From Fidelibacterota bacterium (lineage in GTDB: Bacteria; Fidelibacterota; Marinisomatia; Marinisomatales; UBA1611), in the NCBI GenBank assembly GCA_018658715.1, contig JABHUQ010000109.1, positions 21,511 to 85,510 of the forward strand: a stretch of 64,000 nt of DNA. Direction: 5' to 3'. Of the stretch, positions 1 to 64,000 are shown piece after piece (position 1 is the first letter of the stretch; each line of letters begins with the position of its first letter). The position numbers were made by a program, and so were the translations under genes. The notes under the pieces are model-generated. The model searched no databases. It worked only from the letters and a program-made list of their open reading frames with translations, and was not told where the DNA came from.

Positions 1-2459
1 AAGGACCTAAATCTGAAATTAAATGTGCAAAAGGAATGTATGCTCCACCAGCAACATTAAGTAGTGATATTTTAAAAAATACAATTGCCTTGAGTTGGCT
101 ATCTGTGAATGATGTTTCTGGATATCATTTATATAGGAATGATAGTTTAATTGTTGAAACAAAAGATTTATCATATTTGGAAAAAGGATTGAAATTTGAT
201 ACGAGTTACGATTATAAAATCGCATCGTATGACAAAGATGGAGATGATGGCCCTTATACAAGACTTACCCTAATGACTCACGAAGAAGTCATTGCCCCCA
301 ATTTATCGGGTAACGCTGATTTAGAATCAATTCAAATATCTTGGTCTAAACTTCCACTCAAAATTGATCATAAATATCGAATTTATAGGGATGGTGCTAT
401 GATTAAAGAATTAATAGATACATCCTATATTGATATTGTAACTCCTGGACAATTTTATTGTTATTCAATTTCATGTGTTGATACTTATGGCACAGAAGGA
501 CCCAAATCTAATGAAGAATGTTTGAAAATTATGGTGAATTATCCAGATCAATTATCAATCGTTGGTGATGTGAAACGTGTTATTTTTAAATGGGCAAAAA
601 TGATTGGTGCGGAATTATATCATATTTATCGAGTAGATAAAGATTCAGGAGAAAAAACATTCCTTACGAGTACAAAAGGGAATTATTACGAACATAAAGG
701 TCTAGAATTTGATACAGAGTATTGCTATAGTGTTTCGTCAATTGATCAAGATAATGAAGAAGGACCTCAATCACCAACCATGTGTGATGTAGTTCTTCCT
801 CCGCCACATTTATCATTAATTGATGTGACGTTTGTTGAAGAGTCCGGGAATGATTTATTAGATGGTCGTGAAAACGCTTTATTTATTGCACGAATTGTAA
901 ATGATGGTAGAAGTCCTGCAAGAGAATTAAAACCATGGTTAGAACCTTTAGGTGAATCATTAACACCATCTTTGATACTGTCAGAAGTACCTGTTTTTAA
1001 AAAACTAGATATTAATGATACATTAACTATTTCATTTCCGATTTTTGCTAAACTAAAAATTGAATCAGGAGAACGAAAATTTAATATTCGGGTGAATGAA
1101 TGGTCAGGACAAGATTTAAAACCTGAGCCAGTTAATTTTACCACTTTGGCAGTTGTCCCTCCTAATATGGTTATTGCTGATTATGCCATTGACAACGAAA
1201 TTGGGGCACACTACATCCCTAAAAATGAAATTGTTACATTAACTATTCGATTTCAAAATTTATCCATTGGTAAAACAGATACATCATTTTTAAGAATAAA
1301 TCGTGACCCATCCTTTAGTATTATTGATCATCAAGAAGCTTATGGTTTGGGGATGATTCCAGGTGGAGAATATATTGACTTTAGTTTCAATATATTCAGC
1401 CAAAAAGACGAATTTTCTATTTATTTTGATACATATGATTATTTTGGTGTTAAGAAAATAATCCCAATTCACCTTAAAACACTGACTCATTATAAAGGGG
1501 CAAAAGATTTAGCCACCTATGAAGTTCCGATGGCAACATTCGTGCAACCTGGAGAAAGGGAAGTAAAGCATACTTTATTGCAAAATATTCCATCCGCAAA
1601 AACTGATCGGGATGTTGTAGGTGTTGTATTAGGTAATCAAGCATTTTGGAGTAAAAAAATACATGGGAAATCTTCTGCTAAAGAAAATGTAAAATTAGTC
1701 AGAAAATATTTTGGAGATTTACTAGGTGTAAAAGACCATATGTTGTACCCATCTCAAAGTTGGACATTTGATGATGGAATTTCAAAAGTTGATTTATATG
1801 ATACGTTTGATCCTGACTTCGGGTATATTAGGAAAAAAATGGAATCAAGTCAAAAATATTCTCATTCTGACTCGATAGATTTAATCATTTATTTCTCAGG
1901 TGAAGGGACAACTATTGATGGAGAAAAATGTCTAATTCCATTAGATGCGGATCAATATAGAATAAGTTCATTTTATCCAGTTTCACAACTGTATGCTTCC
2001 TTAAATGAGTTGAAGAAATTGGAATATGTTGGAAATATTACTCTATTTATGGACATAGATTTTAATAATCCATCCTTTAAATCAAATAATATGTTAACAA
2101 TAGAAAATTCTGAAATTGATGAGACTCTTATTCCGGATAGTTTAATAGTTCTTTTCCCTGAGCAACAATTACCAGATGAATTGCTACCTCCAAAAGGAAT
2201 TACAGCTTTTTACGCTTCCAATATTTTTCAAAAATCCTACAATCATGTAGATGAGAATAATGGACTATTTACCTATTATCTATTGAAAGGATTAAAAGGT
2301 GAAGCAGATAATGGAGATAAAGTTGTTACAGTTGAAGAATTATATACATATATCGCAAAAAATGTCTATGATACTACAGCCATCTTGTACGGCTCTAATC
2401 ATCAGGTACCATTATTATTTGCTGGTAATCCGAATCAAGTATTATTTAGATTCCCATAA
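1..2459 (+). CDS. FN3-like repeat protein with C-terminal caspase-like (peptidase C14 fold) domain, 5'-truncated by window edge
   Basis: The frame stays open upstream of the ORF-track ATG at 36 and reads GPKSEIKCAKG, matching the internal repeat GPKSNEECLK. Repeats of ISWSKL..YRIYRDG..YCYSISCVD type. C-terminus IIYFSGEG...LIPLDA...LFMDIDFNN...GLFTYYLLKGLKGEAD matches the caspase-like fold. Confidence 0.8.
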   Translation, partial: GPKSEIKCAKGMYAPPATLSSDILKNTIALSWLSVNDVSGYHLYRNDSLIVETKDLSYLEKGLKFDTSYDYKIASYDKDGDDGPYTRLTLMTHEEVIAPNLSGNADLESIQISWSKLPLKIDHKYRIYRDGAMIKELIDTSYIDIVTPGQFYCYSISCVDTYGTEGPKSNEECLKIMVNYPDQLSIVGDVKRVIFKWAKMIGAELYHIYRVDKDSGEKTFLTSTKGNYYEHKGLEFDTEYCYSVSSIDQDNEEGPQSPTMCDVVLPPPHLSLIDVTFVEESGNDLLDGRENALFIARIVNDGRSPARELKPWLEPLGESLTPSLILSEVPVFKKLDINDTLTISFPIFAKLKIESGERKFNIRVNEWSGQDLKPEPVNFTTLAVVPPNMVIADYAIDNEIGAHYIPKNEIVTLTIRFQNLSIGKTDTSFLRINRDPSFSIIDHQEAYGLGMIPGGEYIDFSFNIFSQKDEFSIYFDTYDYFGVKKIIPIHLKTLTHYKGAKDLATYEVPMATFVQPGEREVKHTLLQNIPSAKTDRDVVGVVLGNQAFWSKKIHGKSSAKENVKLVRKYFGDLLGVKDHMLYPSQSWTFDDGISKVDLYDTFDPDFGYIRKKMESSQKYSHSDSIDLIIYFSGEGTTIDGEKCLIPLDADQYRISSFYPVSQLYASLNELKKLEYVGNITLFMDIDFNNPSFKSNNMLTIENSEIDETLIPDSLIVLFPEQQLPDELLPPKGITAFYASNIFQKSYNHVDENNGLFTYYLLKGLKGEADNGDKVVTVEELYTYIAKNVYDTTAILYGSNHQVPLLFAGNPNQVLFRFP

Positions 2460-2661
2460 TAAAGTAAGGTCCAAAATAAATGGATACCTGATAATTATGT
2501 ATCTTAATTCTGAATCTTTTAAAGAAAATATGCGAACGAAATTTCAGGTATGACAAATGTTTTATCATTGGGGTATAATCTAACGTTTTGGACAGATGTA
2601 TCTATAAAAAAGTGTTAATATAATCCTGTTTCTTTATTTTTCAGGTTCAATTAATTTCAAC

Positions 2662-5600
2662 ATGATGGTAAAGAAACTCTTAATAACCTTTATTCTCTTT
2701 TCGGTGGCATTTGGCCAAGCAGTATCCATATCTGGGTTTGTATTAAGTGAAAAGGGTAAAGGAATAAAAAAAGCAATTGTAACATTAAAATCACTGGATG
2801 GTGATGAAGTAGTAAACACTAAGTCAGATAAAAAAGGTGCTTTTAAGTTAGAAAATATTAGTCCAGCAAAATACATTCTAACGGCAAAGCATAAAAAATC
2901 TGGCGAATTTCAAGTTCAGTTAGAACCGAATGAAAATGGTAACACTGATTTAGTCGATTTAGAATTAACCCTATCAAAAGAAGAAATAGAATTAACTATT
3001 ATTTCATTCGGGGTAATGGATGAACCGATTGCTGGTGAAATAGAAACTATTAGTCAAAATTCAATTACTTTTTCAGGCACAGTGGTAAATGAAAAAGGGA
3101 AGGGACTCAAAGAAGTAACACTTTCATTTGTTGATGAAAATGGTGATACTATTTTTGAATCTAAAACAACTAGAAAAGGAGAATTTTCTTTTCCTGATTT
3201 GGTACCAAAAATTTATACCTTGATTGCATATCACAAAGAATTGGGAACATTTAAACGGAAATTTATAGAATCCAAGAATGGATATAGCCCTATTGATGAT
3301 TTTAAAATATCTTTGCCTGATACAACGGATATTTTATGGATTTATACCTTTTTTGGAGAAGGTCCTTTATCAGAAGATCCAACACTTACTATTCCAGCAC
3401 CTAAAACAAAATCTAAAATTGGGGAAATCATCATTGAATGGGCTGAATCACCTTATGCAGATATTTATGAATTATACGAAAATGATCAATTAATCTATGA
3501 AGGTGAATCCCCTCGGTATATGACCAAAGCTATTTCGGGTGTAACGCATTGTTTCAAAGTACGTGTTAAAGGTAAAGATGGATTGTTTGGTCCATTTACA
3601 GATGAAACGTGTGGGAATAGTTCTATTTCTACTCCTATGAATTTGGCTTCTACCGATTCGCAAAATACAATTTCATTACAATGGTTACCAACTGAAGGTG
3701 CTATTTCTTACAATATTTACAGAGATGATAAATTATTATCAAATCAGTCACATAATCGTTTTAAGGATCAAAATCTGTTATATGGTACTCTATACCAATA
3801 TAGGATATCTGCGATTGATAATTTTGGGACAGAAGGATTGTTATCCCACCCTGTTCAAAGTAAAACTCGTGAATTAATTCAAGCACCAATCTTATCATCA
3901 CTTGAAAGTGCTGATGCCATTGTACTTATTTGGAATGAAGTAGAGCATTCATCCAAATATGCTATTTATAGAGATGGGATTCCTGGTATAAAAACAACTA
4001 AAACTACTTTTATAGATTCAACACAAGCTGGCAGTAGCTTTTGTTATGAAGTAACTGCTATTGATAGTTTTCAATTGGAAAGTATCGTTTCAAATCGTCA
4101 CTGCGGCAAAGTGCAGGTGAAGGCACCGAGCACTCTATCTGTTGTAGGAGATGCCAAATCAATTCATCTTTCATGGGATACAGTTGAAGGCTCAAAATCC
4201 TATCAAATATATAAAAAATGGCCTGGTGGTGATTTTGATTTACTGTCTCAATCAAAGATGACTCATTTTAGAGATCCTGAATTAGGATATGATGATTCTT
4301 TATGTTATGCTATTTCTAGTATAGATCAAGATGGAGTTGAAAGTGATTTGTCAAACCAAATGTGTGCTTCAACATTAGAACCTCCTGAATTAACTATTTT
4401 AGGATTTGAATTGGTAGAACCATCAAAAAATGGTGCTTTAGATGCACGTGAAGATGGGAAAATGAGATTTTCAATTCAAAATATTGGTGAAAGTCCCGCA
4501 CACGAAATTACATTAATCGTTTATCCTGATGCCCCAAAAATATTTGCCTTAAATATGGATACAGTTTTGGTTTTTGATACCTTGAATTCGGATGAAATAA
4601 AACATGTTGATTTGGATGTGTCTGCAAAATTAAAAATAGGAACTGCCGAAAGATCATTCTCATTATATGCGACAGAAAAAGATGGCTACCACTTAAAAGA
4701 ACCCCACCCATTCTCATTTCAAACGGTTGCTGTAGTTCCACCTAAAATTTTACTATCTGATTTTGCAATATCGAATGAATTTGGCGTCCACTACATTCCA
4801 AAAAATGAAGTGGTAACACTCACCGGTCGTATTCAAAATGTTGGTGAAGGGTTAACGGAAAACGTTAAATTGAAATTTTTAGAAAATCAGTCTTATTCTA
4901 TGACTGATTTCAATAGTGATATTCTGTTAGATGAATTAAAGCCGGGTGCTTATTCTGACTTTACCATCGAATTTTCCAGTGTGCGAGACCATTTTTCTAT
5001 TCCAATTAAATCTACTGATTACCTGGGTATTGAACGCGAGCATATGATTGAATTAGAATTGATGAAACATTATCGTGGTCCAAAAGAATTAACATCATAT
5101 CCAATCGGGACAATGGTTGTTGATCCATACCCAGAAGAAATGAGTGATGTAGATATTGAAAACCATATTCCAATTGGGAAAAGGAATTCAAATGCATTAG
5201 CCATTGTATTTGGAATAGAATCTTATGATAACCCAACACTTCCAAAAGTTCAATTTGCAAACCGTGATGTCAAATTTATGAGAGCCTATCTTCAAAATAC
5301 ATTTGGTATGGACGACTATCAGGTTATTCCTTCTAAAATATGGCATATGGAAAGCGGGCCTACATTAGACGATTTAAATGCCACGTTGGATCCACATCAA
5401 GGTGATTTGCGGCATCGTATTGTAACGAGTAATAAGTATTCGGGTGTTGAATCTTTAGATATTTACATTTATTTCAATGGACTAGGAAAACATTCAAATG
5501 GGAAACCTTTTTTATTGCCCAAAGATGCTAATCCTGACAGAGATGTATCTCAATATGGGTTAGAAGAATTTTTAAGTCATTTATCCATGGTTTCTGTATT

Positions 5601-5952
5601 AAATACGGTTCGATCAATTACTGTTATGTTAGATATAAAATGGGTGAATAAACCCGATGAATCCAGTAGCGAATGGGAATTTCCATATTTATCTGAAAAA
5701 GTAACTGTTTTAGCAAGTTCCCAGGTTAATGGAAATTCAGACTATTATACAGACATGAACCATAGTTATTTCACATATACTGCATTGAAAGGTTTAAGTG
5801 GTGCAGCAGATGATGGTGATGGGGAAATTAGTATTTCTGAATTTTCGAGCTATATACAACAATCAATGTCTAAATTAAATCCAACCCAAAAACCCCACAT
5901 TATTAGTGTAGATAATGACCGTATTATTGTTGAATATTATGGTGTCGAATAA
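2662..5952 (+). CDS. FN3-like repeat protein with N-terminal carboxypeptidase-regulatory-like domains and C-terminal caspase-like domain; paralog of the upstream CDS
   Basis: Signal peptide MVKKLLITFILFSVAFGQA. Two SGFVLSEKGKGIKKAIVTLKS-type repeats, several FN3-like repeats, and a C-terminus colinear with the upstream ORF (IYIYFNGLG, VMLDIKW, YFTYTALKGLSGAADDGDG). Confidence 0.8.
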   Translation: MMVKKLLITFILFSVAFGQAVSISGFVLSEKGKGIKKAIVTLKSLDGDEVVNTKSDKKGAFKLENISPAKYILTAKHKKSGEFQVQLEPNENGNTDLVDLELTLSKEEIELTIISFGVMDEPIAGEIETISQNSITFSGTVVNEKGKGLKEVTLSFVDENGDTIFESKTTRKGEFSFPDLVPKIYTLIAYHKELGTFKRKFIESKNGYSPIDDFKISLPDTTDILWIYTFFGEGPLSEDPTLTIPAPKTKSKIGEIIIEWAESPYADIYELYENDQLIYEGESPRYMTKAISGVTHCFKVRVKGKDGLFGPFTDETCGNSSISTPMNLASTDSQNTISLQWLPTEGAISYNIYRDDKLLSNQSHNRFKDQNLLYGTLYQYRISAIDNFGTEGLLSHPVQSKTRELIQAPILSSLESADAIVLIWNEVEHSSKYAIYRDGIPGIKTTKTTFIDSTQAGSSFCYEVTAIDSFQLESIVSNRHCGKVQVKAPSTLSVVGDAKSIHLSWDTVEGSKSYQIYKKWPGGDFDLLSQSKMTHFRDPELGYDDSLCYAISSIDQDGVESDLSNQMCASTLEPPELTILGFELVEPSKNGALDAREDGKMRFSIQNIGESPAHEITLIVYPDAPKIFALNMDTVLVFDTLNSDEIKHVDLDVSAKLKIGTAERSFSLYATEKDGYHLKEPHPFSFQTVAVVPPKILLSDFAISNEFGVHYIPKNEVVTLTGRIQNVGEGLTENVKLKFLENQSYSMTDFNSDILLDELKPGAYSDFTIEFSSVRDHFSIPIKSTDYLGIEREHMIELELMKHYRGPKELTSYPIGTMVVDPYPEEMSDVDIENHIPIGKRNSNALAIVFGIESYDNPTLPKVQFANRDVKFMRAYLQNTFGMDDYQVIPSKIWHMESGPTLDDLNATLDPHQGDLRHRIVTSNKYSGVESLDIYIYFNGLGKHSNGKPFLLPKDANPDRDVSQYGLEEFLSHLSMVSVLNTVRSITVMLDIKWVNKPDESSSEWEFPYLSEKVTVLASSQVNGNSDYYTDMNHSYFTYTALKGLSGAADDGDGEISISEFSSYIQQSMSKLNPTQKPHIISVDNDRIIVEYYGVE

Positions 5953-5982
5953 TAGATTAATTATTCAACGGTAACCCTTATA

Positions 5983-6501
5983 ATGAAACAAATATTATCA
6001 ACTATTATTCTCATAGGTATGGCTGTTTCAATATTTGTATGGAAAGAATTTGATCGTATCAACCAGAAAGATTATCAACTACAACAAATTGCTGAACATA
6101 AGCTCAAGGAGAAGCAAGAATTGGATCAAGTCGATGCATTACGGCAAAAGGATATAGAGAGTAAAAGTAAGCATCGTGTCCATGTCTTACATGATAGCCA
6201 TCCAGAAACAAACACCTATGCTATTATATTAGATGCAACTGGATCACGTGACCCAGACCCAGGAGATGAATTAACATATGAGTGGATTCAAACTTCAGGG
6301 AATCCTGTAGAATTAAAACCACATGTAAAGGCTCCAATTATTTCATTTGAAGGATCTCCAGGAGAATATGTTTTTGAATTGATAATTACAGATAATTATG
6401 GAGCTACAACTAGAAAAGAAAAAAGTGTAATAATAAATCCAGAACCAAATCAAAGCCCAGTTGCAGATATTAAGGTAAGAAAAGGCAAAGGGACTATTTA
6501 A
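5983..6501 (+). CDS. Membrane-anchored PKD-domain-like protein
   Basis: N-terminal TM helix, then LDATGSRDPDPGDELTYEWIQTSG...YVFELIITDNYGATTRKEKSVII, typical of PKD-like folds. Confidence 0.65.
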   Translation: MKQILSTIILIGMAVSIFVWKEFDRINQKDYQLQQIAEHKLKEKQELDQVDALRQKDIESKSKHRVHVLHDSHPETNTYAIILDATGSRDPDPGDELTYEWIQTSGNPVELKPHVKAPIISFEGSPGEYVFELIITDNYGATTRKEKSVIINPEPNQSPVADIKVRKGKGTI

Positions 6502-6507
6502 TATATT

Positions 6508-7491
6508 ATGGAGAATTATTCTAAAGATTGTGTTGTTGGTATAGATATAGGTGGCACAAACACTAAATATGGTATCGTAAATAGAAGTGGAAAAATTCTA
6601 TTGTCTAGAAGTATCCCAACAAAAGGTCACCTACCATTTTCAGATTTTCTATCTCGGTCAACATCAGAGATAAAACAACACATTAATAATTTAGATTCAT
6701 CCTATGAATGTTTAGCAGTAGGAATGGGAGTACCAGATGGAAATTTCCTAAACGGTATGATGCATGACCCACCTAATTTTTCTTGGTCAAATGTTCCAAT
6801 TGCATCTTTATTCTCTGAATTATTTGAATGTCCAGTTGTTATAACGAATGATGCAAATGCAGCTGCCATGGGAGAAGCACGTTATGGTGTTGCGCAAAAA
6901 TATGATCATTTCATTGAAATAACATTAGGCACTGGATTAGGGAGTGGCCTCTATGTAGATGGTTCAGTTGTTTTGGGGCATTCTGGCCATGCAGGTGAGA
7001 TGGGACATATTATTGTTGAACAAGGTGGACGACAATGTGAGTGTGGACTATCTGGATGCTTAGAAATGTATGTCTCCAATAAAGGAATTATGGAAACAAT
7101 AAAAGAATGTTTAATTCGTCATCCTGAGTCATCTCTGAATGGAATTATTTTCGGAGATCTAAATGGTAAACATATCGATGATGCCTTTGATAACAGTGAT
7201 AAAGCAGCAGTTGAATGTTATCAATATACAGGTGAAATGCTGGGGAAAGGATTGGCTACAGCCGTCTCAATATTAAGTCCTGAAGCATTCATTTTCTATG
7301 GTGGCTTTAGTAATGCTGGTGAGCGTCTTTTGGCATCTACTAAAAATTCAATGAATAAACATTTAATGGATGTATTTAAAGGAACCGTAACTCTCAAGGT
7401 TTCTAATATGAAAGAAGGAACAGGAGCAATTCTAGGTGCAACCGCATTAGCTTGGGATGTGGCTGACGATAGAATTAAACTCAATTACTAA
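6508..7491 (+). CDS. ROK family sugar kinase / glucokinase-like
   Basis: GIDIGGTNTKYGIV ATP-binding motif; GHAGEMGHIIVEQGGRQCECGLSGCLEMYVS ROK zinc-binding signature. Confidence 0.9.
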   Translation: MENYSKDCVVGIDIGGTNTKYGIVNRSGKILLSRSIPTKGHLPFSDFLSRSTSEIKQHINNLDSSYECLAVGMGVPDGNFLNGMMHDPPNFSWSNVPIASLFSELFECPVVITNDANAAAMGEARYGVAQKYDHFIEITLGTGLGSGLYVDGSVVLGHSGHAGEMGHIIVEQGGRQCECGLSGCLEMYVSNKGIMETIKECLIRHPESSLNGIIFGDLNGKHIDDAFDNSDKAAVECYQYTGEMLGKGLATAVSILSPEAFIFYGGFSNAGERLLASTKNSMNKHLMDVFKGTVTLKVSNMKEGTGAILGATALAWDVADDRIKLNY

Positions 7492-7517
7492 AATTAAGTA
7501 AATAAAATCAACAAATG

Positions 7518-7548
7518 AAAAAGCCTCAATGTTTATTGGGGCTTTTTT
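7518..7548 (+). terminator. Rho-independent terminator downstream of ROK kinase
   Basis: AAGCCTCAAT-GTTT-ATTGGGGCTT stem-loop followed by a T run. Confidence 0.7.
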
Positions 7549-7549
7549 G

Positions 7550-7623
7550 TAGCGGCGCAGGGACTCGAACCCCGGACACCCGGATTATGATTCCGGTGCT
7601 CTAACCAGCTGAGCTACACCGCC
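7550..7623 (-). tRNA. tRNA with CAT anticodon (Met, or Ile2 if C34 is lysidinylated)
   Basis: Reverse complement GGCGGTGTAGCTCAGCTGGTTAGAGCACCGGAATCATAATCCGG...GGTTCGAGTCC...CGCCGCTA folds as a cloverleaf; anticodon loop ATCATAA. Confidence 0.92.
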
Positions 7624-7751
7624 ATTAATTGCTAAATTGTAAAAATTCAGCGCGGAAAATTAGGGTAAGCAATGAACCAATACCAACTGAAAATATATTC
7701 TGACATTCCTGTCCGAAATAGTAAATTTAGGGGTATTTATTTAATTAATAA

Positions 7752-9101
<1,350 letters not shown>

Positions 9102-9117
9102 TTTTTTAATACGCTAA

Positions 9118-9161
9118 AATAGAAAAAGCGTTTTTGTTCAATCAAAAACGCTTTTTCTATT
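9118..9161. terminator. Bidirectional terminator between convergent genes
   Basis: 19-bp perfect inverted repeat AATAGAAAAAGCGTTTTTG-TTCAAT-CAAAAACGCTTTTTCTATT. Confidence 0.85.
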
Positions 9162-9178
9162 ATTATTATGAAGAAATA

Positions 9179-12148
9179 TTAAATGCCAGTGGATTCTTCT
9201 TCGTCCATGATTTCAATTTCTGGTGGGATAGGTTTATAAATAGTTCCATTACCAGTCATACCCTCAATAGCAATATGCATGGGGTAATCTAATTTTATCC
9301 AATCTACATATGTTCCTTTTTGGTGAACGTGCGATGACTTTAACCAGTCATGATCAATAAAATCATCTTTCATTTTTGGATCAATTGTAAAATATCCAAT
9401 ACGCAAACTTGTCAAGTTTTGAAAAAAGTGACTTCCAAATGAAGGATCAATTGGTTGATCTTTTAATCCAACTTCAATAATAGCTTGTGCTTTAGATATT
9501 TCTTCCCATTCAACGGGTATTCCGAGCCATGGATCTGCTGAACCCCATCTGCCTGGGCCAACCAACACATAATGATCGGATTTAAAAATTTTATTGAGTT
9601 TAGCAATTTCACGCGCAATTTCATGTGTTTTTGCAGTATCAAACATTTTAGGTCTCACATAAATAATATCAGTTAAATCAGGGATGAACCCATCGCCTAA
9701 TGTAATATGACTTCTGCAAAAAATATCTTCATGAGATGTTGTAATTGTAGTCGGTGTTTGGTTTCCTGTTATTCCCATTGGCTTTATTTGCAATAAACAA
9801 AATTCTGCTTGAGTTGGATTCCCTTTTACAATATTAATCGCAAATTCAATTTCTACAGGGCAGCCTAAGGACGTTTGGGATATTTGAAGCAGTTTTTCCA
9901 ATATTTCAGGGAGTGGAATCAATTTCCAATTTAAAATAGGAGCAAAAGTAACCACACGTGTTCCAGGATAACTGAGAGAATCTCTCAAAATTTGGTCATC
10001 ACTTGATATAACGCTTCCAACCCATTTTAGTATGCCATCTTTTTCAGCAACGGATAATTTATAGGATGTTAAGTCAGATGTTTTTGATGTGGATGTTAAA
10101 TCTAAACTATAAAATTGGTATTGAGAATTTTGTAGAGTGGAGCGAACGGAATAAAATTGTGGTAGAATACCAGGATATTTAGGAGATATTCTTAAACATC
10201 TTTCTCCATCTACAATTGTCCGGCCAAAACCAAGAGCCAAATAGGCTACTCCTTCGTCACGTTTCATATAAGAAACAGGATAATAATTATAACTTTGTGC
10301 TACACCACTGATTGTGGGATAAAAACGTTTCCCATGATGCTGGCCTGTTATTTCCATTATAATGACAGCCATTTTTTCTTCTTCAATCCGATGATTTGTT
10401 TTATCCATCAATGTTTTTGCACGTTGAAAAAAAGTAGATGCAAAAACTTTTTTAATGGCGACATATAAACCATTTAAGCGAGTATGCATATCCGAATCAG
10501 CATTAGGCAACATATACGTTTCATAGGCGCCAGCTAATGGTTGATATTGAGAATCTTCTAATAAACTAGATGATCGAACAGCAATAGGAAAATGGTTATT
10601 GTGTAAAAAGGATTCAAGCTTAATTCTTAAATCAACAGATAAATCACTTTTTAGGAAATATTTTAAAATGACTTTATCTGATTTAGCTTTTAATGTTTTT
10701 TCCCATAAATGATTATCTTTCATGAATTGATCAAATTCATCCGTTCCAATAACAGCTGTTTTTGGTATTCTTATTTTTATTTGTGGGAATTCATCATGAA
10801 GATTTGCTTCATTAATCATAGATTTTGCAAAGGCTAACCCGCGAGCTTTTCCACCCAACGAGCCACCACATAATCTAAAAAATGATCCAGATTCTTCTGG
10901 ATGTTCAGTAGAATAATTGAATATTTGACTTTTTTCATTTCCTATGACAGGAGACGTTAAAGCATCTAACAAGTTTGTTCTTAATTCTTCACCCGTTTTA
11001 AAATCTTTTAAATTCATGGCTCTAATTCGAGACGCAAGTTGGAACTCAGTCCGAGCAGCTAACCAATTTGAGAAATGATTATACTGACCGTGGTATAACA
11101 AGGATTGAATATTTGTTTTTTCAATTACTTTAGTTAATTCTGGTATTGTTGAAGCTGAAGCGATTTTTCGACCATTTTTACCACGAAATATAAAATCACC
11201 AAATCCAAAGTTAGCTACCATGAATTCCCTTAATTCTTGCAACAGAGTTGGCGAATATTTATGTAAAAATTGTGCACCATATTTATTTGCCGTTTTTTTA
11301 TTGCTTTTATCTGTGGAGTGTAAAAGAACAGGGATAGTTGGTTCAATTTTTCTAACCCATTTTAAAAAAGCAAAACCTGCATCTGGATTTTCTTCACCTT
11401 GTTTGAAAAATTGAATATCAGAAATGATTCCTATTGTATTATGTCTATATTTTTTAAAGAATTTTTGAGCTGTTTCAAAATTGGGAGTAAATAAAACTTT
11501 AGGTCGACCTCTCATATGGAGAAGCATTTTTGTATTGTTTAGGCTTTTATCTGTCAAATTTCGAATATGGTAAACTATTTCCCGATATATAAATGGAAGA
11601 AGAGTTGAATACATTCGGGGAGAATCTTCAATAACAATGATGGCACGAACATCTCCTTTCAAAATATCTCTTTTTGCATTGCGACGATCTTCAAAATATT
11701 TAATAATGGCAGGAAATACAGCTGCATCTCCGGACCAAATGAATACACGATCAATTGATTTGGATGTAATTTGATCTGATAGTTGTTTTAATTCAGACTC
11801 ATCAAATAATAAAAGGACAACAGGCTTCTTTGGATAAATCTCTTTTATTGCCTTTCCCAATGAAATAGGATCTTTATCTTCTATTCGTAACATAACTATA
11901 ACGAGATCAAATTTCCGTTTACGAAGTAATCCTAACGCATCTGCTGCCGTGGATGCTTGAGTAACGCGAGGAGCATAGTTAAAATTCATACCAATATATT
12001 CTGTAAGAATTTGTTCGGTCAATCGACCATCTTCTTCCAAAATAAAAGCATCATATGGGCTAGAGACCAACAAGATGTTGTGAATCCGATTTATCATCAA
12101 ATCTTGGAAGTCAAAAACTTGATTATTTAATTTACTGCCTGGTTTCAT
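9179..12148 (-). CDS. Response-regulator-like N-terminal region fused to a PEP synthase/PPDK-type ATP-grasp (PEP/pyruvate-binding) domain
   Basis: HNILLVSSPYDAFILEEDG...FDLVIVMLRIEDKDPISLGKAIKEIYPKKPVVLLL receiver-like; CGGSLGGKARGLAFAKSM and PIAVRSSSLLEDSQYQPLAGAYETYMLPN PPDK_N-like motifs. Confidence 0.82.
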   Translation of the reverse strand: MKPGSKLNNQVFDFQDLMINRIHNILLVSSPYDAFILEEDGRLTEQILTEYIGMNFNYAPRVTQASTAADALGLLRKRKFDLVIVMLRIEDKDPISLGKAIKEIYPKKPVVLLLFDESELKQLSDQITSKSIDRVFIWSGDAAVFPAIIKYFEDRRNAKRDILKGDVRAIIVIEDSPRMYSTLLPFIYREIVYHIRNLTDKSLNNTKMLLHMRGRPKVLFTPNFETAQKFFKKYRHNTIGIISDIQFFKQGEENPDAGFAFLKWVRKIEPTIPVLLHSTDKSNKKTANKYGAQFLHKYSPTLLQELREFMVANFGFGDFIFRGKNGRKIASASTIPELTKVIEKTNIQSLLYHGQYNHFSNWLAARTEFQLASRIRAMNLKDFKTGEELRTNLLDALTSPVIGNEKSQIFNYSTEHPEESGSFFRLCGGSLGGKARGLAFAKSMINEANLHDEFPQIKIRIPKTAVIGTDEFDQFMKDNHLWEKTLKAKSDKVILKYFLKSDLSVDLRIKLESFLHNNHFPIAVRSSSLLEDSQYQPLAGAYETYMLPNADSDMHTRLNGLYVAIKKVFASTFFQRAKTLMDKTNHRIEEEKMAVIIMEITGQHHGKRFYPTISGVAQSYNYYPVSYMKRDEGVAYLALGFGRTIVDGERCLRISPKYPGILPQFYSVRSTLQNSQYQFYSLDLTSTSKTSDLTSYKLSVAEKDGILKWVGSVISSDDQILRDSLSYPGTRVVTFAPILNWKLIPLPEILEKLLQISQTSLGCPVEIEFAINIVKGNPTQAEFCLLQIKPMGITGNQTPTTITTSHEDIFCRSHITLGDGFIPDLTDIIYVRPKMFDTAKTHEIAREIAKLNKIFKSDHYVLVGPGRWGSADPWLGIPVEWEEISKAQAIIEVGLKDQPIDPSFGSHFFQNLTSLRIGYFTIDPKMKDDFIDHDWLKSSHVHQKGTYVDWIKLDYPMHIAIEGMTGNGTIYKPIPPEIEIMDEEESTGI

Positions 12149-12231
12149 ATGGATAAGTTATTGCTCATTTGATAATATTAAATTTAGCATTAGATATTTC
12201 TTAGTACATCTTCATAATTTAGGCGATTGAT

Positions 12232-12930
12232 ATGACTGGAATTTCACCCATCATGAAGCCTTTTTCAACCTTTGGGTTTTTGGCAATGGACTTACTTTTC
12301 CCCAATCATTGTTTATCTTGTGATAAATCAATCATGAGATCGAAGCAAAGTTTGTGCGAATCTTGTTTGGACAAGTTGCAATCCCTAGACTCAAAATCTT
12401 CCGTTGAGCATTTAACGGTAAAAGACGATGTGGATGAAGCATATGTAGGATGGGCTTTTACCGATGAATTACGTGCCCCTATTCATTCACTTAAATACCA
12501 AGATAGGGCATTATTAGGGAAAGAATTGGGACGAATGCTTGGGAATAAACTAACAATGATCGGATCGATTGATTATTTAATTCCAGTTCCATTGCATGCT
12601 GTGAAAGAAAGAGATCGTGGATATAATCAAGCTTATTGGATTGCAAAAGGATTAGGTGAAAGTTGGAATCTTCCAGTTAAACAGAATGTAATTCATCGTA
12701 TAAAATCTACAGAAACTCAAACAGCATTAAATCAAGTTGAACGTAAAGAAAATATGAAAAGTGCATTTCATGTTCGGAAAAATGTTTCTGGCGCTTCCAT
12801 TGGTATTGTGGATGATGTGTTAACCACCGGTTCAACAATTTCATCTATGGCAGTCGAATTAAAAAAAGAAGGTGCTATAAATATAATGGCACTTACGGTG
12901 GCAACACCATTGGAGAAAAAACATGATTAG
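12232..12930 (+). CDS. comF: ComF family phosphoribosyltransferase-like protein
   Basis: Cys-rich N-terminus CLSCDKSIMRSKQSLCESCLDKL and PRTase motif GIVDDVLTTGSTI. Confidence 0.85.
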   Translation: MTGISPIMKPFSTFGFLAMDLLFPNHCLSCDKSIMRSKQSLCESCLDKLQSLDSKSSVEHLTVKDDVDEAYVGWAFTDELRAPIHSLKYQDRALLGKELGRMLGNKLTMIGSIDYLIPVPLHAVKERDRGYNQAYWIAKGLGESWNLPVKQNVIHRIKSTETQTALNQVERKENMKSAFHVRKNVSGASIGIVDDVLTTGSTISSMAVELKKEGAINIMALTVATPLEKKHD

Positions 12931-14110
12931 ATCAATCAAATCATTTGACATAAAAGATAAAAATATACTTATTCGAGTTGATTTTAATGTTCCATTAAAT
13001 GACCAAGGTCAAGTGGAAGATAACTTTAGAATTATGAGTGCAATACCAACCATTAAGTATTGTATTGAAGCGGGGGCATCTGTGATTCTTATGTCTCATT
13101 TGGGAAGACCAGGGGGAGAAATAGACCCAAAATATAGTTTAATTCCCATTGGAGAAGAATTAGCAGGGATACTTGAAATGCCCATCAAATTTTCCCATAA
13201 CCCTATTTCTGAAGATGCACATGATACATCTCTTGGACTAAAGCCAGGGGAAGTCCATTTATTAGAAAACTTAAGATATTTTGAAGGAGAAGAATTAAAT
13301 GACTATGAATTTTCTTCAAAATTAGCAAAGCATGGCCAAATATATATTAATGATGCATTTGGAACAGCTCACCGATCACATGCATCAAATGTAGGCGTCC
13401 CAGCGCAATTCAAACATAAAGGGATCGGATTATTGGTGGCCCGAGAAATGCAATATTTAAGTGCAGCAATAAAACGCCCAAATCTTCCATTGACACTTAT
13501 TTTAGGTGGAGCAAAAATTGGATCAAAACTTGGATTAATTGAATCCTTTTTAGATAAAGCAAATACCATCATAATCGGTGGATGTATGGCATTCACATTT
13601 TTAAAAGCGAAAGGATATAATATTGGTAATTCTTTATTAGATGAATCAATGGTATCTACAGCTTCAAAGATTATGAACATGGCTCGGTTAAAAGGGGTTC
13701 AATTATTGTTGCCAACGGATGTAATGTGTGGGAAGAATTTAGAAGCAATTGAACCATTAGGCCCTTACTCTATTCATGATTTACCATCGGATCTTATGGG
13801 ATTAGATATTGGGTCTGGATCTGTTGATGCTTTTTCAAAGGTATGTTCTGAAAGTGGAACTGTGGTTTGGAATGGTCCTATGGGTTTATTTGAAATAAAT
13901 GGATTCGGAACAGGTACAATGAAAATTGCAGAATCACTTGAAGCATTAGTCGAAAATGGAGGTACAGCAATTGTGGGCGGAGGGGACTCTGCGGCAGCTG
14001 TAAAAAAATATGGGTTATCAGATAGTATGTCCCATGTATCAACTGGAGGTGGTGCTTCCTTAGAATTATTAAGTGGGAAAATACTTCCTGCTTTAGAAAT
14101 ATTGGAGTAA
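12923..14110 (+). CDS. pgk: Phosphoglycerate kinase
   Basis: NILIRVDFNVPLNDQGQVEDNFRI, MSHLGRPGG, LILGGAKIGSKL and GGGDSAAAV motifs. Confidence 0.97.
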   Translation: MIRSIKSFDIKDKNILIRVDFNVPLNDQGQVEDNFRIMSAIPTIKYCIEAGASVILMSHLGRPGGEIDPKYSLIPIGEELAGILEMPIKFSHNPISEDAHDTSLGLKPGEVHLLENLRYFEGEELNDYEFSSKLAKHGQIYINDAFGTAHRSHASNVGVPAQFKHKGIGLLVAREMQYLSAAIKRPNLPLTLILGGAKIGSKLGLIESFLDKANTIIIGGCMAFTFLKAKGYNIGNSLLDESMVSTASKIMNMARLKGVQLLLPTDVMCGKNLEAIEPLGPYSIHDLPSDLMGLDIGSGSVDAFSKVCSESGTVVWNGPMGLFEINGFGTGTMKIAESLEALVENGGTAIVGGGDSAAAVKKYGLSDSMSHVSTGGGASLELLSGKILPALEILE

Positions 14111-14113
14111 ATA

Positions 14114-14878
14114 ATGGAAAAATATCCTATAGTAGCTGGAAATTGGAAAATGCATAAAACGACGACAGAAGGTAAATCTTTCGTCGAAGAAACGATAAAT
14201 ATGCTTTTGGATATAGAAAAAGTGACAATTATATTCGGCCCGCCTTTTACGGCGCTTTTTGACTTGGATGTTAAAACCCCATTTTTTTTGGGGGCTCAAA
14301 ATTGCCATTGGGAATCGCATGGTGCATTCACTGGCGAAATATCTACGGATATGCTAGTAGATTGCGGTGTTCATTATGTGATTATCGGACATTCAGAAAG
14401 ACGACACGTTTTTCATGAATCAGATGACTGGATTAACCGGAAAGTTCATGCAGTATTAAATGCAGGCATGACACCCATACTATGCATTGGAGAAAAATTA
14501 GAGGATAGAGAATCTGATAATACTCAATCTGTTTTAAGTTCTCAATTGATAGAAGGGTTAAAGGGCATTGATTCTTTGGAAAATATTGTGCTGGCTTATG
14601 AGCCTGTCTGGGCTATTGGAACTGGTATAACAGCGAGTGTAGGTCAGGTAAATGATACACATAATGTTATTCGACAAGAATTGAAGGTGGTATTCTCTGA
14701 TTCAGAAAGTGAAACAGTTCCAATCCTTTATGGAGGTTCTGTTAATCCGGGGAATGCGACCGAACTTATATCGGTAGATGGAGTCGATGGTTTTTTAATT
14801 GGTGGAGCCAGTTTAACATCTGAGCCATTTACAGAAATTGCAAGACAAGTAGAACAACATATGAAGGAAAAATCATGA
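14114..14878 (+). CDS. tpiA: Triosephosphate isomerase
   Basis: AGNWKMHKT, IIGHSERR, LAYEPVWAIGTG and LYGGSVNPGNA motifs. Confidence 0.97.
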   Translation: MEKYPIVAGNWKMHKTTTEGKSFVEETINMLLDIEKVTIIFGPPFTALFDLDVKTPFFLGAQNCHWESHGAFTGEISTDMLVDCGVHYVIIGHSERRHVFHESDDWINRKVHAVLNAGMTPILCIGEKLEDRESDNTQSVLSSQLIEGLKGIDSLENIVLAYEPVWAIGTGITASVGQVNDTHNVIRQELKVVFSDSESETVPILYGGSVNPGNATELISVDGVDGFLIGGASLTSEPFTEIARQVEQHMKEKS

Positions 14879-15225
14879 CAGGATTTCTAATTTTATTACA
14901 CGCAATTGTGAGTCTATTACTCATAACTGTTATTTTAATGCAAGCGAGTCAAGGTGGCGGATTATCAGGTACAATTGCAGGACAAGCTACATCTTCAATC
15001 TTAGGTGGCCAAGGAGCCGCGACTGCGTTAAGTCGAATAACAACATGGCTTGGAGGATTATTCCTAGTATTGGCAGTTGTCATCAGTATGATTTCTGGAC
15101 CAGCTGAATCTTCAGGATCATCCTTAATTAAACAAGAGGCAGACAATGCACCTACAGCCGTACAAGGAACGGAATTAGAAATACCAACCGTTGATCCCAC
15201 GTTAGAATCGCCTAGCGATCAATGA
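14875..15225 (+). CDS. secG: Preprotein translocase subunit SecG
   Basis: Two TM helices; LITVILMQASQGGGLSGTIAGQ...ATALSRITTWLGGLFLVLAVV; conserved tpiA-secG order. Confidence 0.92.
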   Translation: MTGFLILLHAIVSLLLITVILMQASQGGGLSGTIAGQATSSILGGQGAATALSRITTWLGGLFLVLAVVISMISGPAESSGSSLIKQEADNAPTAVQGTELEIPTVDPTLESPSDQ

Positions 15226-15233
15226 TACTTTAT

Positions 15234-15317
15234 GCCGAAGTGGTGGAATTGGTAGACACGCATGCTTGAGGGGCATGTGGGGGAAACCCTGTGCCGGTTC
15301 GAGTCCGGCCTTCGGTA
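15234..15317 (+). tRNA. tRNA-Leu (anticodon GAG)
   Basis: GCCGAAGTGGTGGAATTGGTAGACACGCATGCTTGAGGGGCATG...GGTTCGAGTCCGGCCTTCGGTA; anticodon loop TTGAGGG; long variable arm. Confidence 0.95.
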
Positions 15318-15383
15318 CTAAATAAGTCCTGCCGAAGTGGGACTTATCATTATCAATGAGATAATTAATTTTAATTAAATATG

Positions 15384-15412
15384 AAAAAGGGGCAACATCG
15401 TTGCCCTTTTTT
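15384..15412 (+). terminator. Rho-independent terminator
   Basis: AAAAAGGGGCAAC-ATC-GTTGCCCTTTTTT hairpin plus T run. Confidence 0.8.
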
Positions 15413-15437
15413 ATTTGTAGCCCTAGATTTCCGTTCT

Positions 15438-16439
15438 ATGAATACACTCAATAAAAAGATTATCTATCTACTTTTATTTTTTACAGCCATTCCCATTACG
15501 GCGCAGGATATTACTATTTTCTTTTTAAAAAATGGATCTATTGTACAAGGGAAAGTGTTGGATGAAAATAATCGCCGAGTCTTTTTAAAGACAGAAGAAG
15601 GAATTCTTAAGATTGAACCAAGAGAAGTCATAGGTCGTGAAAGTGACGCGAATGATGGCGATTTATCCTATCTATTTGAAAAAGTTGATTATGTTCGAGA
15701 CCATATGGAACATTTAAGTGGACGAATGAAGCTATGGTCCGATTCATTAGATGTTAACTTAAAAAGTTTGAATGATATGATTCATAATATAGAATCAATT
15801 CAATATGAATATGAAATAGACTTTTTAAGATTAAATAGTACGTTAAAAGCAAAATCAAAAGCATTGGCAAAATTGGAGCATTTAGTTGACCAATCTAGCC
15901 ATAAACAAGCATCGATTTCTTCTACACTTTCAACTACAGTTGATTCATTATTTACACTTTCTGATGATGTATTACTTCTGGAAACAAAAGTTAAAACCAA
16001 CGGAAATCAAAGTACAATACTCACAGGTACTGTTACAAATCTTATTGATGATATAAGAGATTTAAGGCGATCTAATCAAGATAATAGAAATCATATTGAT
16101 ATATTAACAGGATCTCTAGCAGATTTAATTCGTACAATGGACAAAGTGCAATCTAAATTAGAATTACATGATTCTCTCTTGGTAAAAACAACATCTTCAA
16201 TTACAGATCTAAATAATACCATTTCAGATTTAGGAGATAAAATAGATTTACGGCATAATGAACTTATTTTGTCCATGGAAAAACAGTTTAAGAATTCTAA
16301 TAATACATTGGAATCTGTAAATCGACAATTGAAGGATAAAAATTCAAAATTATCGAAAGAGATAGTAATGTTAAGTAATTCGATTGAAACTTTGGAAAAA
16401 CGATTATCAAAAATAGAATTTGACCTCACAAAGCCTTGA
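15438..16439 (+). CDS. Secreted coiled-coil protein of unknown function
   Basis: Start moved to the ATG at 15438 (MNTLNKKIIYLLLFFTAIPITAQ, signal peptide); the ORF-track start at 15381 lies within a terminator hairpin. The rest is long heptad-like coiled coil. Confidence 0.7.
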   Translation: MNTLNKKIIYLLLFFTAIPITAQDITIFFLKNGSIVQGKVLDENNRRVFLKTEEGILKIEPREVIGRESDANDGDLSYLFEKVDYVRDHMEHLSGRMKLWSDSLDVNLKSLNDMIHNIESIQYEYEIDFLRLNSTLKAKSKALAKLEHLVDQSSHKQASISSTLSTTVDSLFTLSDDVLLLETKVKTNGNQSTILTGTVTNLIDDIRDLRRSNQDNRNHIDILTGSLADLIRTMDKVQSKLELHDSLLVKTTSSITDLNNTISDLGDKIDLRHNELILSMEKQFKNSNNTLESVNRQLKDKNSKLSKEIVMLSNSIETLEKRLSKIEFDLTKP

Positions 16440-16533
16440 CGTAATCCCTGTGGAATTGATTATGAAGATGTATTAAATTTTGGGCTGGAAAAAACTGAAT
16501 TCACTTAAAGATATAAATAGGAATAGTAAAATT

Positions 16534-17835
16534 ATGAGATTATTAAAAACCATTTTATCCTTTAGCCTTATTCTTACAACCTTAATATTTGCTCAAGATC
16601 CTGAAGAAGTATTACAAACAGCTGAAACTCAAAGGGCTTCTGGCGATTTTGAAGGTGCTGAAGCATCCCTAAAACAGTTACTTAGTGTTGACCCTTCTTT
16701 TGCTCCGGCACATATTGGTCTTTCAAAATTGGCATTACATAAAGGTGATTTAAAGAAGGCAAATGAGCATTCCAACACAGCGGTCCAAATGGATGAAGAT
16801 TTTCGTGATTGGTCTAAACAATTGGATGGCATTCGAATCGGGATTCAAAATGGAACTCAAGCAGTGAAGCGGGGGCAATTTCCTGAAGCGGTTACTGAAT
16901 TTGAAAAAATCTTACAGAATTTTCCATATTTTTCTGAAGCATACTTTTATATAGGGTTAACGAAGTTCCGTGAAAAAAACCTAGATGGTGCTGCCACAAA
17001 TTGGGGGAAAGCATTAGAATTATATCCAAAGCATAGAAAGGCTCGAAAAGGATTAAATAATATAACTAAGCAATATTTAAATAATGGGAATAAGGCCTAT
17101 AAAACAGGTAACCTCGATAAAGCATTAACGTATTATCAACAAGCATTAAAGTATGACGATTCCTTCTATTTAGCATATTTCCAAATCGGTGTTATTGAAA
17201 AAAAGCAAGGAAACTCCAATCGTGCTATTGAAAATTTTCTTAAAGTGTTAGAACTTAAACCTGAATATGATAAAGCATGGTTTACTCTGGGTGTAGCTTA
17301 TGAGGTTGATGATAAATTAACAGAAGCTGAAGAAGCTTATTTAAAAGCGATTGAAATTAATACTGGTTATACAAAAGCGTATGGAAATTTGGGTAAAATA
17401 TATACAGATGAGGGAAAGTATGATGAAGCCTTAAGCCTTTTGAATACAGCAATTCAAATAGACCCAGAATATGCAGATGGTTATATGAGAATTGGTTTTG
17501 TGCACGTGGCTCAAAATAATCCTGAAGAAGCCATTGCCAATCTAGAGATTGCTGCATCTATCAATGAGAGAAATTATAATTTATGGTTTTCATTAGCAGA
17601 ACAATACAATGTTGTTGGGAAATGGGATGATGCTATAAATGCAGCGTTAAAATGTAAAGATTTAAAAAAATCCTTCGGTGGATCTTGGTATCAAATGGGT
17701 ATAGGAGAAATGGGAAAAAAGAATAAAACACGTGCGAGAAAATATTTCGAAGAAGCCCGAAAAGATCGTAGTTGGAGAAAATTGGCTGAACGAAAAATTG
17801 ACGAAATAAATAACCCTGCAAAATACGCAAAGTAA
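16534..17835 (+). CDS. Secreted TPR-repeat protein
   Basis: Signal peptide MRLLKTILSFSLILTTLIFAQ at internal ATG 16534. Multiple TPR units such as AWFTLGVAYEVDDKLTEAEEAYLKAIEINTGYTKAYGNLGKIYTDEGKYDEALSLLNTAIQIDP. Confidence 0.85.
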   Translation: MRLLKTILSFSLILTTLIFAQDPEEVLQTAETQRASGDFEGAEASLKQLLSVDPSFAPAHIGLSKLALHKGDLKKANEHSNTAVQMDEDFRDWSKQLDGIRIGIQNGTQAVKRGQFPEAVTEFEKILQNFPYFSEAYFYIGLTKFREKNLDGAATNWGKALELYPKHRKARKGLNNITKQYLNNGNKAYKTGNLDKALTYYQQALKYDDSFYLAYFQIGVIEKKQGNSNRAIENFLKVLELKPEYDKAWFTLGVAYEVDDKLTEAEEAYLKAIEINTGYTKAYGNLGKIYTDEGKYDEALSLLNTAIQIDPEYADGYMRIGFVHVAQNNPEEAIANLEIAASINERNYNLWFSLAEQYNVVGKWDDAINAALKCKDLKKSFGGSWYQMGIGEMGKKNKTRARKYFEEARKDRSWRKLAERKIDEINNPAKYAK

Positions 17836-18540
17836 ATGATTTCACCTGCATCAACCATCCAAGGTGTAGTTTTTGATTTAGATAATACGTTACTAGATTT
17901 CATGAAAATGAAAGAATTCGCTGTTAAATCTGCCATTAAAGGTATGATTGAAGCAGGGATGATTTTGGATGAAGAAAAATCATACGACCAAATTATTGAT
18001 ATTTATAACGAATTCGGTTGGGAGAACCAAAAAGTCTTTAACGTTTTTCTTGAGCAAACAATTGGGAAAGTCGATAATAAATTTTTAGCGGCAGGAATAG
18101 TAGCATATAGACGAGCGAGAGAAGCCAATTTAATGGTATATCCAAATGTTAATCGTACATTAATGGCTCTTGCAAAGCGGGGAATTAAATTAGCCGTTGT
18201 TTCTGATGCGCCTAGCAGAGAAGCATGGATGCGTATCTATTATCTCAATTTATACCACTTTTTTGATGTAGTTGTTACATTTGATGATAGTGGTGAACGA
18301 AAACCCTCTTCAAAACCATTTGAATTGGCATTATCTGGTATGGATATTAAAGCAGAAAAAACCATTATGATTGGTGACTGGCCTGAAAGAGATGTTGTTG
18401 GGGCTCAGCAAATAGGAATGAAAACTGCATTTGCTCAGTATGGTGATACTTTTGGAACAAAAGTATCAGGAGCAGATTGGGACTTGAATGACATTTATGA
18501 ATTGGTTTCTATAATAGATAAGTTAAACGGAAGTGCCTGA
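17836..18540 (+). CDS. HAD family hydrolase
   Basis: GVVFDLDNTLLDF motif I, VVSDAP motif II, GERKPSSKPFELAL, MIGDWPERDVVGAQQIGM motif IV. Confidence 0.9.
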   Translation: MISPASTIQGVVFDLDNTLLDFMKMKEFAVKSAIKGMIEAGMILDEEKSYDQIIDIYNEFGWENQKVFNVFLEQTIGKVDNKFLAAGIVAYRRAREANLMVYPNVNRTLMALAKRGIKLAVVSDAPSREAWMRIYYLNLYHFFDVVVTFDDSGERKPSSKPFELALSGMDIKAEKTIMIGDWPERDVVGAQQIGMKTAFAQYGDTFGTKVSGADWDLNDIYELVSIIDKLNGSA

Positions 18541-18898
18541 AACATTCATTGGGACTGATATTGTTTCAGTCCATCGTATTAATGATGTATTGAAACGTCA
18601 CGGTGAACGTTTCAAAAATAAAACTTACACTTTAACAGAAATAGATTATTGCCAATCAAAAGCAAACCCTGAAATCCATTATTCAGGAAGATTTGCAGCA
18701 AAAGAATCAATCCAGAAAGCAATCTATTCATCTGGGCATAAAGATATTATTCCATTAAATATGATTGAAATAATTTCAGGGGAAGATGGAGAGCCTATTG
18801 TCCAATTATTATCGGCTATCCCTGGACAATGCAAAGTGAGCATATCTCATACAGCTGATACTGCTATTGCATTCGCACTTTATAACCCAGAAAAATGA
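18533..18898 (+). CDS. acpS: Holo-[acyl-carrier-protein] synthase
   Basis: IGTDIVSVHRI...RFAAKESIQKAI...VSISHTADTAIAFA. Confidence 0.92.
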   Translation: MPETFIGTDIVSVHRINDVLKRHGERFKNKTYTLTEIDYCQSKANPEIHYSGRFAAKESIQKAIYSSGHKDIIPLNMIEIISGEDGEPIVQLLSAIPGQCKVSISHTADTAIAFALYNPEK

Positions 18899-20427
18899 CT
18901 CGTTTATTAACGAAAGAACAAGCTCGCCAATTAGATCAAATATCCATTAATGATTTAAATATCTCTGGAATACAACTCATGGAAAATGCAGGGAAAAAGA
19001 TTGCGGAACTTGCACGAGAATTAATATCAAAAATTCATCATCCATCTATATTAATTATTTGTGGAAAAGGGAATAATGGAGGCGATGGGTTTGCAGCTGC
19101 TTTACAATTATATGAATGGGGATATCAAATCTATATACAGGCAATATCTGATGCTCAAAATATAGTAGGTGATTCATTACACTTTTACCAACAGTGCGAA
19201 CAAAAAGAATTATTTATTACGTATGGATCTGATGTCCCGCCTATCGAAAATCAAGATTTAATCATAGATGCAGTTTTAGGAACGGGAATAAGGTTACCAA
19301 TTCGTTCTGAACTCATTCCCATAATTGAATGGATTAATCAGGTAAATAGTATTGTTTTATCAGTAGATGTTCCGTCTGGACTAGATGCGGATACAGGTCA
19401 AACAGATCCTACAGTAGTAAAAGCTGATTATACAATTACCATGGGACATGAAAAAATTGGTATGGTTTTTGGAGATGGGAAACCACTTTGCGGAATAGTC
19501 GTAACGGCTGATATTGGATTCCCCGCTATTAATGATATACAATTATCTGGGCGAGAATGGACTCTTTTCAAGGAAGACATTGCATATAAATTATTAACGT
19601 CACCCAATAGAAATACATATAAACATCGGCAAGGCAAAGTACTTATTGTTGCAGGATCAAAAGGAATGACGGGTGCAGCCATTCTTTCTACCATGGCTGC
19701 AATGCGAACTGGTGCAGGATTAACTATTACATGTACACCATCGTCATTAAATACAGTATATGAAAAACATATTTTAGAAGGAATGACATTGCCATTAGAC
19801 GATGATGGAAAAGGGTATTTTAGTCTAAACCATTTTGAAGGAATAAAAGAAAAGATGGATTGGGCTGATGTTGTTATTATTGGACCTGGATTAGGATCAC
19901 ATGAAGAAACAGTACAACTTGTTTCACAATTATTAAAATTTTCTAAAATTCCTATAATATTAGATGCAGACGGTTTGCGTTGCATCTATAATAATGCATC
20001 ATTATCAGAAATAAAGTGCCCATTAATTATTACTCCCCATTTGGGCGAATTATCTTATCTAGTTAACAAAGATTCAAGTTTAGTCCAAAATGCCCCAATG
20101 GTTTATGCTGAAGAATGGATGAAAACTTTCTCTGGGATAGCAGTTGTTAAATCAGTACCTGCAACTGTATTTCACAAAAATAAAGCAATTATGAATACAT
20201 CTGGCCATTCAGGCTTAGCTAGTGCGGGAACCGGAGATGTTTTATGTGGAATAGTTGGTAGTTTTGTCGCTCAAGGATTGTCCCTTAAAGATGCCGCACA
20301 ATTGGGTGTATTCATTCATGGAAAAACTGCTGATTCATTATTATCAAAAAAAGGGTATCGTGGATTATTAGCATCCGATTTGCTAGATGAAATCCCAAAT
20401 ATAATTAAAGTATATGAATCAGTATAA
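18895..20427 (+). CDS. nnr: Bifunctional NAD(P)H-hydrate epimerase / ADP-dependent NAD(P)H-hydrate dehydratase
   Basis: N-terminal YjeF_N (ICGKGNNGGDGFAAALQL), C-terminal carbohydrate-kinase-like domain (HRQGKVLIVAGSKGMTGAAILS, GLASAGTGDVLCGIVGSF). Confidence 0.93.
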   Translation: MTRLLTKEQARQLDQISINDLNISGIQLMENAGKKIAELARELISKIHHPSILIICGKGNNGGDGFAAALQLYEWGYQIYIQAISDAQNIVGDSLHFYQQCEQKELFITYGSDVPPIENQDLIIDAVLGTGIRLPIRSELIPIIEWINQVNSIVLSVDVPSGLDADTGQTDPTVVKADYTITMGHEKIGMVFGDGKPLCGIVVTADIGFPAINDIQLSGREWTLFKEDIAYKLLTSPNRNTYKHRQGKVLIVAGSKGMTGAAILSTMAAMRTGAGLTITCTPSSLNTVYEKHILEGMTLPLDDDGKGYFSLNHFEGIKEKMDWADVVIIGPGLGSHEETVQLVSQLLKFSKIPIILDADGLRCIYNNASLSEIKCPLIITPHLGELSYLVNKDSSLVQNAPMVYAEEWMKTFSGIAVVKSVPATVFHKNKAIMNTSGHSGLASAGTGDVLCGIVGSFVAQGLSLKDAAQLGVFIHGKTADSLLSKKGYRGLLASDLLDEIPNIIKVYESV

Positions 20428-20761
20428 AATTGGAGTTGTCCTTTATATGGGCATCATAATTATTGTTTCAAGTATTCCGGGAAACGCATATCCAAAAGTA
20501 GATATATTGAATGCAGATAAATTTGTTCATACAATTGAATATGGTATATTAGGATTTCTACTAATAAAAGCATTTCCTTGTGATTGGGGAATCCATTTAA
20601 TTGGTCTTATTTTCTTGGGCAGTTTATTTGGAATAATTGATGAATGGTATCAACAATTTACACCAGAGCGCTTCTCAAGTATGTGGGATGCACTTGCAGA
20701 TAGCTTAGGAATAATAATTGGAGTTCTCATAACAAAATTGATCATGAATACGAAAGAATGA
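20414..20761 (+). CDS. VanZ-like membrane protein
   Basis: DKFVHTIEYGILGFLL...IDEWYQQFTPERFSSMWDALADSLGIIIG. Confidence 0.85.
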   Translation: MNQYKIGVVLYMGIIIIVSSIPGNAYPKVDILNADKFVHTIEYGILGFLLIKAFPCDWGIHLIGLIFLGSLFGIIDEWYQQFTPERFSSMWDALADSLGIIIGVLITKLIMNTKE

Positions 20762-22347
20762 TAAACCAACTTTCTATAAAAAATTATGCCATTATTGATG
20801 AATTAAGTCTTCCATTTTATGAAGGATTAACCGTCGTTACAGGTGAAACAGGGTCTGGGAAATCTATTCTCCTACAAGCAATGAGTGTTGCGTTAGGTGG
20901 CAAAACATCAAAAATCATGGTAAGAAGTCACGAGTCAAGAGCCGTGGTTGAAGCTAGTTCTAATCAAGGAGACTTTAGACGAATTATAACATCAAATGGC
21001 CATCAAAAATCATTTATAAATGATGAGCCAACAGCCATCGATCTATTTAGGAATCAAACACAATATTTAGCAGATTTCCATGGCCAACATGAACAGCAAG
21101 TTATCCTGAAAAAAGATTCACACATTGATTATTTAGATCGATATGGGAATTTAGAAGCAGATAGCATAAAAGTGCAGGATTTATACCAATTATTACAATT
21201 GAAAAGAAAACAATTGAAGAATGCCATTTTATCTTCTCAAGAGCGAAAAGATCGTTTAGAACTTATCCAATTTCAGCTCCAGGAAATTCAAGCAGTTAAC
21301 CCTGAATTGGGAGAAGATATTTCATTAGACAATGCCTATCGGAAGATGGTTCACCAAGAAGAAATATTAACAACATTACAATCAACTGATGGACAACTTT
21401 CGCAAAATTCAGAATCAATCCAAAATCAGTTATCGAGTGTTAAAAACCAAATTGAAAAATTATGTAAATATGACAGCCAATTGGGAATATTGGCTAATAC
21501 AATTGATAGTGCTCTCATCTCAGTCCAAGATGTATCTTCTGGTATTAGCGACTATTTGGTGAATCTTGACCATGATCCAGACCAGTTAATAGAAGTGCAA
21601 GATAGACTTAATGCCATAGAAGGACTCAAAAGAAAATACGGTGGCCAGTTAGAAATGGTTTTAGAGAAAAAAGAAGATATTGAGAAAGAAATTCAAACAT
21701 TGTATTCTGCGAGCCAATCGGTAAACAGTTTATATGATGATATTGAAAAACTCGAAAGTGATTACAGGACGAAGGCAACCTTTCTTCATGATAAACGTAT
21801 TATAATGGCAAAGAAGTTGGCTAAAGATGTTATAGCGATTATGGAAAATTTAAATATGCCTCATGCACAATTTGAATCACGAGTTACATTATCTCCATCT
21901 AAGGATTCATTTATTACTATCAATAATATAAGCGTTAATAGTTATCCCAAAGGAATTGATCAAGTGGAATTCTACTTAAGTGCAAATCCGGGTGAACAAT
22001 TAAAGCCTTTAACGAATATTGCATCTGGGGGTGAAACTTCTAGAATTATGTTAGCTTTTAAGACTGTATTTCAAAAAAAAGATATGGTAGAAACGCTAAT
22101 ATTTGATGAAATTGATACAGGTATATCGGGTGAAACAGCAGAAAAAGTTGCTGATTGTTTAAGAAAATTAGCCAGAGATAAACAGGTTTTTTGTATTTCT
22201 CACTTACCCCAAATTACACGAAAGGCTGACTTCCATTTGCATGTGAGTAAATCCGTTGATAACAATCAGACTCACGTTGAAGCAAGCTATTTAGACAAAG
22301 AAAAAAGTGAAATAATATTAAATCAATTTTTTAACTCACAAATATAA
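20758..22347 (+). CDS. recN: DNA repair protein RecN
   Basis: MINQLSIKNYAIIDEL, Walker A TGETGSGKSI, ASGGETSRIMLAFK, LIFDEIDTGISG. Confidence 0.95.
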   Translation: MINQLSIKNYAIIDELSLPFYEGLTVVTGETGSGKSILLQAMSVALGGKTSKIMVRSHESRAVVEASSNQGDFRRIITSNGHQKSFINDEPTAIDLFRNQTQYLADFHGQHEQQVILKKDSHIDYLDRYGNLEADSIKVQDLYQLLQLKRKQLKNAILSSQERKDRLELIQFQLQEIQAVNPELGEDISLDNAYRKMVHQEEILTTLQSTDGQLSQNSESIQNQLSSVKNQIEKLCKYDSQLGILANTIDSALISVQDVSSGISDYLVNLDHDPDQLIEVQDRLNAIEGLKRKYGGQLEMVLEKKEDIEKEIQTLYSASQSVNSLYDDIEKLESDYRTKATFLHDKRIIMAKKLAKDVIAIMENLNMPHAQFESRVTLSPSKDSFITINNISVNSYPKGIDQVEFYLSANPGEQLKPLTNIASGGETSRIMLAFKTVFQKKDMVETLIFDEIDTGISGETAEKVADCLRKLARDKQVFCISHLPQITRKADFHLHVSKSVDNNQTHVEASYLDKEKSEIILNQFFNSQI

Positions 22348-22353
22348 AGTACC

Positions 22354-23607
22354 ATGGATAAAATAATAATTAATGGCGGAAATCCATTAGAAGGATCAGT
22401 TGAAATTAGTGGCGCAAAAAATGCAGTATTACCAATTATGGCAGCTGCTTTAATGGGAAATGGCATTTCTATAATTACGCGTGTCCCAGATTTAAGAGAT
22501 ACAAGAACCATGATTCGACTTATGGAAATAATTGGGGCAAAAGTTTCTTTTAAAGAAGGTACTTTAACAGTTGATGGTTCATCCGTAAATAATCCAGAAG
22601 CACCCTACGATTTGGTTAAAACAATGCGCGCATCTTTTTACGTTTTAGGACCCCTTATTGCTCGGTTTGGAGAAGTTAAAGTATCACTCCCTGGTGGATG
22701 CGCATGGGGACCACGACCTGTTGATTATCACCTAAAAGGATTGGAAGAATTAGGAGCAAAAGTCACATTGGATAGTGGATATATTTTAGCAGAATCTAAA
22801 AAATTGCAAGGGAAAACAATTCGATTCGAATATCCTAGTGTTGGTGCTACTGGGAATATTGCAATGGCTGCAGTGACAGCAAATGGTACAACAATCATCG
22901 AAAATGCTGCTCGAGAACCAGAAATTGAACAATTATGTATCTTTCTAAATAAAATGGGAGCTGATATTTCAGGAGTTGGAACAGACAAATTAATCATTAA
23001 AGGTGTTTCTCAACTTGAACCTGCTGATATTGAAGTGATTCCGGATAGAGTTGAAGCGGGCACATTTCTTATGGCTGGCGCTGCGTTAGGTGAAGTAACA
23101 ATTAACAAAATCGTACCAACACATTTAAGAACAGTTCTCATCAAATTAGAAGAGACAGGAGCCAAGGTACGCACAAATCAAAATTCAATAACAATTACTC
23201 GTTCTGATAAAATAATACCGGTTGATATGACAACTGCTGTATTCCCAGGTTTCCCCACAGATTTACAAGCACAATGGGTTGCATTAATGATGTTAGCAGA
23301 AGGATCATCTGTGATTACAGATACAGTTTATCATGATCGATTTAGCCATGTTCCTGAATTGAATCGATTGGGAGCAAATATCCATGTTGAAAATAATGTT
23401 GCTATTATTCGTGGAGTAAAAAAATTAGTTGGAGCACCTGTTATGTCAACAGATATACGAGCAAGTGCATCTTTAATCAATGGAGGATTAATGGCTCATG
23501 GGAGAACAGAAGTGAGTCGTATATATCATATTGATCGTGGTTATGAAAGGATTGAAGAAAAATTCAGATCACTTGGAGCAGATATTATGAGAAAAACTGA
23601 ATCTTGA
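22354..23607 (+). CDS. murA: UDP-N-acetylglucosamine 1-carboxyvinyltransferase
   Basis: GGNPLEGSVEISGAKNAVLPIMAAALM; PGGCAWGPRPVDYHLKGLEELGA; FPTDLQAQ. Confidence 0.95.
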   Translation: MDKIIINGGNPLEGSVEISGAKNAVLPIMAAALMGNGISIITRVPDLRDTRTMIRLMEIIGAKVSFKEGTLTVDGSSVNNPEAPYDLVKTMRASFYVLGPLIARFGEVKVSLPGGCAWGPRPVDYHLKGLEELGAKVTLDSGYILAESKKLQGKTIRFEYPSVGATGNIAMAAVTANGTTIIENAAREPEIEQLCIFLNKMGADISGVGTDKLIIKGVSQLEPADIEVIPDRVEAGTFLMAGAALGEVTINKIVPTHLRTVLIKLEETGAKVRTNQNSITITRSDKIIPVDMTTAVFPGFPTDLQAQWVALMMLAEGSSVITDTVYHDRFSHVPELNRLGANIHVENNVAIIRGVKKLVGAPVMSTDIRASASLINGGLMAHGRTEVSRIYHIDRGYERIEEKFRSLGADIMRKTES

Positions 23608-23670
23608 TTTCGTGCTTTTTATAAACTTAAAAAGATGTAATTTTTCGCAATTATTAGTGATGATTTTAAG

Positions 23671-25020
23671 ATGAGAGTTGTTATTATAGGCGGTGGAGAA
23701 GTTGGCTTCCATGTGGCAAAAGCCCTGAGTGAAGAAAATTTCGATATAACCATAATAGATATTTCCCCTGAAAAGTGTAGGCGTGCTTCCGAAAACCTTG
23801 ATGTAATTGTTGTAGAAGGGAATGGCGCAAGTCCAAAAACATTGGTTGAAGCAAATGTTAGTGAAGCGGATTATGTTTTATGCCTAACACGTGTAGATGA
23901 AGTAAACTTGATTGCATCCCAACAAGCTCATGAATTGGGAGCAACAAAAATTATTGCAAGACTTCGAAATCAGCAATACACTACACGGCATTCAATTATT
24001 CGACCAGAAAAATTTGGTGTAGATCTTGTCATCCATCCAGAACGTGCTGCAACAGAAGAAATTATTCGTCTCATCCATCATCCATACGCTGTCCAAGCAA
24101 TGGATTTTGAAAGTGGAAGATTAAAAATGCTTGGTGTGTATATGGATAAAACTTGTGCAAGTTTTTTAAATCGTCCTTTAGGAGAGATTGCATTGGAAAA
24201 TAACCATTTTAAATTTGGTATTATTGCTGTTTTAAGAAATAGTGAAACACACGTTCCGTGGGCAGATTTCAAATTTGAAATAGGTGATTGTATTTATTTT
24301 ATAGTTAAGGCAGAAGATGAACCAAACTTACTTGGAATGTTATGTAAAGAAGCTCAAGAAGTAAAAAGAGTTATGATTCTAGGCGGGAGCAAAATAGGTC
24401 GTTCTTTAGCTGAAGAATTGAAAGACACATATTCTGTTCGTTTGATAGAAGAAAACCGGAAAAAAGCTGAATATATTGCTCATACTATTGACGATATTAT
24501 GGTAATTAATGGAGATGGAACGGATATAGAATTTCTTAAGGCAGAAAATATCCAAGATGTGGATAGCTTTATTGCCGTGACGGAAAATGAAAAAACAAAT
24601 TTAATTGCTGGTTTATTAGCTCATCATATGGGTTCGGGTCAAACTATTACTCATGTAACAAAAACAGAGTATATACCAACAATTCAAGAAATTGGAATTG
24701 TGTCGGTGATTAGTAAAAATTTATCAACAGTTAACTCCATATTACGAGAAATGCATAGTGATATTTCAAATGCGAGTGTAACAACATTTGAAGAAATTGA
24801 TGTAGATGTGATCGAATTTCAACCAGAGAAAGGATCACGTGCTGTTGAAGCACCGCTGCGTGAATTAGACTTTCCAGCAGATAGTATTGTTGGAATGATT
24901 AACCATCATGGTAAGTTAATGCTTGCTCGTGGCGATTCGCAAATGACCGTTGACGATATTGCATTAGTATTTGCAAAACCAAAAGCCATACCAAAACTAA
25001 AAAAACTTTTTTCAGCATGA
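23671..25020 (+). CDS. trkA: Trk system potassium transporter TrkA (two RCK units)
   Basis: MRVVIIGGGEVGFHVAKALSEENFDITIID; second NAD-binding repeat MILGGSKIGRSLAEEL. Confidence 0.95.
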   Translation: MRVVIIGGGEVGFHVAKALSEENFDITIIDISPEKCRRASENLDVIVVEGNGASPKTLVEANVSEADYVLCLTRVDEVNLIASQQAHELGATKIIARLRNQQYTTRHSIIRPEKFGVDLVIHPERAATEEIIRLIHHPYAVQAMDFESGRLKMLGVYMDKTCASFLNRPLGEIALENNHFKFGIIAVLRNSETHVPWADFKFEIGDCIYFIVKAEDEPNLLGMLCKEAQEVKRVMILGGSKIGRSLAEELKDTYSVRLIEENRKKAEYIAHTIDDIMVINGDGTDIEFLKAENIQDVDSFIAVTENEKTNLIAGLLAHHMGSGQTITHVTKTEYIPTIQEIGIVSVISKNLSTVNSILREMHSDISNASVTTFEEIDVDVIEFQPEKGSRAVEAPLRELDFPADSIVGMINHHGKLMLARGDSQMTVDDIALVFAKPKAIPKLKKLFSA

Positions 25021-26486
25021 AATCTAAAACACTCCTAAATATTCTGGGAGCTGTCCTAGCTTTTATGGGCATTACAATGGTAGCGCCTATTTTAATATCA
25101 GCTTTTTATAATGAATCTGATTTTATTGGTTTTGTTTATTCTTCTGCTATATGTATCTCGATAGGGATTCCAATATGGTATTTTACTCGTACGAATCGTT
25201 CATTAACGAATCGAGATGGATTTGCAATTGTTACATTCTCTTGGATTATGACTGCATTAGCTGGTTCATTGCCTTTCTATTTGAGTGGATCCATTCCCGA
25301 TTTTACAAATGCATTTTTTGAATCTATGTCGGGAGTCACAACAACTGGGGCATCCATTCTAGGTAATGCTGAAGTGATGCCCCATTTGCCAAATGGAATT
25401 GAAAGTTTGCCGCATGGGATATTATTTTGGCGTTCATTTATCCAGTGGATTGGTGGAATGGGGATTGTAGTATTCTATATTGCTATTTTGCCTTTATTAG
25501 GGGTGGGTGGTGTTCAATTATTTAAGGCTGAAGTACCTGGACCTGTCGCAGATAAAATTACACCACGCGTTCGTGAAACAGCCAAATACCTTTGGTTGGT
25601 TTATACAGGATTTACTCTCGCAGAAGTGATTGCACTTATGATTGCCGGTATGCCAGTCTTTGATGCTGTTTGCCACTCATTAACGACGATGCCAACTGGT
25701 GGATTTTCAACAAAAAATGCTAGTATTGGATTTTATGATAGTTCTGCAATACACTACATTATTACATTTTTCATGTTTGTAGCTGGAGTGAATTTCACTC
25801 TCCATTTTAAGGCAATTGCAGGAGATTTCAAGGGGTATTTTCGAGATAAAGAGTTTTTAGCTTACCTGAGTATTATTATGGGTATTTCTATTATCATCTT
25901 TTTATCTCTCGTTTCTCATGGTGGAGCCTTGTCACAAATAAATGTTCGAGATTCTATTTTCCAGACCGTTTCTATTCTAACAACAACAGGGTTTGGATCT
26001 CCCGATTATGAATTATGGCCATACTTTGTCCAAATAATACTATTAGTTTTAATGTTTGTTGGCGGAATGGGAGGTTCGACAGGTGGCGGAATGAAAATAA
26101 TTCGGTGTATGTTATTGGGGAAATATGCTGCACATGAAACTAGACGAATGCTCCATTCCCGAGCTATTATTCCTGTAAGAATTGGAAAACACCATGTGAG
26201 TGAAGATGTGGTTCAAAATACTTTAGGCTTCTTCTTATTTTTCATTACTGCTTTTGTAATAACATCCATTTTATTAACTATGTTAGGTATAGATATTGAA
26301 TCTGCGATTGGTGCTTCTGCGTCTGCAATGGGTAATATTGGCCCTGGATTAGCTCAATTTGGGCCCACAGATAATTATGCATTATTGCCTGATTTAGGGA
26401 AATGGATATTAACATTTTGTATGTTATTAGGTCGATTAGAAATATTTACAGTTATGGTTCTATTTAGCCGAACATTTTGGAAATAA
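25017..26486 (+). CDS. trkH: Trk-type potassium transporter TrkH
   Basis: Polytopic membrane protein; SGVTTTGASIL, TTMPTGGFSTKNAS, VGGMGGSTGGGMKIIR; overlaps trkA. Confidence 0.95.
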   Translation: MKSKTLLNILGAVLAFMGITMVAPILISAFYNESDFIGFVYSSAICISIGIPIWYFTRTNRSLTNRDGFAIVTFSWIMTALAGSLPFYLSGSIPDFTNAFFESMSGVTTTGASILGNAEVMPHLPNGIESLPHGILFWRSFIQWIGGMGIVVFYIAILPLLGVGGVQLFKAEVPGPVADKITPRVRETAKYLWLVYTGFTLAEVIALMIAGMPVFDAVCHSLTTMPTGGFSTKNASIGFYDSSAIHYIITFFMFVAGVNFTLHFKAIAGDFKGYFRDKEFLAYLSIIMGISIIIFLSLVSHGGALSQINVRDSIFQTVSILTTTGFGSPDYELWPYFVQIILLVLMFVGGMGGSTGGGMKIIRCMLLGKYAAHETRRMLHSRAIIPVRIGKHHVSEDVVQNTLGFFLFFITAFVITSILLTMLGIDIESAIGASASAMGNIGPGLAQFGPTDNYALLPDLGKWILTFCMLLGRLEIFTVMVLFSRTFWK

Positions 26487-26497
26487 TTGAGGAAAAT

Positions 26498-27268
26498 ATG
26501 AATTTTATTCAAACATCAAGTGATGATGGAATTGCTACATTAACCATTGATAGGCCAGATGCATTAAATGCTATGAATCCTACCATTTTAAAGGAATTAA
26601 CAACGAATATACAATCGGCAATTGATAATCCGGATGTTGGAGTCATTGTATTAACGGGAAGTGGCGATAAAGCTTTTATCGCAGGTGCTGATATTAAAGA
26701 AATGTCACAAATGACACCGAAGGAAGCATATTCTTTTGGCCATCTAGGTAAAAATCTAGCAGATACCATCGAACATTCGCCTAAGCCAGTGATTGCAGCT
26801 GTGAATGGATTTGCATTAGGTGGGGGATGTGAAATTAGTTTAGCATGCCATTTACGTTTTGCTTCTGAAAATGCTAAATTTGCTCAGCCCGAAGTAAAAT
26901 TAGGTATTATACCAGGTTGGGGAGGAACACAACGATTGCCCAGAATTGTTGGAAAAGGGATAGCCACTGAACTTATTATTGGTGGTCATATGATTGATGC
27001 ACAGGAAGCGCACCGAATTGGTCTTGTCAATCGAGTATTCTCAAGTGATGAACTTTTGGGTGAAACGAATGCTTTTGCTCAATTAATCATTAAAAATGGA
27101 CCAAAAGCAGTTGCAGAATCTTTAAGGTGTATCAATGAATCTTCAGAAAGACAATTATCTGATGGTCTATCTCACGAATTAAATTCATTCGCACAATTAT
27201 TTTCTACAGATGAAACAAAAGAAGGTTTAACCGCTTTCGTAGAAAAGCGTCCTGCCGAATTCAGATAA
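26498..27268 (+). CDS. Enoyl-CoA hydratase/isomerase family protein
   Basis: TIDRPDALNAMN, AFIAGADIKEM, NGFALGGGCEISLACHLRFA. Start at ATG 26498 is preferred over the track start at 26477. Confidence 0.92.
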   Translation: MNFIQTSSDDGIATLTIDRPDALNAMNPTILKELTTNIQSAIDNPDVGVIVLTGSGDKAFIAGADIKEMSQMTPKEAYSFGHLGKNLADTIEHSPKPVIAAVNGFALGGGCEISLACHLRFASENAKFAQPEVKLGIIPGWGGTQRLPRIVGKGIATELIIGGHMIDAQEAHRIGLVNRVFSSDELLGETNAFAQLIIKNGPKAVAESLRCINESSERQLSDGLSHELNSFAQLFSTDETKEGLTAFVEKRPAEFR

Positions 27269-27274
27269 AACAGA

Positions 27275-28312
27275 GTGAAAAGAACTGTAATACTGGCTAT
27301 TGGTGCCTTTAATTATATTTTAAATAAAACAGGGAATATGCTACTGCGGTATAAACCGGAAGAAGTTGTAGCTATAATAGACCCGACGAAAGTAGGCGAA
27401 ACTGCAGATAGTGTTATTGGGTATGGTGGACATATTCCTGTTGTATCCAATTTTAAAGAATCACTCACTTATAATCCAAATTCTCTTGTGATCGGGAATG
27501 CCCCACAAGGGGGTACTATTAATGAAGCCTACCGCCATGAAATAAATCAAGCTATTCAAGCGAAATGTGATATTTATAGTGGAATGCATGTTTTTTTAAA
27601 TGATGATCCTTCCTTTACTGAATTAGCTCAAATCAATCAAGTCTCTTTGGTGGATTTGCGTCGTCCTCCAAAACAGAACCATTTCCCAAAAGGATTATGG
27701 AAAAACCGCACTTATCCTGTAATGTTAATTGTTGGTACTGATTGTGATACAGGCAAAATGACCACAGCATGGGAAATTAAACAACAGTTAAGTGAATTCG
27801 GGAAAAAAGTATCTTTCCTAGGAACGGGACAAACAGGCATATTATTGGGTGAATCCGGCATCCCGGTAGATGCTATTGTGTCTGATTTTATGGCTGGGGA
27901 AGTTGAATATCATATAGATCAAATAAGTCAGGGAACAGATTTAGTTGTGGTTGAGGGGCAAGGTGCTATTAGTAATTATGCCTATTCTGGAGTAACACTT
28001 GGACTTTTGCATGGCGCCATGCCTGATTTCATGATTATGACACATGATCCAGGAAGAGAATTGGATGTTTTAGACTATCCAATGCCTGATATACAAAAAA
28101 TGTTAGACTTGCATTTAGACTTGTTAAAACCATTTAAAAAAGCATCATTTCTTGGCATAAACCTATTAACACATAAACTTGATGAAACATCCGCTTTAAA
28201 AATGATTCATGAATATGAAGAAAAATATCATTTGCCTTGTACAGACTTGGTTCGATTTGGAAATAGGCAATTTATAGAAAAAATTGAAAGAGCATTAAAT
28301 CAATGGACTTAA
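27275..28312 (+). CDS. DUF1611 family protein, DgcN-like (GTG start)
   Basis: P-loop-like VGTDCDTGKMTTAWEI, EGQGAISNYAYSGVTLGLLHGAMPD typical of DUF1611; overlaps the following enolase-superfamily epimerase gene. Confidence 0.8.
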   Translation: MKRTVILAIGAFNYILNKTGNMLLRYKPEEVVAIIDPTKVGETADSVIGYGGHIPVVSNFKESLTYNPNSLVIGNAPQGGTINEAYRHEINQAIQAKCDIYSGMHVFLNDDPSFTELAQINQVSLVDLRRPPKQNHFPKGLWKNRTYPVMLIVGTDCDTGKMTTAWEIKQQLSEFGKKVSFLGTGQTGILLGESGIPVDAIVSDFMAGEVEYHIDQISQGTDLVVVEGQGAISNYAYSGVTLGLLHGAMPDFMIMTHDPGRELDVLDYPMPDIQKMLDLHLDLLKPFKKASFLGINLLTHKLDETSALKMIHEYEEKYHLPCTDLVRFGNRQFIEKIERALNQWT

Positions 28313-29334
28313 TCTTTAAACAATTTAGAATACAGTGTACACATCCATTTGGTATAGCTAGGAGTACGCATGACTATTATGATATAATATTTGTGTATTT
28401 AGAACATGATGGCATTATTGGGCGTGGAGAAGCAGCTCCATCAAAACGATATGGTGAATATCCAATTAATGTTTTAAATCAATTGAAGAAAATCTTAGAT
28501 ATTCCACATTTTGATTCAGCGGTAGATGGTGATACGTGGTTTATGAGCCAATCTAATGGAATTAAGTCTCTTGAAGCTGCATTAAGTATGGCGTGGTTAG
28601 ATTGGTGGACACAAAAAAATAATCAACCATTATATGATTATTTTCAAGCTGATTCATCCCAACAGTTAGACACATCGTTTACCATAGCCATTGGTGAACT
28701 AAATCTTATACCCGATAAAATCGATGAAGCATCTCCTTATTCGATTATTAAGGTAAAATTAGGAGTTAGCGAATCAGAAGATAAAGACATTATTCGTCGG
28801 ATTAGAAAAGAAACGGATAAATTAATTCGGGTTGATGCAAATGAAGGATGGGATTTAGAGACAGGTGAAAGGATGTGCCATTGGCTTTCGGATCAAAACG
28901 TTGAATTTATAGAACAACCATTTAAAGCTGATAATTTAGGGGACACGGCCATTCTAAAACAAAAATCACCCTTACCCATCATTGCTGATGAAAATAGCAT
29001 GAATTCGGGAGATATTGAAAAAATCGCACATGCATTTCATGGTATAAATATAAAATTGATGAAGTGTGGAAGTTTATTAGAAGCAGAAAAAATGATCCAA
29101 CTTGCACGAGAATACGATTTGGAAATAATGCTGGGCTGTATGGTAGAATCATCTGTGGGAATTACAGCTGCATCTCATTTATCACCCTTAGTTGATTATG
29201 CAGATTTAGATGGAAACTTATTAATCGATAATGATCCCTATTCTGGCGTTAAAATTTACAATGGGAAAATAATTCTTCCTGAAAGCCCAGGATTAGGAAT
29301 TAAATTAAATTCTGATATTGAAAACCTTTTATAA
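28303..29334 (+). CDS. Dipeptide epimerase / DgcA-like racemase (enolase superfamily)
   Basis: SIIKVKLG (KxK motif region), IRVDANEGWDLETG, IEQPF, PIIADENSM, KLMKCGS. Confidence 0.88.
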   Translation: MDLIFKQFRIQCTHPFGIARSTHDYYDIIFVYLEHDGIIGRGEAAPSKRYGEYPINVLNQLKKILDIPHFDSAVDGDTWFMSQSNGIKSLEAALSMAWLDWWTQKNNQPLYDYFQADSSQQLDTSFTIAIGELNLIPDKIDEASPYSIIKVKLGVSESEDKDIIRRIRKETDKLIRVDANEGWDLETGERMCHWLSDQNVEFIEQPFKADNLGDTAILKQKSPLPIIADENSMNSGDIEKIAHAFHGINIKLMKCGSLLEAEKMIQLAREYDLEIMLGCMVESSVGITAASHLSPLVDYADLDGNLLIDNDPYSGVKIYNGKIILPESPGLGIKLNSDIENLL

Positions 29335-29343
29335 GGATAAAAC

Positions 29344-29769
29344 ATGAAAATACTTGGTATTGAACATATTGGTGTAGCCGTTAAAAATATATCTGATAAT
29401 GCACCTTTTTGGAATCATATTTTAGGATTAAATAAAACTGGGTCAGAAACTGTTAAAGATCAAGGTGTTAAAACAGATATTTTTAATACGGGGAAAGGAA
29501 AAATAGAATTATTGGAAGCATTAGATGATACATCTCCTATTGCAAAATATTTAGATAGAAGGGGACCTGGAATACATCATGTATGCCTTCAGGTGGAAGA
29601 TATAACTACAGCAATAAAAGAATTAAAAGATAATAACATCCAAACAATAGGTGACCATTATACTACTGGATCCGAAGGGTATAAAATAATATTTATACAT
29701 CCAAAAACTACTGGGGGCGTATTAGTTGAACTAGCGGAAAAGCCAGAGATTAATCATGAGAAGGAGTGA
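29344..29769 (+). CDS. mce: Methylmalonyl-CoA epimerase
   Basis: GIEHIGVAVKNI...IELLEALDDTSPIAKYLDRRGPGIHHVCLQVEDI...GVLVELAE. Confidence 0.93.
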   Translation: MKILGIEHIGVAVKNISDNAPFWNHILGLNKTGSETVKDQGVKTDIFNTGKGKIELLEALDDTSPIAKYLDRRGPGIHHVCLQVEDITTAIKELKDNNIQTIGDHYTTGSEGYKIIFIHPKTTGGVLVELAEKPEINHEKE

Positions 29770-29802
29770 CTATTCGGCAGAGGATAATGGACAGGTTAAG
29801 GC

Positions 29803-29824
29803 GATAGCCCCGCAATTGTGGGGC
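29803..29824. terminator. GC-rich stem-loop in intergenic region
   Basis: AGCCCCGCAATTGTGGGGCT near-perfect palindrome, similar to the stem-loops at 34581 and 35486. Confidence 0.45.
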
Positions 29825-29859
29825 TTAATGTTTATAGCCTCGCACACATTGTAGTTTAA

Positions 29860-30111
29860 CTATTTTTCTATTGAGATTATTACCTTTTCATTCTTTTCAT
29901 GATTCTCAACTTCTAAAACAGTTCCAGAAAAATCGGGAGAATCAGAAAGTTTAATGATTTCTTGAATATCAATCCCTTCTTTTTGCAGTTCTTCTTTAGC
30001 TTTTTTTGGGATTAAACTTTTTACCATCTTTAAAACGGCAAGGGGAATAGAAACAGTTGTTAATGGCTTTTCATTGCCTTCTTCAAATTTCTTAATACAT
30101 AGTTTTGTCAT
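29860..30111 (-). CDS. Small conserved-looking hypothetical protein (83 aa)
   Basis: MTKLCIKKFEEGNEKPLTTVSIPLAVLKMVKSLIPKKAKEELQKEGIDIQEII... plausible protein composition. Confidence 0.5.
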   Translation of the reverse strand: MTKLCIKKFEEGNEKPLTTVSIPLAVLKMVKSLIPKKAKEELQKEGIDIQEIIKLSDSPDFSGTVLEVENHEKNEKVIISIEK

Positions 30112-30189
30112 TTATATCTCCATATAACTATACAAGATTCATTAAAGTTTAGTAATTACTTTTATTACATACTTATTATTTATTAATAC

Positions 30190-30236
30190 ACCCTATAATA
30201 CACACCACTTATCTGCATCCACACACATTATAGGGT
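30190..30236. repeat. Inverted repeat ACCCTATAAT...ATTATAGGGT
   Basis: 10-bp perfect arms separated by 27 nt. Confidence 0.6.
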
Positions 30237-30245
30237 CATTATTGG

Positions 30246-30307
30246 TTCAATTTCCACTACAGATACACTGGTCAGTTATAAGTTATAGTCGGGAACCAGC
30301 CGGCTAA
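30246..30307 (+). repeat. Dispersed intergenic repeat A, copy 1
   Basis: GTTCAATTTCCACTACAGATACACTGGTCAGTTATAAGTTATAGTCGGGAACCAGCCGGCTAA; nearly identical to 36809-36871, partly to 35984-36012. Confidence 0.85.
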
Positions 30308-30501
30308 ATTATTATTCCATTAAAACCTATAGTAGAGAAATATATCGGGCTACTATTTACGTACTTGCATAAAAAATGATTTCACTTTTTTGAATTCAAT
30401 AATCTCAACCCATTCCTTTACTACGGGGGTACGGGGTATAGATATAAGGTTCGCACACATCGTAATATTTTGAAATAACAAGCCTTTACACTCCACAATT
30501 A

Positions 30502-30536
30502 GTTTGTTTGTGGGATGATGTGTAGATTAGGAGATG
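30502..30536 (+). repeat. Dispersed leader repeat B, copy 1 (degenerate)
   Basis: GTTTGTTTGTGGGATGATGTGTAGATTAGGAGATG, matching the leaders at 34605 and 35504. Confidence 0.75.
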
Positions 30537-30584
30537 AACTAGGTATATATCATTACTGCTATTTTATAGGAACGAAAAATCAAT

Positions 30585-30908
30585 TTGAACCTATTGATAA
30601 TGGAGACTAGTTTACGGTCAATTCTGGAATGGGTGAATTACCATATGGAATTTGTAAAAATTAAAGGTAATAAACAGAAAATCACAATTACTGGAACGAA
30701 TAAAAGTGTGAATTGTAACAAGTCATTGAAAAAAGCAAGTGGCTATATTTTACTTGAGCCTGATGGAGAAAACACAAAAATATCATATTATTTTCATTCC
30801 GAACCATCGCAAAATATTCCTACATGGCTTATAAATCCAATGATACAGGAGATGCCGTATCAAACTTTTGTATCAATGAGAAAGAAGTTAAATTCTTTAA
30901 ATCACTAA
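30585..30908 (+). pseudogene. Probable C-terminal fragment of a START-domain (lipid-transfer family) protein
   Basis: SGYILLEPDGENTKISYYFHSEPSQNIPTWLINPMIQEMPYQTFVSMRKKL resembles the START C-terminus (G.W.L.P..GT.V.Y...DPGG.IPAWLVN......P..TL..LR); the N-terminal half of the domain is missing. Confidence 0.6.
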
Positions 30909-30912
30909 AATA

Positions 30913-32115
30913 TTAGAAAACACCTCGAATTTTTAATCTGCGATTTGTTATATAGATTATCAGCAAGAATGAAATTGTAATCACTGCATATACAATAAAT
31001 ATTCTCAACTTGATATTTTCGAACTCAAAAATATTTCCAGCTTGATTCATAATATAGATAATCCCTACATAGCCTAAACTAAAAGCACTAACAAGAGTAA
31101 TAATAGCAGCGACAATAGAACGGTTTAAAAGTTGTGAACGAATAAATGCAAAGGAGTGCCCGATTAATTGGAGTTTGATTATATTTTCTCTCTCTTTTTC
31201 AAAAAGTAGTTGATTTGAAAAGTAAATAAAAAATAAGGATACTATTATAATTGATATACCTAAGAAGACGAAAAATATGATAATTACCTTAATAAGTTTT
31301 ATATTTTCCGAAATTCCTACTTTATTATTTTGTATAACGTAATTATTCTTTTCAATGTAATCAAGAAAAGGTCCTGGATCATTCTCTGAAATTTCAACAA
31401 CGAGTTTTGTGGGTCTTATTTCAGATTTTGTCTTTCCAGCATAATAGTTATTCGCCCATAATAAGAATTCCATTGGAACTAATATGGAAAGGTATCTATC
31501 AGAGAAACCATGAATTGTGGCCTTATACTGCTTACGATTAGAATTACCTTTAACTTCAATTGATAACGGCAAGAGCTCCGCTGTTTTTTCTGTGAGAACT
31601 GGAAGACCATTACTGCTAACAAAACTATAATTATAAAGATGTAAAAACTCTTTCGAAATAATTAATGGTATTTTATTTTGACTTGGATCCCAGTTAAACC
31701 CTGTCTTATCTATAGCGAGGTATTGGTTATCAAGACTCTCGAGAAATACTTCTGAATAATAGTTAATATTGCTAGAAAGGAATATCCTGCATGGGAATTC
31801 TGAGCTATATATTTTCCCTACCCTTTTAACTCCCCGGACATAAGTTAAATCCGAAATTTCATGATCATTTATATTCAAAAAGTTTTTATTGATAGTGTGG
31901 AGAAAAGAAATATCCTTACTCACAATATAAAATTTATCTTTTGCATCGGAAAATAAAATCGAAGTATCAATAAAAGATAAAAAGAAAAAAGAAATAACAC
32001 ATATAAATGTCCCAAGAAAAAGGGAAAGTGATGAGAGCATTATTGGCATGCTTGCTCCATCCCGAAATATTTGCTTTATAGGATTATTTTTATTGGAGAA
32101 CAATTGTTTTATCAA
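30913..32115 (-). CDS. FtsX-like ABC transporter permease
   Basis: Four predicted TM helices (one N-terminal, three C-terminal) with a large extracytoplasmic domain; LLFEKERENIIKLQLIGHSFAFIRSQLLNRSIVAAIITLVSAF. Confidence 0.8.
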   Translation of the reverse strand: MIKQLFSNKNNPIKQIFRDGASMPIMLSSLSLFLGTFICVISFFFLSFIDTSILFSDAKDKFYIVSKDISFLHTINKNFLNINDHEISDLTYVRGVKRVGKIYSSEFPCRIFLSSNINYYSEVFLESLDNQYLAIDKTGFNWDPSQNKIPLIISKEFLHLYNYSFVSSNGLPVLTEKTAELLPLSIEVKGNSNRKQYKATIHGFSDRYLSILVPMEFLLWANNYYAGKTKSEIRPTKLVVEISENDPGPFLDYIEKNNYVIQNNKVGISENIKLIKVIIIFFVFLGISIIIVSLFFIYFSNQLLFEKERENIIKLQLIGHSFAFIRSQLLNRSIVAAIITLVSAFSLGYVGIIYIMNQAGNIFEFENIKLRIFIVYAVITISFLLIIYITNRRLKIRGVF

Positions 32116-32716
32116 AAGAAAAATCCTGTGATTCTGAATGGCTTGTTAATATTATACCTGCTTGATTATCATTTGATATTTGATTTATCAGCTGGGTGGC
32201 TTTTTGAATATTATCTTTATCCAAATGAGAAAAAGGCTCATCAAGAATTAATAGCAAAAATGGTCTAACCAAAGCACGGCAGATGGCCAGCCTTTGTAAC
32301 TCTCCAAGTGAAAGATTTTTCGCTTTTATGTTTTTAAAGGGATTTAGGTTCAACGATTCAATTATAAAATCTATCTTTGACTCATTGATACTCTTATAAA
32401 GTCCAGTGACGATGTTAATATTATCTGCAACGGTTAAATTCTGAAATAACTCTAAGTTCTGGAATACACATGCTATTATTTTTTTCCTCATCATCCACCA
32501 TTGGTTTGAATGAAAATTTTTCAAATTTATATCATCTATAATAATGTTACCCTTTAGCATGCTGGGTAAACCAATAAGAGCATTGACGTAGCTTGATTTC
32601 CCTGATCCTGAAGGTCCAATAATATTCAAATTCTCACCAGACTCTATTGTGGTAGTGATTTTGTTTGAGGCCATTTTGTTGATGGCCAAGCATGTTCCTT
32701 CAAATTTTATTAACAT
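32090..32716 (-). CDS. ABC transporter ATP-binding protein (LolD/MacB-like)
   Basis: Walker A IGPSGSGKSSYVNAL, signature LSLGELQRLAICRAL, Walker B LLLILDEPFSHLD. Confidence 0.93.
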   Translation of the reverse strand: MLIKFEGTCLAINKMASNKITTTIESGENLNIIGPSGSGKSSYVNALIGLPSMLKGNIIIDDINLKNFHSNQWWMMRKKIIACVFQNLELFQNLTVADNINIVTGLYKSINESKIDFIIESLNLNPFKNIKAKNLSLGELQRLAICRALVRPFLLLILDEPFSHLDKDNIQKATQLINQISNDNQAGIILTSHSESQDFSFDKTIVLQ

Positions 32717-32819
32717 AAGGGGAACTTAGAGTGCAAATGGAAACACTAGGATTCTGAATATAATAGCATATACTTTAGAATTAATCGTGTTGATAAGATT
32801 ATTAATCGAAGAATTTTGG

Positions 32820-34445
32820 CTAGTCTATAAGATCACCAAACGTTTCTAGGGCTATTTCTGATATAATACTCAGTGGGTTACTTTCAGTATTCTTCAATCT
32901 TATATTTGTATATATGCCTAACGAATATTTATCAGACATTATTCCTGCATCAATCATACCAAGCTGAGCATTAAGAAGAGCGTCTTTTAGCATCCTTTCA
33001 TCTTTCCTATTTGCAGGGATTTCTCTAATAAATTGATTTGCATCCGCAAATGCATAAAAATTTGATGAGCTGGGCTTCTGTGGAATCTCACTTTCAAAAG
33101 TACTGTTGCTATTACCGCTTTTCAATGAAGAAACCAGGTCAGGATTTGAAAGGAATATATAGTTATCGTTGAAGACAACAGACATGTTTTCGCCAAGCAT
33201 AATAGGTTCATTGTTAACGAACTTCAATGGCCCTTTTTCATTAGCCAGTTTAATTAAAGTTTCCGGATCATTCAATCCAAGTCCAATTGCATAATCCAAT
33301 TCATTTCTATTTAGATTAATATCATACAATACAGCTAGTATATTACCGGAAGGGATGGATAACAGTTTATCTAATGATAAACCGCTCACTCTTTCAATTC
33401 CTTCAATTGTCTTTTTGATTTCGTCATCATCAATCGATGAAAATAATTTTCCAATTTCTTTTAGGTTAATTGCAAACCCTAATCCCGCCATAGGATCATT
33501 TGGAAATTTATTTACTAAGTTTTTTCCAATCTTCTGGTTAAAAAAATCAGGATTATATTGTTTTTTCATTTTATCATTAAGATAGGATTTTACCTCAAAG
33601 CCAATCAAGCCAAGATCCAGTTTCAAACCTGCTGTTACATAACTGCCTTCGTAGCTGACAATTTTATTTTGCAATTTTGGGGAGCGTTGTTCTAACTCTT
33701 GCTTGACAACATCGCCTACAGATGTAAGATCAGCCCAAAAACCCAGATCATAATTTCCAAGGTCATCAATACCTGGTTTACTTTTTAAGATATCGTTTGG
33801 TTTGGAACCATCCAATAAAGTCTCAATTTCATCCAACCAATTTTTAGAACCGTATTCATCGTATTCATGATCATGGAAGACGAATATTGCGACTTCACTA
33901 TTATAGCCAAGAGCGGCAACATTCCTCATAAGGTTAGTTCTATAGTTTCGTTCTTTTATCATTAGATAGTGGAATTTATCTGTTTGTTTTTCATCAATTT
34001 GATCTTCTGGAGCTAAATCTGAAACCATTTGGAACTTATTTGCCAAAATTCCAGCATCGAGAACGGGAACAATCATGCCCATATTCATTGGTTGGGGATC
34101 AGAAGATTGCCAACTGTTATTAGTCTTCTTATATTTGTTGAAGCCTTCGGCAAAGAGATATGTTGGACTATTTAGATCCAATCCCATATCCTGAGGGTTG
34201 GTGATGGCCTTTTTAATAATACTAGGAACTTTTCTCTTTTTTAATTGCTCAAAAAAGAATTGCCCTGCCTTTGAATCCAAAGCGCTCTCGTAGTCAGCTT
34301 TTTCCATTATCATTCCAAGTTGAGCAGAAACAATAAAAGCAGTATTATCCGGGAGATAGCTTAAATGTGAATTTGGTTTTTTTCCACATCCGGAGAGACA
34401 AAGAATTATAACGATAAAAACACCTAGAATAGTTTTATTTTTCAT
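32820..34445 (-). CDS. Lipoprotein, DUF4836-like
   Basis: Lipobox LCLSGC; LSYLPDNTAFIVSAQLGMIMEKADYES N-terminal motif as in Bacteroidota DUF4836 proteins. Confidence 0.65.
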   Translation of the reverse strand: MKNKTILGVFIVIILCLSGCGKKPNSHLSYLPDNTAFIVSAQLGMIMEKADYESALDSKAGQFFFEQLKKRKVPSIIKKAITNPQDMGLDLNSPTYLFAEGFNKYKKTNNSWQSSDPQPMNMGMIVPVLDAGILANKFQMVSDLAPEDQIDEKQTDKFHYLMIKERNYRTNLMRNVAALGYNSEVAIFVFHDHEYDEYGSKNWLDEIETLLDGSKPNDILKSKPGIDDLGNYDLGFWADLTSVGDVVKQELEQRSPKLQNKIVSYEGSYVTAGLKLDLGLIGFEVKSYLNDKMKKQYNPDFFNQKIGKNLVNKFPNDPMAGLGFAINLKEIGKLFSSIDDDEIKKTIEGIERVSGLSLDKLLSIPSGNILAVLYDINLNRNELDYAIGLGLNDPETLIKLANEKGPLKFVNNEPIMLGENMSVVFNDNYIFLSNPDLVSSLKSGNSNSTFESEIPQKPSSSNFYAFADANQFIREIPANRKDERMLKDALLNAQLGMIDAGIMSDKYSLGIYTNIRLKNTESNPLSIISEIALETFGDLID

Positions 34446-34580
34446 AGATAGAGCCCATTTCCCTTTAATTAATATAGATGATAAGCCTTAAGGTAGTTAA
34501 TAATACAATATTTTCTCAAGTAAAACTCTAGTTCAGGTTATTATATTTTATCTCTGATGGTCAAATATATCTAGAATTTA

Positions 34581-34642
34581 ACCAACAAGCCCCACATTAG
34601 TGGGGTTTGTTGGTTGTGGGATGATTGGTAGATTTGTGTATG
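34581..34642 (+). repeat. Dispersed repeat B, copy 2 (stem-loop plus conserved leader)
   Basis: ACCAACAAGCCCCAC-ATTA-GTGGGGTTTGTTGGT 15-bp stem (one G-U), then TGTGGGATGATTGGTAGATTTGTGTATG ending on a start codon. Confidence 0.85.
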
Positions 34643-35467
34643 AAAAGGCTATTATTAATTACTTATCTCATCTTTCTTACAAGTTGTACAAATTTTATAG
34701 CAAGTAGTATCACTAAGCCTATACAATTTGCTGAAAATAATTTAGCGACTGTTGGTGACATAAAAATGAACTACTATTCTGTTGGGGAAAAAGATAAACC
34801 AACATTATTGTTCTTGCATGGAGGGTTAAGTTTTTCATTATTATATAAAAATTTTATTGAAGAATTATCTAAAAACTATTTTGTTGTTGCAGTTGATAGT
34901 AGAGGACAGGGCGGAACAACAATTGGTGATAAAAAAATCTCTTATTATCAAATGGCTGAAGATATTGACAATTTTACCAGAATTATTGGAATTGATAAAT
35001 ATTATGCCATAGGACATAGTGATGGTGGAATTATAATTCTTTACCTTTCAAAATATTTTCCTGAAAAATTAATAAAAGGAATTCCTATTGCAGCGAATTA
35101 CCACTTTAATGGTATTAAAATTGCTGACAATATTCCAAATATAGCTTTGAAAATATTAAATAAATCTTATCAAAAACTTGGAGCGAACGTAAATAAAGTC
35201 GATAAAATAAAACCATTTATACTAGAGATGTGGAAAACTCAACCTACATTTACAAATTCGGATTTGAGCATGATTAAGACACCACTGTTGGTAATGGTTG
35301 GCAAAAAAGATGAAATGATACACCAAGAACACACAGTGGAAATGGCAGAATCATTAGGAAATGCAGAATTAGAAATACTCCCTAAAGCAAATCATATGAA
35401 TATCCTATCTTCAAAAAATAATATCCAATTAGTTCTGAAACGTATCCAACGTTTCTTTGAATCATAA
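34640..35467 (+). CDS. Alpha/beta hydrolase lipoprotein
   Basis: MKRLLLITYLIFLTSC lipobox; LLFLHGGLSFSLLYKNF, GHSDGGII nucleophile elbow, VMVGKKDEMI, KANHMN. Start at 34640 is preferred over the TTG at 34625. Confidence 0.9.
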   Translation: MKRLLLITYLIFLTSCTNFIASSITKPIQFAENNLATVGDIKMNYYSVGEKDKPTLLFLHGGLSFSLLYKNFIEELSKNYFVVAVDSRGQGGTTIGDKKISYYQMAEDIDNFTRIIGIDKYYAIGHSDGGIIILYLSKYFPEKLIKGIPIAANYHFNGIKIADNIPNIALKILNKSYQKLGANVNKVDKIKPFILEMWKTQPTFTNSDLSMIKTPLLVMVGKKDEMIHQEHTVEMAESLGNAELEILPKANHMNILSSKNNIQLVLKRIQRFFES

Positions 35468-35485
35468 TATCCATAAAAAACCATC

Positions 35486-35541
35486 AAGCCCCACATTAGT
35501 GGGGTTTTTTGTTTGTGGGATGATTTGTAGATTTGGGGATG
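35486..35541 (+). repeat. Dispersed repeat B, copy 3
   Basis: AAGCCCCACATTAGTGGGGTTTTTTGTTTGTGGGATGATTTGTAGATTTGGGGATG, ending on the start codon of the next gene. Confidence 0.85.
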
Positions 35542-35946
35542 CATTACTTTATAAAGTGTCTAAAAAATTATGCAAACTTCAATGGTCGTGCCAGTAGAGC
35601 AGAACTCTGGTACTTCTTGCTTTGCTGGTGTATAGTTTATTTTTTAGTGATTCTTATTGATAGGCAAATAGGATACAATTTCTTAAGTCTAGAAGATTTA
35701 CCATTTAGTGAATATTTGCCAATCGGGAAATTTTATTCAGATGTTGGAATTTTGGTCTTTTTTTACCGACCATTAACTGTAGTACCAAGTCTTGCTGTTA
35801 TTGTCAGAAGATTACACGATATGAATATGAGTGGTAAATGGGCTTATTCATTTATTATACCACCACTTGGAATAATTTTATTATTCTATTTAGCCAAGTC
35901 TGGTGATGGGAATCAAAATCAATATGGTGATGTTCCCAATGAATGA
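35539..35946 (+). CDS. DUF805 family membrane protein
   Basis: NFNGRASRAELWYFLL...PSLAVIVRRLHDMNMSGKWA...KSGDGNQNQYG. Start at ATG 35539. Confidence 0.9.
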   Translation: MHYFIKCLKNYANFNGRASRAELWYFLLCWCIVYFLVILIDRQIGYNFLSLEDLPFSEYLPIGKFYSDVGILVFFYRPLTVVPSLAVIVRRLHDMNMSGKWAYSFIIPPLGIILLFYLAKSGDGNQNQYGDVPNE

Positions 35947-35983
35947 AAAGTATTAGAGGCTAACATTTATATGAAGATAGTAT

Positions 35984-36012
35984 AATTTCCACTACAGATA
36001 CACTGGTCAGTT
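35984..36012 (+). repeat. Dispersed repeat A, copy 2 (partial)
   Basis: AATTTCCACTACAGATACACTGGTCAGTT identical to copy 1 over this stretch, then diverges. Confidence 0.8.
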
Positions 36013-36235
36013 CAGTTTTCCAGTCAATCTTTCGCCTGCTTATTAAGCAAGTGCTCTGTTTACTGAATTAGTCTGGTTAATGATTATTTACCCTGTAATA
36101 TACTGCTGATACAGGACCTGTCAGCGAGAAATCAATTTTCAACTAAAAAAGGTGGGTATGGGGGACCAGTTAGGTGGGGGTAGGGCAATAGAAAAAGAGT
36201 AACACATATTTTTCAATCTGTTTTAGATTGTAATT

Positions 36236-36760
36236 ATGATTTTAAATCATTTGAAAGTATTAATCATATTTATGATGTCATCATTGGCCTTATGTCAAAA
36301 TGTTTCATATTTTGAAGATAATGTAATGGAAATAGATGGCAAATTAATCAAATTCCTAGGTGGGTCTATGTGGTTAGCAGATTATGACCTATATCAACTA
36401 GCATTTAATGATGGAATAATTGTATTTGATGAATTAGCACCTAAAATTGTTAAAAAAGAAGACTTGAGAATCGAATCAGAAAATAGAAGAGGAGTCTTCT
36501 ATTATGAGGGTGAAAAGGTAGGAGTTAGATATTTAGATGGTTTTTATTTTCGAACAAATGCAATTCTTACAACAGTAATAGAGTCTTATGGTGAGGGAGC
36601 AGTTTTAAAAACTTCTGATGGTAGTTACTGGAAAGTACCTGAATATGACCAATATGACACTGGATGGTGGCTGCCTCCTTACGATGCACTTATCCAAAAT
36701 GAATTATATTTAATTAATTTAAAAAAGGGCAAAAAAGTTTGGGTTTCTAGAACTGATTAA
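36236..36760 (+). CDS. Secreted hypothetical protein
   Basis: Signal peptide LKVLIIFMMSSLALCQ; no family recognised. Confidence 0.6.
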   Translation: MILNHLKVLIIFMMSSLALCQNVSYFEDNVMEIDGKLIKFLGGSMWLADYDLYQLAFNDGIIVFDELAPKIVKKEDLRIESENRRGVFYYEGEKVGVRYLDGFYFRTNAILTTVIESYGEGAVLKTSDGSYWKVPEYDQYDTGWWLPPYDALIQNELYLINLKKGKKVWVSRTD

Positions 36761-36808
36761 TAATTTTAATATTAAAAAATTCTATTCAATCATTGATTTA
36801 TAATCCAA

Positions 36809-36871
36809 GTTCAATTACCACTACAGATACACTGGTTGATTATAAGTTATAGTCGGGAACCAGCCTGCTAA
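36809..36871 (+). repeat. Dispersed repeat A, copy 3
   Basis: GTTCAATTACCACTACAGATACACTGGTTGATTATAAGTTATAGTCGGGAACCAGCCTGCTAA. Confidence 0.85.
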
Positions 36872-36978
36872 GTGGGCAAGAGTATACCTGATTCAGATTT
36901 ATTGTCGATAAATAATTTTCAATTTTCAGCTCCACACTATTGACGAAAAAAGTGTTATTTTTATCCTGAAATATTTCT

Positions 36979-38811
36979 ATGAAATCAAAGCTTAAACAAT
37001 TGCCTACTTCGCCCGGTGTATATCTTTTTCGTAATAAAATAATGGATATTATTTATATTGGTAAGGCAAAAAATTTAAGGAATCGTGTACGATCCTATTT
37101 CAGGAAGAATAAGCATCAATCACCAAAAAATGTAACCATGATTCGTCATATTCATGATTTAGAGTGGATTGTAGTCTCCAGTGAAGTAGAAGCATTATTA
37201 ACTGAAGCTAATCTTATTAAAGAGCATGAACCAAAATATAATATTGCTTTAAAAGATGACAAATCATTTCCATTTATACGAATTACCAATGAACAGTTTC
37301 CGCAAATATTTATTACAAGAACTATTATAAAAGATGGATCCAAATATTATGGACCCTTTACAAATGTGAATCTCCTACGAGTGATGATGAAAGCATTGAA
37401 TAAAGTATTTTCAATTCGTACTTGCACATATCGTTTAGATGACAAAATGATTCAGGAAAAGAAAGTAGATTTATGTTTAGATTATCATATTCGTAAATGT
37501 GAGGGACCTTGCGCAGGTTTAGTGTCTGAAGAACATTATCGTGAAATGGTTCAGCGAATTGAAATATTTTTGAAAGGAAAGACCAGAGATACAGAAACAT
37601 TTATAAAGGATAAAATGTTACTTGCATCCCAAGAGCAACGTTTCGAAGATGCTGGAGTTTTTCGAGATCAATTGGAAGCGATCCAAAGTTTTAAAGATCG
37701 CCAGAGAAAAATTGCAGCTAACTTCGATGATAGAGATGTTTTTGCATTAGCACGTGATGATCAGCTTGGTATTGTTACCATTATTCGTATTCGTTCCGGT
37801 CGTATCTTTAGTCGAGAAAAAATATCACTACAATCCATGGATGATAATGATGAAAAAACATTACAAACAGTTATAACACGTTTTTATATGAATAGTGATT
37901 TTATTCCGAATGAAATATGTTTGCCTTTCCATCCTGAAGATGAATCGGAATTACTTGAATTACTTCGCCAACAACGAAATGGCCCTATACATTTCCATTA
38001 TCCACAAAGGGGGGAAAAGGCTAAAGAAATTCGTATTACCCACCAAAATGCAAAACTATTATTAGGTGAATGGATTATTCGTCGTAAAAAGAGAAAAGAA
38101 TTAGTTCCAAAAACATTAAATCAACTTCAAGAAGATTTAAATCTAAAATCCCCACCACGACGTATTGAAGCTTTTGACATTTCTCATTTAGATGGGACGA
38201 ATACAGTCGCATCCATGGTTTGTTTTATTGATGGGAAACCCAGAAAATCAGAATACAGAAAATTTAATGTAAAAACAGTGGAAGGTATCGATGATTTTGC
38301 ATCTATGCGTGAAATTGTTTTTCGTAGATATGATCGTGTGAAGCATGAAGAAAAACCATTGCCAGATTTAGTACTCATTGATGGTGGGAAAGGACAACTA
38401 AGCATGGCTTTGTCTGCATTGAGATCATTGGGCTTGGATTATTTACCTGTGATAGGCTTAGCAAAGCGATTAGAAGAAGTTTTTGTCCCGGGACATTCTG
38501 AAGCTCAAACGATACATAAACAATCTCCCGGCTTAATATTGTTACGACGCATTCGAGATGAAGCACACAGATTTGCAATTACTTTTCAACGTCAAAAGCG
38601 TGGTAAATCTGTTAAATCATCATTATTTGATTCTATACCAGGGATGGGAAAGAAACGATTAGAAACATTATTAACATCCTTTGAAAGTGTTCCTATACTT
38701 GCCAATGTATCTCCTGAGCAAATCCAGGGAGAAACGGGTATCCCTATGAAAATATGTGAATCGATTCATAAAATGGCCAAAGAATTTGTAAATACAAGCA
38801 AGAAAGAATGA
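36979..38811 (+). CDS. uvrC: Excinuclease ABC subunit C
   Basis: LPTSPGVYLFRNKIMDIIYIGKAKNLRNRVRSYF; RIEAFDISHLDGTNTVASMVCF; LPDLVLIDGGKGQL. Confidence 0.96.
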   Translation: MKSKLKQLPTSPGVYLFRNKIMDIIYIGKAKNLRNRVRSYFRKNKHQSPKNVTMIRHIHDLEWIVVSSEVEALLTEANLIKEHEPKYNIALKDDKSFPFIRITNEQFPQIFITRTIIKDGSKYYGPFTNVNLLRVMMKALNKVFSIRTCTYRLDDKMIQEKKVDLCLDYHIRKCEGPCAGLVSEEHYREMVQRIEIFLKGKTRDTETFIKDKMLLASQEQRFEDAGVFRDQLEAIQSFKDRQRKIAANFDDRDVFALARDDQLGIVTIIRIRSGRIFSREKISLQSMDDNDEKTLQTVITRFYMNSDFIPNEICLPFHPEDESELLELLRQQRNGPIHFHYPQRGEKAKEIRITHQNAKLLLGEWIIRRKKRKELVPKTLNQLQEDLNLKSPPRRIEAFDISHLDGTNTVASMVCFIDGKPRKSEYRKFNVKTVEGIDDFASMREIVFRRYDRVKHEEKPLPDLVLIDGGKGQLSMALSALRSLGLDYLPVIGLAKRLEEVFVPGHSEAQTIHKQSPGLILLRRIRDEAHRFAITFQRQKRGKSVKSSLFDSIPGMGKKRLETLLTSFESVPILANVSPEQIQGETGIPMKICESIHKMAKEFVNTSKKE

Positions 38812-38884
38812 ATGAGTATTCAATCGTTATTACTCGTATAATAATTAAACAAAACATTCATTTTTTTTTAAGAGAGGAAATGGC

Positions 38885-40729
38885 ATGAAAAAGGTATTTA
38901 TATTAATCATATTAACAAATGCACTCTGGGCGCAAAATTATGCTCCAGGCCATATACTTATTCAAAGTAAAAAGGGTATTACGTTAGATGAATTAAAAAT
39001 CGGACTTGATGCGTCTCGATATCAAGTGGTTAAACCATTAATAAAAAGGGCAAATATTTATTTAGTCCAAATAATTGATAGATCAATATCTGAACCGTCT
39101 GCATTAAAAGAATTAATCGAAAATCCATGGATCCAAAATGCACAGTTTGATCACTATTTAAACCTTCGCCAATCTTTCCCTGATGATCCTAACTTTTCTT
39201 CTCAGTGGGGGATGCATAATACAGGTCAATCATCAGGTGTTGTTGATGCAGATATAGATGCACCAGAAGCTTGGGATATATCAACAGGTGGTACAAATGT
39301 ATTAGGTGACGATATTGTTGTGGCAATTGTTGACGGTGGTTGTATGCTTTCACATACCGACTTAGATGATAATTTATGGGTGAATGGAGATGAAATCCCC
39401 GGGAATAATATTGATGATGATAACGATGGCTATGTGGACGATATTAATGGATGGAATGCTTATAACTCAAATGGGAATATTTCTTCAGATACTCATGGAA
39501 CACATGTAGCTGGAATTGTGGGTGCAGAAGGTGACAATGGAAGCATGGTCGCAGGTGTGAATTGGAATGTAAAATTAATGATTATTATGGGATCAACAAG
39601 TAACACATCTGTCGCATTAGAAGCGTATGGTTATGCCCTTGACCAACGTGTTCTGTACAACGAAACAAATGGGGAACAGGGCGCCTTTGTAGTTGCTACA
39701 AATTCAAGTTTTGGTATTGATTACGCTGATTGTACATCAGGTAGTTATCCATTGTGGGATGAAGCATACACAGCAATGGGTGAAGCGGGAATACTAAGTG
39801 CTGCTGCAACTATTAACTCTGATCAAGATGTGGATGTTATCGGTGATGTACCTACCGGTTGTTTAAGTGATTATCTTGTTAATGTAACTAATACAAATCG
39901 AAGTGACCAAAAGGCATCAGCTGGTTATGGTGATGAAACCATCGATTTAGGTGCACCTGGAAGTAGTATTTTATCAACGTATAGTAATGGTTCTACATCT
40001 TCTTTGTCCGGTACAAGTATGGCTACTCCGCATGTCGCTGGAGCGGTAGGGTTTCTTCATTCCGTCATGTCATCAGGTTTTTGTCAATTGCAAAAGGAAA
40101 ATCCTTCTGAAGGTGCATTAGCCCTTAAATCAATGATTTTAGATGGAGTTGATATCATAAGTTCCCTTGAGAATATTACTATCTCAGGAGGACGACTTAA
40201 TTTGTATAATTCAGCATTGTTAGTTGAAGGTTTTATGGCAGCAGATTCTCTTGACCCAAATCCTGTTTCTAATCTTATTGGAGATGGATCGTCAGGCACA
40301 ACTATTTATTTATCTTGGGATAATCCGTTAACCCTTTTTGGTGGATACCCAATCACAGATTTTGAAAATGATTTATATCGGAATGGTAATTTTGTAGAAT
40401 CAATTTCATCTACATATTCTACCTATACAGATGCACCTGTTTTTCCTGGGGTATCCTATGAGTATACGTTTATCACTCGCCTAACAGAAAATGATTCATT
40501 GAGTGTACCAGTATCTATAGTTGTTGAAGCAGAAGCAGGTGAATGTCCTTTAGCTGATCCCACGATGGATGGGATTGTGAATGTATTGGATATTATAAAA
40601 ACGCTAAGATTTATTTTAGGTTTTAATACCCCTAACACAGATGAATTCTGTGCGTCAGATGTTGACTTTGATGGAGCATTAACCGTTTATGATTTATTGA
40701 TTATATCCGATATTATTATGGGTGGTTAA
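38885..40729 (+). CDS. Secreted subtilisin-like (S8) serine protease with C-terminal dockerin-like repeats
   Basis: QWGMHNTGQ, VVAIVDGG, DTHGTHVAGIVGA, LSGTSMATPHVAGAV; C-terminal DPTMDGIVNVLDIIKTLRFILG ... DVDFDGALTVYDLLIISDIIMGG. Confidence 0.9.
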   Translation: MKKVFILIILTNALWAQNYAPGHILIQSKKGITLDELKIGLDASRYQVVKPLIKRANIYLVQIIDRSISEPSALKELIENPWIQNAQFDHYLNLRQSFPDDPNFSSQWGMHNTGQSSGVVDADIDAPEAWDISTGGTNVLGDDIVVAIVDGGCMLSHTDLDDNLWVNGDEIPGNNIDDDNDGYVDDINGWNAYNSNGNISSDTHGTHVAGIVGAEGDNGSMVAGVNWNVKLMIIMGSTSNTSVALEAYGYALDQRVLYNETNGEQGAFVVATNSSFGIDYADCTSGSYPLWDEAYTAMGEAGILSAAATINSDQDVDVIGDVPTGCLSDYLVNVTNTNRSDQKASAGYGDETIDLGAPGSSILSTYSNGSTSSLSGTSMATPHVAGAVGFLHSVMSSGFCQLQKENPSEGALALKSMILDGVDIISSLENITISGGRLNLYNSALLVEGFMAADSLDPNPVSNLIGDGSSGTTIYLSWDNPLTLFGGYPITDFENDLYRNGNFVESISSTYSTYTDAPVFPGVSYEYTFITRLTENDSLSVPVSIVVEAEAGECPLADPTMDGIVNVLDIIKTLRFILGFNTPNTDEFCASDVDFDGALTVYDLLIISDIIMGG

Positions 40730-40881
40730 CCTATTATTTGACTTGTAATATATCTAAAATCATGTGAATCGGTAGAAGATAAAATAATATTTATTATAAT
40801 TTAAATCTTCAATTTATAAATATTCACATCCTTTTTTTCAGGGGAAAATTGGAAGATCATAATTTTTTCGGATACGAATAG

Positions 40882-41409
40882 TTACTCTTTTAATAATCGA
40901 TCAATGACTCCAATCATTTCTTGAAATTCTATTGGATTGTATAAACGAGTTAAAAAAGCAATTTTCCCAGATTTATCAATAACAATATTTCGGGTAACAC
41001 CACTATTTCTTTCGGCAAATAATGAGAACACATTTGCGCCGGGATCTAATGCTAAGGGGTATGTTATTTTCATTGTTTTAGCAAATTCTTTTACAACCTC
41101 AAGTGGTTCATCACGATCTACACCAATAACATTTAGCCCTTTGGCGCGATAGATTTGCCAAATTTCTTTCTCAATATGGGGCATTTCAACTCGACATACG
41201 GAACACCAACTTGCTGTAAATTGTAGCAGTGTAACTTCACCTAATAATGAGTCAAGTGTTATAGTTGATTCATTAATTAATTCTGCTTTAAAAGGAGGGC
41301 AGTCATCTCCAACTTTGACAATGAATCCGCGAGTATCTTGCTCTTCTCCAAAAAGAAAGGTGAAAACAATTACAGCAAAAATTCGTAAATTTTTTTTAAC
41401 TATTCTCAT
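40882..41409 (-). CDS. TlpA/ResA-like thioredoxin-family protein
   Basis: LLQFTASWCSVCRVEMPHIEKEI (CxxC), signal peptide. Confidence 0.85.
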   Translation of the reverse strand: MRIVKKNLRIFAVIVFTFLFGEEQDTRGFIVKVGDDCPPFKAELINESTITLDSLLGEVTLLQFTASWCSVCRVEMPHIEKEIWQIYRAKGLNVIGVDRDEPLEVVKEFAKTMKITYPLALDPGANVFSLFAERNSGVTRNIVIDKSGKIAFLTRLYNPIEFQEMIGVIDRLLKE

Positions 41410-41417
41410 GGGTTAGT

Positions 41418-42374
41418 TTAATCTATATAGAACCCATTGTTAACCATCCAATCATCTGAAACAAATTTCCCGATATAATTGCGTATTCCATCCGGTAAAA
41501 TGGCCAATACATTTGCATCTTTGGGTAATGATTGTGCAGCTTGAAGCATTCCCCATGCAACAGATCCGCTGCTACCACCACATAGTAATCCTTCATCTTT
41601 GATAAGGCTTCTAGCCGTTGTAAATGAATCTTGATCATTTACTTTTACATATTGGTCAACCAAATTATTATCTAGGACATCTGGGAAAAAATCATATCCA
41701 ATTCCTTCAACATGATAAGAATTCACATCTGTGCCACCTCCTAAAATGGAGCCAAATGGATCAATACCAACAATTTTAATATTTGGGATTTCTTCCTTTA
41801 ATCGTTTGGCGACACCTGTAATGGTTCCACCAGTACCAGCACCTATGACAACCATATCAAGATCTGACCCGAATTCTGATAATATTTCTTTAGCTGTACC
41901 GTAGTAATGAGCATCAGGATTATTAGGATTTGCATATTGATCCAAAATATGTGAATTCGGAATTTCTTTTTGTAATCGTTCAGCTACTTTGATGAGTCCT
42001 TCTGGATCGTCATGGGCTGCCTCTGTGGGTGTTCTTACAATTGTTGCTCCCAATGCTTTTAATACGACTTCTTTCTCCATACTCATTTTTTCTGGCATAG
42101 TGATAATTAGATTATATCCTTTCACTGCAGATGCTAATGCAAGTCCGATTCCTGTATTTCCGGAAGTAGGCTCAATTAATGTATCACCGGGCTTAATACG
42201 GCCATCTTTCTCAGCTTCTTCAACCATCCTTAAGCCAATGCGATCTTTTAATGAACCTCCAGCATTTAGGAATTCACATTTAGCATATAAGTTGCAATCT
42301 AATTGAGATCCTATTTTATTTAATTTTACTATAGGTGTTTGCCCTATGGCTTCCAAAATGGTGTTCAAAGACAT
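41418..42374 (-). CDS. PLP-dependent cysteine synthase / cystathionine beta-synthase-like
   Basis: [17 protein letters not shown] (PLP Lys), [25 protein letters not shown]-terminal [11 protein letters not shown]...[20 protein letters not shown] is CBS-like. Confidence 0.9.
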
Positions 42375-42458
42375 CAGTTTCCTTTCAAATCAGTTAATCA
42401 ATTCAGTAATTTCAATATAATAAGTTACACACATTATATACAAAACGATGGAGGACAA

Positions 42459-42617
42459 ATGTCAAATCGATTAAAAAATATAATAGCAGTGATTATTGGA
42501 GTAGGGCGTGGTATAGGCCGTGCAACAGAAAATGCGTATTGTTTTTTAGCAAGCAATAAAATAAGTTACATTAATAGATATGCCTTAAATGTGGATGGAG
42601 GTATTATTGTTCAATGA
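42459..42617 (+). pseudogene. Internally deleted short-chain dehydrogenase/reductase remnant
   Basis: MSNRLKNIIAVIIGVGRGIGRATEN (SDR N-terminal Gly motif) joined directly to AYCFLASNKISYINRYALNVDGGIIVQ (SDR C-terminus); central catalytic region absent. Confidence 0.75.
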
Positions 42618-43111
42618 ATAAGAATATTCTAATTATTTCATCTACTTCTGGCAATAATTATTCTCTCGCTAACTCTTTTAAAAAAAAGTTAGATTATTTA
42701 GGGAATGATTCAAGTATTTTAAACTTGGAAGATTATGATTTACCCTTATTTAAGCCAAATGAGATTGCTCTAGAAGATGTAATTGATTCTCTAATAAAAA
42801 AATTCAAAAGTGCTGATGGTTATATATTTTGTTCTCCTGAATATAATGGAGGAATCACACCCATATTAACGAATGCAATAACTTGGATTTCAACTAGATC
42901 AAAAAATTGGCGAGATACTTTTAATAATAAATCATGTTTAATTGCCACATTTAGTGGTGGCCCTGGAATACGTTTTTTAACATCATTTCGCTTGCAATGT
43001 GAATACATTGGCTTAGTCGTAATGCCACGTACAATTTCAGTAACATCTTATAATGCTCCCAAGGATGAATCCGTTATAAAGTCTTTAAAACAATTAATGA
43101 TGCATATATAA
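42614..43111 (+). CDS. NADPH-dependent FMN reductase family protein
   Basis: ILIISSTSGNNYSLANSF..., DGYIFCSPEYNGGITPILTNAITW. Confidence 0.88.
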   Translation: MNKNILIISSTSGNNYSLANSFKKKLDYLGNDSSILNLEDYDLPLFKPNEIALEDVIDSLIKKFKSADGYIFCSPEYNGGITPILTNAITWISTRSKNWRDTFNNKSCLIATFSGGPGIRFLTSFRLQCEYIGLVVMPRTISVTSYNAPKDESVIKSLKQLMMHI

Positions 43112-43138
43112 AAAAAGGGCTTGTTTGAGCCCTTTTTT
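43111..43138. terminator. Bidirectional terminator
   Basis: AAAAAAGGGCTTGTTTGAGCCCTTTTTT between convergent genes. Confidence 0.85.
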
Positions 43139-43152
43139 CGTTCGCCATTTTT

Positions 43153-43584
43153 TTAATTGATTATAATAGTTCGAGCTTCAGGCTCAACAACTTCTTCTTT
43201 TGGAATAGACATTGATAAAACACCGTTTTTAAAGGATGCTTTAATGTTTTCTTCTTTTACATTTTCAGGTAGTTTAAAACTTCTGCAAAAAGATCCTGAA
43301 TTACGCTCTTTAATAACGAAATAATCATCTTCATCTTGCTTTAATTCACTTCGCTCACCTTTTATTGTTAATACACCATCTAATAGTTCTATAGATACGT
43401 CTTTTTTTGACATACCTGGTATATCAGCTGTTAATGAAAATGACGTTTCATTTTCTTCAATATCAACCGAAGGGTTCCAAGGTTTAGAATGTTGTAAAGA
43501 ATAATCTTTATCTAACAAATTGTTAAATATTTTATCAAAATCATTCATTATGTTTGATCGCGGTGTCCATCTTACAAGTGTCAT
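43153..43584 (-). CDS. Small heat shock protein, Hsp20/alpha-crystallin family
   Basis: LTADIPGMSKKDVSIELLDGVLTIKGER...FCRSFKLPENVKEENIKASFKNGVLSMSIPK. Confidence 0.95.
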   Translation of the reverse strand: MTLVRWTPRSNIMNDFDKIFNNLLDKDYSLQHSKPWNPSVDIEENETSFSLTADIPGMSKKDVSIELLDGVLTIKGERSELKQDEDDYFVIKERNSGSFCRSFKLPENVKEENIKASFKNGVLSMSIPKEEVVEPEARTIIIN

Positions 43585-43877
43585 AATTGACTCCTTTTTT
43601 TCTTTTTAATTAATTTTTAAAAAAACTTTCACCCAATTAACTCAAATCGTATACCAAAGTTAATAAAGTGATAATATGCTATACGTAATTGCAGATATGG
43701 CGTATAATAGATTTTTACAATTTTAATATCAGCCAATATGACTTATAATAATTGATTTATCAATAAAAATTTCAAAATACATCATGATTTACAAATTAAA
43801 AACCTAAGTTCAACTCGTTGGATGATGGTAGTATGAGCCGTAATTTCACCACTTAATTAAAGGATAAATAACACAAT

Positions 43878-45113
43878 ATGAACACGTTAGCATTATTTGG
43901 GGGAACGCCAGTAAGAGAAAAATCTTTTCCGAGTTGGCCAAAACCGACTCAAAAATTAACAGATGCTTTATTAAATACACTTCATAATGATCTATGGGGA
44001 GTTGGATCAAATATAAATAAAGAATTCAATGATGCATTTGCTTCATTTCAAGATGCAAAATATAGCATATCAACAAGTTCAGGTACATCTGCTTTATGGG
44101 TAGCATTGAAAGCAGCTGGCGTGAATGCAGGTGATGAAGTTATTGTGCCAGCATATACCTTTATTGCAACGGCATCTTCCGTACTAATGGCTAATGCTGT
44201 GCCTGTTTTCGTAGATATTAATATTGAAACAGGGAATATAAATCCAGCATTAATTGAAGATGCAATAACGGAGAAAACAAAAGTAATTTTACCTGTTCAT
44301 ATTGCTGGGAATCCAGCAGATATGGATGCCATATTAGCGATTGGGAAAAAACATGGCATCCATATTATAGAAGATGCTGCTCAAGCACATGGCGCTGAAT
44401 GGGATAGCACAAAAGTCGGTGCACTTGGATTGGGAGGTATCTTTAGTTTCCAAACATCAAAGAATATGTCTGCAGGTGAAGGTGGTGCTATAGTTACAAA
44501 TGATCAAGCATTTGCGGAAAAGTGTTTTTCATATCATAATTGTGGGCGTGTAACAGGTGGAGATTGGTATGAGCATTCTCATTTAGGTGGAAATTTTAGA
44601 TTGGGCGCATTCCAGGCAAGTATGTTACTTCCACAATTAGACACACTGCCAGAAGATATTATTCTACGGAATAAAAATAAATCTAAATTAGATAAAGTAT
44701 TAAATGATATAGAAGGTATTACACCACAAAAAATGTTAGAAAAATCCACTAATTCTGCAAACCATCTCATATTAAGTCGATATGATAAAACTGCATTTAA
44801 TGGAATACCGAGAGAAACATTTTTTAAAGCCATGCAAGCTGAAGGCATTTACACTTATCAAGGTTATGCACCTTTATATCGTGAAAGGTTATTCATAACT
44901 AACGAGGGAGAATATCCTTGGTTAAAAGGATATAATTATTTAGAACTAAAATTACCTGAAACGGAACGATTAGCTGATGAAGAATCCATTTGGTTGCGGC
45001 AAAATCATTTACTTGGAAATGTTGATGATATTATGGATGTAGCTAATGCATTTTCAAAAGTCACTGAAGAAATGAGAAAAAATCCAGATCCGTTTTTAAC
45101 ATACAATACATAA
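43878..45113 (+). CDS. DegT/DnrJ/EryC1/StrS family aminotransferase
   Basis: SISTSSGTSALWVALKAAGVNAGDEVIVPAYTFIATASSVL; IIEDAAQAHGAEW; FSFQTSKNMSAGEGGAIVT (PLP Lys). Confidence 0.93.
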   Translation: MNTLALFGGTPVREKSFPSWPKPTQKLTDALLNTLHNDLWGVGSNINKEFNDAFASFQDAKYSISTSSGTSALWVALKAAGVNAGDEVIVPAYTFIATASSVLMANAVPVFVDINIETGNINPALIEDAITEKTKVILPVHIAGNPADMDAILAIGKKHGIHIIEDAAQAHGAEWDSTKVGALGLGGIFSFQTSKNMSAGEGGAIVTNDQAFAEKCFSYHNCGRVTGGDWYEHSHLGGNFRLGAFQASMLLPQLDTLPEDIILRNKNKSKLDKVLNDIEGITPQKMLEKSTNSANHLILSRYDKTAFNGIPRETFFKAMQAEGIYTYQGYAPLYRERLFITNEGEYPWLKGYNYLELKLPETERLADEESIWLRQNHLLGNVDDIMDVANAFSKVTEEMRKNPDPFLTYNT

Positions 45114-45122
45114 GGGAAAATA

Positions 45123-46568
45123 ATGGGAAAACAACAATTAAATCTTCATGAACTACTGGGAGCAGTTAATATTTCAGCTGATTGGGTAGGATTACGTGAA
45201 GTTTATGAGAAGGTAACACCAAGAATGGTACGTGATGGCGTCCCAGTAGCTAATGGGATTTTCAGTTCGCATGGCATTATGGTGGAAGTACTAGCTAATG
45301 GTCAATTTGGGTATTATGGTACATCTGATTTAAGTCCGAGTGGCATAGCGCGTGCTTCAGAAAAAGCCTATCAACAAGCAAAATTAGCCGCAAAATATAG
45401 TTTGGTCCAATTCACAGATGTTGCCAGGCCAGCCTTTAAGGGTACATACCAATCACCCTTTAAAAAAAATGGTCAAACACTCTCAGCCAGTGAATTGAAT
45501 GAAATATTACTAAAATCAAATCAAGCATTAAAGGTTTCGGATAAAATTGTAAGCGCTTCATCGATCATCCAAGTGTTAGAAACCCAATTTAATTTCGTTA
45601 GTTCAAATGGAAGTGATATTACTCAAGATTTTCTCATGATAGAAGCAGATCTGTCTGCAACTGCTGTGGATGGAGCAAATCAACAAACAAGAACATTTGG
45701 TGGTATGAGAGGAAATTGTAAACAAATTGGGATGGAATATTTTGATTCTGTTGATTTAATTCACCAAGCAAAAACCATTGGTGAAGAAGCACTAGAATTA
45801 TTAGAAGCTGAAGAATGCCCAACGGGTGATATGGATGTAATTTTAGCTCCCGATCAAATGATGCTACAAATTCATGAAAGTGTTGGTCATGCATTAGAAG
45901 TGGATAGAATTTTGGGCGATGAACGGAATTATGCTGGTTGGAGTTTTGTAAAATTAGAAGATTTTGGTTCACTTCAATATGGTTCAGAGCATATGAACAT
46001 TACATTTGATCCTACTGTTTCAAATGAATTTGCATCTTATGGTTACGATGATGGTGGATTAAAAGCAGAACGTGAATATATTATTAAAGATGGGAAATTA
46101 TTACGTGGGCTTGGAGGTATGGAAAGCCAAATTCGGTCTGGAGTTGATGGTGTGGCTAATTTCCGTGCAAGTAACTGGAATCGTGCCCCGATTGATCGGA
46201 TGGCGAATTTAAATCTTGAACCAGGGAATTCCACGAGAGATGAAATGATTGAATCAGTGGAATATGGTGTATATATGGAAAGTAATCGCTCATGGTCTAT
46301 TGATGATTATCGGAATAAGTTCCAATTTGGATGCGAATATGGGAAACTGATTGAGAATGGTAAATTGACAAAAACAGTTAAAAATCCAAATTATCGTGGT
46401 ATTAGTAATCCATTTTGGAACAGTCTGAAAATGGTGGGTAATAAAAATACACTTGGCATCTATGGTACACCTAATTGTGGAAAAGGAGAGCCCAATCAAG
46501 TGATTCGTGTTGGCCATGCATCTCCACTATGTTTATTTGAAAATATTCAAGTTTTTGGGGGAGCATAA
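45123..46568 (+). CDS. tldD: TldD/PmbA family metalloprotease, TldD-like catalytic subunit
   Basis: MLQIHESVGHALEVDRILGDERNYAG contains the HExxxH metal-binding motif. Confidence 0.88.
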   Translation: MGKQQLNLHELLGAVNISADWVGLREVYEKVTPRMVRDGVPVANGIFSSHGIMVEVLANGQFGYYGTSDLSPSGIARASEKAYQQAKLAAKYSLVQFTDVARPAFKGTYQSPFKKNGQTLSASELNEILLKSNQALKVSDKIVSASSIIQVLETQFNFVSSNGSDITQDFLMIEADLSATAVDGANQQTRTFGGMRGNCKQIGMEYFDSVDLIHQAKTIGEEALELLEAEECPTGDMDVILAPDQMMLQIHESVGHALEVDRILGDERNYAGWSFVKLEDFGSLQYGSEHMNITFDPTVSNEFASYGYDDGGLKAEREYIIKDGKLLRGLGGMESQIRSGVDGVANFRASNWNRAPIDRMANLNLEPGNSTRDEMIESVEYGVYMESNRSWSIDDYRNKFQFGCEYGKLIENGKLTKTVKNPNYRGISNPFWNSLKMVGNKNTLGIYGTPNCGKGEPNQVIRVGHASPLCLFENIQVFGGA

Positions 46569-46570
46569 TC

Positions 46571-47893
46571 ATGAAAAATCATTTTAAAGATTTATCATTT
46601 AAACTTTTTGATGCATTAATTGAAGGTGAAATATTATCTACATCTTTTAGTGGTGAAAACAGTCAATTTATTCGATTAAACCAAGCGAAAGTAAGGCAAA
46701 CTGGATTAGTAGATGATTTTGACTTAGGACTCAAACTTATTTCTGATGGAAGAACAACCTCTGGTAGTTTAACCTTATCAGGCAATTTGGAGAAAGATGA
46801 AACTCAAGCTATTTCTTTACTTACAACCTTAAGGAGTGAAATCTCTCAATTACCTAAAGATCCCTATATTGTTATGCCTTCGGGAGCACCATCCAGTGAA
46901 AATATTACAGTCGGGAATGGTCTACCATTCGAAAATGCAACTGAAGCTCTTATTCCATCTTTGAGTGATACTGATTTTGTCGGTATTTGGGCCAGTGGTA
47001 AAATATACCGTGGGAATGCCAATTCGTTTGGACAATTTCATTGGTTTGAAACAGACAATTTTGCATTAGATTATTCTTTGGTCACGCCAGAACATCAGAT
47101 GGTGAAAGGAACCTTTGCTGGGAAGGATTGGGATCAGGCAAATTATGAACAAAATATTAAGAATAGTTTAAAGAAATTAGAATTAATGAATCGTAAACCT
47201 GTGAAAATTAAACCAGGTGATTATCGTACATGGTTTGAACCTGCTGCTGTTTCTGGTTTTCTTGATATGTTCTCCTGGAATGGAATTAGTGAAGCATCCT
47301 TACAGCAAGGGAGTAGTAGCTTTGGTAAAATGCGACACGATGGAATTCAACTTTCACCCCACTTTACTTTAAGTGAAGATTTCTCATCTGGAATGGTACC
47401 ACGATTTAATGGAAATGGGGAAGTGGCGGAAGAAAGTCGCACTCTCATTGAAAATGGACAATTAATACAGACATTGATTAGCTCAAGAACAGCTGCGGAA
47501 TATGGCGTTGAATCGAACCAAGCTGAATCGGGCGAATATTTAAGAGCACCAATCATGAACCCAGGGAATCTAACTCAGGATAATGTGGTAGAAACTATTG
47601 GTGATGGCCTATTTTTATCCAATATTCATTATTTAAATTGGAGTGATAATCCTGGTGGGCGAGTAACAGGTTTAACGCGATATGCTTGTTTTAAAGTTGA
47701 AAATGGTGAAATTGTAGCACCTATTGAAACTATGCGATTTGATGATACGTTTTATCGCTATTTTGGGACAGAATTAGAAGCAATAGGTGACACAACATTC
47801 GTATTACCTGAAGTTGGCTCATATGGTGGACGTGATATAGGCGGAACAGTTTGCCCTGGTATTTTGGTTAAGTCCTTTTCGCTGACTCTTTAA
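46571..47893 (+). CDS. TldD/PmbA family, TldE(PmbA)-like partner subunit
   Basis: TldE-like; lacks HExxxH; adjacent to the TldD-like gene. Confidence 0.82.
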   Translation: MKNHFKDLSFKLFDALIEGEILSTSFSGENSQFIRLNQAKVRQTGLVDDFDLGLKLISDGRTTSGSLTLSGNLEKDETQAISLLTTLRSEISQLPKDPYIVMPSGAPSSENITVGNGLPFENATEALIPSLSDTDFVGIWASGKIYRGNANSFGQFHWFETDNFALDYSLVTPEHQMVKGTFAGKDWDQANYEQNIKNSLKKLELMNRKPVKIKPGDYRTWFEPAAVSGFLDMFSWNGISEASLQQGSSSFGKMRHDGIQLSPHFTLSEDFSSGMVPRFNGNGEVAEESRTLIENGQLIQTLISSRTAAEYGVESNQAESGEYLRAPIMNPGNLTQDNVVETIGDGLFLSNIHYLNWSDNPGGRVTGLTRYACFKVENGEIVAPIETMRFDDTFYRYFGTELEAIGDTTFVLPEVGSYGGRDIGGTVCPGILVKSFSLTL

Positions 47894-48984
47894 ACTTGTT
47901 CCATGGCATTGTCATACATAGGAACCATTGACTGCCAGTCGAAGGGTTGAGCAATAGAGTGAAAATGTGTTGAGCGTACAGTTTCAATATTATCTATTGC
48001 CCAGATTAATTTTTGATATAATTCATTTTCTTCTTTAAATAAATGTTCACCATGTTGATCTGGGGGAATGAGTTCCGGATAAGTAAGTCTATTGGGAAGT
48101 ATAGGCCATGTATCACAATACATGGCCTCCATCACACTTCCACCAAAAAATTCTTGGTTTGATGTAACAGGCAATATATCTGCTTTCCATAACCACTGAG
48201 CATAGCGCGAAAATGAATCAGCAAAGCCCCATTGGACAATATGGGATTGAAACGATTTTTCTGCGTTAATAAACGTTTCAGGATATTGACTAAAATTTTC
48301 GCCAAGAACAGCTAATTGAAAATTAAAACCATTATTTTTTACTTTTCCTAAGACATTAAAAAATGATTCTGGATTTTTATCATATTCCCATCGATGATTC
48401 CATAGAATGATGGGTAAATCTTGATGATCAGATTTATGTTCATCAAATTTCGCTAAATCCATTCCAAGGTGAAGCACCCGACATTTTTCGCGAATAGTAT
48501 TTACAGAATCTAATTCTTGATGATCGGGGAAGTGGCGCAAAAAACGTGGAAGTGCATTTAGAAATGAATCCATATGAAAATCTGAATTAAAAAAAACAGT
48601 ATCTGTTGCAAGGGCAGAAGCATAATTAATAAATCCATAATGTGTATCACGTTTTTGTTGAATATCTCTATCTGTTGGTGACCATGGATAAGATAATTGA
48701 TTTTCATGGAAATAAATTGCTGTTGGAATACCATGAGATTTAGATTTTGTTAATGCTAAAAATGTAGTTAAGTCTAGCATATCTGTCGCTAATATTAAAT
48801 CTGGTCGCCAGTCCATCGTATTAAACAATCTAGCGAGTGTGACAGCTCCACCATGCATACGCCATTTCCAGAATTGGCCCTTTAGAGTTAATAATCGAAT
48901 ATTGTGGGAACTAATTTTAGCAAATCCTTCTGCCCATTGTTGATGGGAACCAGTAAAATAAGGTTCTATGAGAAGAATATTCAC
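47890..48984 (-). CDS. DUF3524/GTDC1-like glycosyltransferase, related to tRNA-queuosine mannosyltransferase
   Basis: MNILLIEPYFTGSHQQWAEGFAKISSHNIRLLTLKGQFWKWRMHGGAVTLA; IYFHENQLSYPWSPTDRDIQQKRDTHYGFINYASALATDTVFFNSDFH; WNHRWEYDKNPESFF. Confidence 0.85.
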   Translation of the reverse strand: MNILLIEPYFTGSHQQWAEGFAKISSHNIRLLTLKGQFWKWRMHGGAVTLARLFNTMDWRPDLILATDMLDLTTFLALTKSKSHGIPTAIYFHENQLSYPWSPTDRDIQQKRDTHYGFINYASALATDTVFFNSDFHMDSFLNALPRFLRHFPDHQELDSVNTIREKCRVLHLGMDLAKFDEHKSDHQDLPIILWNHRWEYDKNPESFFNVLGKVKNNGFNFQLAVLGENFSQYPETFINAEKSFQSHIVQWGFADSFSRYAQWLWKADILPVTSNQEFFGGSVMEAMYCDTWPILPNRLTYPELIPPDQHGEHLFKEENELYQKLIWAIDNIETVRSTHFHSIAQPFDWQSMVPMYDNAMEQV

Positions 48985-49025
48985 ATCTAAATATACTAAT
49001 AATTAAAATATGGTTTGATTATTAG

Positions 49026-49109
49026 TACCCGGGACTGGACTTGAACCAGCACGTTCTTTCGAACACACGGACCTGAACCGTGCGCGTCTACCAATTCCGC
49101 CACCCGGGC
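49026..49109 (-). tRNA. tRNA-Leu (anticodon CAG)
   Basis: Reverse complement GCCCGGGTGGCGGAATTGGTAGACGCGCACGGTTCAGGTCCGTG...GGTTCAAGTCCAGTCCCGGGTA; long variable arm; loop TTCAGGT. Confidence 0.95.
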
Positions 49110-49273
49110 ATTAATCTTTTTGCGTTTAAAATTGGAAATAAATATTAGTTGAATTAAACAGGATGTAGCAAGTGAGTTTTATTAATGGATTCATCCAAAT
49201 AATACTTCAATAATAATAATCCATTCCTATTGGTAGTGCAGTAAAATATCCTGTATTTTCAACGACCTATTTT

Positions 49274-49726
49274 ATGACTACAAAGATTGTTTCCACGAAC
49301 CGAAAAGCTTTCCATGAATATCATATTCTCGAAACATATGAAGCTGGAATTGTATTATTGGGCAGTGAAGTAAAAAGTCTTCGAGAAGGAAATGCAAGTT
49401 TAAAAGAATCATATGTTGTTATTCGTAGTGGTGAGGCATTTTTGATTGGAACACATATTCGCGCATACTCTCATACAGGATTTGTAGGGCATGAACCTGT
49501 TAGAAATCGTAAATTATTGCTTCATAAAAAGGAAATTGGCAAGATCCACTCTAAGTTAGCTGAAAAAGGATTAACTGCAGTACCGCTTAAGCTATATTTT
49601 TCAAATGGAAGAGTAAAAATTGAATTTGGGTTAGCTAAAGGCAAAAAGCTTCATGATAAAAGAGATGCTAAAAAACAAAAAGATATTAAAAGAGAAATGC
49701 AAAGAGAAATGGGAAAATATTCATGA
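49274..49726 (+). CDS. smpB: SsrA-binding protein SmpB
   Basis: NRKAFHEYHILETYEAGIVLLGSEVKSLREGNASLKESYV; LAKGKKLHDKRDAKKQKD. Confidence 0.97.
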   Translation: MTTKIVSTNRKAFHEYHILETYEAGIVLLGSEVKSLREGNASLKESYVVIRSGEAFLIGTHIRAYSHTGFVGHEPVRNRKLLLHKKEIGKIHSKLAEKGLTAVPLKLYFSNGRVKIEFGLAKGKKLHDKRDAKKQKDIKREMQREMGKYS

Positions 49727-50934
49727 CATTTTTACCTGTTGAAGATCAATTAACCTTGATTCGCCGTGGCGTTGAAGAAATTATACCAGAAGAAGAATTA
49801 AAGTCGAAATTAGAAAAATCCATTGAATCTGGAATCCCATTAATTATCAAATTAGGCTGTGACCCAAGTCGTGCTGATCTACATATTGGGCATGGAATTG
49901 TATTAAGGAAATTGCGTCATTTCCAAGATTTAGGTCATCAAGCTGTTTTAGTCATTGGGGATTTTACAGCTATGATTGGAGATCCATCTGGAAGGAATAA
50001 AACACGTCCACAATTAACGTTAAAAGAAGCACGTGAAAATGCTAAGTCCTATGTAGAGCAAGCTAAAGTAATACTTGATATAAATAGCATTAAGATTGAA
50101 TATAATTCAGAATGGCTAGATAGAATGAACTTTTCTGATATTATTTCACTCACGAGTTCATATACAGTAGCTCGTATGCTAGAGAGAGACGATTTTACAA
50201 AACGATTTAAAGATGAAATACCTATTTCTCTCCATGAATTTCTATATCCATTAGCTCAAGGACAAGATTCTGTTGAACTCGAATCAGATGTTGAATTAGG
50301 TGGAACGGATCAAAAATTTAATTTATTAGTTGGTCGGGATTTGCAAAGAGCGAACAATCAAAATCCCCAATGTATCATTACACTTCCGCTTCTAGAAGGT
50401 ACAGATGGTATTGAAAAAATGTCCAAATCATATGGAAATCATATTGGGTTACATGACTCTCCTGAAGAAATGTTTGGGAAAACATTATCTATTAGTGACG
50501 ATATGATTGAAAAGTGGTTTATTTTAGGTGCCGATGCAAATGAAGAAAAAATGGAAAAAGTAAAAATGGATTTGAATGACTCTGAAGTGAATCCTATGAC
50601 TATAAAAAGAGATTTAGCTCGCTCGATTGTTGCTCTTTATTACTCAGAAGAAGAAGCTCAAAAAGCTGAAGCCCATTTTGACAATGTTGTTGTGTCTAAA
50701 GGGATTCCAGATGATATGCCAGCCTTCAAAATATCTGAAGAAAAATCTATTGTTGATATCATTTCAGAAGCAGGACTTCTCCAAAGTAAAAGTGAAGCTA
50801 GAAGAATGATTAAGCAAGGTGCAGTAAAGTTAGATGATGAAAAAATTTCAGATATTCAAGCAAAATTAACTTATAGCGATAATGAACACATTTTAAAAGT
50901 AGGGAAAAGACGATTCTTAAAAATAATATCATAA
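49723..50934 (+). CDS. tyrS: Tyrosyl-tRNA synthetase
   Basis: KLGCDPSRADLHIGHGIVLRKLRHFQDLGH (HIGH-type), KMSKSYGNHIGL (KMSKS), C-terminal S4 domain. Confidence 0.95.
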   Translation: MTFLPVEDQLTLIRRGVEEIIPEEELKSKLEKSIESGIPLIIKLGCDPSRADLHIGHGIVLRKLRHFQDLGHQAVLVIGDFTAMIGDPSGRNKTRPQLTLKEARENAKSYVEQAKVILDINSIKIEYNSEWLDRMNFSDIISLTSSYTVARMLERDDFTKRFKDEIPISLHEFLYPLAQGQDSVELESDVELGGTDQKFNLLVGRDLQRANNQNPQCIITLPLLEGTDGIEKMSKSYGNHIGLHDSPEEMFGKTLSISDDMIEKWFILGADANEEKMEKVKMDLNDSEVNPMTIKRDLARSIVALYYSEEEAQKAEAHFDNVVVSKGIPDDMPAFKISEEKSIVDIISEAGLLQSKSEARRMIKQGAVKLDDEKISDIQAKLTYSDNEHILKVGKRRFLKIIS

Positions 50935-50945
50935 AAAAAATTCTC

Positions 50946-52550
50946 ATGGGATTCATTTTGGTTCCCATTTTTATATTTTCTTGTAACTCATTAACTAATC
51001 AAAAACCCAAATTAGTTGTTGTAATGGTTGTGGATCAAATGCGTCCAGATTTACTCTCACGATATGATTCCTTATTCACTGGTGGATTTCGATGGCTCAT
51101 TGATCATAGCACATGGTTTACAAATACACACCATGAACATGGCTATACCGCTACAGGTCCAGGTCATTTCGTGATTGGCTCAGGACAATATCCAGGGCCA
51201 AATGGAATGATGGGAAATGGATTTTATGATCCAATCATTAAAAAGCACGTCAATTGTGTAGAAGATCCAAATGCAACAGTCGTGGATAATAAAGGGAGTG
51301 CTCGTTCATATTCGAGATATACAAATACAACACTAACTCATTGGATAAAATCATTTAATAGTGAATCAAAAATTTATTCTGTAGCCGGAAAAGATAGATC
51401 AGCCGTTTTATTAGGGGGGCAAAAACCAAACTTAGCCCTTTATTATAATTACAATGGTGCATTTGTTACTTCAGATTACTATACAGATGAAAATCCAAAA
51501 TGGTTAAATGATTTCAATTCAACAATGAATATCCCAAGTTATAAAGATTCTCTTTGGAATCGTTCATTAGATGAACAAACATATTTGAAATATTCAAGAC
51601 CAGATTATTATGTAGGGGAGGTTGATGAATATTTAAATGATCCTTATTCACCTACTTTTCCTATTGGTATTGAGCCAGGAGAGGAACCAAAATCTTTTTT
51701 TATGGGGCGACCTTGGTTTGAGAGAGAATTATTAAAGTTAGCTGAAAAAGTTGTACTAGAAGAAAATCTAGGGAAAGACAATCATTCAGATATTTTATAT
51801 GTTGGATTTTCAGCTATGGATTGGATGATTCATGATTATGGTCCTTATTCACAAGAAATAATGGATGCTATGATCAAGCTAGATAGGTATTTAATGCATT
51901 TTATTAATACATTGAGCCATGAAATTGGATTGGAGAATATTCAATTTGTATTGACAGCAGATCATGGTGGTTTACCACTACCAGAGTGGTTGAAAGAACA
52001 AGGTGTGGATGCAGGGAGATTTGATCCAGAGCAAACGAATGAAGCCAAAGAATGGATTGAAGATGAAATTTCTGAGAAATATGGTAAAGATTTAATAGTT
52101 AGGGACGGTTATAATTATTTTCTAAATGATGAAATGATAAAAAAAGAAGAAGCAAATCGTGATTCAATTATTTCAATTATAAAAGATTATTTAGTAAGAA
52201 TTGATGGAATTCGCCTTGTTTTAACACCGGATGAAGTAAAGAATGGAGATAAAAATAATCCCATTTATTCTCGATATATGAACATGTTACATCCCACAAT
52301 GAGTCCAGATATTATTGCTATTCCTGAAGAAAATTGGATTTACCGTCACCCTTATGGTACAAGTCATGGCTCCCCATATGATTATGATACGCATGTTCCA
52401 TTACTTTTCTCTCATGTGAATAATGCCAGAAAGGATATGCCTCAAAAAGTGGAAACGGTTGATATTGCACCAACGATTGCCAAATTAATTGGAGTATCTG
52501 TCCCTGAAGATGTGGACGGATCACCCATTTCATCTATGTTAAATCAATAA
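50946..52550 (+). CDS. Alkaline phosphatase superfamily protein (PafA/type I phosphodiesterase-like), lipoprotein
   Basis: KLVVVMVVDQMRPDLLSRY, HGYTATGPGHFVIGSGQYPGPNGMMGN, FVLTADHGG; IFSC lipobox. Confidence 0.88.
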   Translation: MGFILVPIFIFSCNSLTNQKPKLVVVMVVDQMRPDLLSRYDSLFTGGFRWLIDHSTWFTNTHHEHGYTATGPGHFVIGSGQYPGPNGMMGNGFYDPIIKKHVNCVEDPNATVVDNKGSARSYSRYTNTTLTHWIKSFNSESKIYSVAGKDRSAVLLGGQKPNLALYYNYNGAFVTSDYYTDENPKWLNDFNSTMNIPSYKDSLWNRSLDEQTYLKYSRPDYYVGEVDEYLNDPYSPTFPIGIEPGEEPKSFFMGRPWFERELLKLAEKVVLEENLGKDNHSDILYVGFSAMDWMIHDYGPYSQEIMDAMIKLDRYLMHFINTLSHEIGLENIQFVLTADHGGLPLPEWLKEQGVDAGRFDPEQTNEAKEWIEDEISEKYGKDLIVRDGYNYFLNDEMIKKEEANRDSIISIIKDYLVRIDGIRLVLTPDEVKNGDKNNPIYSRYMNMLHPTMSPDIIAIPEENWIYRHPYGTSHGSPYDYDTHVPLLFSHVNNARKDMPQKVETVDIAPTIAKLIGVSVPEDVDGSPISSMLNQ

Positions 52551-52558
52551 TTCAAAAT

Positions 52559-53605
52559 ATGACAAGTTTGATTCTATACTTTACATTCGCATTGGCAGTA
52601 TCTTTTTTATGCTCATTGCTTGAATCAGCATTATTATCTATTTCCCATGCGCACGTAGCTGTTTTAGTGAAGGATGGAAAGAAAAGTGCTATTATCCTTG
52701 AGAAACTAAAACAAAATATAAGTCGTCCATTAGCTGCAATTCTGACATTAAATACTATTGCAAATACAGTTGGAGCGGCTGGTGTTGGAGCAGAAACATT
52801 AGTATTGTATGGGAACAAATGGGTTGCTCTTTCATCTGCAATATTAACGCTTTGTATTCTTATATTTTCTGAAATCATTCCTAAAACATTAGGCTCTGTA
52901 TACGCAAAATCAATGATAAGTTTTTTAGCCTATACGATTGAAGCTATGATGATTATAACTATTCCATTTGTTTGGATGTCTGAATCACTATCTGGTATTT
53001 TAAAACGTAATGGCGATAATGGAAATAAAGTTTCAAGAGACGAACTAGTTGCTATGGCAGAATTAGGTGAAGATGAAGGGTCCATTGATGAGCAAGAAAG
53101 TGATATTATTGAAAATTTAATGAAATTAGATGATGTAAAAGCTGAAGATGTTATGACACCTCGATCAGTCGTTTTTGCGCTTCAAAAAGATAAAACGGTT
53201 GGAGAAGTTGCAAAAAAACATTCTCCAATAATTTTTTCACGGATACCCGTATTTGATAATAGTTTGGATGATATTATAGGATTTGTTCATCGATTCCATA
53301 TCATGAATAAACAAGCAGAAGATCAATTTGATGTTCAGATTAAGCAAATCATGGAAGATGTGCACGCAGTATTGGAAAAAGATTCCATTTCGGATATTTT
53401 AAATACGTTTGTAAAGAGGCGTGAACAAATATTTATTGTTGCAGATGAATTTGGGACGACTACAGGCATTATTACGTTAGAGGATGCTATTGAAACATTA
53501 TTAGGCGTGGAAATTGTTGATGAAATGGATAGTGTTGTGGATATGCGGAAATTAGCTGCAGAAAAGTTAGCAAGAGAACGAGCAGAACGAAAATCTGAAA
53601 AATAA
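52559..53605 (+). CDS. CNNM/CorC-type transmembrane protein (DUF21 plus CBS domains)
   Basis: N-terminal DUF21; ENLMKLDDVKAEDVMTPRSVVFAL; VADEFGTTTGIITLEDAIETLLGVEIVDEMD. Confidence 0.93.
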   Translation: MTSLILYFTFALAVSFLCSLLESALLSISHAHVAVLVKDGKKSAIILEKLKQNISRPLAAILTLNTIANTVGAAGVGAETLVLYGNKWVALSSAILTLCILIFSEIIPKTLGSVYAKSMISFLAYTIEAMMIITIPFVWMSESLSGILKRNGDNGNKVSRDELVAMAELGEDEGSIDEQESDIIENLMKLDDVKAEDVMTPRSVVFALQKDKTVGEVAKKHSPIIFSRIPVFDNSLDDIIGFVHRFHIMNKQAEDQFDVQIKQIMEDVHAVLEKDSISDILNTFVKRREQIFIVADEFGTTTGIITLEDAIETLLGVEIVDEMDSVVDMRKLAAEKLARERAERKSEK

Positions 53606-53680
53606 CTTTCTGTTTCACATTGAAGTTCCAATTCATTTCCACTAAATTCGCCGGCAAAAAATTTAAGGAGAAGTCTTTTT

Positions 53681-54070
53681 ATGGCAAAGAAACAAAAGAG
53701 TTTCGCAGAAAAAGCTGCAGGTCAAGGTGGAGTAGATGCTACCTGGGTGAAGTATGTGAAAAGTGTAAAATCTGAACAAACGGGTAAATACCGTTTCAAT
53801 GAACAAATGATTGGTCTTCAGGGAGGCGAATCTTTAGATGCAGCATTAAAGCGATTAGATGAAACTTCTAACTTAGTTGACATTGATTTATCAGAATTCA
53901 TTGCTCAACAATCTGAAGAAATTGTTGAAGAAGTAAATGAAGTTGAATCAAAAGAAGATGTGGTTGTGACAGAAGAGTCTGATCCTGTTTCTGAAGGAAC
54001 AGATGAAGAAGATTCAGAAGTTTCAGAGTCAGCACCGGCTGACGATCAAAAAGAATCTCTAGAAGATTAA
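53681..54070 (+). CDS. DUF4295/bL38-like N-terminal region with acidic C-terminal tail
   Basis: WVKYVKSVKSEQTGKYRFNEQMI resembles the Bacteroidota DUF4295 core (KMVKSxKTGAYTFxExxV); remainder Glu/Asp-rich and probably disordered. Confidence 0.55.
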   Translation: MAKKQKSFAEKAAGQGGVDATWVKYVKSVKSEQTGKYRFNEQMIGLQGGESLDAALKRLDETSNLVDIDLSEFIAQQSEEIVEEVNEVESKEDVVVTEESDPVSEGTDEEDSEVSESAPADDQKESLED

Positions 54071-54092
54071 TTCTCTCGAATCCATTTATTTT

Positions 54093-54180
54093 GGAGAGGT
54101 GGCCGAGTGGCTGAAGGCGCACGCTTGGAAAGCGTGTTTGCGTTAATAGCGTAACGTGGGTTCGAATCCCACCCTCTCCG
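54093..54180 (+). tRNA. tRNA-Ser (anticodon GGA)
   Basis: GGAGAGGTGGCCGAGTGGCTGAAGGCGCACGCTTGGAAAGCGTG...GGTTCGAATCCCACCCTCTCCG; loop TTGGAAA; long variable arm. Confidence 0.95.
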
Positions 54181-54317
54181 CGACAAACCAGTAAATATGC
54201 CCTCAGTCTACAATTTTTTAATCAATAATATTTACTTGTTATTTACTTGCATAAAATTATATACAGTAAAAAAAATCCGAAGCAGTAATTTATTAGACAT
54301 AATCAACACATAATTAA

Positions 54318-54992
54318 ATGAATGTTTACGAATTTATCCGAGAAAAAACCGAAGGGTTTCAAGAGAATGCTACAGAGTTCAGGGCCATATTAGAACCTAG
54401 ATTTCGTAACTGGTCTAATACTATTAATGATAAAATTACAAATACACTGAATAATCCCTGGATAACCAATCTTAATCTATTTGATAAAAAAGTAGTTGTT
54501 CCAACACAAATAGTCATTAAAAATAAGGTGACAGAAAAAGTCTATAAAGAATTACGTGAACAACTTGGCCAAGAAATATATGTTGGCGAATGGGAAACGA
54601 TTGATCAGGATTGTATCAATCAGTTTGCAGAAGTAACAGGCGATACGCAATGGATTCATACTGATCCTGAACGCGCACAAAAAGAATCGCCATTTAAGAC
54701 AACTATTGTCCATGGCTTTCTAACATTATCTTTAATCCCCAAATTGACGAATACCATTAGTTCCGAGAAAAATTTATTTCCCGAAGCGAGGATGGTTGTT
54801 AATTATGGCTTGAATCAAGTACGTTTCCCGTACCCGGTGAAATCAGGCTCTAATGTCAGAGCTCGTACTCGTATAGTAGGGATACAGCCAAAAAATAATA
54901 GTATTGAATTAATAAATGAGATTAGTATAGAGGTTGAAAATAGAAAACGATTTGCCTGTGTAGCAGAAACTGTATTTCGTCTTTATTTTTAA
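54318..54992 (+). CDS. MaoC-like dehydratase with an N-terminal extension
   Basis: DCINQFAEVTGDTQWIHTDPERAQKESPFKTTIVHGFLTLSLIPKL. Confidence 0.9.
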   Translation: MNVYEFIREKTEGFQENATEFRAILEPRFRNWSNTINDKITNTLNNPWITNLNLFDKKVVVPTQIVIKNKVTEKVYKELREQLGQEIYVGEWETIDQDCINQFAEVTGDTQWIHTDPERAQKESPFKTTIVHGFLTLSLIPKLTNTISSEKNLFPEARMVVNYGLNQVRFPYPVKSGSNVRARTRIVGIQPKNNSIELINEISIEVENRKRFACVAETVFRLYF

Positions 54993-55002
54993 GCTTGTTA
55001 AC

Positions 55003-55125
55003 TTATTGCCTTTTATCATCTCCTTTCAAAGCTAACCCTAATCTAACTACAAAGATAAGCGCAACTGCGATAGATCTATTATTTATTACAACTTCTTGCG
55101 GAGTATTTCTCCAGTCTGAAGCCAT
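55003..55125 (-). CDS. Possible 40-aa small protein with one hydrophobic segment
   Basis: Minus-strand ORF below the track cutoff: MASDWRNTPQEVVINNRSIAVALIFVVRLGLALKGDDKRQ. Confidence 0.3.
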   Translation of the reverse strand: MASDWRNTPQEVVINNRSIAVALIFVVRLGLALKGDDKRQ

Positions 55126-55168
55126 ATCTATCTAAAACCAGACACGAATGTGTGGCTGATGGTTTTAC

Positions 55169-55840
55169 TTATAATTCTATAGAACGTTGTATGTGGTTAT
55201 TACCAATAAAATATTGTGGAGACTTTTCCACAAGATTGAGCTTCACTCTTTCTGCATTACGTATCATTGCTGAAGCTAAAGTATCTACTTTAAGTCCAAA
55301 ACCTTTTGACTCAGAATAATCATCAAACCATGTTTGTTCTCCTTGAAGTCGTATCAACATACCCGGCTTAAAAATAGAAACTTGATTAAAAGAGAAATTT
55401 GATATTATAGTTTGCTCTTTTTGACCAATAGTTTTCATATACATTAATGGATGTATCCAATCTTTGGCCCATATGTTATGATTTGCACCTTTTGCTGATA
55501 TTAATGATGCGTGAGGTATTTTAGCATTTGCAGCCATTTTAGCGGCTTCATTTGAAATACCATACTCAATATCAACAAACTCTTTTGCACTCCCTGCACG
55601 CTTCCGCGTTGTACCTATGCAATTAAAAAAAACATCATTATTTTCCCAATAATTTCCTGTAGATAATAATTTTAAAAGTGATTCAACAACGATATCCACC
55701 ACTTTATCATTTTTTTTACCATCTAAGACGGGTCTTCTTCCAATAGAAGTAACCAAATCACAATTTTGATTTCTAATTAGTTGATTCAGTATTTGTTTCC
55801 CGGTAGCACCTGTACCACCAATAATTATTGCTTTAAACAT
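55169..55840 (-). CDS. NAD(P)-binding SDR-like protein, HTATIP2/TIP30-like
   Basis: IIIGGTGATGKQILNQLIRN; NCIGTTRKRAGSAKEFVDIEY; SLISAKGANHNIWA; FKPGMLI. Confidence 0.85.
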   Translation of the reverse strand: MFKAIIIGGTGATGKQILNQLIRNQNCDLVTSIGRRPVLDGKKNDKVVDIVVESLLKLLSTGNYWENNDVFFNCIGTTRKRAGSAKEFVDIEYGISNEAAKMAANAKIPHASLISAKGANHNIWAKDWIHPLMYMKTIGQKEQTIISNFSFNQVSIFKPGMLIRLQGEQTWFDDYSESKGFGLKVDTLASAMIRNAERVKLNLVEKSPQYFIGNNHIQRSIEL

Positions 55841-55864
55841 ACAAAAATCTACCCATTATCCAAA

Positions 55865-55900
55865 AAGCATCAAACTTCACATTAGTTGGGTTTGATGCTT
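55865..55900. terminator. Stem-loop terminator-like element
   Basis: AAGCATCAAAC...GTTTGATGCTT with an ACATTAGT-type loop resembling repeat B stem-loops. Confidence 0.5.
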
Positions 55901-56047
55901 CTTGGAATAAATTGACACTCATTCATTATTCTGCCAATTTAAAAAAATTTTGCTACGTGAAGTTTATCGATTATTAATTGATATTTTTTAACTTCTTGGC
56001 AAATATAGTGTCTAGTTTTATACCTAAATAGAAAAATAAGGATAGTA

Positions 56048-58375
56048 ATGAAGCTTAATAAATTGATAATGTTTTTTGTTGGTTCTTTTGTAATGATCAA
56101 TAGTATAAATAGCCAGGATTTTTACGACATTGATACCATTAATACTATAGAAATTACATTTCAAGAATCGAACTGGGACTATTTACTTGATCAACTTGTC
56201 TATCAAGGGGATGAAGATAGACTAATTGGTACGGTGGCAATCAATGGTAATATTTTTGATAGTGTAGGTATTCGGTATAAAGGGAATAGTACATACACAG
56301 CCAATCAAGTAAAAAACCCTCTAAATATTAAATTAGATCATATTATTGATGACCAATCAATTGAAGGTTATGGCACTATAAAATTAGCCAATGCCTTCAA
56401 AGACCCTAGTTTTATTAGAGAAGTATTGAGTTATGAAATTGCCAGAAAATATTTTCCAGCCAGTCAGGCGAACTTTGCCAATGTTTATATCAATGGTACT
56501 CATCTTGGGTTGTATACTAGTGACCAGAGTATTGATAAATTCTTCATGCGGGCTCATTTTGGGAGTGATGAAAATACTAGTGTTAAAGGCGAAATCACTT
56601 CGGGGGGAGGTCCTCCATCAGGCGGAGTTTGGCAATATGTAGGTCAAGACTCAAACAGTTATTTTGGATTATACGATATGAAATCTGATTATGGTTGGGA
56701 TGAGCTAATTGATTTTCTTGATACATTAAATAATTATAATGAATATGTTGACCAAGTCTTAAATATTGATAGACATCTTTGGTTTTTGGCTTTTTCTAAC
56801 CTTATTGTGAATCTTGACGGTCCAATAAACAATCCACAAAATTATTATCTATACAAAGATGATTTCGGAAGGTTTAATCCAATACCATGGGACTTAAATG
56901 AAAGTTTCGGTGTTTTTTCGCATCATCAAACTTTAGGGAACCTGGACACTTATGGCTTACAGAACTATAGTCCTTTTACTAATTTAAATGAGAGTGGATT
57001 CCCAGTTATCAGTGAAATATTAAACAATGATACATATCGGAAAATATATGTTGCACATCTAAAAACAATGATTGGAGATAACTTCTCTAATAATTGGTAT
57101 GAAACTAGAGCGCTAGAGATTCAAGATATTATAGCAGCAGATGTATTGGCTGATCAGAATAAATTTTATAGTTATTCTAATTTCACTGATAATGTATATA
57201 ATCAAATTGGGGGTGCAGGACCGCCAGGCCCGGGGAATCAACCAATTATCGGAATTGTTCAGTTAATGAACGCAAGAGTTGATTACTTATTAGGACTCAA
57301 TGAATTACAACTCGAATCCCCACAGATTAGTAATGTATTCAATTCACCTGAAAATGTATCTTCTTCAGATGAGATATGGTTTTCTGCGCAGGTTAGCAAT
57401 GTGAATGATGTGTTCCTAGCATATCGATCAAACTCATATGGTATTTTTGATAAAATAAATATGTATGATGATGGCAACCATGGAGATGGACAGGAAGGAG
57501 ATGGGGTTTACGGTATATCTATAATAGCTGGCCCTACTGATATTCAGTATTATATTTACGCTGAAAATAGCGAAGCGGTGACATTTTTACCTGCAAATTC
57601 TGAATATGAATTTTACGATATTGATGTTGAAACTAGTTTTACCAGTGACCTAGTAATTAACGAGTTTCTAGCGGCCAGTGAAAATTGTTGTGGGAATAGT
57701 ATATTTAATGCTAATTCTGAAGATTTTGTTGAGTTGTATAATATTGGTATAGAGCCAATTAATATCAATGGATGGGGATTTAGCGATACAGATGGTTTAA
57801 TTACGACAGTTGCCCTAGACACAAGTATTGCTCCAGGAGAATTTCTCGTGCTATGGTACACGGGAGATAATAATGGTTTTCCTGAAATAAATGAAAAACT
57901 TTCAAGTGATGGGGAAACTATTTACATAGCTGATGCAGATGGGAACCCAGTCATTAGTTATAATTTTGGTCCACAAACAGATGATATATCTTTTGGAAGA
58001 ATATCTGATGGTGATGAAGAATGGGTTTTTATGAATCCTACGCCAGGAGCAACAAATACAAGTGGATTAAGTTTAAAAGATAAAACAGGTATACCAAGTC
58101 AATACGCCCTTTACCAAAACTACCCTAATCCATTTAACCCTGTGACTACACTTCGCTATGACATACCAGAAGATGGATTAGTCAACGTCACTATCTATGA
58201 TATGATGGGTAGAGGAGTCAAGACACTAGTGAATAGTTTACAAACAGCAGGGAATAGTACAATTCAATGGAACGCTACCAATAACCAAGGTCAGTTAGTT
58301 TCTGCGGGTGTTTATCTTTATCAGATACAGGCTAGGGAATACATTAGTACCAAAAAAATGATGCTACTTAAATAA
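56048..58375 (+). CDS. CotH kinase family secreted protein with lamin-tail-like domain and T9SS type A sorting domain
   Basis: IRYKGNSTYTANQVKNPLNIKLD; NLDGPINNPQNYYLYKDDFGRFNPIPWDLNESFG; DLVINEFLAASENCC...EDFVELYNIG; C-terminal YPNPFNPVTTLRYDIPEDG...GVYLYQIQAREYISTKKMMLLK. Confidence 0.92.
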   Translation: MKLNKLIMFFVGSFVMINSINSQDFYDIDTINTIEITFQESNWDYLLDQLVYQGDEDRLIGTVAINGNIFDSVGIRYKGNSTYTANQVKNPLNIKLDHIIDDQSIEGYGTIKLANAFKDPSFIREVLSYEIARKYFPASQANFANVYINGTHLGLYTSDQSIDKFFMRAHFGSDENTSVKGEITSGGGPPSGGVWQYVGQDSNSYFGLYDMKSDYGWDELIDFLDTLNNYNEYVDQVLNIDRHLWFLAFSNLIVNLDGPINNPQNYYLYKDDFGRFNPIPWDLNESFGVFSHHQTLGNLDTYGLQNYSPFTNLNESGFPVISEILNNDTYRKIYVAHLKTMIGDNFSNNWYETRALEIQDIIAADVLADQNKFYSYSNFTDNVYNQIGGAGPPGPGNQPIIGIVQLMNARVDYLLGLNELQLESPQISNVFNSPENVSSSDEIWFSAQVSNVNDVFLAYRSNSYGIFDKINMYDDGNHGDGQEGDGVYGISIIAGPTDIQYYIYAENSEAVTFLPANSEYEFYDIDVETSFTSDLVINEFLAASENCCGNSIFNANSEDFVELYNIGIEPININGWGFSDTDGLITTVALDTSIAPGEFLVLWYTGDNNGFPEINEKLSSDGETIYIADADGNPVISYNFGPQTDDISFGRISDGDEEWVFMNPTPGATNTSGLSLKDKTGIPSQYALYQNYPNPFNPVTTLRYDIPEDGLVNVTIYDMMGRGVKTLVNSLQTAGNSTIQWNATNNQGQLVSAGVYLYQIQAREYISTKKMMLLK

Positions 58376-58415
58376 AAGCAATAGGAGCATTCATGAAAAT
58401 AAAGAATATAAAAAA

Positions 58416-61334
58416 ATGAGACAGAAACACAGTACTTTCAACTTAATAATGATCATAGCAATATCATTTGCCTGTAACCTGTTTGCGCAAGAACAGACTG
58501 TCGGATTATTCTTAAACGAAGAACAAAGTTTTGAAGGTTATACTTTATTCACTTCAATGCGTTCTACTGCAACTTATCTAATTGATAATGAAGGTAGAGA
58601 AGTTCATTCTTGGGATACTCAAAATGAAAGAACTCAGATGGCTTATTTAGCGGGAAATGGAGATTTAGTTGTTTCAGAAACTCCCATTGGAAATAATAGT
58701 ATCAATGCTCCAGGTGGTACAGGTATTGTAGAAAAATACGATTGGGATGGAAATCTTATTTGGAATTATGAACTAAATGATTCAGACTCCAGATTACATC
58801 ATGATATTGAAGTATTACCAAATGGAAATATTCTAATGATTGTATGGGAAAATAAAACTGTAACGGAAGCAATAGAGCAAGGTCGAAATCCAAATAATTT
58901 AGATGATGATGCACTTTGGCCGGACTACATTATTGAAGTTGAACCTAATGGAATTTCCGGAGGAAATATTATTTGGGAATGGCATGCTTGGGATCACCTT
59001 ATTCAAGATTATGATTCTTCAAAACTAAATTACGGTGTAGTTATGGAACATCCGGAACTAATTGATTTAAACTATTCTACTAGTAATCATCAAGCTGGAA
59101 TTGCCGATTGGCTTCATACAAACGGAATTGATTATAATGAAGAGTTAGATCAAATAATAATTAGCGTTCATAATTTTAGTGAAGTATGGATTATTGATCA
59201 TAGTACAACTACTGCGGAAGCAGCATCTCATGAAGGTGGAAACAACAATAAAGGTGGTGATTTACTATACCGTTGGGGCAACCCACAAGCGTATGATTCT
59301 GGTACAAGTGCTGGCAGAAAACTTTTTGGGCAACATGATTCACAATGGATAGAAAATGGTTTTCCGGGTGAAGAAAACATTTTGGTTTATAACAATGGAA
59401 TTGGAAGACCGGAAGGAAATTATTCAACTGTAGATGAAATTGGACTTCCTGTTGATGGAAATGGAATTTATTTATATCCAGAAATTGGTGAAGCTTATGG
59501 ACCAACCAACCAAAACTGGATATACCAAGCAGAGAATCCGACAGATTTTTATTCTCAAAATATTTCAGGTACACAACGTTTACCAAACGGTAACACTCTA
59601 ATCTGTGAAGGTCAAACTGGAACTTTTTTTGAAGTCACGGAAGATTCGGAGATTGTTTGGGAATATGTGAATCCTGTTGTGGAAAATGGTCCCTTATATT
59701 GGGATGAAGAAATTCCAAGCGGACAAGGTGGTTTTGAAAACAGTACATTCAAAATAAAACGATATGCTTCCGATTATTCTGCTTTTGATGATGTAGAATT
59801 AATTCCGGGAGAAGTAATAGAGTTGCCAACCGAAAATCCGGAAAATTATCATTATAAAATTGTAGATACTGGACAAATTCTAAACTATGATGATGAAGAT
59901 GAAATTTCAGAGCCTTCAATTGATGAACCTTTTTATGGTCAAGATGCACAATATGATGGAAATCAACCAAATTATATAGATAATGGAGATGGAACAATCA
60001 CTGATAATGTTACCGGTTTGATGTGGACAAAAACTTGTGATCTAACTGGTGATGGTGTAATTGATCATGATGATAAACTTACTTACGATGAAGCCGTCGC
60101 AAGTGCTTCGTCTGTTGATGTTGGCGGATATAATGATTGGCGACTTCCGAATATCAAAGAACAATATTCTCTGATTTTATTCAGCGGTATTGATTGCAGT
60201 AATTATCAAGGAAATGATCCATCGGAATTAACACCATTTATTGATACAGATTACTTTGATTTTGGTTACGGCGATACAAATGCAGGAGATCGTATCATCG
60301 ATTCTCAAATGGCTACTTCCACTCTTTATGTTGGGACTACAATGAACGGTAACGAAACGATGTTTGGGGTAAATTTCGCAGATGGCAGAATTAAAGGTTA
60401 TCCTTCCGATCAACTTCAAAATGGTGATTATAAAGAATATTATGTTTATTATGTTAGAGGAAATGAAGTATACGGGATTAATGATTTTATTGATAATGGC
60501 GATGGCACAATTACCGATAATGCCACCGATTTGATGTGGCAACAGAACGATACCGAAACAGGCTTGAACTGGGAAGAAGCGCTTGATTGGGCTCAGCAAA
60601 AAAATAGTGAAAACTATCTTGGATATAATGATTGGCGATTACCAAATGTAAAAGAACTTCAAAGTATTGTCGATTATACCCGTTCACCTGCGACAACCAA
60701 TTCAGCTGCAATTGATCCACTTTTTACCTGTTCTGTTATTGCGGATGAAGGTGGAGACAATAATTATCCATCCTACTGGACAGGGACGACTCATACCAAT
60801 ATGCAGAATGGATATAATGGTGCATATGTGTGTTTTGGTGAGGCATTAGGTTGGATGGAAATGCCACCCAACTCTGGTAATCAACAATTGCTTGATGTTC
60901 ATGGGGCAGGTGCGCAACGAAGTGATCCCAAATCTGGTGATCCAGAAGATTGGCCCTATGGACATGGACCGCAGGGAGATGTGATTCGAATATATAACTA
61001 TGGTCGTCTTGTTCGGGACAGTCAATCAACAGTTGGCATTATAGACGGAGGGAGAAGTACGGAATTACCCCATAGATTCAGTATTAAATCCGTTTATCCC
61101 AATCCATTTAATCCAGTGACTACTATTGAGTTTGTATTATTACGAACATCTGATGTACGTATATCAATATTTAGTACAACAGGACGAGAGATTGACAATC
61201 TGCATAATGGTGTTAAAGAAGCAGGTACTCATCAAATCACATGGAATGCGAAAAATCATCCTAGCGGATTGTATTTTATAAAGATGGTATCAAATGGATT
61301 TATACAGACGCAGAAGTTAATTTTATTGAAATAA
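58416..61334 (+). CDS. Arylsulfotransferase-like (ASST) domain fused to two DUF1566 domains and a T9SS sorting domain
   Basis: STATYLIDNEGREVHSWDTQNERTQMAYL...LHHDIEVLPNGNILMIVWE; two copies of YIDNGDGTITDNVTGLMW...GYNDWRLPNIKE; C-terminal YPNPFNPVTTIEFV...SGLYFIKMVSNGFIQTQKLILLK. Confidence 0.85.
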   Translation: MRQKHSTFNLIMIIAISFACNLFAQEQTVGLFLNEEQSFEGYTLFTSMRSTATYLIDNEGREVHSWDTQNERTQMAYLAGNGDLVVSETPIGNNSINAPGGTGIVEKYDWDGNLIWNYELNDSDSRLHHDIEVLPNGNILMIVWENKTVTEAIEQGRNPNNLDDDALWPDYIIEVEPNGISGGNIIWEWHAWDHLIQDYDSSKLNYGVVMEHPELIDLNYSTSNHQAGIADWLHTNGIDYNEELDQIIISVHNFSEVWIIDHSTTTAEAASHEGGNNNKGGDLLYRWGNPQAYDSGTSAGRKLFGQHDSQWIENGFPGEENILVYNNGIGRPEGNYSTVDEIGLPVDGNGIYLYPEIGEAYGPTNQNWIYQAENPTDFYSQNISGTQRLPNGNTLICEGQTGTFFEVTEDSEIVWEYVNPVVENGPLYWDEEIPSGQGGFENSTFKIKRYASDYSAFDDVELIPGEVIELPTENPENYHYKIVDTGQILNYDDEDEISEPSIDEPFYGQDAQYDGNQPNYIDNGDGTITDNVTGLMWTKTCDLTGDGVIDHDDKLTYDEAVASASSVDVGGYNDWRLPNIKEQYSLILFSGIDCSNYQGNDPSELTPFIDTDYFDFGYGDTNAGDRIIDSQMATSTLYVGTTMNGNETMFGVNFADGRIKGYPSDQLQNGDYKEYYVYYVRGNEVYGINDFIDNGDGTITDNATDLMWQQNDTETGLNWEEALDWAQQKNSENYLGYNDWRLPNVKELQSIVDYTRSPATTNSAAIDPLFTCSVIADEGGDNNYPSYWTGTTHTNMQNGYNGAYVCFGEALGWMEMPPNSGNQQLLDVHGAGAQRSDPKSGDPEDWPYGHGPQGDVIRIYNYGRLVRDSQSTVGIIDGGRSTELPHRFSIKSVYPNPFNPVTTIEFVLLRTSDVRISIFSTTGREIDNLHNGVKEAGTHQITWNAKNHPSGLYFIKMVSNGFIQTQKLILLK

Positions 61335-61372
61335 TCTTTTTTCTCAAAAGTGAGATTATAGTAATATAAAGG

Positions 61373-64000
61373 ATGAATAAATCAATAAATATTTTAATAA
61401 TAATCTTTATCATTATAATTCATCCTACTTTTTCTCAAATAGTACAAGTAGGAGAAGGTAGCTATACAACTTCTTTTCCTGGAACAGATTCAGCTGGTAG
61501 AAATGAATATCCATCAGGATCTCCCCAGTTAAGTGGAAATGCTATTGGAAAACCAGTTCCAACAAATGATTGGTGGTCAAAACTCATAAAAGAAAATCAT
61601 GCTGATAATTTATTTAATTATCCATTAACTTTAAAAACTACCAATGAAGGTTTAATTGTCACTCACATTCCATGGGGAGTTATTGGTGATTCTGCACCTA
61701 TTGAAGTTGGCCTTACTGGCTTAATTACAAATAAAGCCACTGTTTCAGATTTCTCAGATTGGACTGTTACAATGAATTGGAATGATGGATCACATGACCT
61801 ACAGGCAACATCGGGGATTGGTATGCCATTTCTTTACTTTACTAAAGGGAGTACTGATGTTGTAGAAATAAAAGTAAACTCTGGAGCAACAACTATATCA
61901 GATGAAATTCTCATCATAGAAAATGCAACTAACAATAAAGACTTTGTTTTCTATGGGCCTGTTGGAAGTACTTGGTCTCAAAGCGGAAATATTTACAGTT
62001 CTACCTTAGATGATAAAAATTATTGGTCTATGGCCATGCTTCCAGACGTTTCAACTAGTGTAAGTACCATAGCTGATGAATACAAACAGTATGCTTATGT
62101 TTTTCCAACTAACACTATTACCTCTTGGAGTTTTGATCAAAGTAATTCAAAAATCACAACAAACTTTTTAGTTTCAACAGAAGTTAAAGAAGGAACAAAT
62201 ACAAATATGCTATTAGGGTTATTACCCCACCAGTGGAATAATTTAGCTTCAAACTCTCCAACTCCAAGTGAATATTCATATGACGTTGTAAGAGGGGAAT
62301 TAAAAACATTAGATGGTAATAGTTTTGTCGTGGAAAATACTTTCAAAGGGATTTTACCTACATTACCCTATTTAACTAATTATAGTGAAGGTTATAACCC
62401 ATCTGAAATGGACCAAAAAATTTCACAAATTGAAAATGATGGCTTAGCAACATGGACAGATTCATACAATGAAGGACAGATGATGAATAGAATGATTCAA
62501 ACTGCTAGGATTGCTGATCAAACTGGTGATTTTGAAGCAAGAGATAAAATGATTGGTACTATTAAAGAACGACTTGAAGATTGGTTAAGCTATCAATCTG
62601 GAGAAGTAGCATTTTTATTTTATTATAATGATAATTGGTCATCAATAATTGGATATCCAGCAGGTCATGGACAGGATAATAATATCAATGATCATCATTT
62701 TCATTGGGGATATTTTATTCATGCTGCTTCATTTATAGAACAGTTTGAACCTAGTTGGGCAGACCAGTGGGGGGGGATGATTAATTTATTGATTCGTGAC
62801 GCCGCTTCTTTTGATCGAGAAGACACAGAGTTTCCTTTTTTAAGAAATTTCAGTCCATATGCAGGCCATAGTTGGGCAAATGGTTTTGCTACTTTTCCCG
62901 GAGGAAACGATCAGGAATCAACTTCAGAAAGTATGCAATTTGCTTCTTCTTTGATACATTGGGGGACCATCACTGAACATGATGACATAAGAGACTTAGG
63001 TATCTATATTTATACTACAGAGCAAACGGCAGTAGAAGAATATTGGTTTGATATCTATGAGCGTAACTTTGAGATTTCTCAGCCAAACCAACAATATAAC
63101 TTAGTTTCGAGAGTTTGGGGAAATTCTTTTGATAATGGAACTTTTTGGACCTCTGACATTGCTGCATCTTACGGTATTGAAATGTATCCTATTCACGGAG
63201 GCTCTTTATACTTGGGTCACCATCAAGAATATGCAGAAAATCTATGGGATGAAATAACAACTAATACCGGAATTTTAAACAATGAAGTAAACCCTAATTT
63301 ATGGCATGATACATATTGGAAATATCTTTCTTTTATAGATGCTCAAGCAGCAATAGATCTCTACAATTCTAATCCAGATCGTGCATTAAAATTCGGTATT
63401 TCAGACGCACAAACTTATCATTGGTTACATTCCATGAATGCTATTGGAAGTGTAGATACTTCAATTACCGCTGATTATCCAATTTCTGCTACATTTAATA
63501 ATGGCGAGGAATTCACGTATGTTGCTCATAATTACTCGGATACTCCAATAACAGTTACCTTTTCAGATGGTTTTCAGTTAGAAGTACCAGCGGAAGAAAT
63601 GGCTACGAATAGAGGATCTAATATATCTGGAACTATCTCATCCGATTTTAATCAAGCCTATATTAATGGAAGTGCCAATTTGTTGGTTCAAACTGAAAAT
63701 CAGAATGTAAGTAGAGTTGAATATTATGACGGCACAGAGTTACTAGGAGAAATATTTACTTACCCATATGAGTATACAGCAACAAATCTTTCGTTAGGTA
63801 TGCATAATATGTATGCAAAAATTTACTCTGGCTCAGATTTAGGGATCACAAATATTTTTAATATTCAAGTTGGGGAACAACAACCTTATATTGGTAGCTT
63901 TTTTCAAATACCGGGGACTATTGAATCTGGTAAATATGATTCTTATGAAGGAGGAGTTGGACAAAATATTTCATATTATGATAATTCACAATATAATGAA
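61373..64000 (+). CDS. GH81 endo-beta-1,3-glucanase, secreted, with C-terminal Ig-like and CBM6-like start; truncated by window end
   Basis: Open frame from ATG 61373 to the window edge, not in the ORF track. MNKSINILIIIFIIIIHPTFSQ signal; KPVPTNDWWSKLI; NDHHFHWGYFIHAASFIEQFEPSWADQWG; GGNDQESTSESMQFASSLIHWG; final IPGTIESGKYDSYEGGVGQNISYYDNSQYNE resembles CBM6. Confidence 0.88.
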   Translation, partial: MNKSINILIIIFIIIIHPTFSQIVQVGEGSYTTSFPGTDSAGRNEYPSGSPQLSGNAIGKPVPTNDWWSKLIKENHADNLFNYPLTLKTTNEGLIVTHIPWGVIGDSAPIEVGLTGLITNKATVSDFSDWTVTMNWNDGSHDLQATSGIGMPFLYFTKGSTDVVEIKVNSGATTISDEILIIENATNNKDFVFYGPVGSTWSQSGNIYSSTLDDKNYWSMAMLPDVSTSVSTIADEYKQYAYVFPTNTITSWSFDQSNSKITTNFLVSTEVKEGTNTNMLLGLLPHQWNNLASNSPTPSEYSYDVVRGELKTLDGNSFVVENTFKGILPTLPYLTNYSEGYNPSEMDQKISQIENDGLATWTDSYNEGQMMNRMIQTARIADQTGDFEARDKMIGTIKERLEDWLSYQSGEVAFLFYYNDNWSSIIGYPAGHGQDNNINDHHFHWGYFIHAASFIEQFEPSWADQWGGMINLLIRDAASFDREDTEFPFLRNFSPYAGHSWANGFATFPGGNDQESTSESMQFASSLIHWGTITEHDDIRDLGIYIYTTEQTAVEEYWFDIYERNFEISQPNQQYNLVSRVWGNSFDNGTFWTSDIAASYGIEMYPIHGGSLYLGHHQEYAENLWDEITTNTGILNNEVNPNLWHDTYWKYLSFIDAQAAIDLYNSNPDRALKFGISDAQTYHWLHSMNAIGSVDTSITADYPISATFNNGEEFTYVAHNYSDTPITVTFSDGFQLEVPAEEMATNRGSNISGTISSDFNQAYINGSANLLVQTENQNVSRVEYYDGTELLGEIFTYPYEYTATNLSLGMHNMYAKIYSGSDLGITNIFNIQVGEQQPYIGSFFQIPGTIESGKYDSYEGGVGQNISYYDNSQYNE

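Follow-up and report, generated by a model that had tools for sequence, protein, structure and literature searches.

A conserved tandem pair of predicted exported pseudo-caspases in a marine family of Candidatus Marinimicrobia

Pseudo-orthocaspases made up 858 of the 9,994 bacterial orthocaspases surveyed by Klemencic (2019), with 90% of them in Alphaproteobacteria and Cyanobacteria (PMC6426788). Their dyads read YS, YA, FS, YN, YG or QC, and their S1 Asp residues are conserved (PMC6426788); Ser and Tyr were also the commonest dyad replacements found by Asplund-Samuelsson et al. 2012 (PMC3501461). Bacterial pseudo-caspases have thus far been known mostly from these two groups, and there have been few tests of what they do. 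In Synechocystis, knock-out of SyOC altered oxidative stress tolerance (PMC7889975). Outside bacteria, human FLIP(L) is a pseudo-caspase that kept its fold after catalysis was lost and has a biological role (PMC7586951), and TbMCA4, a trypanosome pseudo-metacaspase (listed among the references of PMC4933709), is a further precedent for a functional pseudo-caspase.

Here we describe a pair of adjacent genes, FN1 and FN2, in the window, by which we mean the whole 64,000-nucleotide stretch of Fidelibacterota DNA that was analysed. FN1 enters the window with the C-terminal 818 of its 1614 residues (3..2459, + strand; ORF and Pfam); the full gene occupies L006:5126-9970 in the host genome and starts upstream of the window, at L006:5126. 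FN2 (2662..5952, + strand; ORF and Pfam) follows after 202 bases on the same strand and encodes a 1096-residue paralog. Both had been described from the sequence as FN3-repeat proteins. The FN3 modules are indeed present, but Pfam also detects N-terminal CarboxypepD_reg and CARDB Ig-like modules: FN1 consists of CarboxypepD_reg, FN3 repeats, an Ig/CARDB-like region and then the pseudo-caspase, and FN2 of a hydrophobic N-terminal leader, CarboxypepD_reg, FN3, CARDB and then the pseudo-caspase. Hydrophobic N-terminal leaders, read by eye, suggest that both proteins are exported. Pfam found no Por_Secre_tail (the T9SS C-terminal sorting domain) in FN1 or FN2; this domain occurs in two other proteins of the window.

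The C-terminal domains of FN1 (1494..2456, + strand) and FN2 (5068..5949, + strand) both keep the caspase-like alpha/beta fold of Peptidase C14, as an earlier note on this DNA had claimed. FN1 passes the curated cut-off of Pfam Peptidase_C14 (PF00656) with 30.9 bits vs 21.4 (E 2.7e-7; 2.9e-8 for the domain). The window's own FN2 has no match to this family, and its assignment comes from its model together with its orthologs: at E 0.01, C14 is matched by 10/24 FN2 orthologs and by 21/23 FN1 orthologs. AlphaFold2 models built on ortholog alignments have pLDDT values mostly of 85–95 within the caspase domain of both proteins. In Foldseek searches, the MALT1 paracaspase (3v4o) tops the caspase-fold matches for both models, with TM scores normalised to MALT1 of 0.56 for FN1 and 0.67 for FN2 (E 3e-9), and the alternative of a non-caspase fold, named in advance as a refuting outcome, was not borne out. 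Searching PDB sequences with FN1 by itself or with an FN1 profile returned nothing useful; MALT1 was the first PDB match for a sequence profile that included active relatives. MALT1 is thus the solved caspase fold closest to FN1 and FN2 in both the Foldseek and the profile search, although, unlike them, it is an active Cys protease, and identity is 13–16% over the aligned part. The fold motifs previously listed for both paralogs, LIPLDA and GLFTYYLLKGLKGEAD, belong to FN1 only; FN2 has LLPKDA and SYFTYTALKGLSGAAD.

Both residues of the catalytic dyad are replaced in both proteins. The His and Cys columns were assigned by alignment with the intact paralogs encoded on contig C109 of the same genome (YYSGHG, DACFSG). 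In FN1, the catalytic His is replaced by Glu (GAA at 1902..1904, + strand, motif YFSGEG) and the catalytic Cys by Asp (GAT at 2058..2060, + strand, motif DIDFNN), and each replacement is found in 26/26 orthologs, that is, in all orthologs covering both sites. In FN2, the corresponding residues are Leu (CTA at 5482..5484, + strand, motif YFNGLG) and Lys (AAA at 5638..5640, + strand, motif DIKW). All four codons and motifs had been placed correctly to the base by the earlier note and fall in the catalytic columns. Across an alignment of 24 FN2 orthologs, the His column holds Leu in 11 and Tyr in 13, and the Cys column holds Thr in 14, Lys in 9 and one unread residue, with Arg in two more orthologs. 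An H/C dyad is never present among the 26 FN1 and 26 FN2 orthologs, and the same replacements recur in at least 10 genera, which is more than chance. We also considered a dyad that had moved elsewhere in the domain. Neither caspase domain has a Cys shared by at least half of its orthologs, which excludes a migrated catalytic Cys for the family, and none of the conserved His residues lies at a dyad position. These alignments support a loss of catalysis and argue against classing either protein as an active C14 cysteine peptidase.

The two proteins had been said to carry different inactivating substitutions. That holds for the residues themselves (E/D vs L/K), but the difference is one of kind: FN1 has fixed a new residue pair, and in FN2 the two positions drift within limits. 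The S1 pocket, whose residues have been defined in MALT1 (PMC4357240), was assigned by alignment to MALT1 and TbMCA2 and not from model coordinates. By this alignment, the acidic pocket residues of MALT1 match those of FN1 and FN2. The Asp of the DxC motif, equivalent to MALT1 Asp462, is retained in 23/23 FN1 orthologs (2052..2054, + strand) and in 24/24 FN2 orthologs (5632..5634, + strand). The Asp of the RD motif, at the position of MALT1 Asp365, is present in 24/24 FN2 orthologs (5266..5268, + strand), whereas FN1 has Asn at this position in 18/23 orthologs and Asp in only 5/23. The S1 Asp pair of pseudo-orthocaspases therefore appears to be kept in full in FN2 and in part in FN1, and a full basic-residue pocket only in FN2.

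The fixed pair in FN1 raises the question of new chemistry. Its flanking motifs, GEGTT and MD[VI]DFNN, are near-invariant: only three of the 536 five-residue windows of FN1 are fully invariant, GEGTT among them, and the MD[VI]DFNN windows rank in the top 15 of 536, with the MDIDFNN window 11th. Such invariance of the Glu and Asp together with their flanks goes beyond what pure loss would need, and the FN2 positions drift when those of FN1 do not. It could thus be imagined that Glu, Asp and the S1 Asp form a metal-binding or acid–base site, making FN1 a neofunctionalised enzyme or a metal-gated sensor with FN2 as its non-catalytic partner. However, 63/290 FN1 caspase positions (22%) are invariant anyway, and we know of no caspase-fold enzyme that uses an E/D-type residue pair, and we regard this reading as rather unlikely. 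A poly-lysine loop considered as the key to FN1 was dropped as a general feature, as the window's genus is without the loop.

In a C14 p20 domain with a substituted dyad in a bacterium, FN1 and FN2 match, as judged from their alignments, the definition of bacterial pseudo-orthocaspases. Like the described members, they replace both dyad residues, retain S1 Asp and tie each substitution type to one architecture. Unlike them, they are arranged in tandem, carry a fixed E-D pair or L/Y with K/T/R, have FN3/CARDB arms and an exported setting, and occur family-wide. By fold and dyad loss they belong with the known pseudo-orthocaspases, from which their dyad, their architecture, the tandem layout and the taxon set them apart. 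Neither Marinimicrobia nor an E-D dyad is mentioned in two pseudo-orthocaspase papers (PMC6426788, PMC7889975), and our literature search returned no paper on the FN1–FN2 pair or on Marinimicrobia caspases.

Pairwise Nei–Gojobori estimates of dN/dS for the caspase domains were 0.02–0.10 for FN1 and 0.035–0.24 for FN2, similar to or lower than the pairwise values of the adjacent ROK kinase (0.06–0.22); dS is saturated in several distant pairs, and for the two closest pairs of FN1 the value is 0.06. FN1 and FN2 are therefore under purifying selection and not decaying. The only point in favour of a decaying pseudogene pair or an assembly artefact is that the catalytic residues are gone. Against it stand open reading frames in every relative, dN/dS far below 1, the fixed residues and the occurrence of the pair in single-cell genomes; decay or frameshift of the pair is ruled out by the first three of these, and the reading as a whole is extremely improbable. 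The earlier proposal of selected loss rather than decay agrees with these results, with Glu/Asp in all FN1 orthologs covering the sites and the pair retained throughout the family.

The columns of the catalytic motifs were left out of the alignment for a maximum-likelihood tree. In this tree, FN1, FN2 and the active proteins each form a single group, and FN1 and FN2 come out as sister clades, set apart together by a branch with 100/99 support, although long branches could mislead. Insertions of 4, 7 and 4 residues, as well as a deletion of 2 residues next to the His loop, are common to FN1 and FN2 and absent in the active relatives. Together, the shared indels and the tree favour one pseudo-ancestor that duplicated over two independent losses. 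The simplest history would be duplication of this ancestor, then Glu/Asp fixation in FN1 and limited drift in FN2.

Of 33 genomes sampled from this Candidatus Marinimicrobia (Fidelibacterota) family, 28 contain FN1 or FN2, complete or partial. Among the five others, one (G004) has only active copies and the end of the neighbouring gene f0 at a contig edge, and the remaining four are 55–82% complete. Elsewhere in the order, the pair occurs only in G033, which the tree places among members of the family. When 84,980 species were scanned with FN1, all matches, bar one short chance match, came from Candidatus Marinimicrobia/Neomarinimicrobiota or from marine MAGs labelled bacterium, and they include single-cell-type record names (AG-457-F09, AG-470-O07, AG-390-N21, AM-382-M06). 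FN1 and FN2 are neighbours on the same strand in 22/22 contigs spanning both, mostly with gaps of 2–60 bases (median near 20–40 bp). The pair is real, well conserved and more extensive than first reported. Contamination or a binning artefact is ruled out for it by the single-cell genomes and the uniform GC of the window.

The conserved next neighbour of FN2 is f0 (5983..6501, + strand; Pfam, synteny and distribution), a 172-residue single-pass membrane protein with a PKD domain. In 25 contigs it comes after FN2, directly in 17 and via an LPP20 lipoprotein in 8, followed by a ROK-family sugar kinase (6508..7491, + strand; Pfam and synteny), the last conserved gene of the run; a DUF3228 gene lies directly upstream. 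From its spacing, the run of FN1, FN2, f0 and the ROK kinase looks like one operon that may be co-transcribed. A promoter scan of the putative operon gave no excess over shuffles.

As large exported FN3/CARDB proteins with a basic-residue pocket kept in FN2, FN1 and FN2 might use their caspase folds to bind proteins of other organisms (prey, host or competitor), acting as secreted receptors or inhibitors. They are, however, very conserved, without the diversification expected of conflict proteins. No relatives of the pair were found in the viral and plasmid collections tried, and PADLOC gave no match for FN1, FN2 or f0, so that neither a viral or plasmid origin nor an anti-phage defence role gained support there. 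We give this reading only a slim chance.

An active paralog, which the earlier note had suggested seeking in the same locus, does exist in the same genome, on contig C109, but not in that locus. Intact C14 copies with a CARDB–C14 layout occur in five family genomes, the window's own and four others. The active CARDB–C14 caspases of Fidelibacterota (L007, L048, L126-L135) resemble FN1 and FN2 in having CARDB-like domains followed by C14. They differ in their intact HC dyad, in lacking the 4-, 7- and 4-residue insertions and, among the ones scanned with Pfam, in lacking an FN3 array. Their neighbours are of the DUF4384 or LPP20 type. One of them, L048 (G004), is also tandem, so a tandem layout exists among intact caspases too. 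The window's genome has two intact copies, both on C109, where they lie in a GC-rich patch (0.41–0.54), against about 0.35 for the rest of the contig. Since one half of C109 shares the low GC of the host and the other half is GC-rich, plain contamination is less likely than a recent island.

These homologs, with the same CARDB–C14 layout and in the window's own genome as well as four others, invite comparison with FLIP(L), the precedent for a pseudo-caspase regulator (PMC7586951), and FN1–FN2 might bind and control an active C14 caspase in their own cell. FLIP(L) works with a partner caspase, yet most genomes carrying FN1–FN2 have none. Of seven high-quality family genomes (completeness of 90% or more, contamination of 5% or less), five (G003, G013, G014, G023 and G025) carry the pair but show no intact C14 with either the C14 or the caspase-domain profile. 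The active copies are moreover sporadic and never beside the pair, and in the window's genome they sit within the GC-rich patch. Because five of the seven high-quality genomes are without intact C14, regulation of a co-encoded caspase is disfavoured, and we consider it improbable. This in turn favours a non-catalytic envelope binding pair.

We therefore propose, as the probable reading, that FN1 and FN2 are a tandem exported pair in which an orthocaspase-type C14 domain was made non-catalytic and is kept by selection as an envelope binding module acting with f0. The FN3/CARDB arms would be spacers, located in the periplasm or on the cell surface, and the two caspase folds would be binding modules. 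FN2 would offer its acidic S1 pocket, the site that accommodates a basic (Arg/Lys) residue in the active relatives; FN1 would present the acidic cluster (Glu, Asp, Asp) now fixed in its former active site. FN1, FN2 and the membrane PKD protein f0, plus the LPP20 lipoprotein in some genera, may form one envelope complex. A bolder version, which we hold only tentatively and judge unlikely, is that the FN1 catalytic site was re-purposed. The two invariant acids, Glu and Asp, would combine with the S1 Asp that FN1 retains into a new acidic site, able perhaps to bind metal or lysine, and this site would gate a heterocomplex of caspase folds, a protease-derived envelope sensor or assembly device encoded by a near-core gene pair of a widespread marine family.

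The fixed residues of FN1 and FN2 provide a clean set for asking what a pseudo-active site does; should the E-D site prove to have a specific ligand, a path by which a protease became a receptor would be documented. A dead caspase fold is here, in the major uncultured marine lineage SAR406, a conserved exported gene pair and the only caspase fold left in most good genomes of the family, which separates this fold from proteolysis and cell death. With the FN1 replacements fixed across the family, the fold appears to be kept there for something other than cutting proteins.

The genome of the window's organism encodes two intact caspases, in which a C14 domain with catalytic His and Cys is preceded by an Ig-like CARDB domain (L007:3-7512, contig G000:C109). 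They adjoin a DUF4384 protein and lie within a GC-rich patch (0.41-0.54) of a contig whose remainder has a GC content of 0.35; this patch is possibly a recent island. One of the two also carries WD40-like repeats. In G115, a genome of the same order, a CARDB caspase-type gene is cut by the contig end (L137:1-5000). As judged by eye, it adjoins a reverse transcriptase, a small Avd-like protein, an FGE-sulfatase-like gene and a DUF4384-like protein, a gene content resembling that of a diversity-generating retroelement, here associated with a caspase gene. A further caspase, in G010 (L056:3225-6074), has Lys in place of the catalytic His and keeps the Cys (FAGKGA, DACFTG); it sits on a long branch and is a separate, half-dead case.

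A second, more distant paralog of f0, the single-pass membrane PKD protein neighbouring FN2, is encoded apart from the FN1-FN2 pair in the window's genome (G000:C17:217-693) and in several others. A few genomes without the pair have f0-like genes (G075, G078, G115, G124 and G125).

Type IX secretion C-terminal tails on CotH-kinase and arylsulfotransferase/Lcl_C proteins (window 56048-61334) indicate that the organism probably has a T9SS; such tails were not found on FN1 or FN2. Elsewhere in the window, one reverse-strand protein (9179-12148) combines two domains, one resembling a response-regulator receiver and the other an ATP-binding domain of the PPDK type.

Runs of 4-17 consecutive lysines, encoded by mixed AAA and AAG codons, occur in 23 of 25 FN1 orthologs (e.g., L050, L052, L054 and L063), ~115 residues upstream of the C-terminus; FN1 of the window's genus has none. 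The run lies in a disordered loop directly past the old Cys strand, at the position of the inter-subunit linker in caspases; this loop, made basic by the lysines, possibly faces the acidic former active site.
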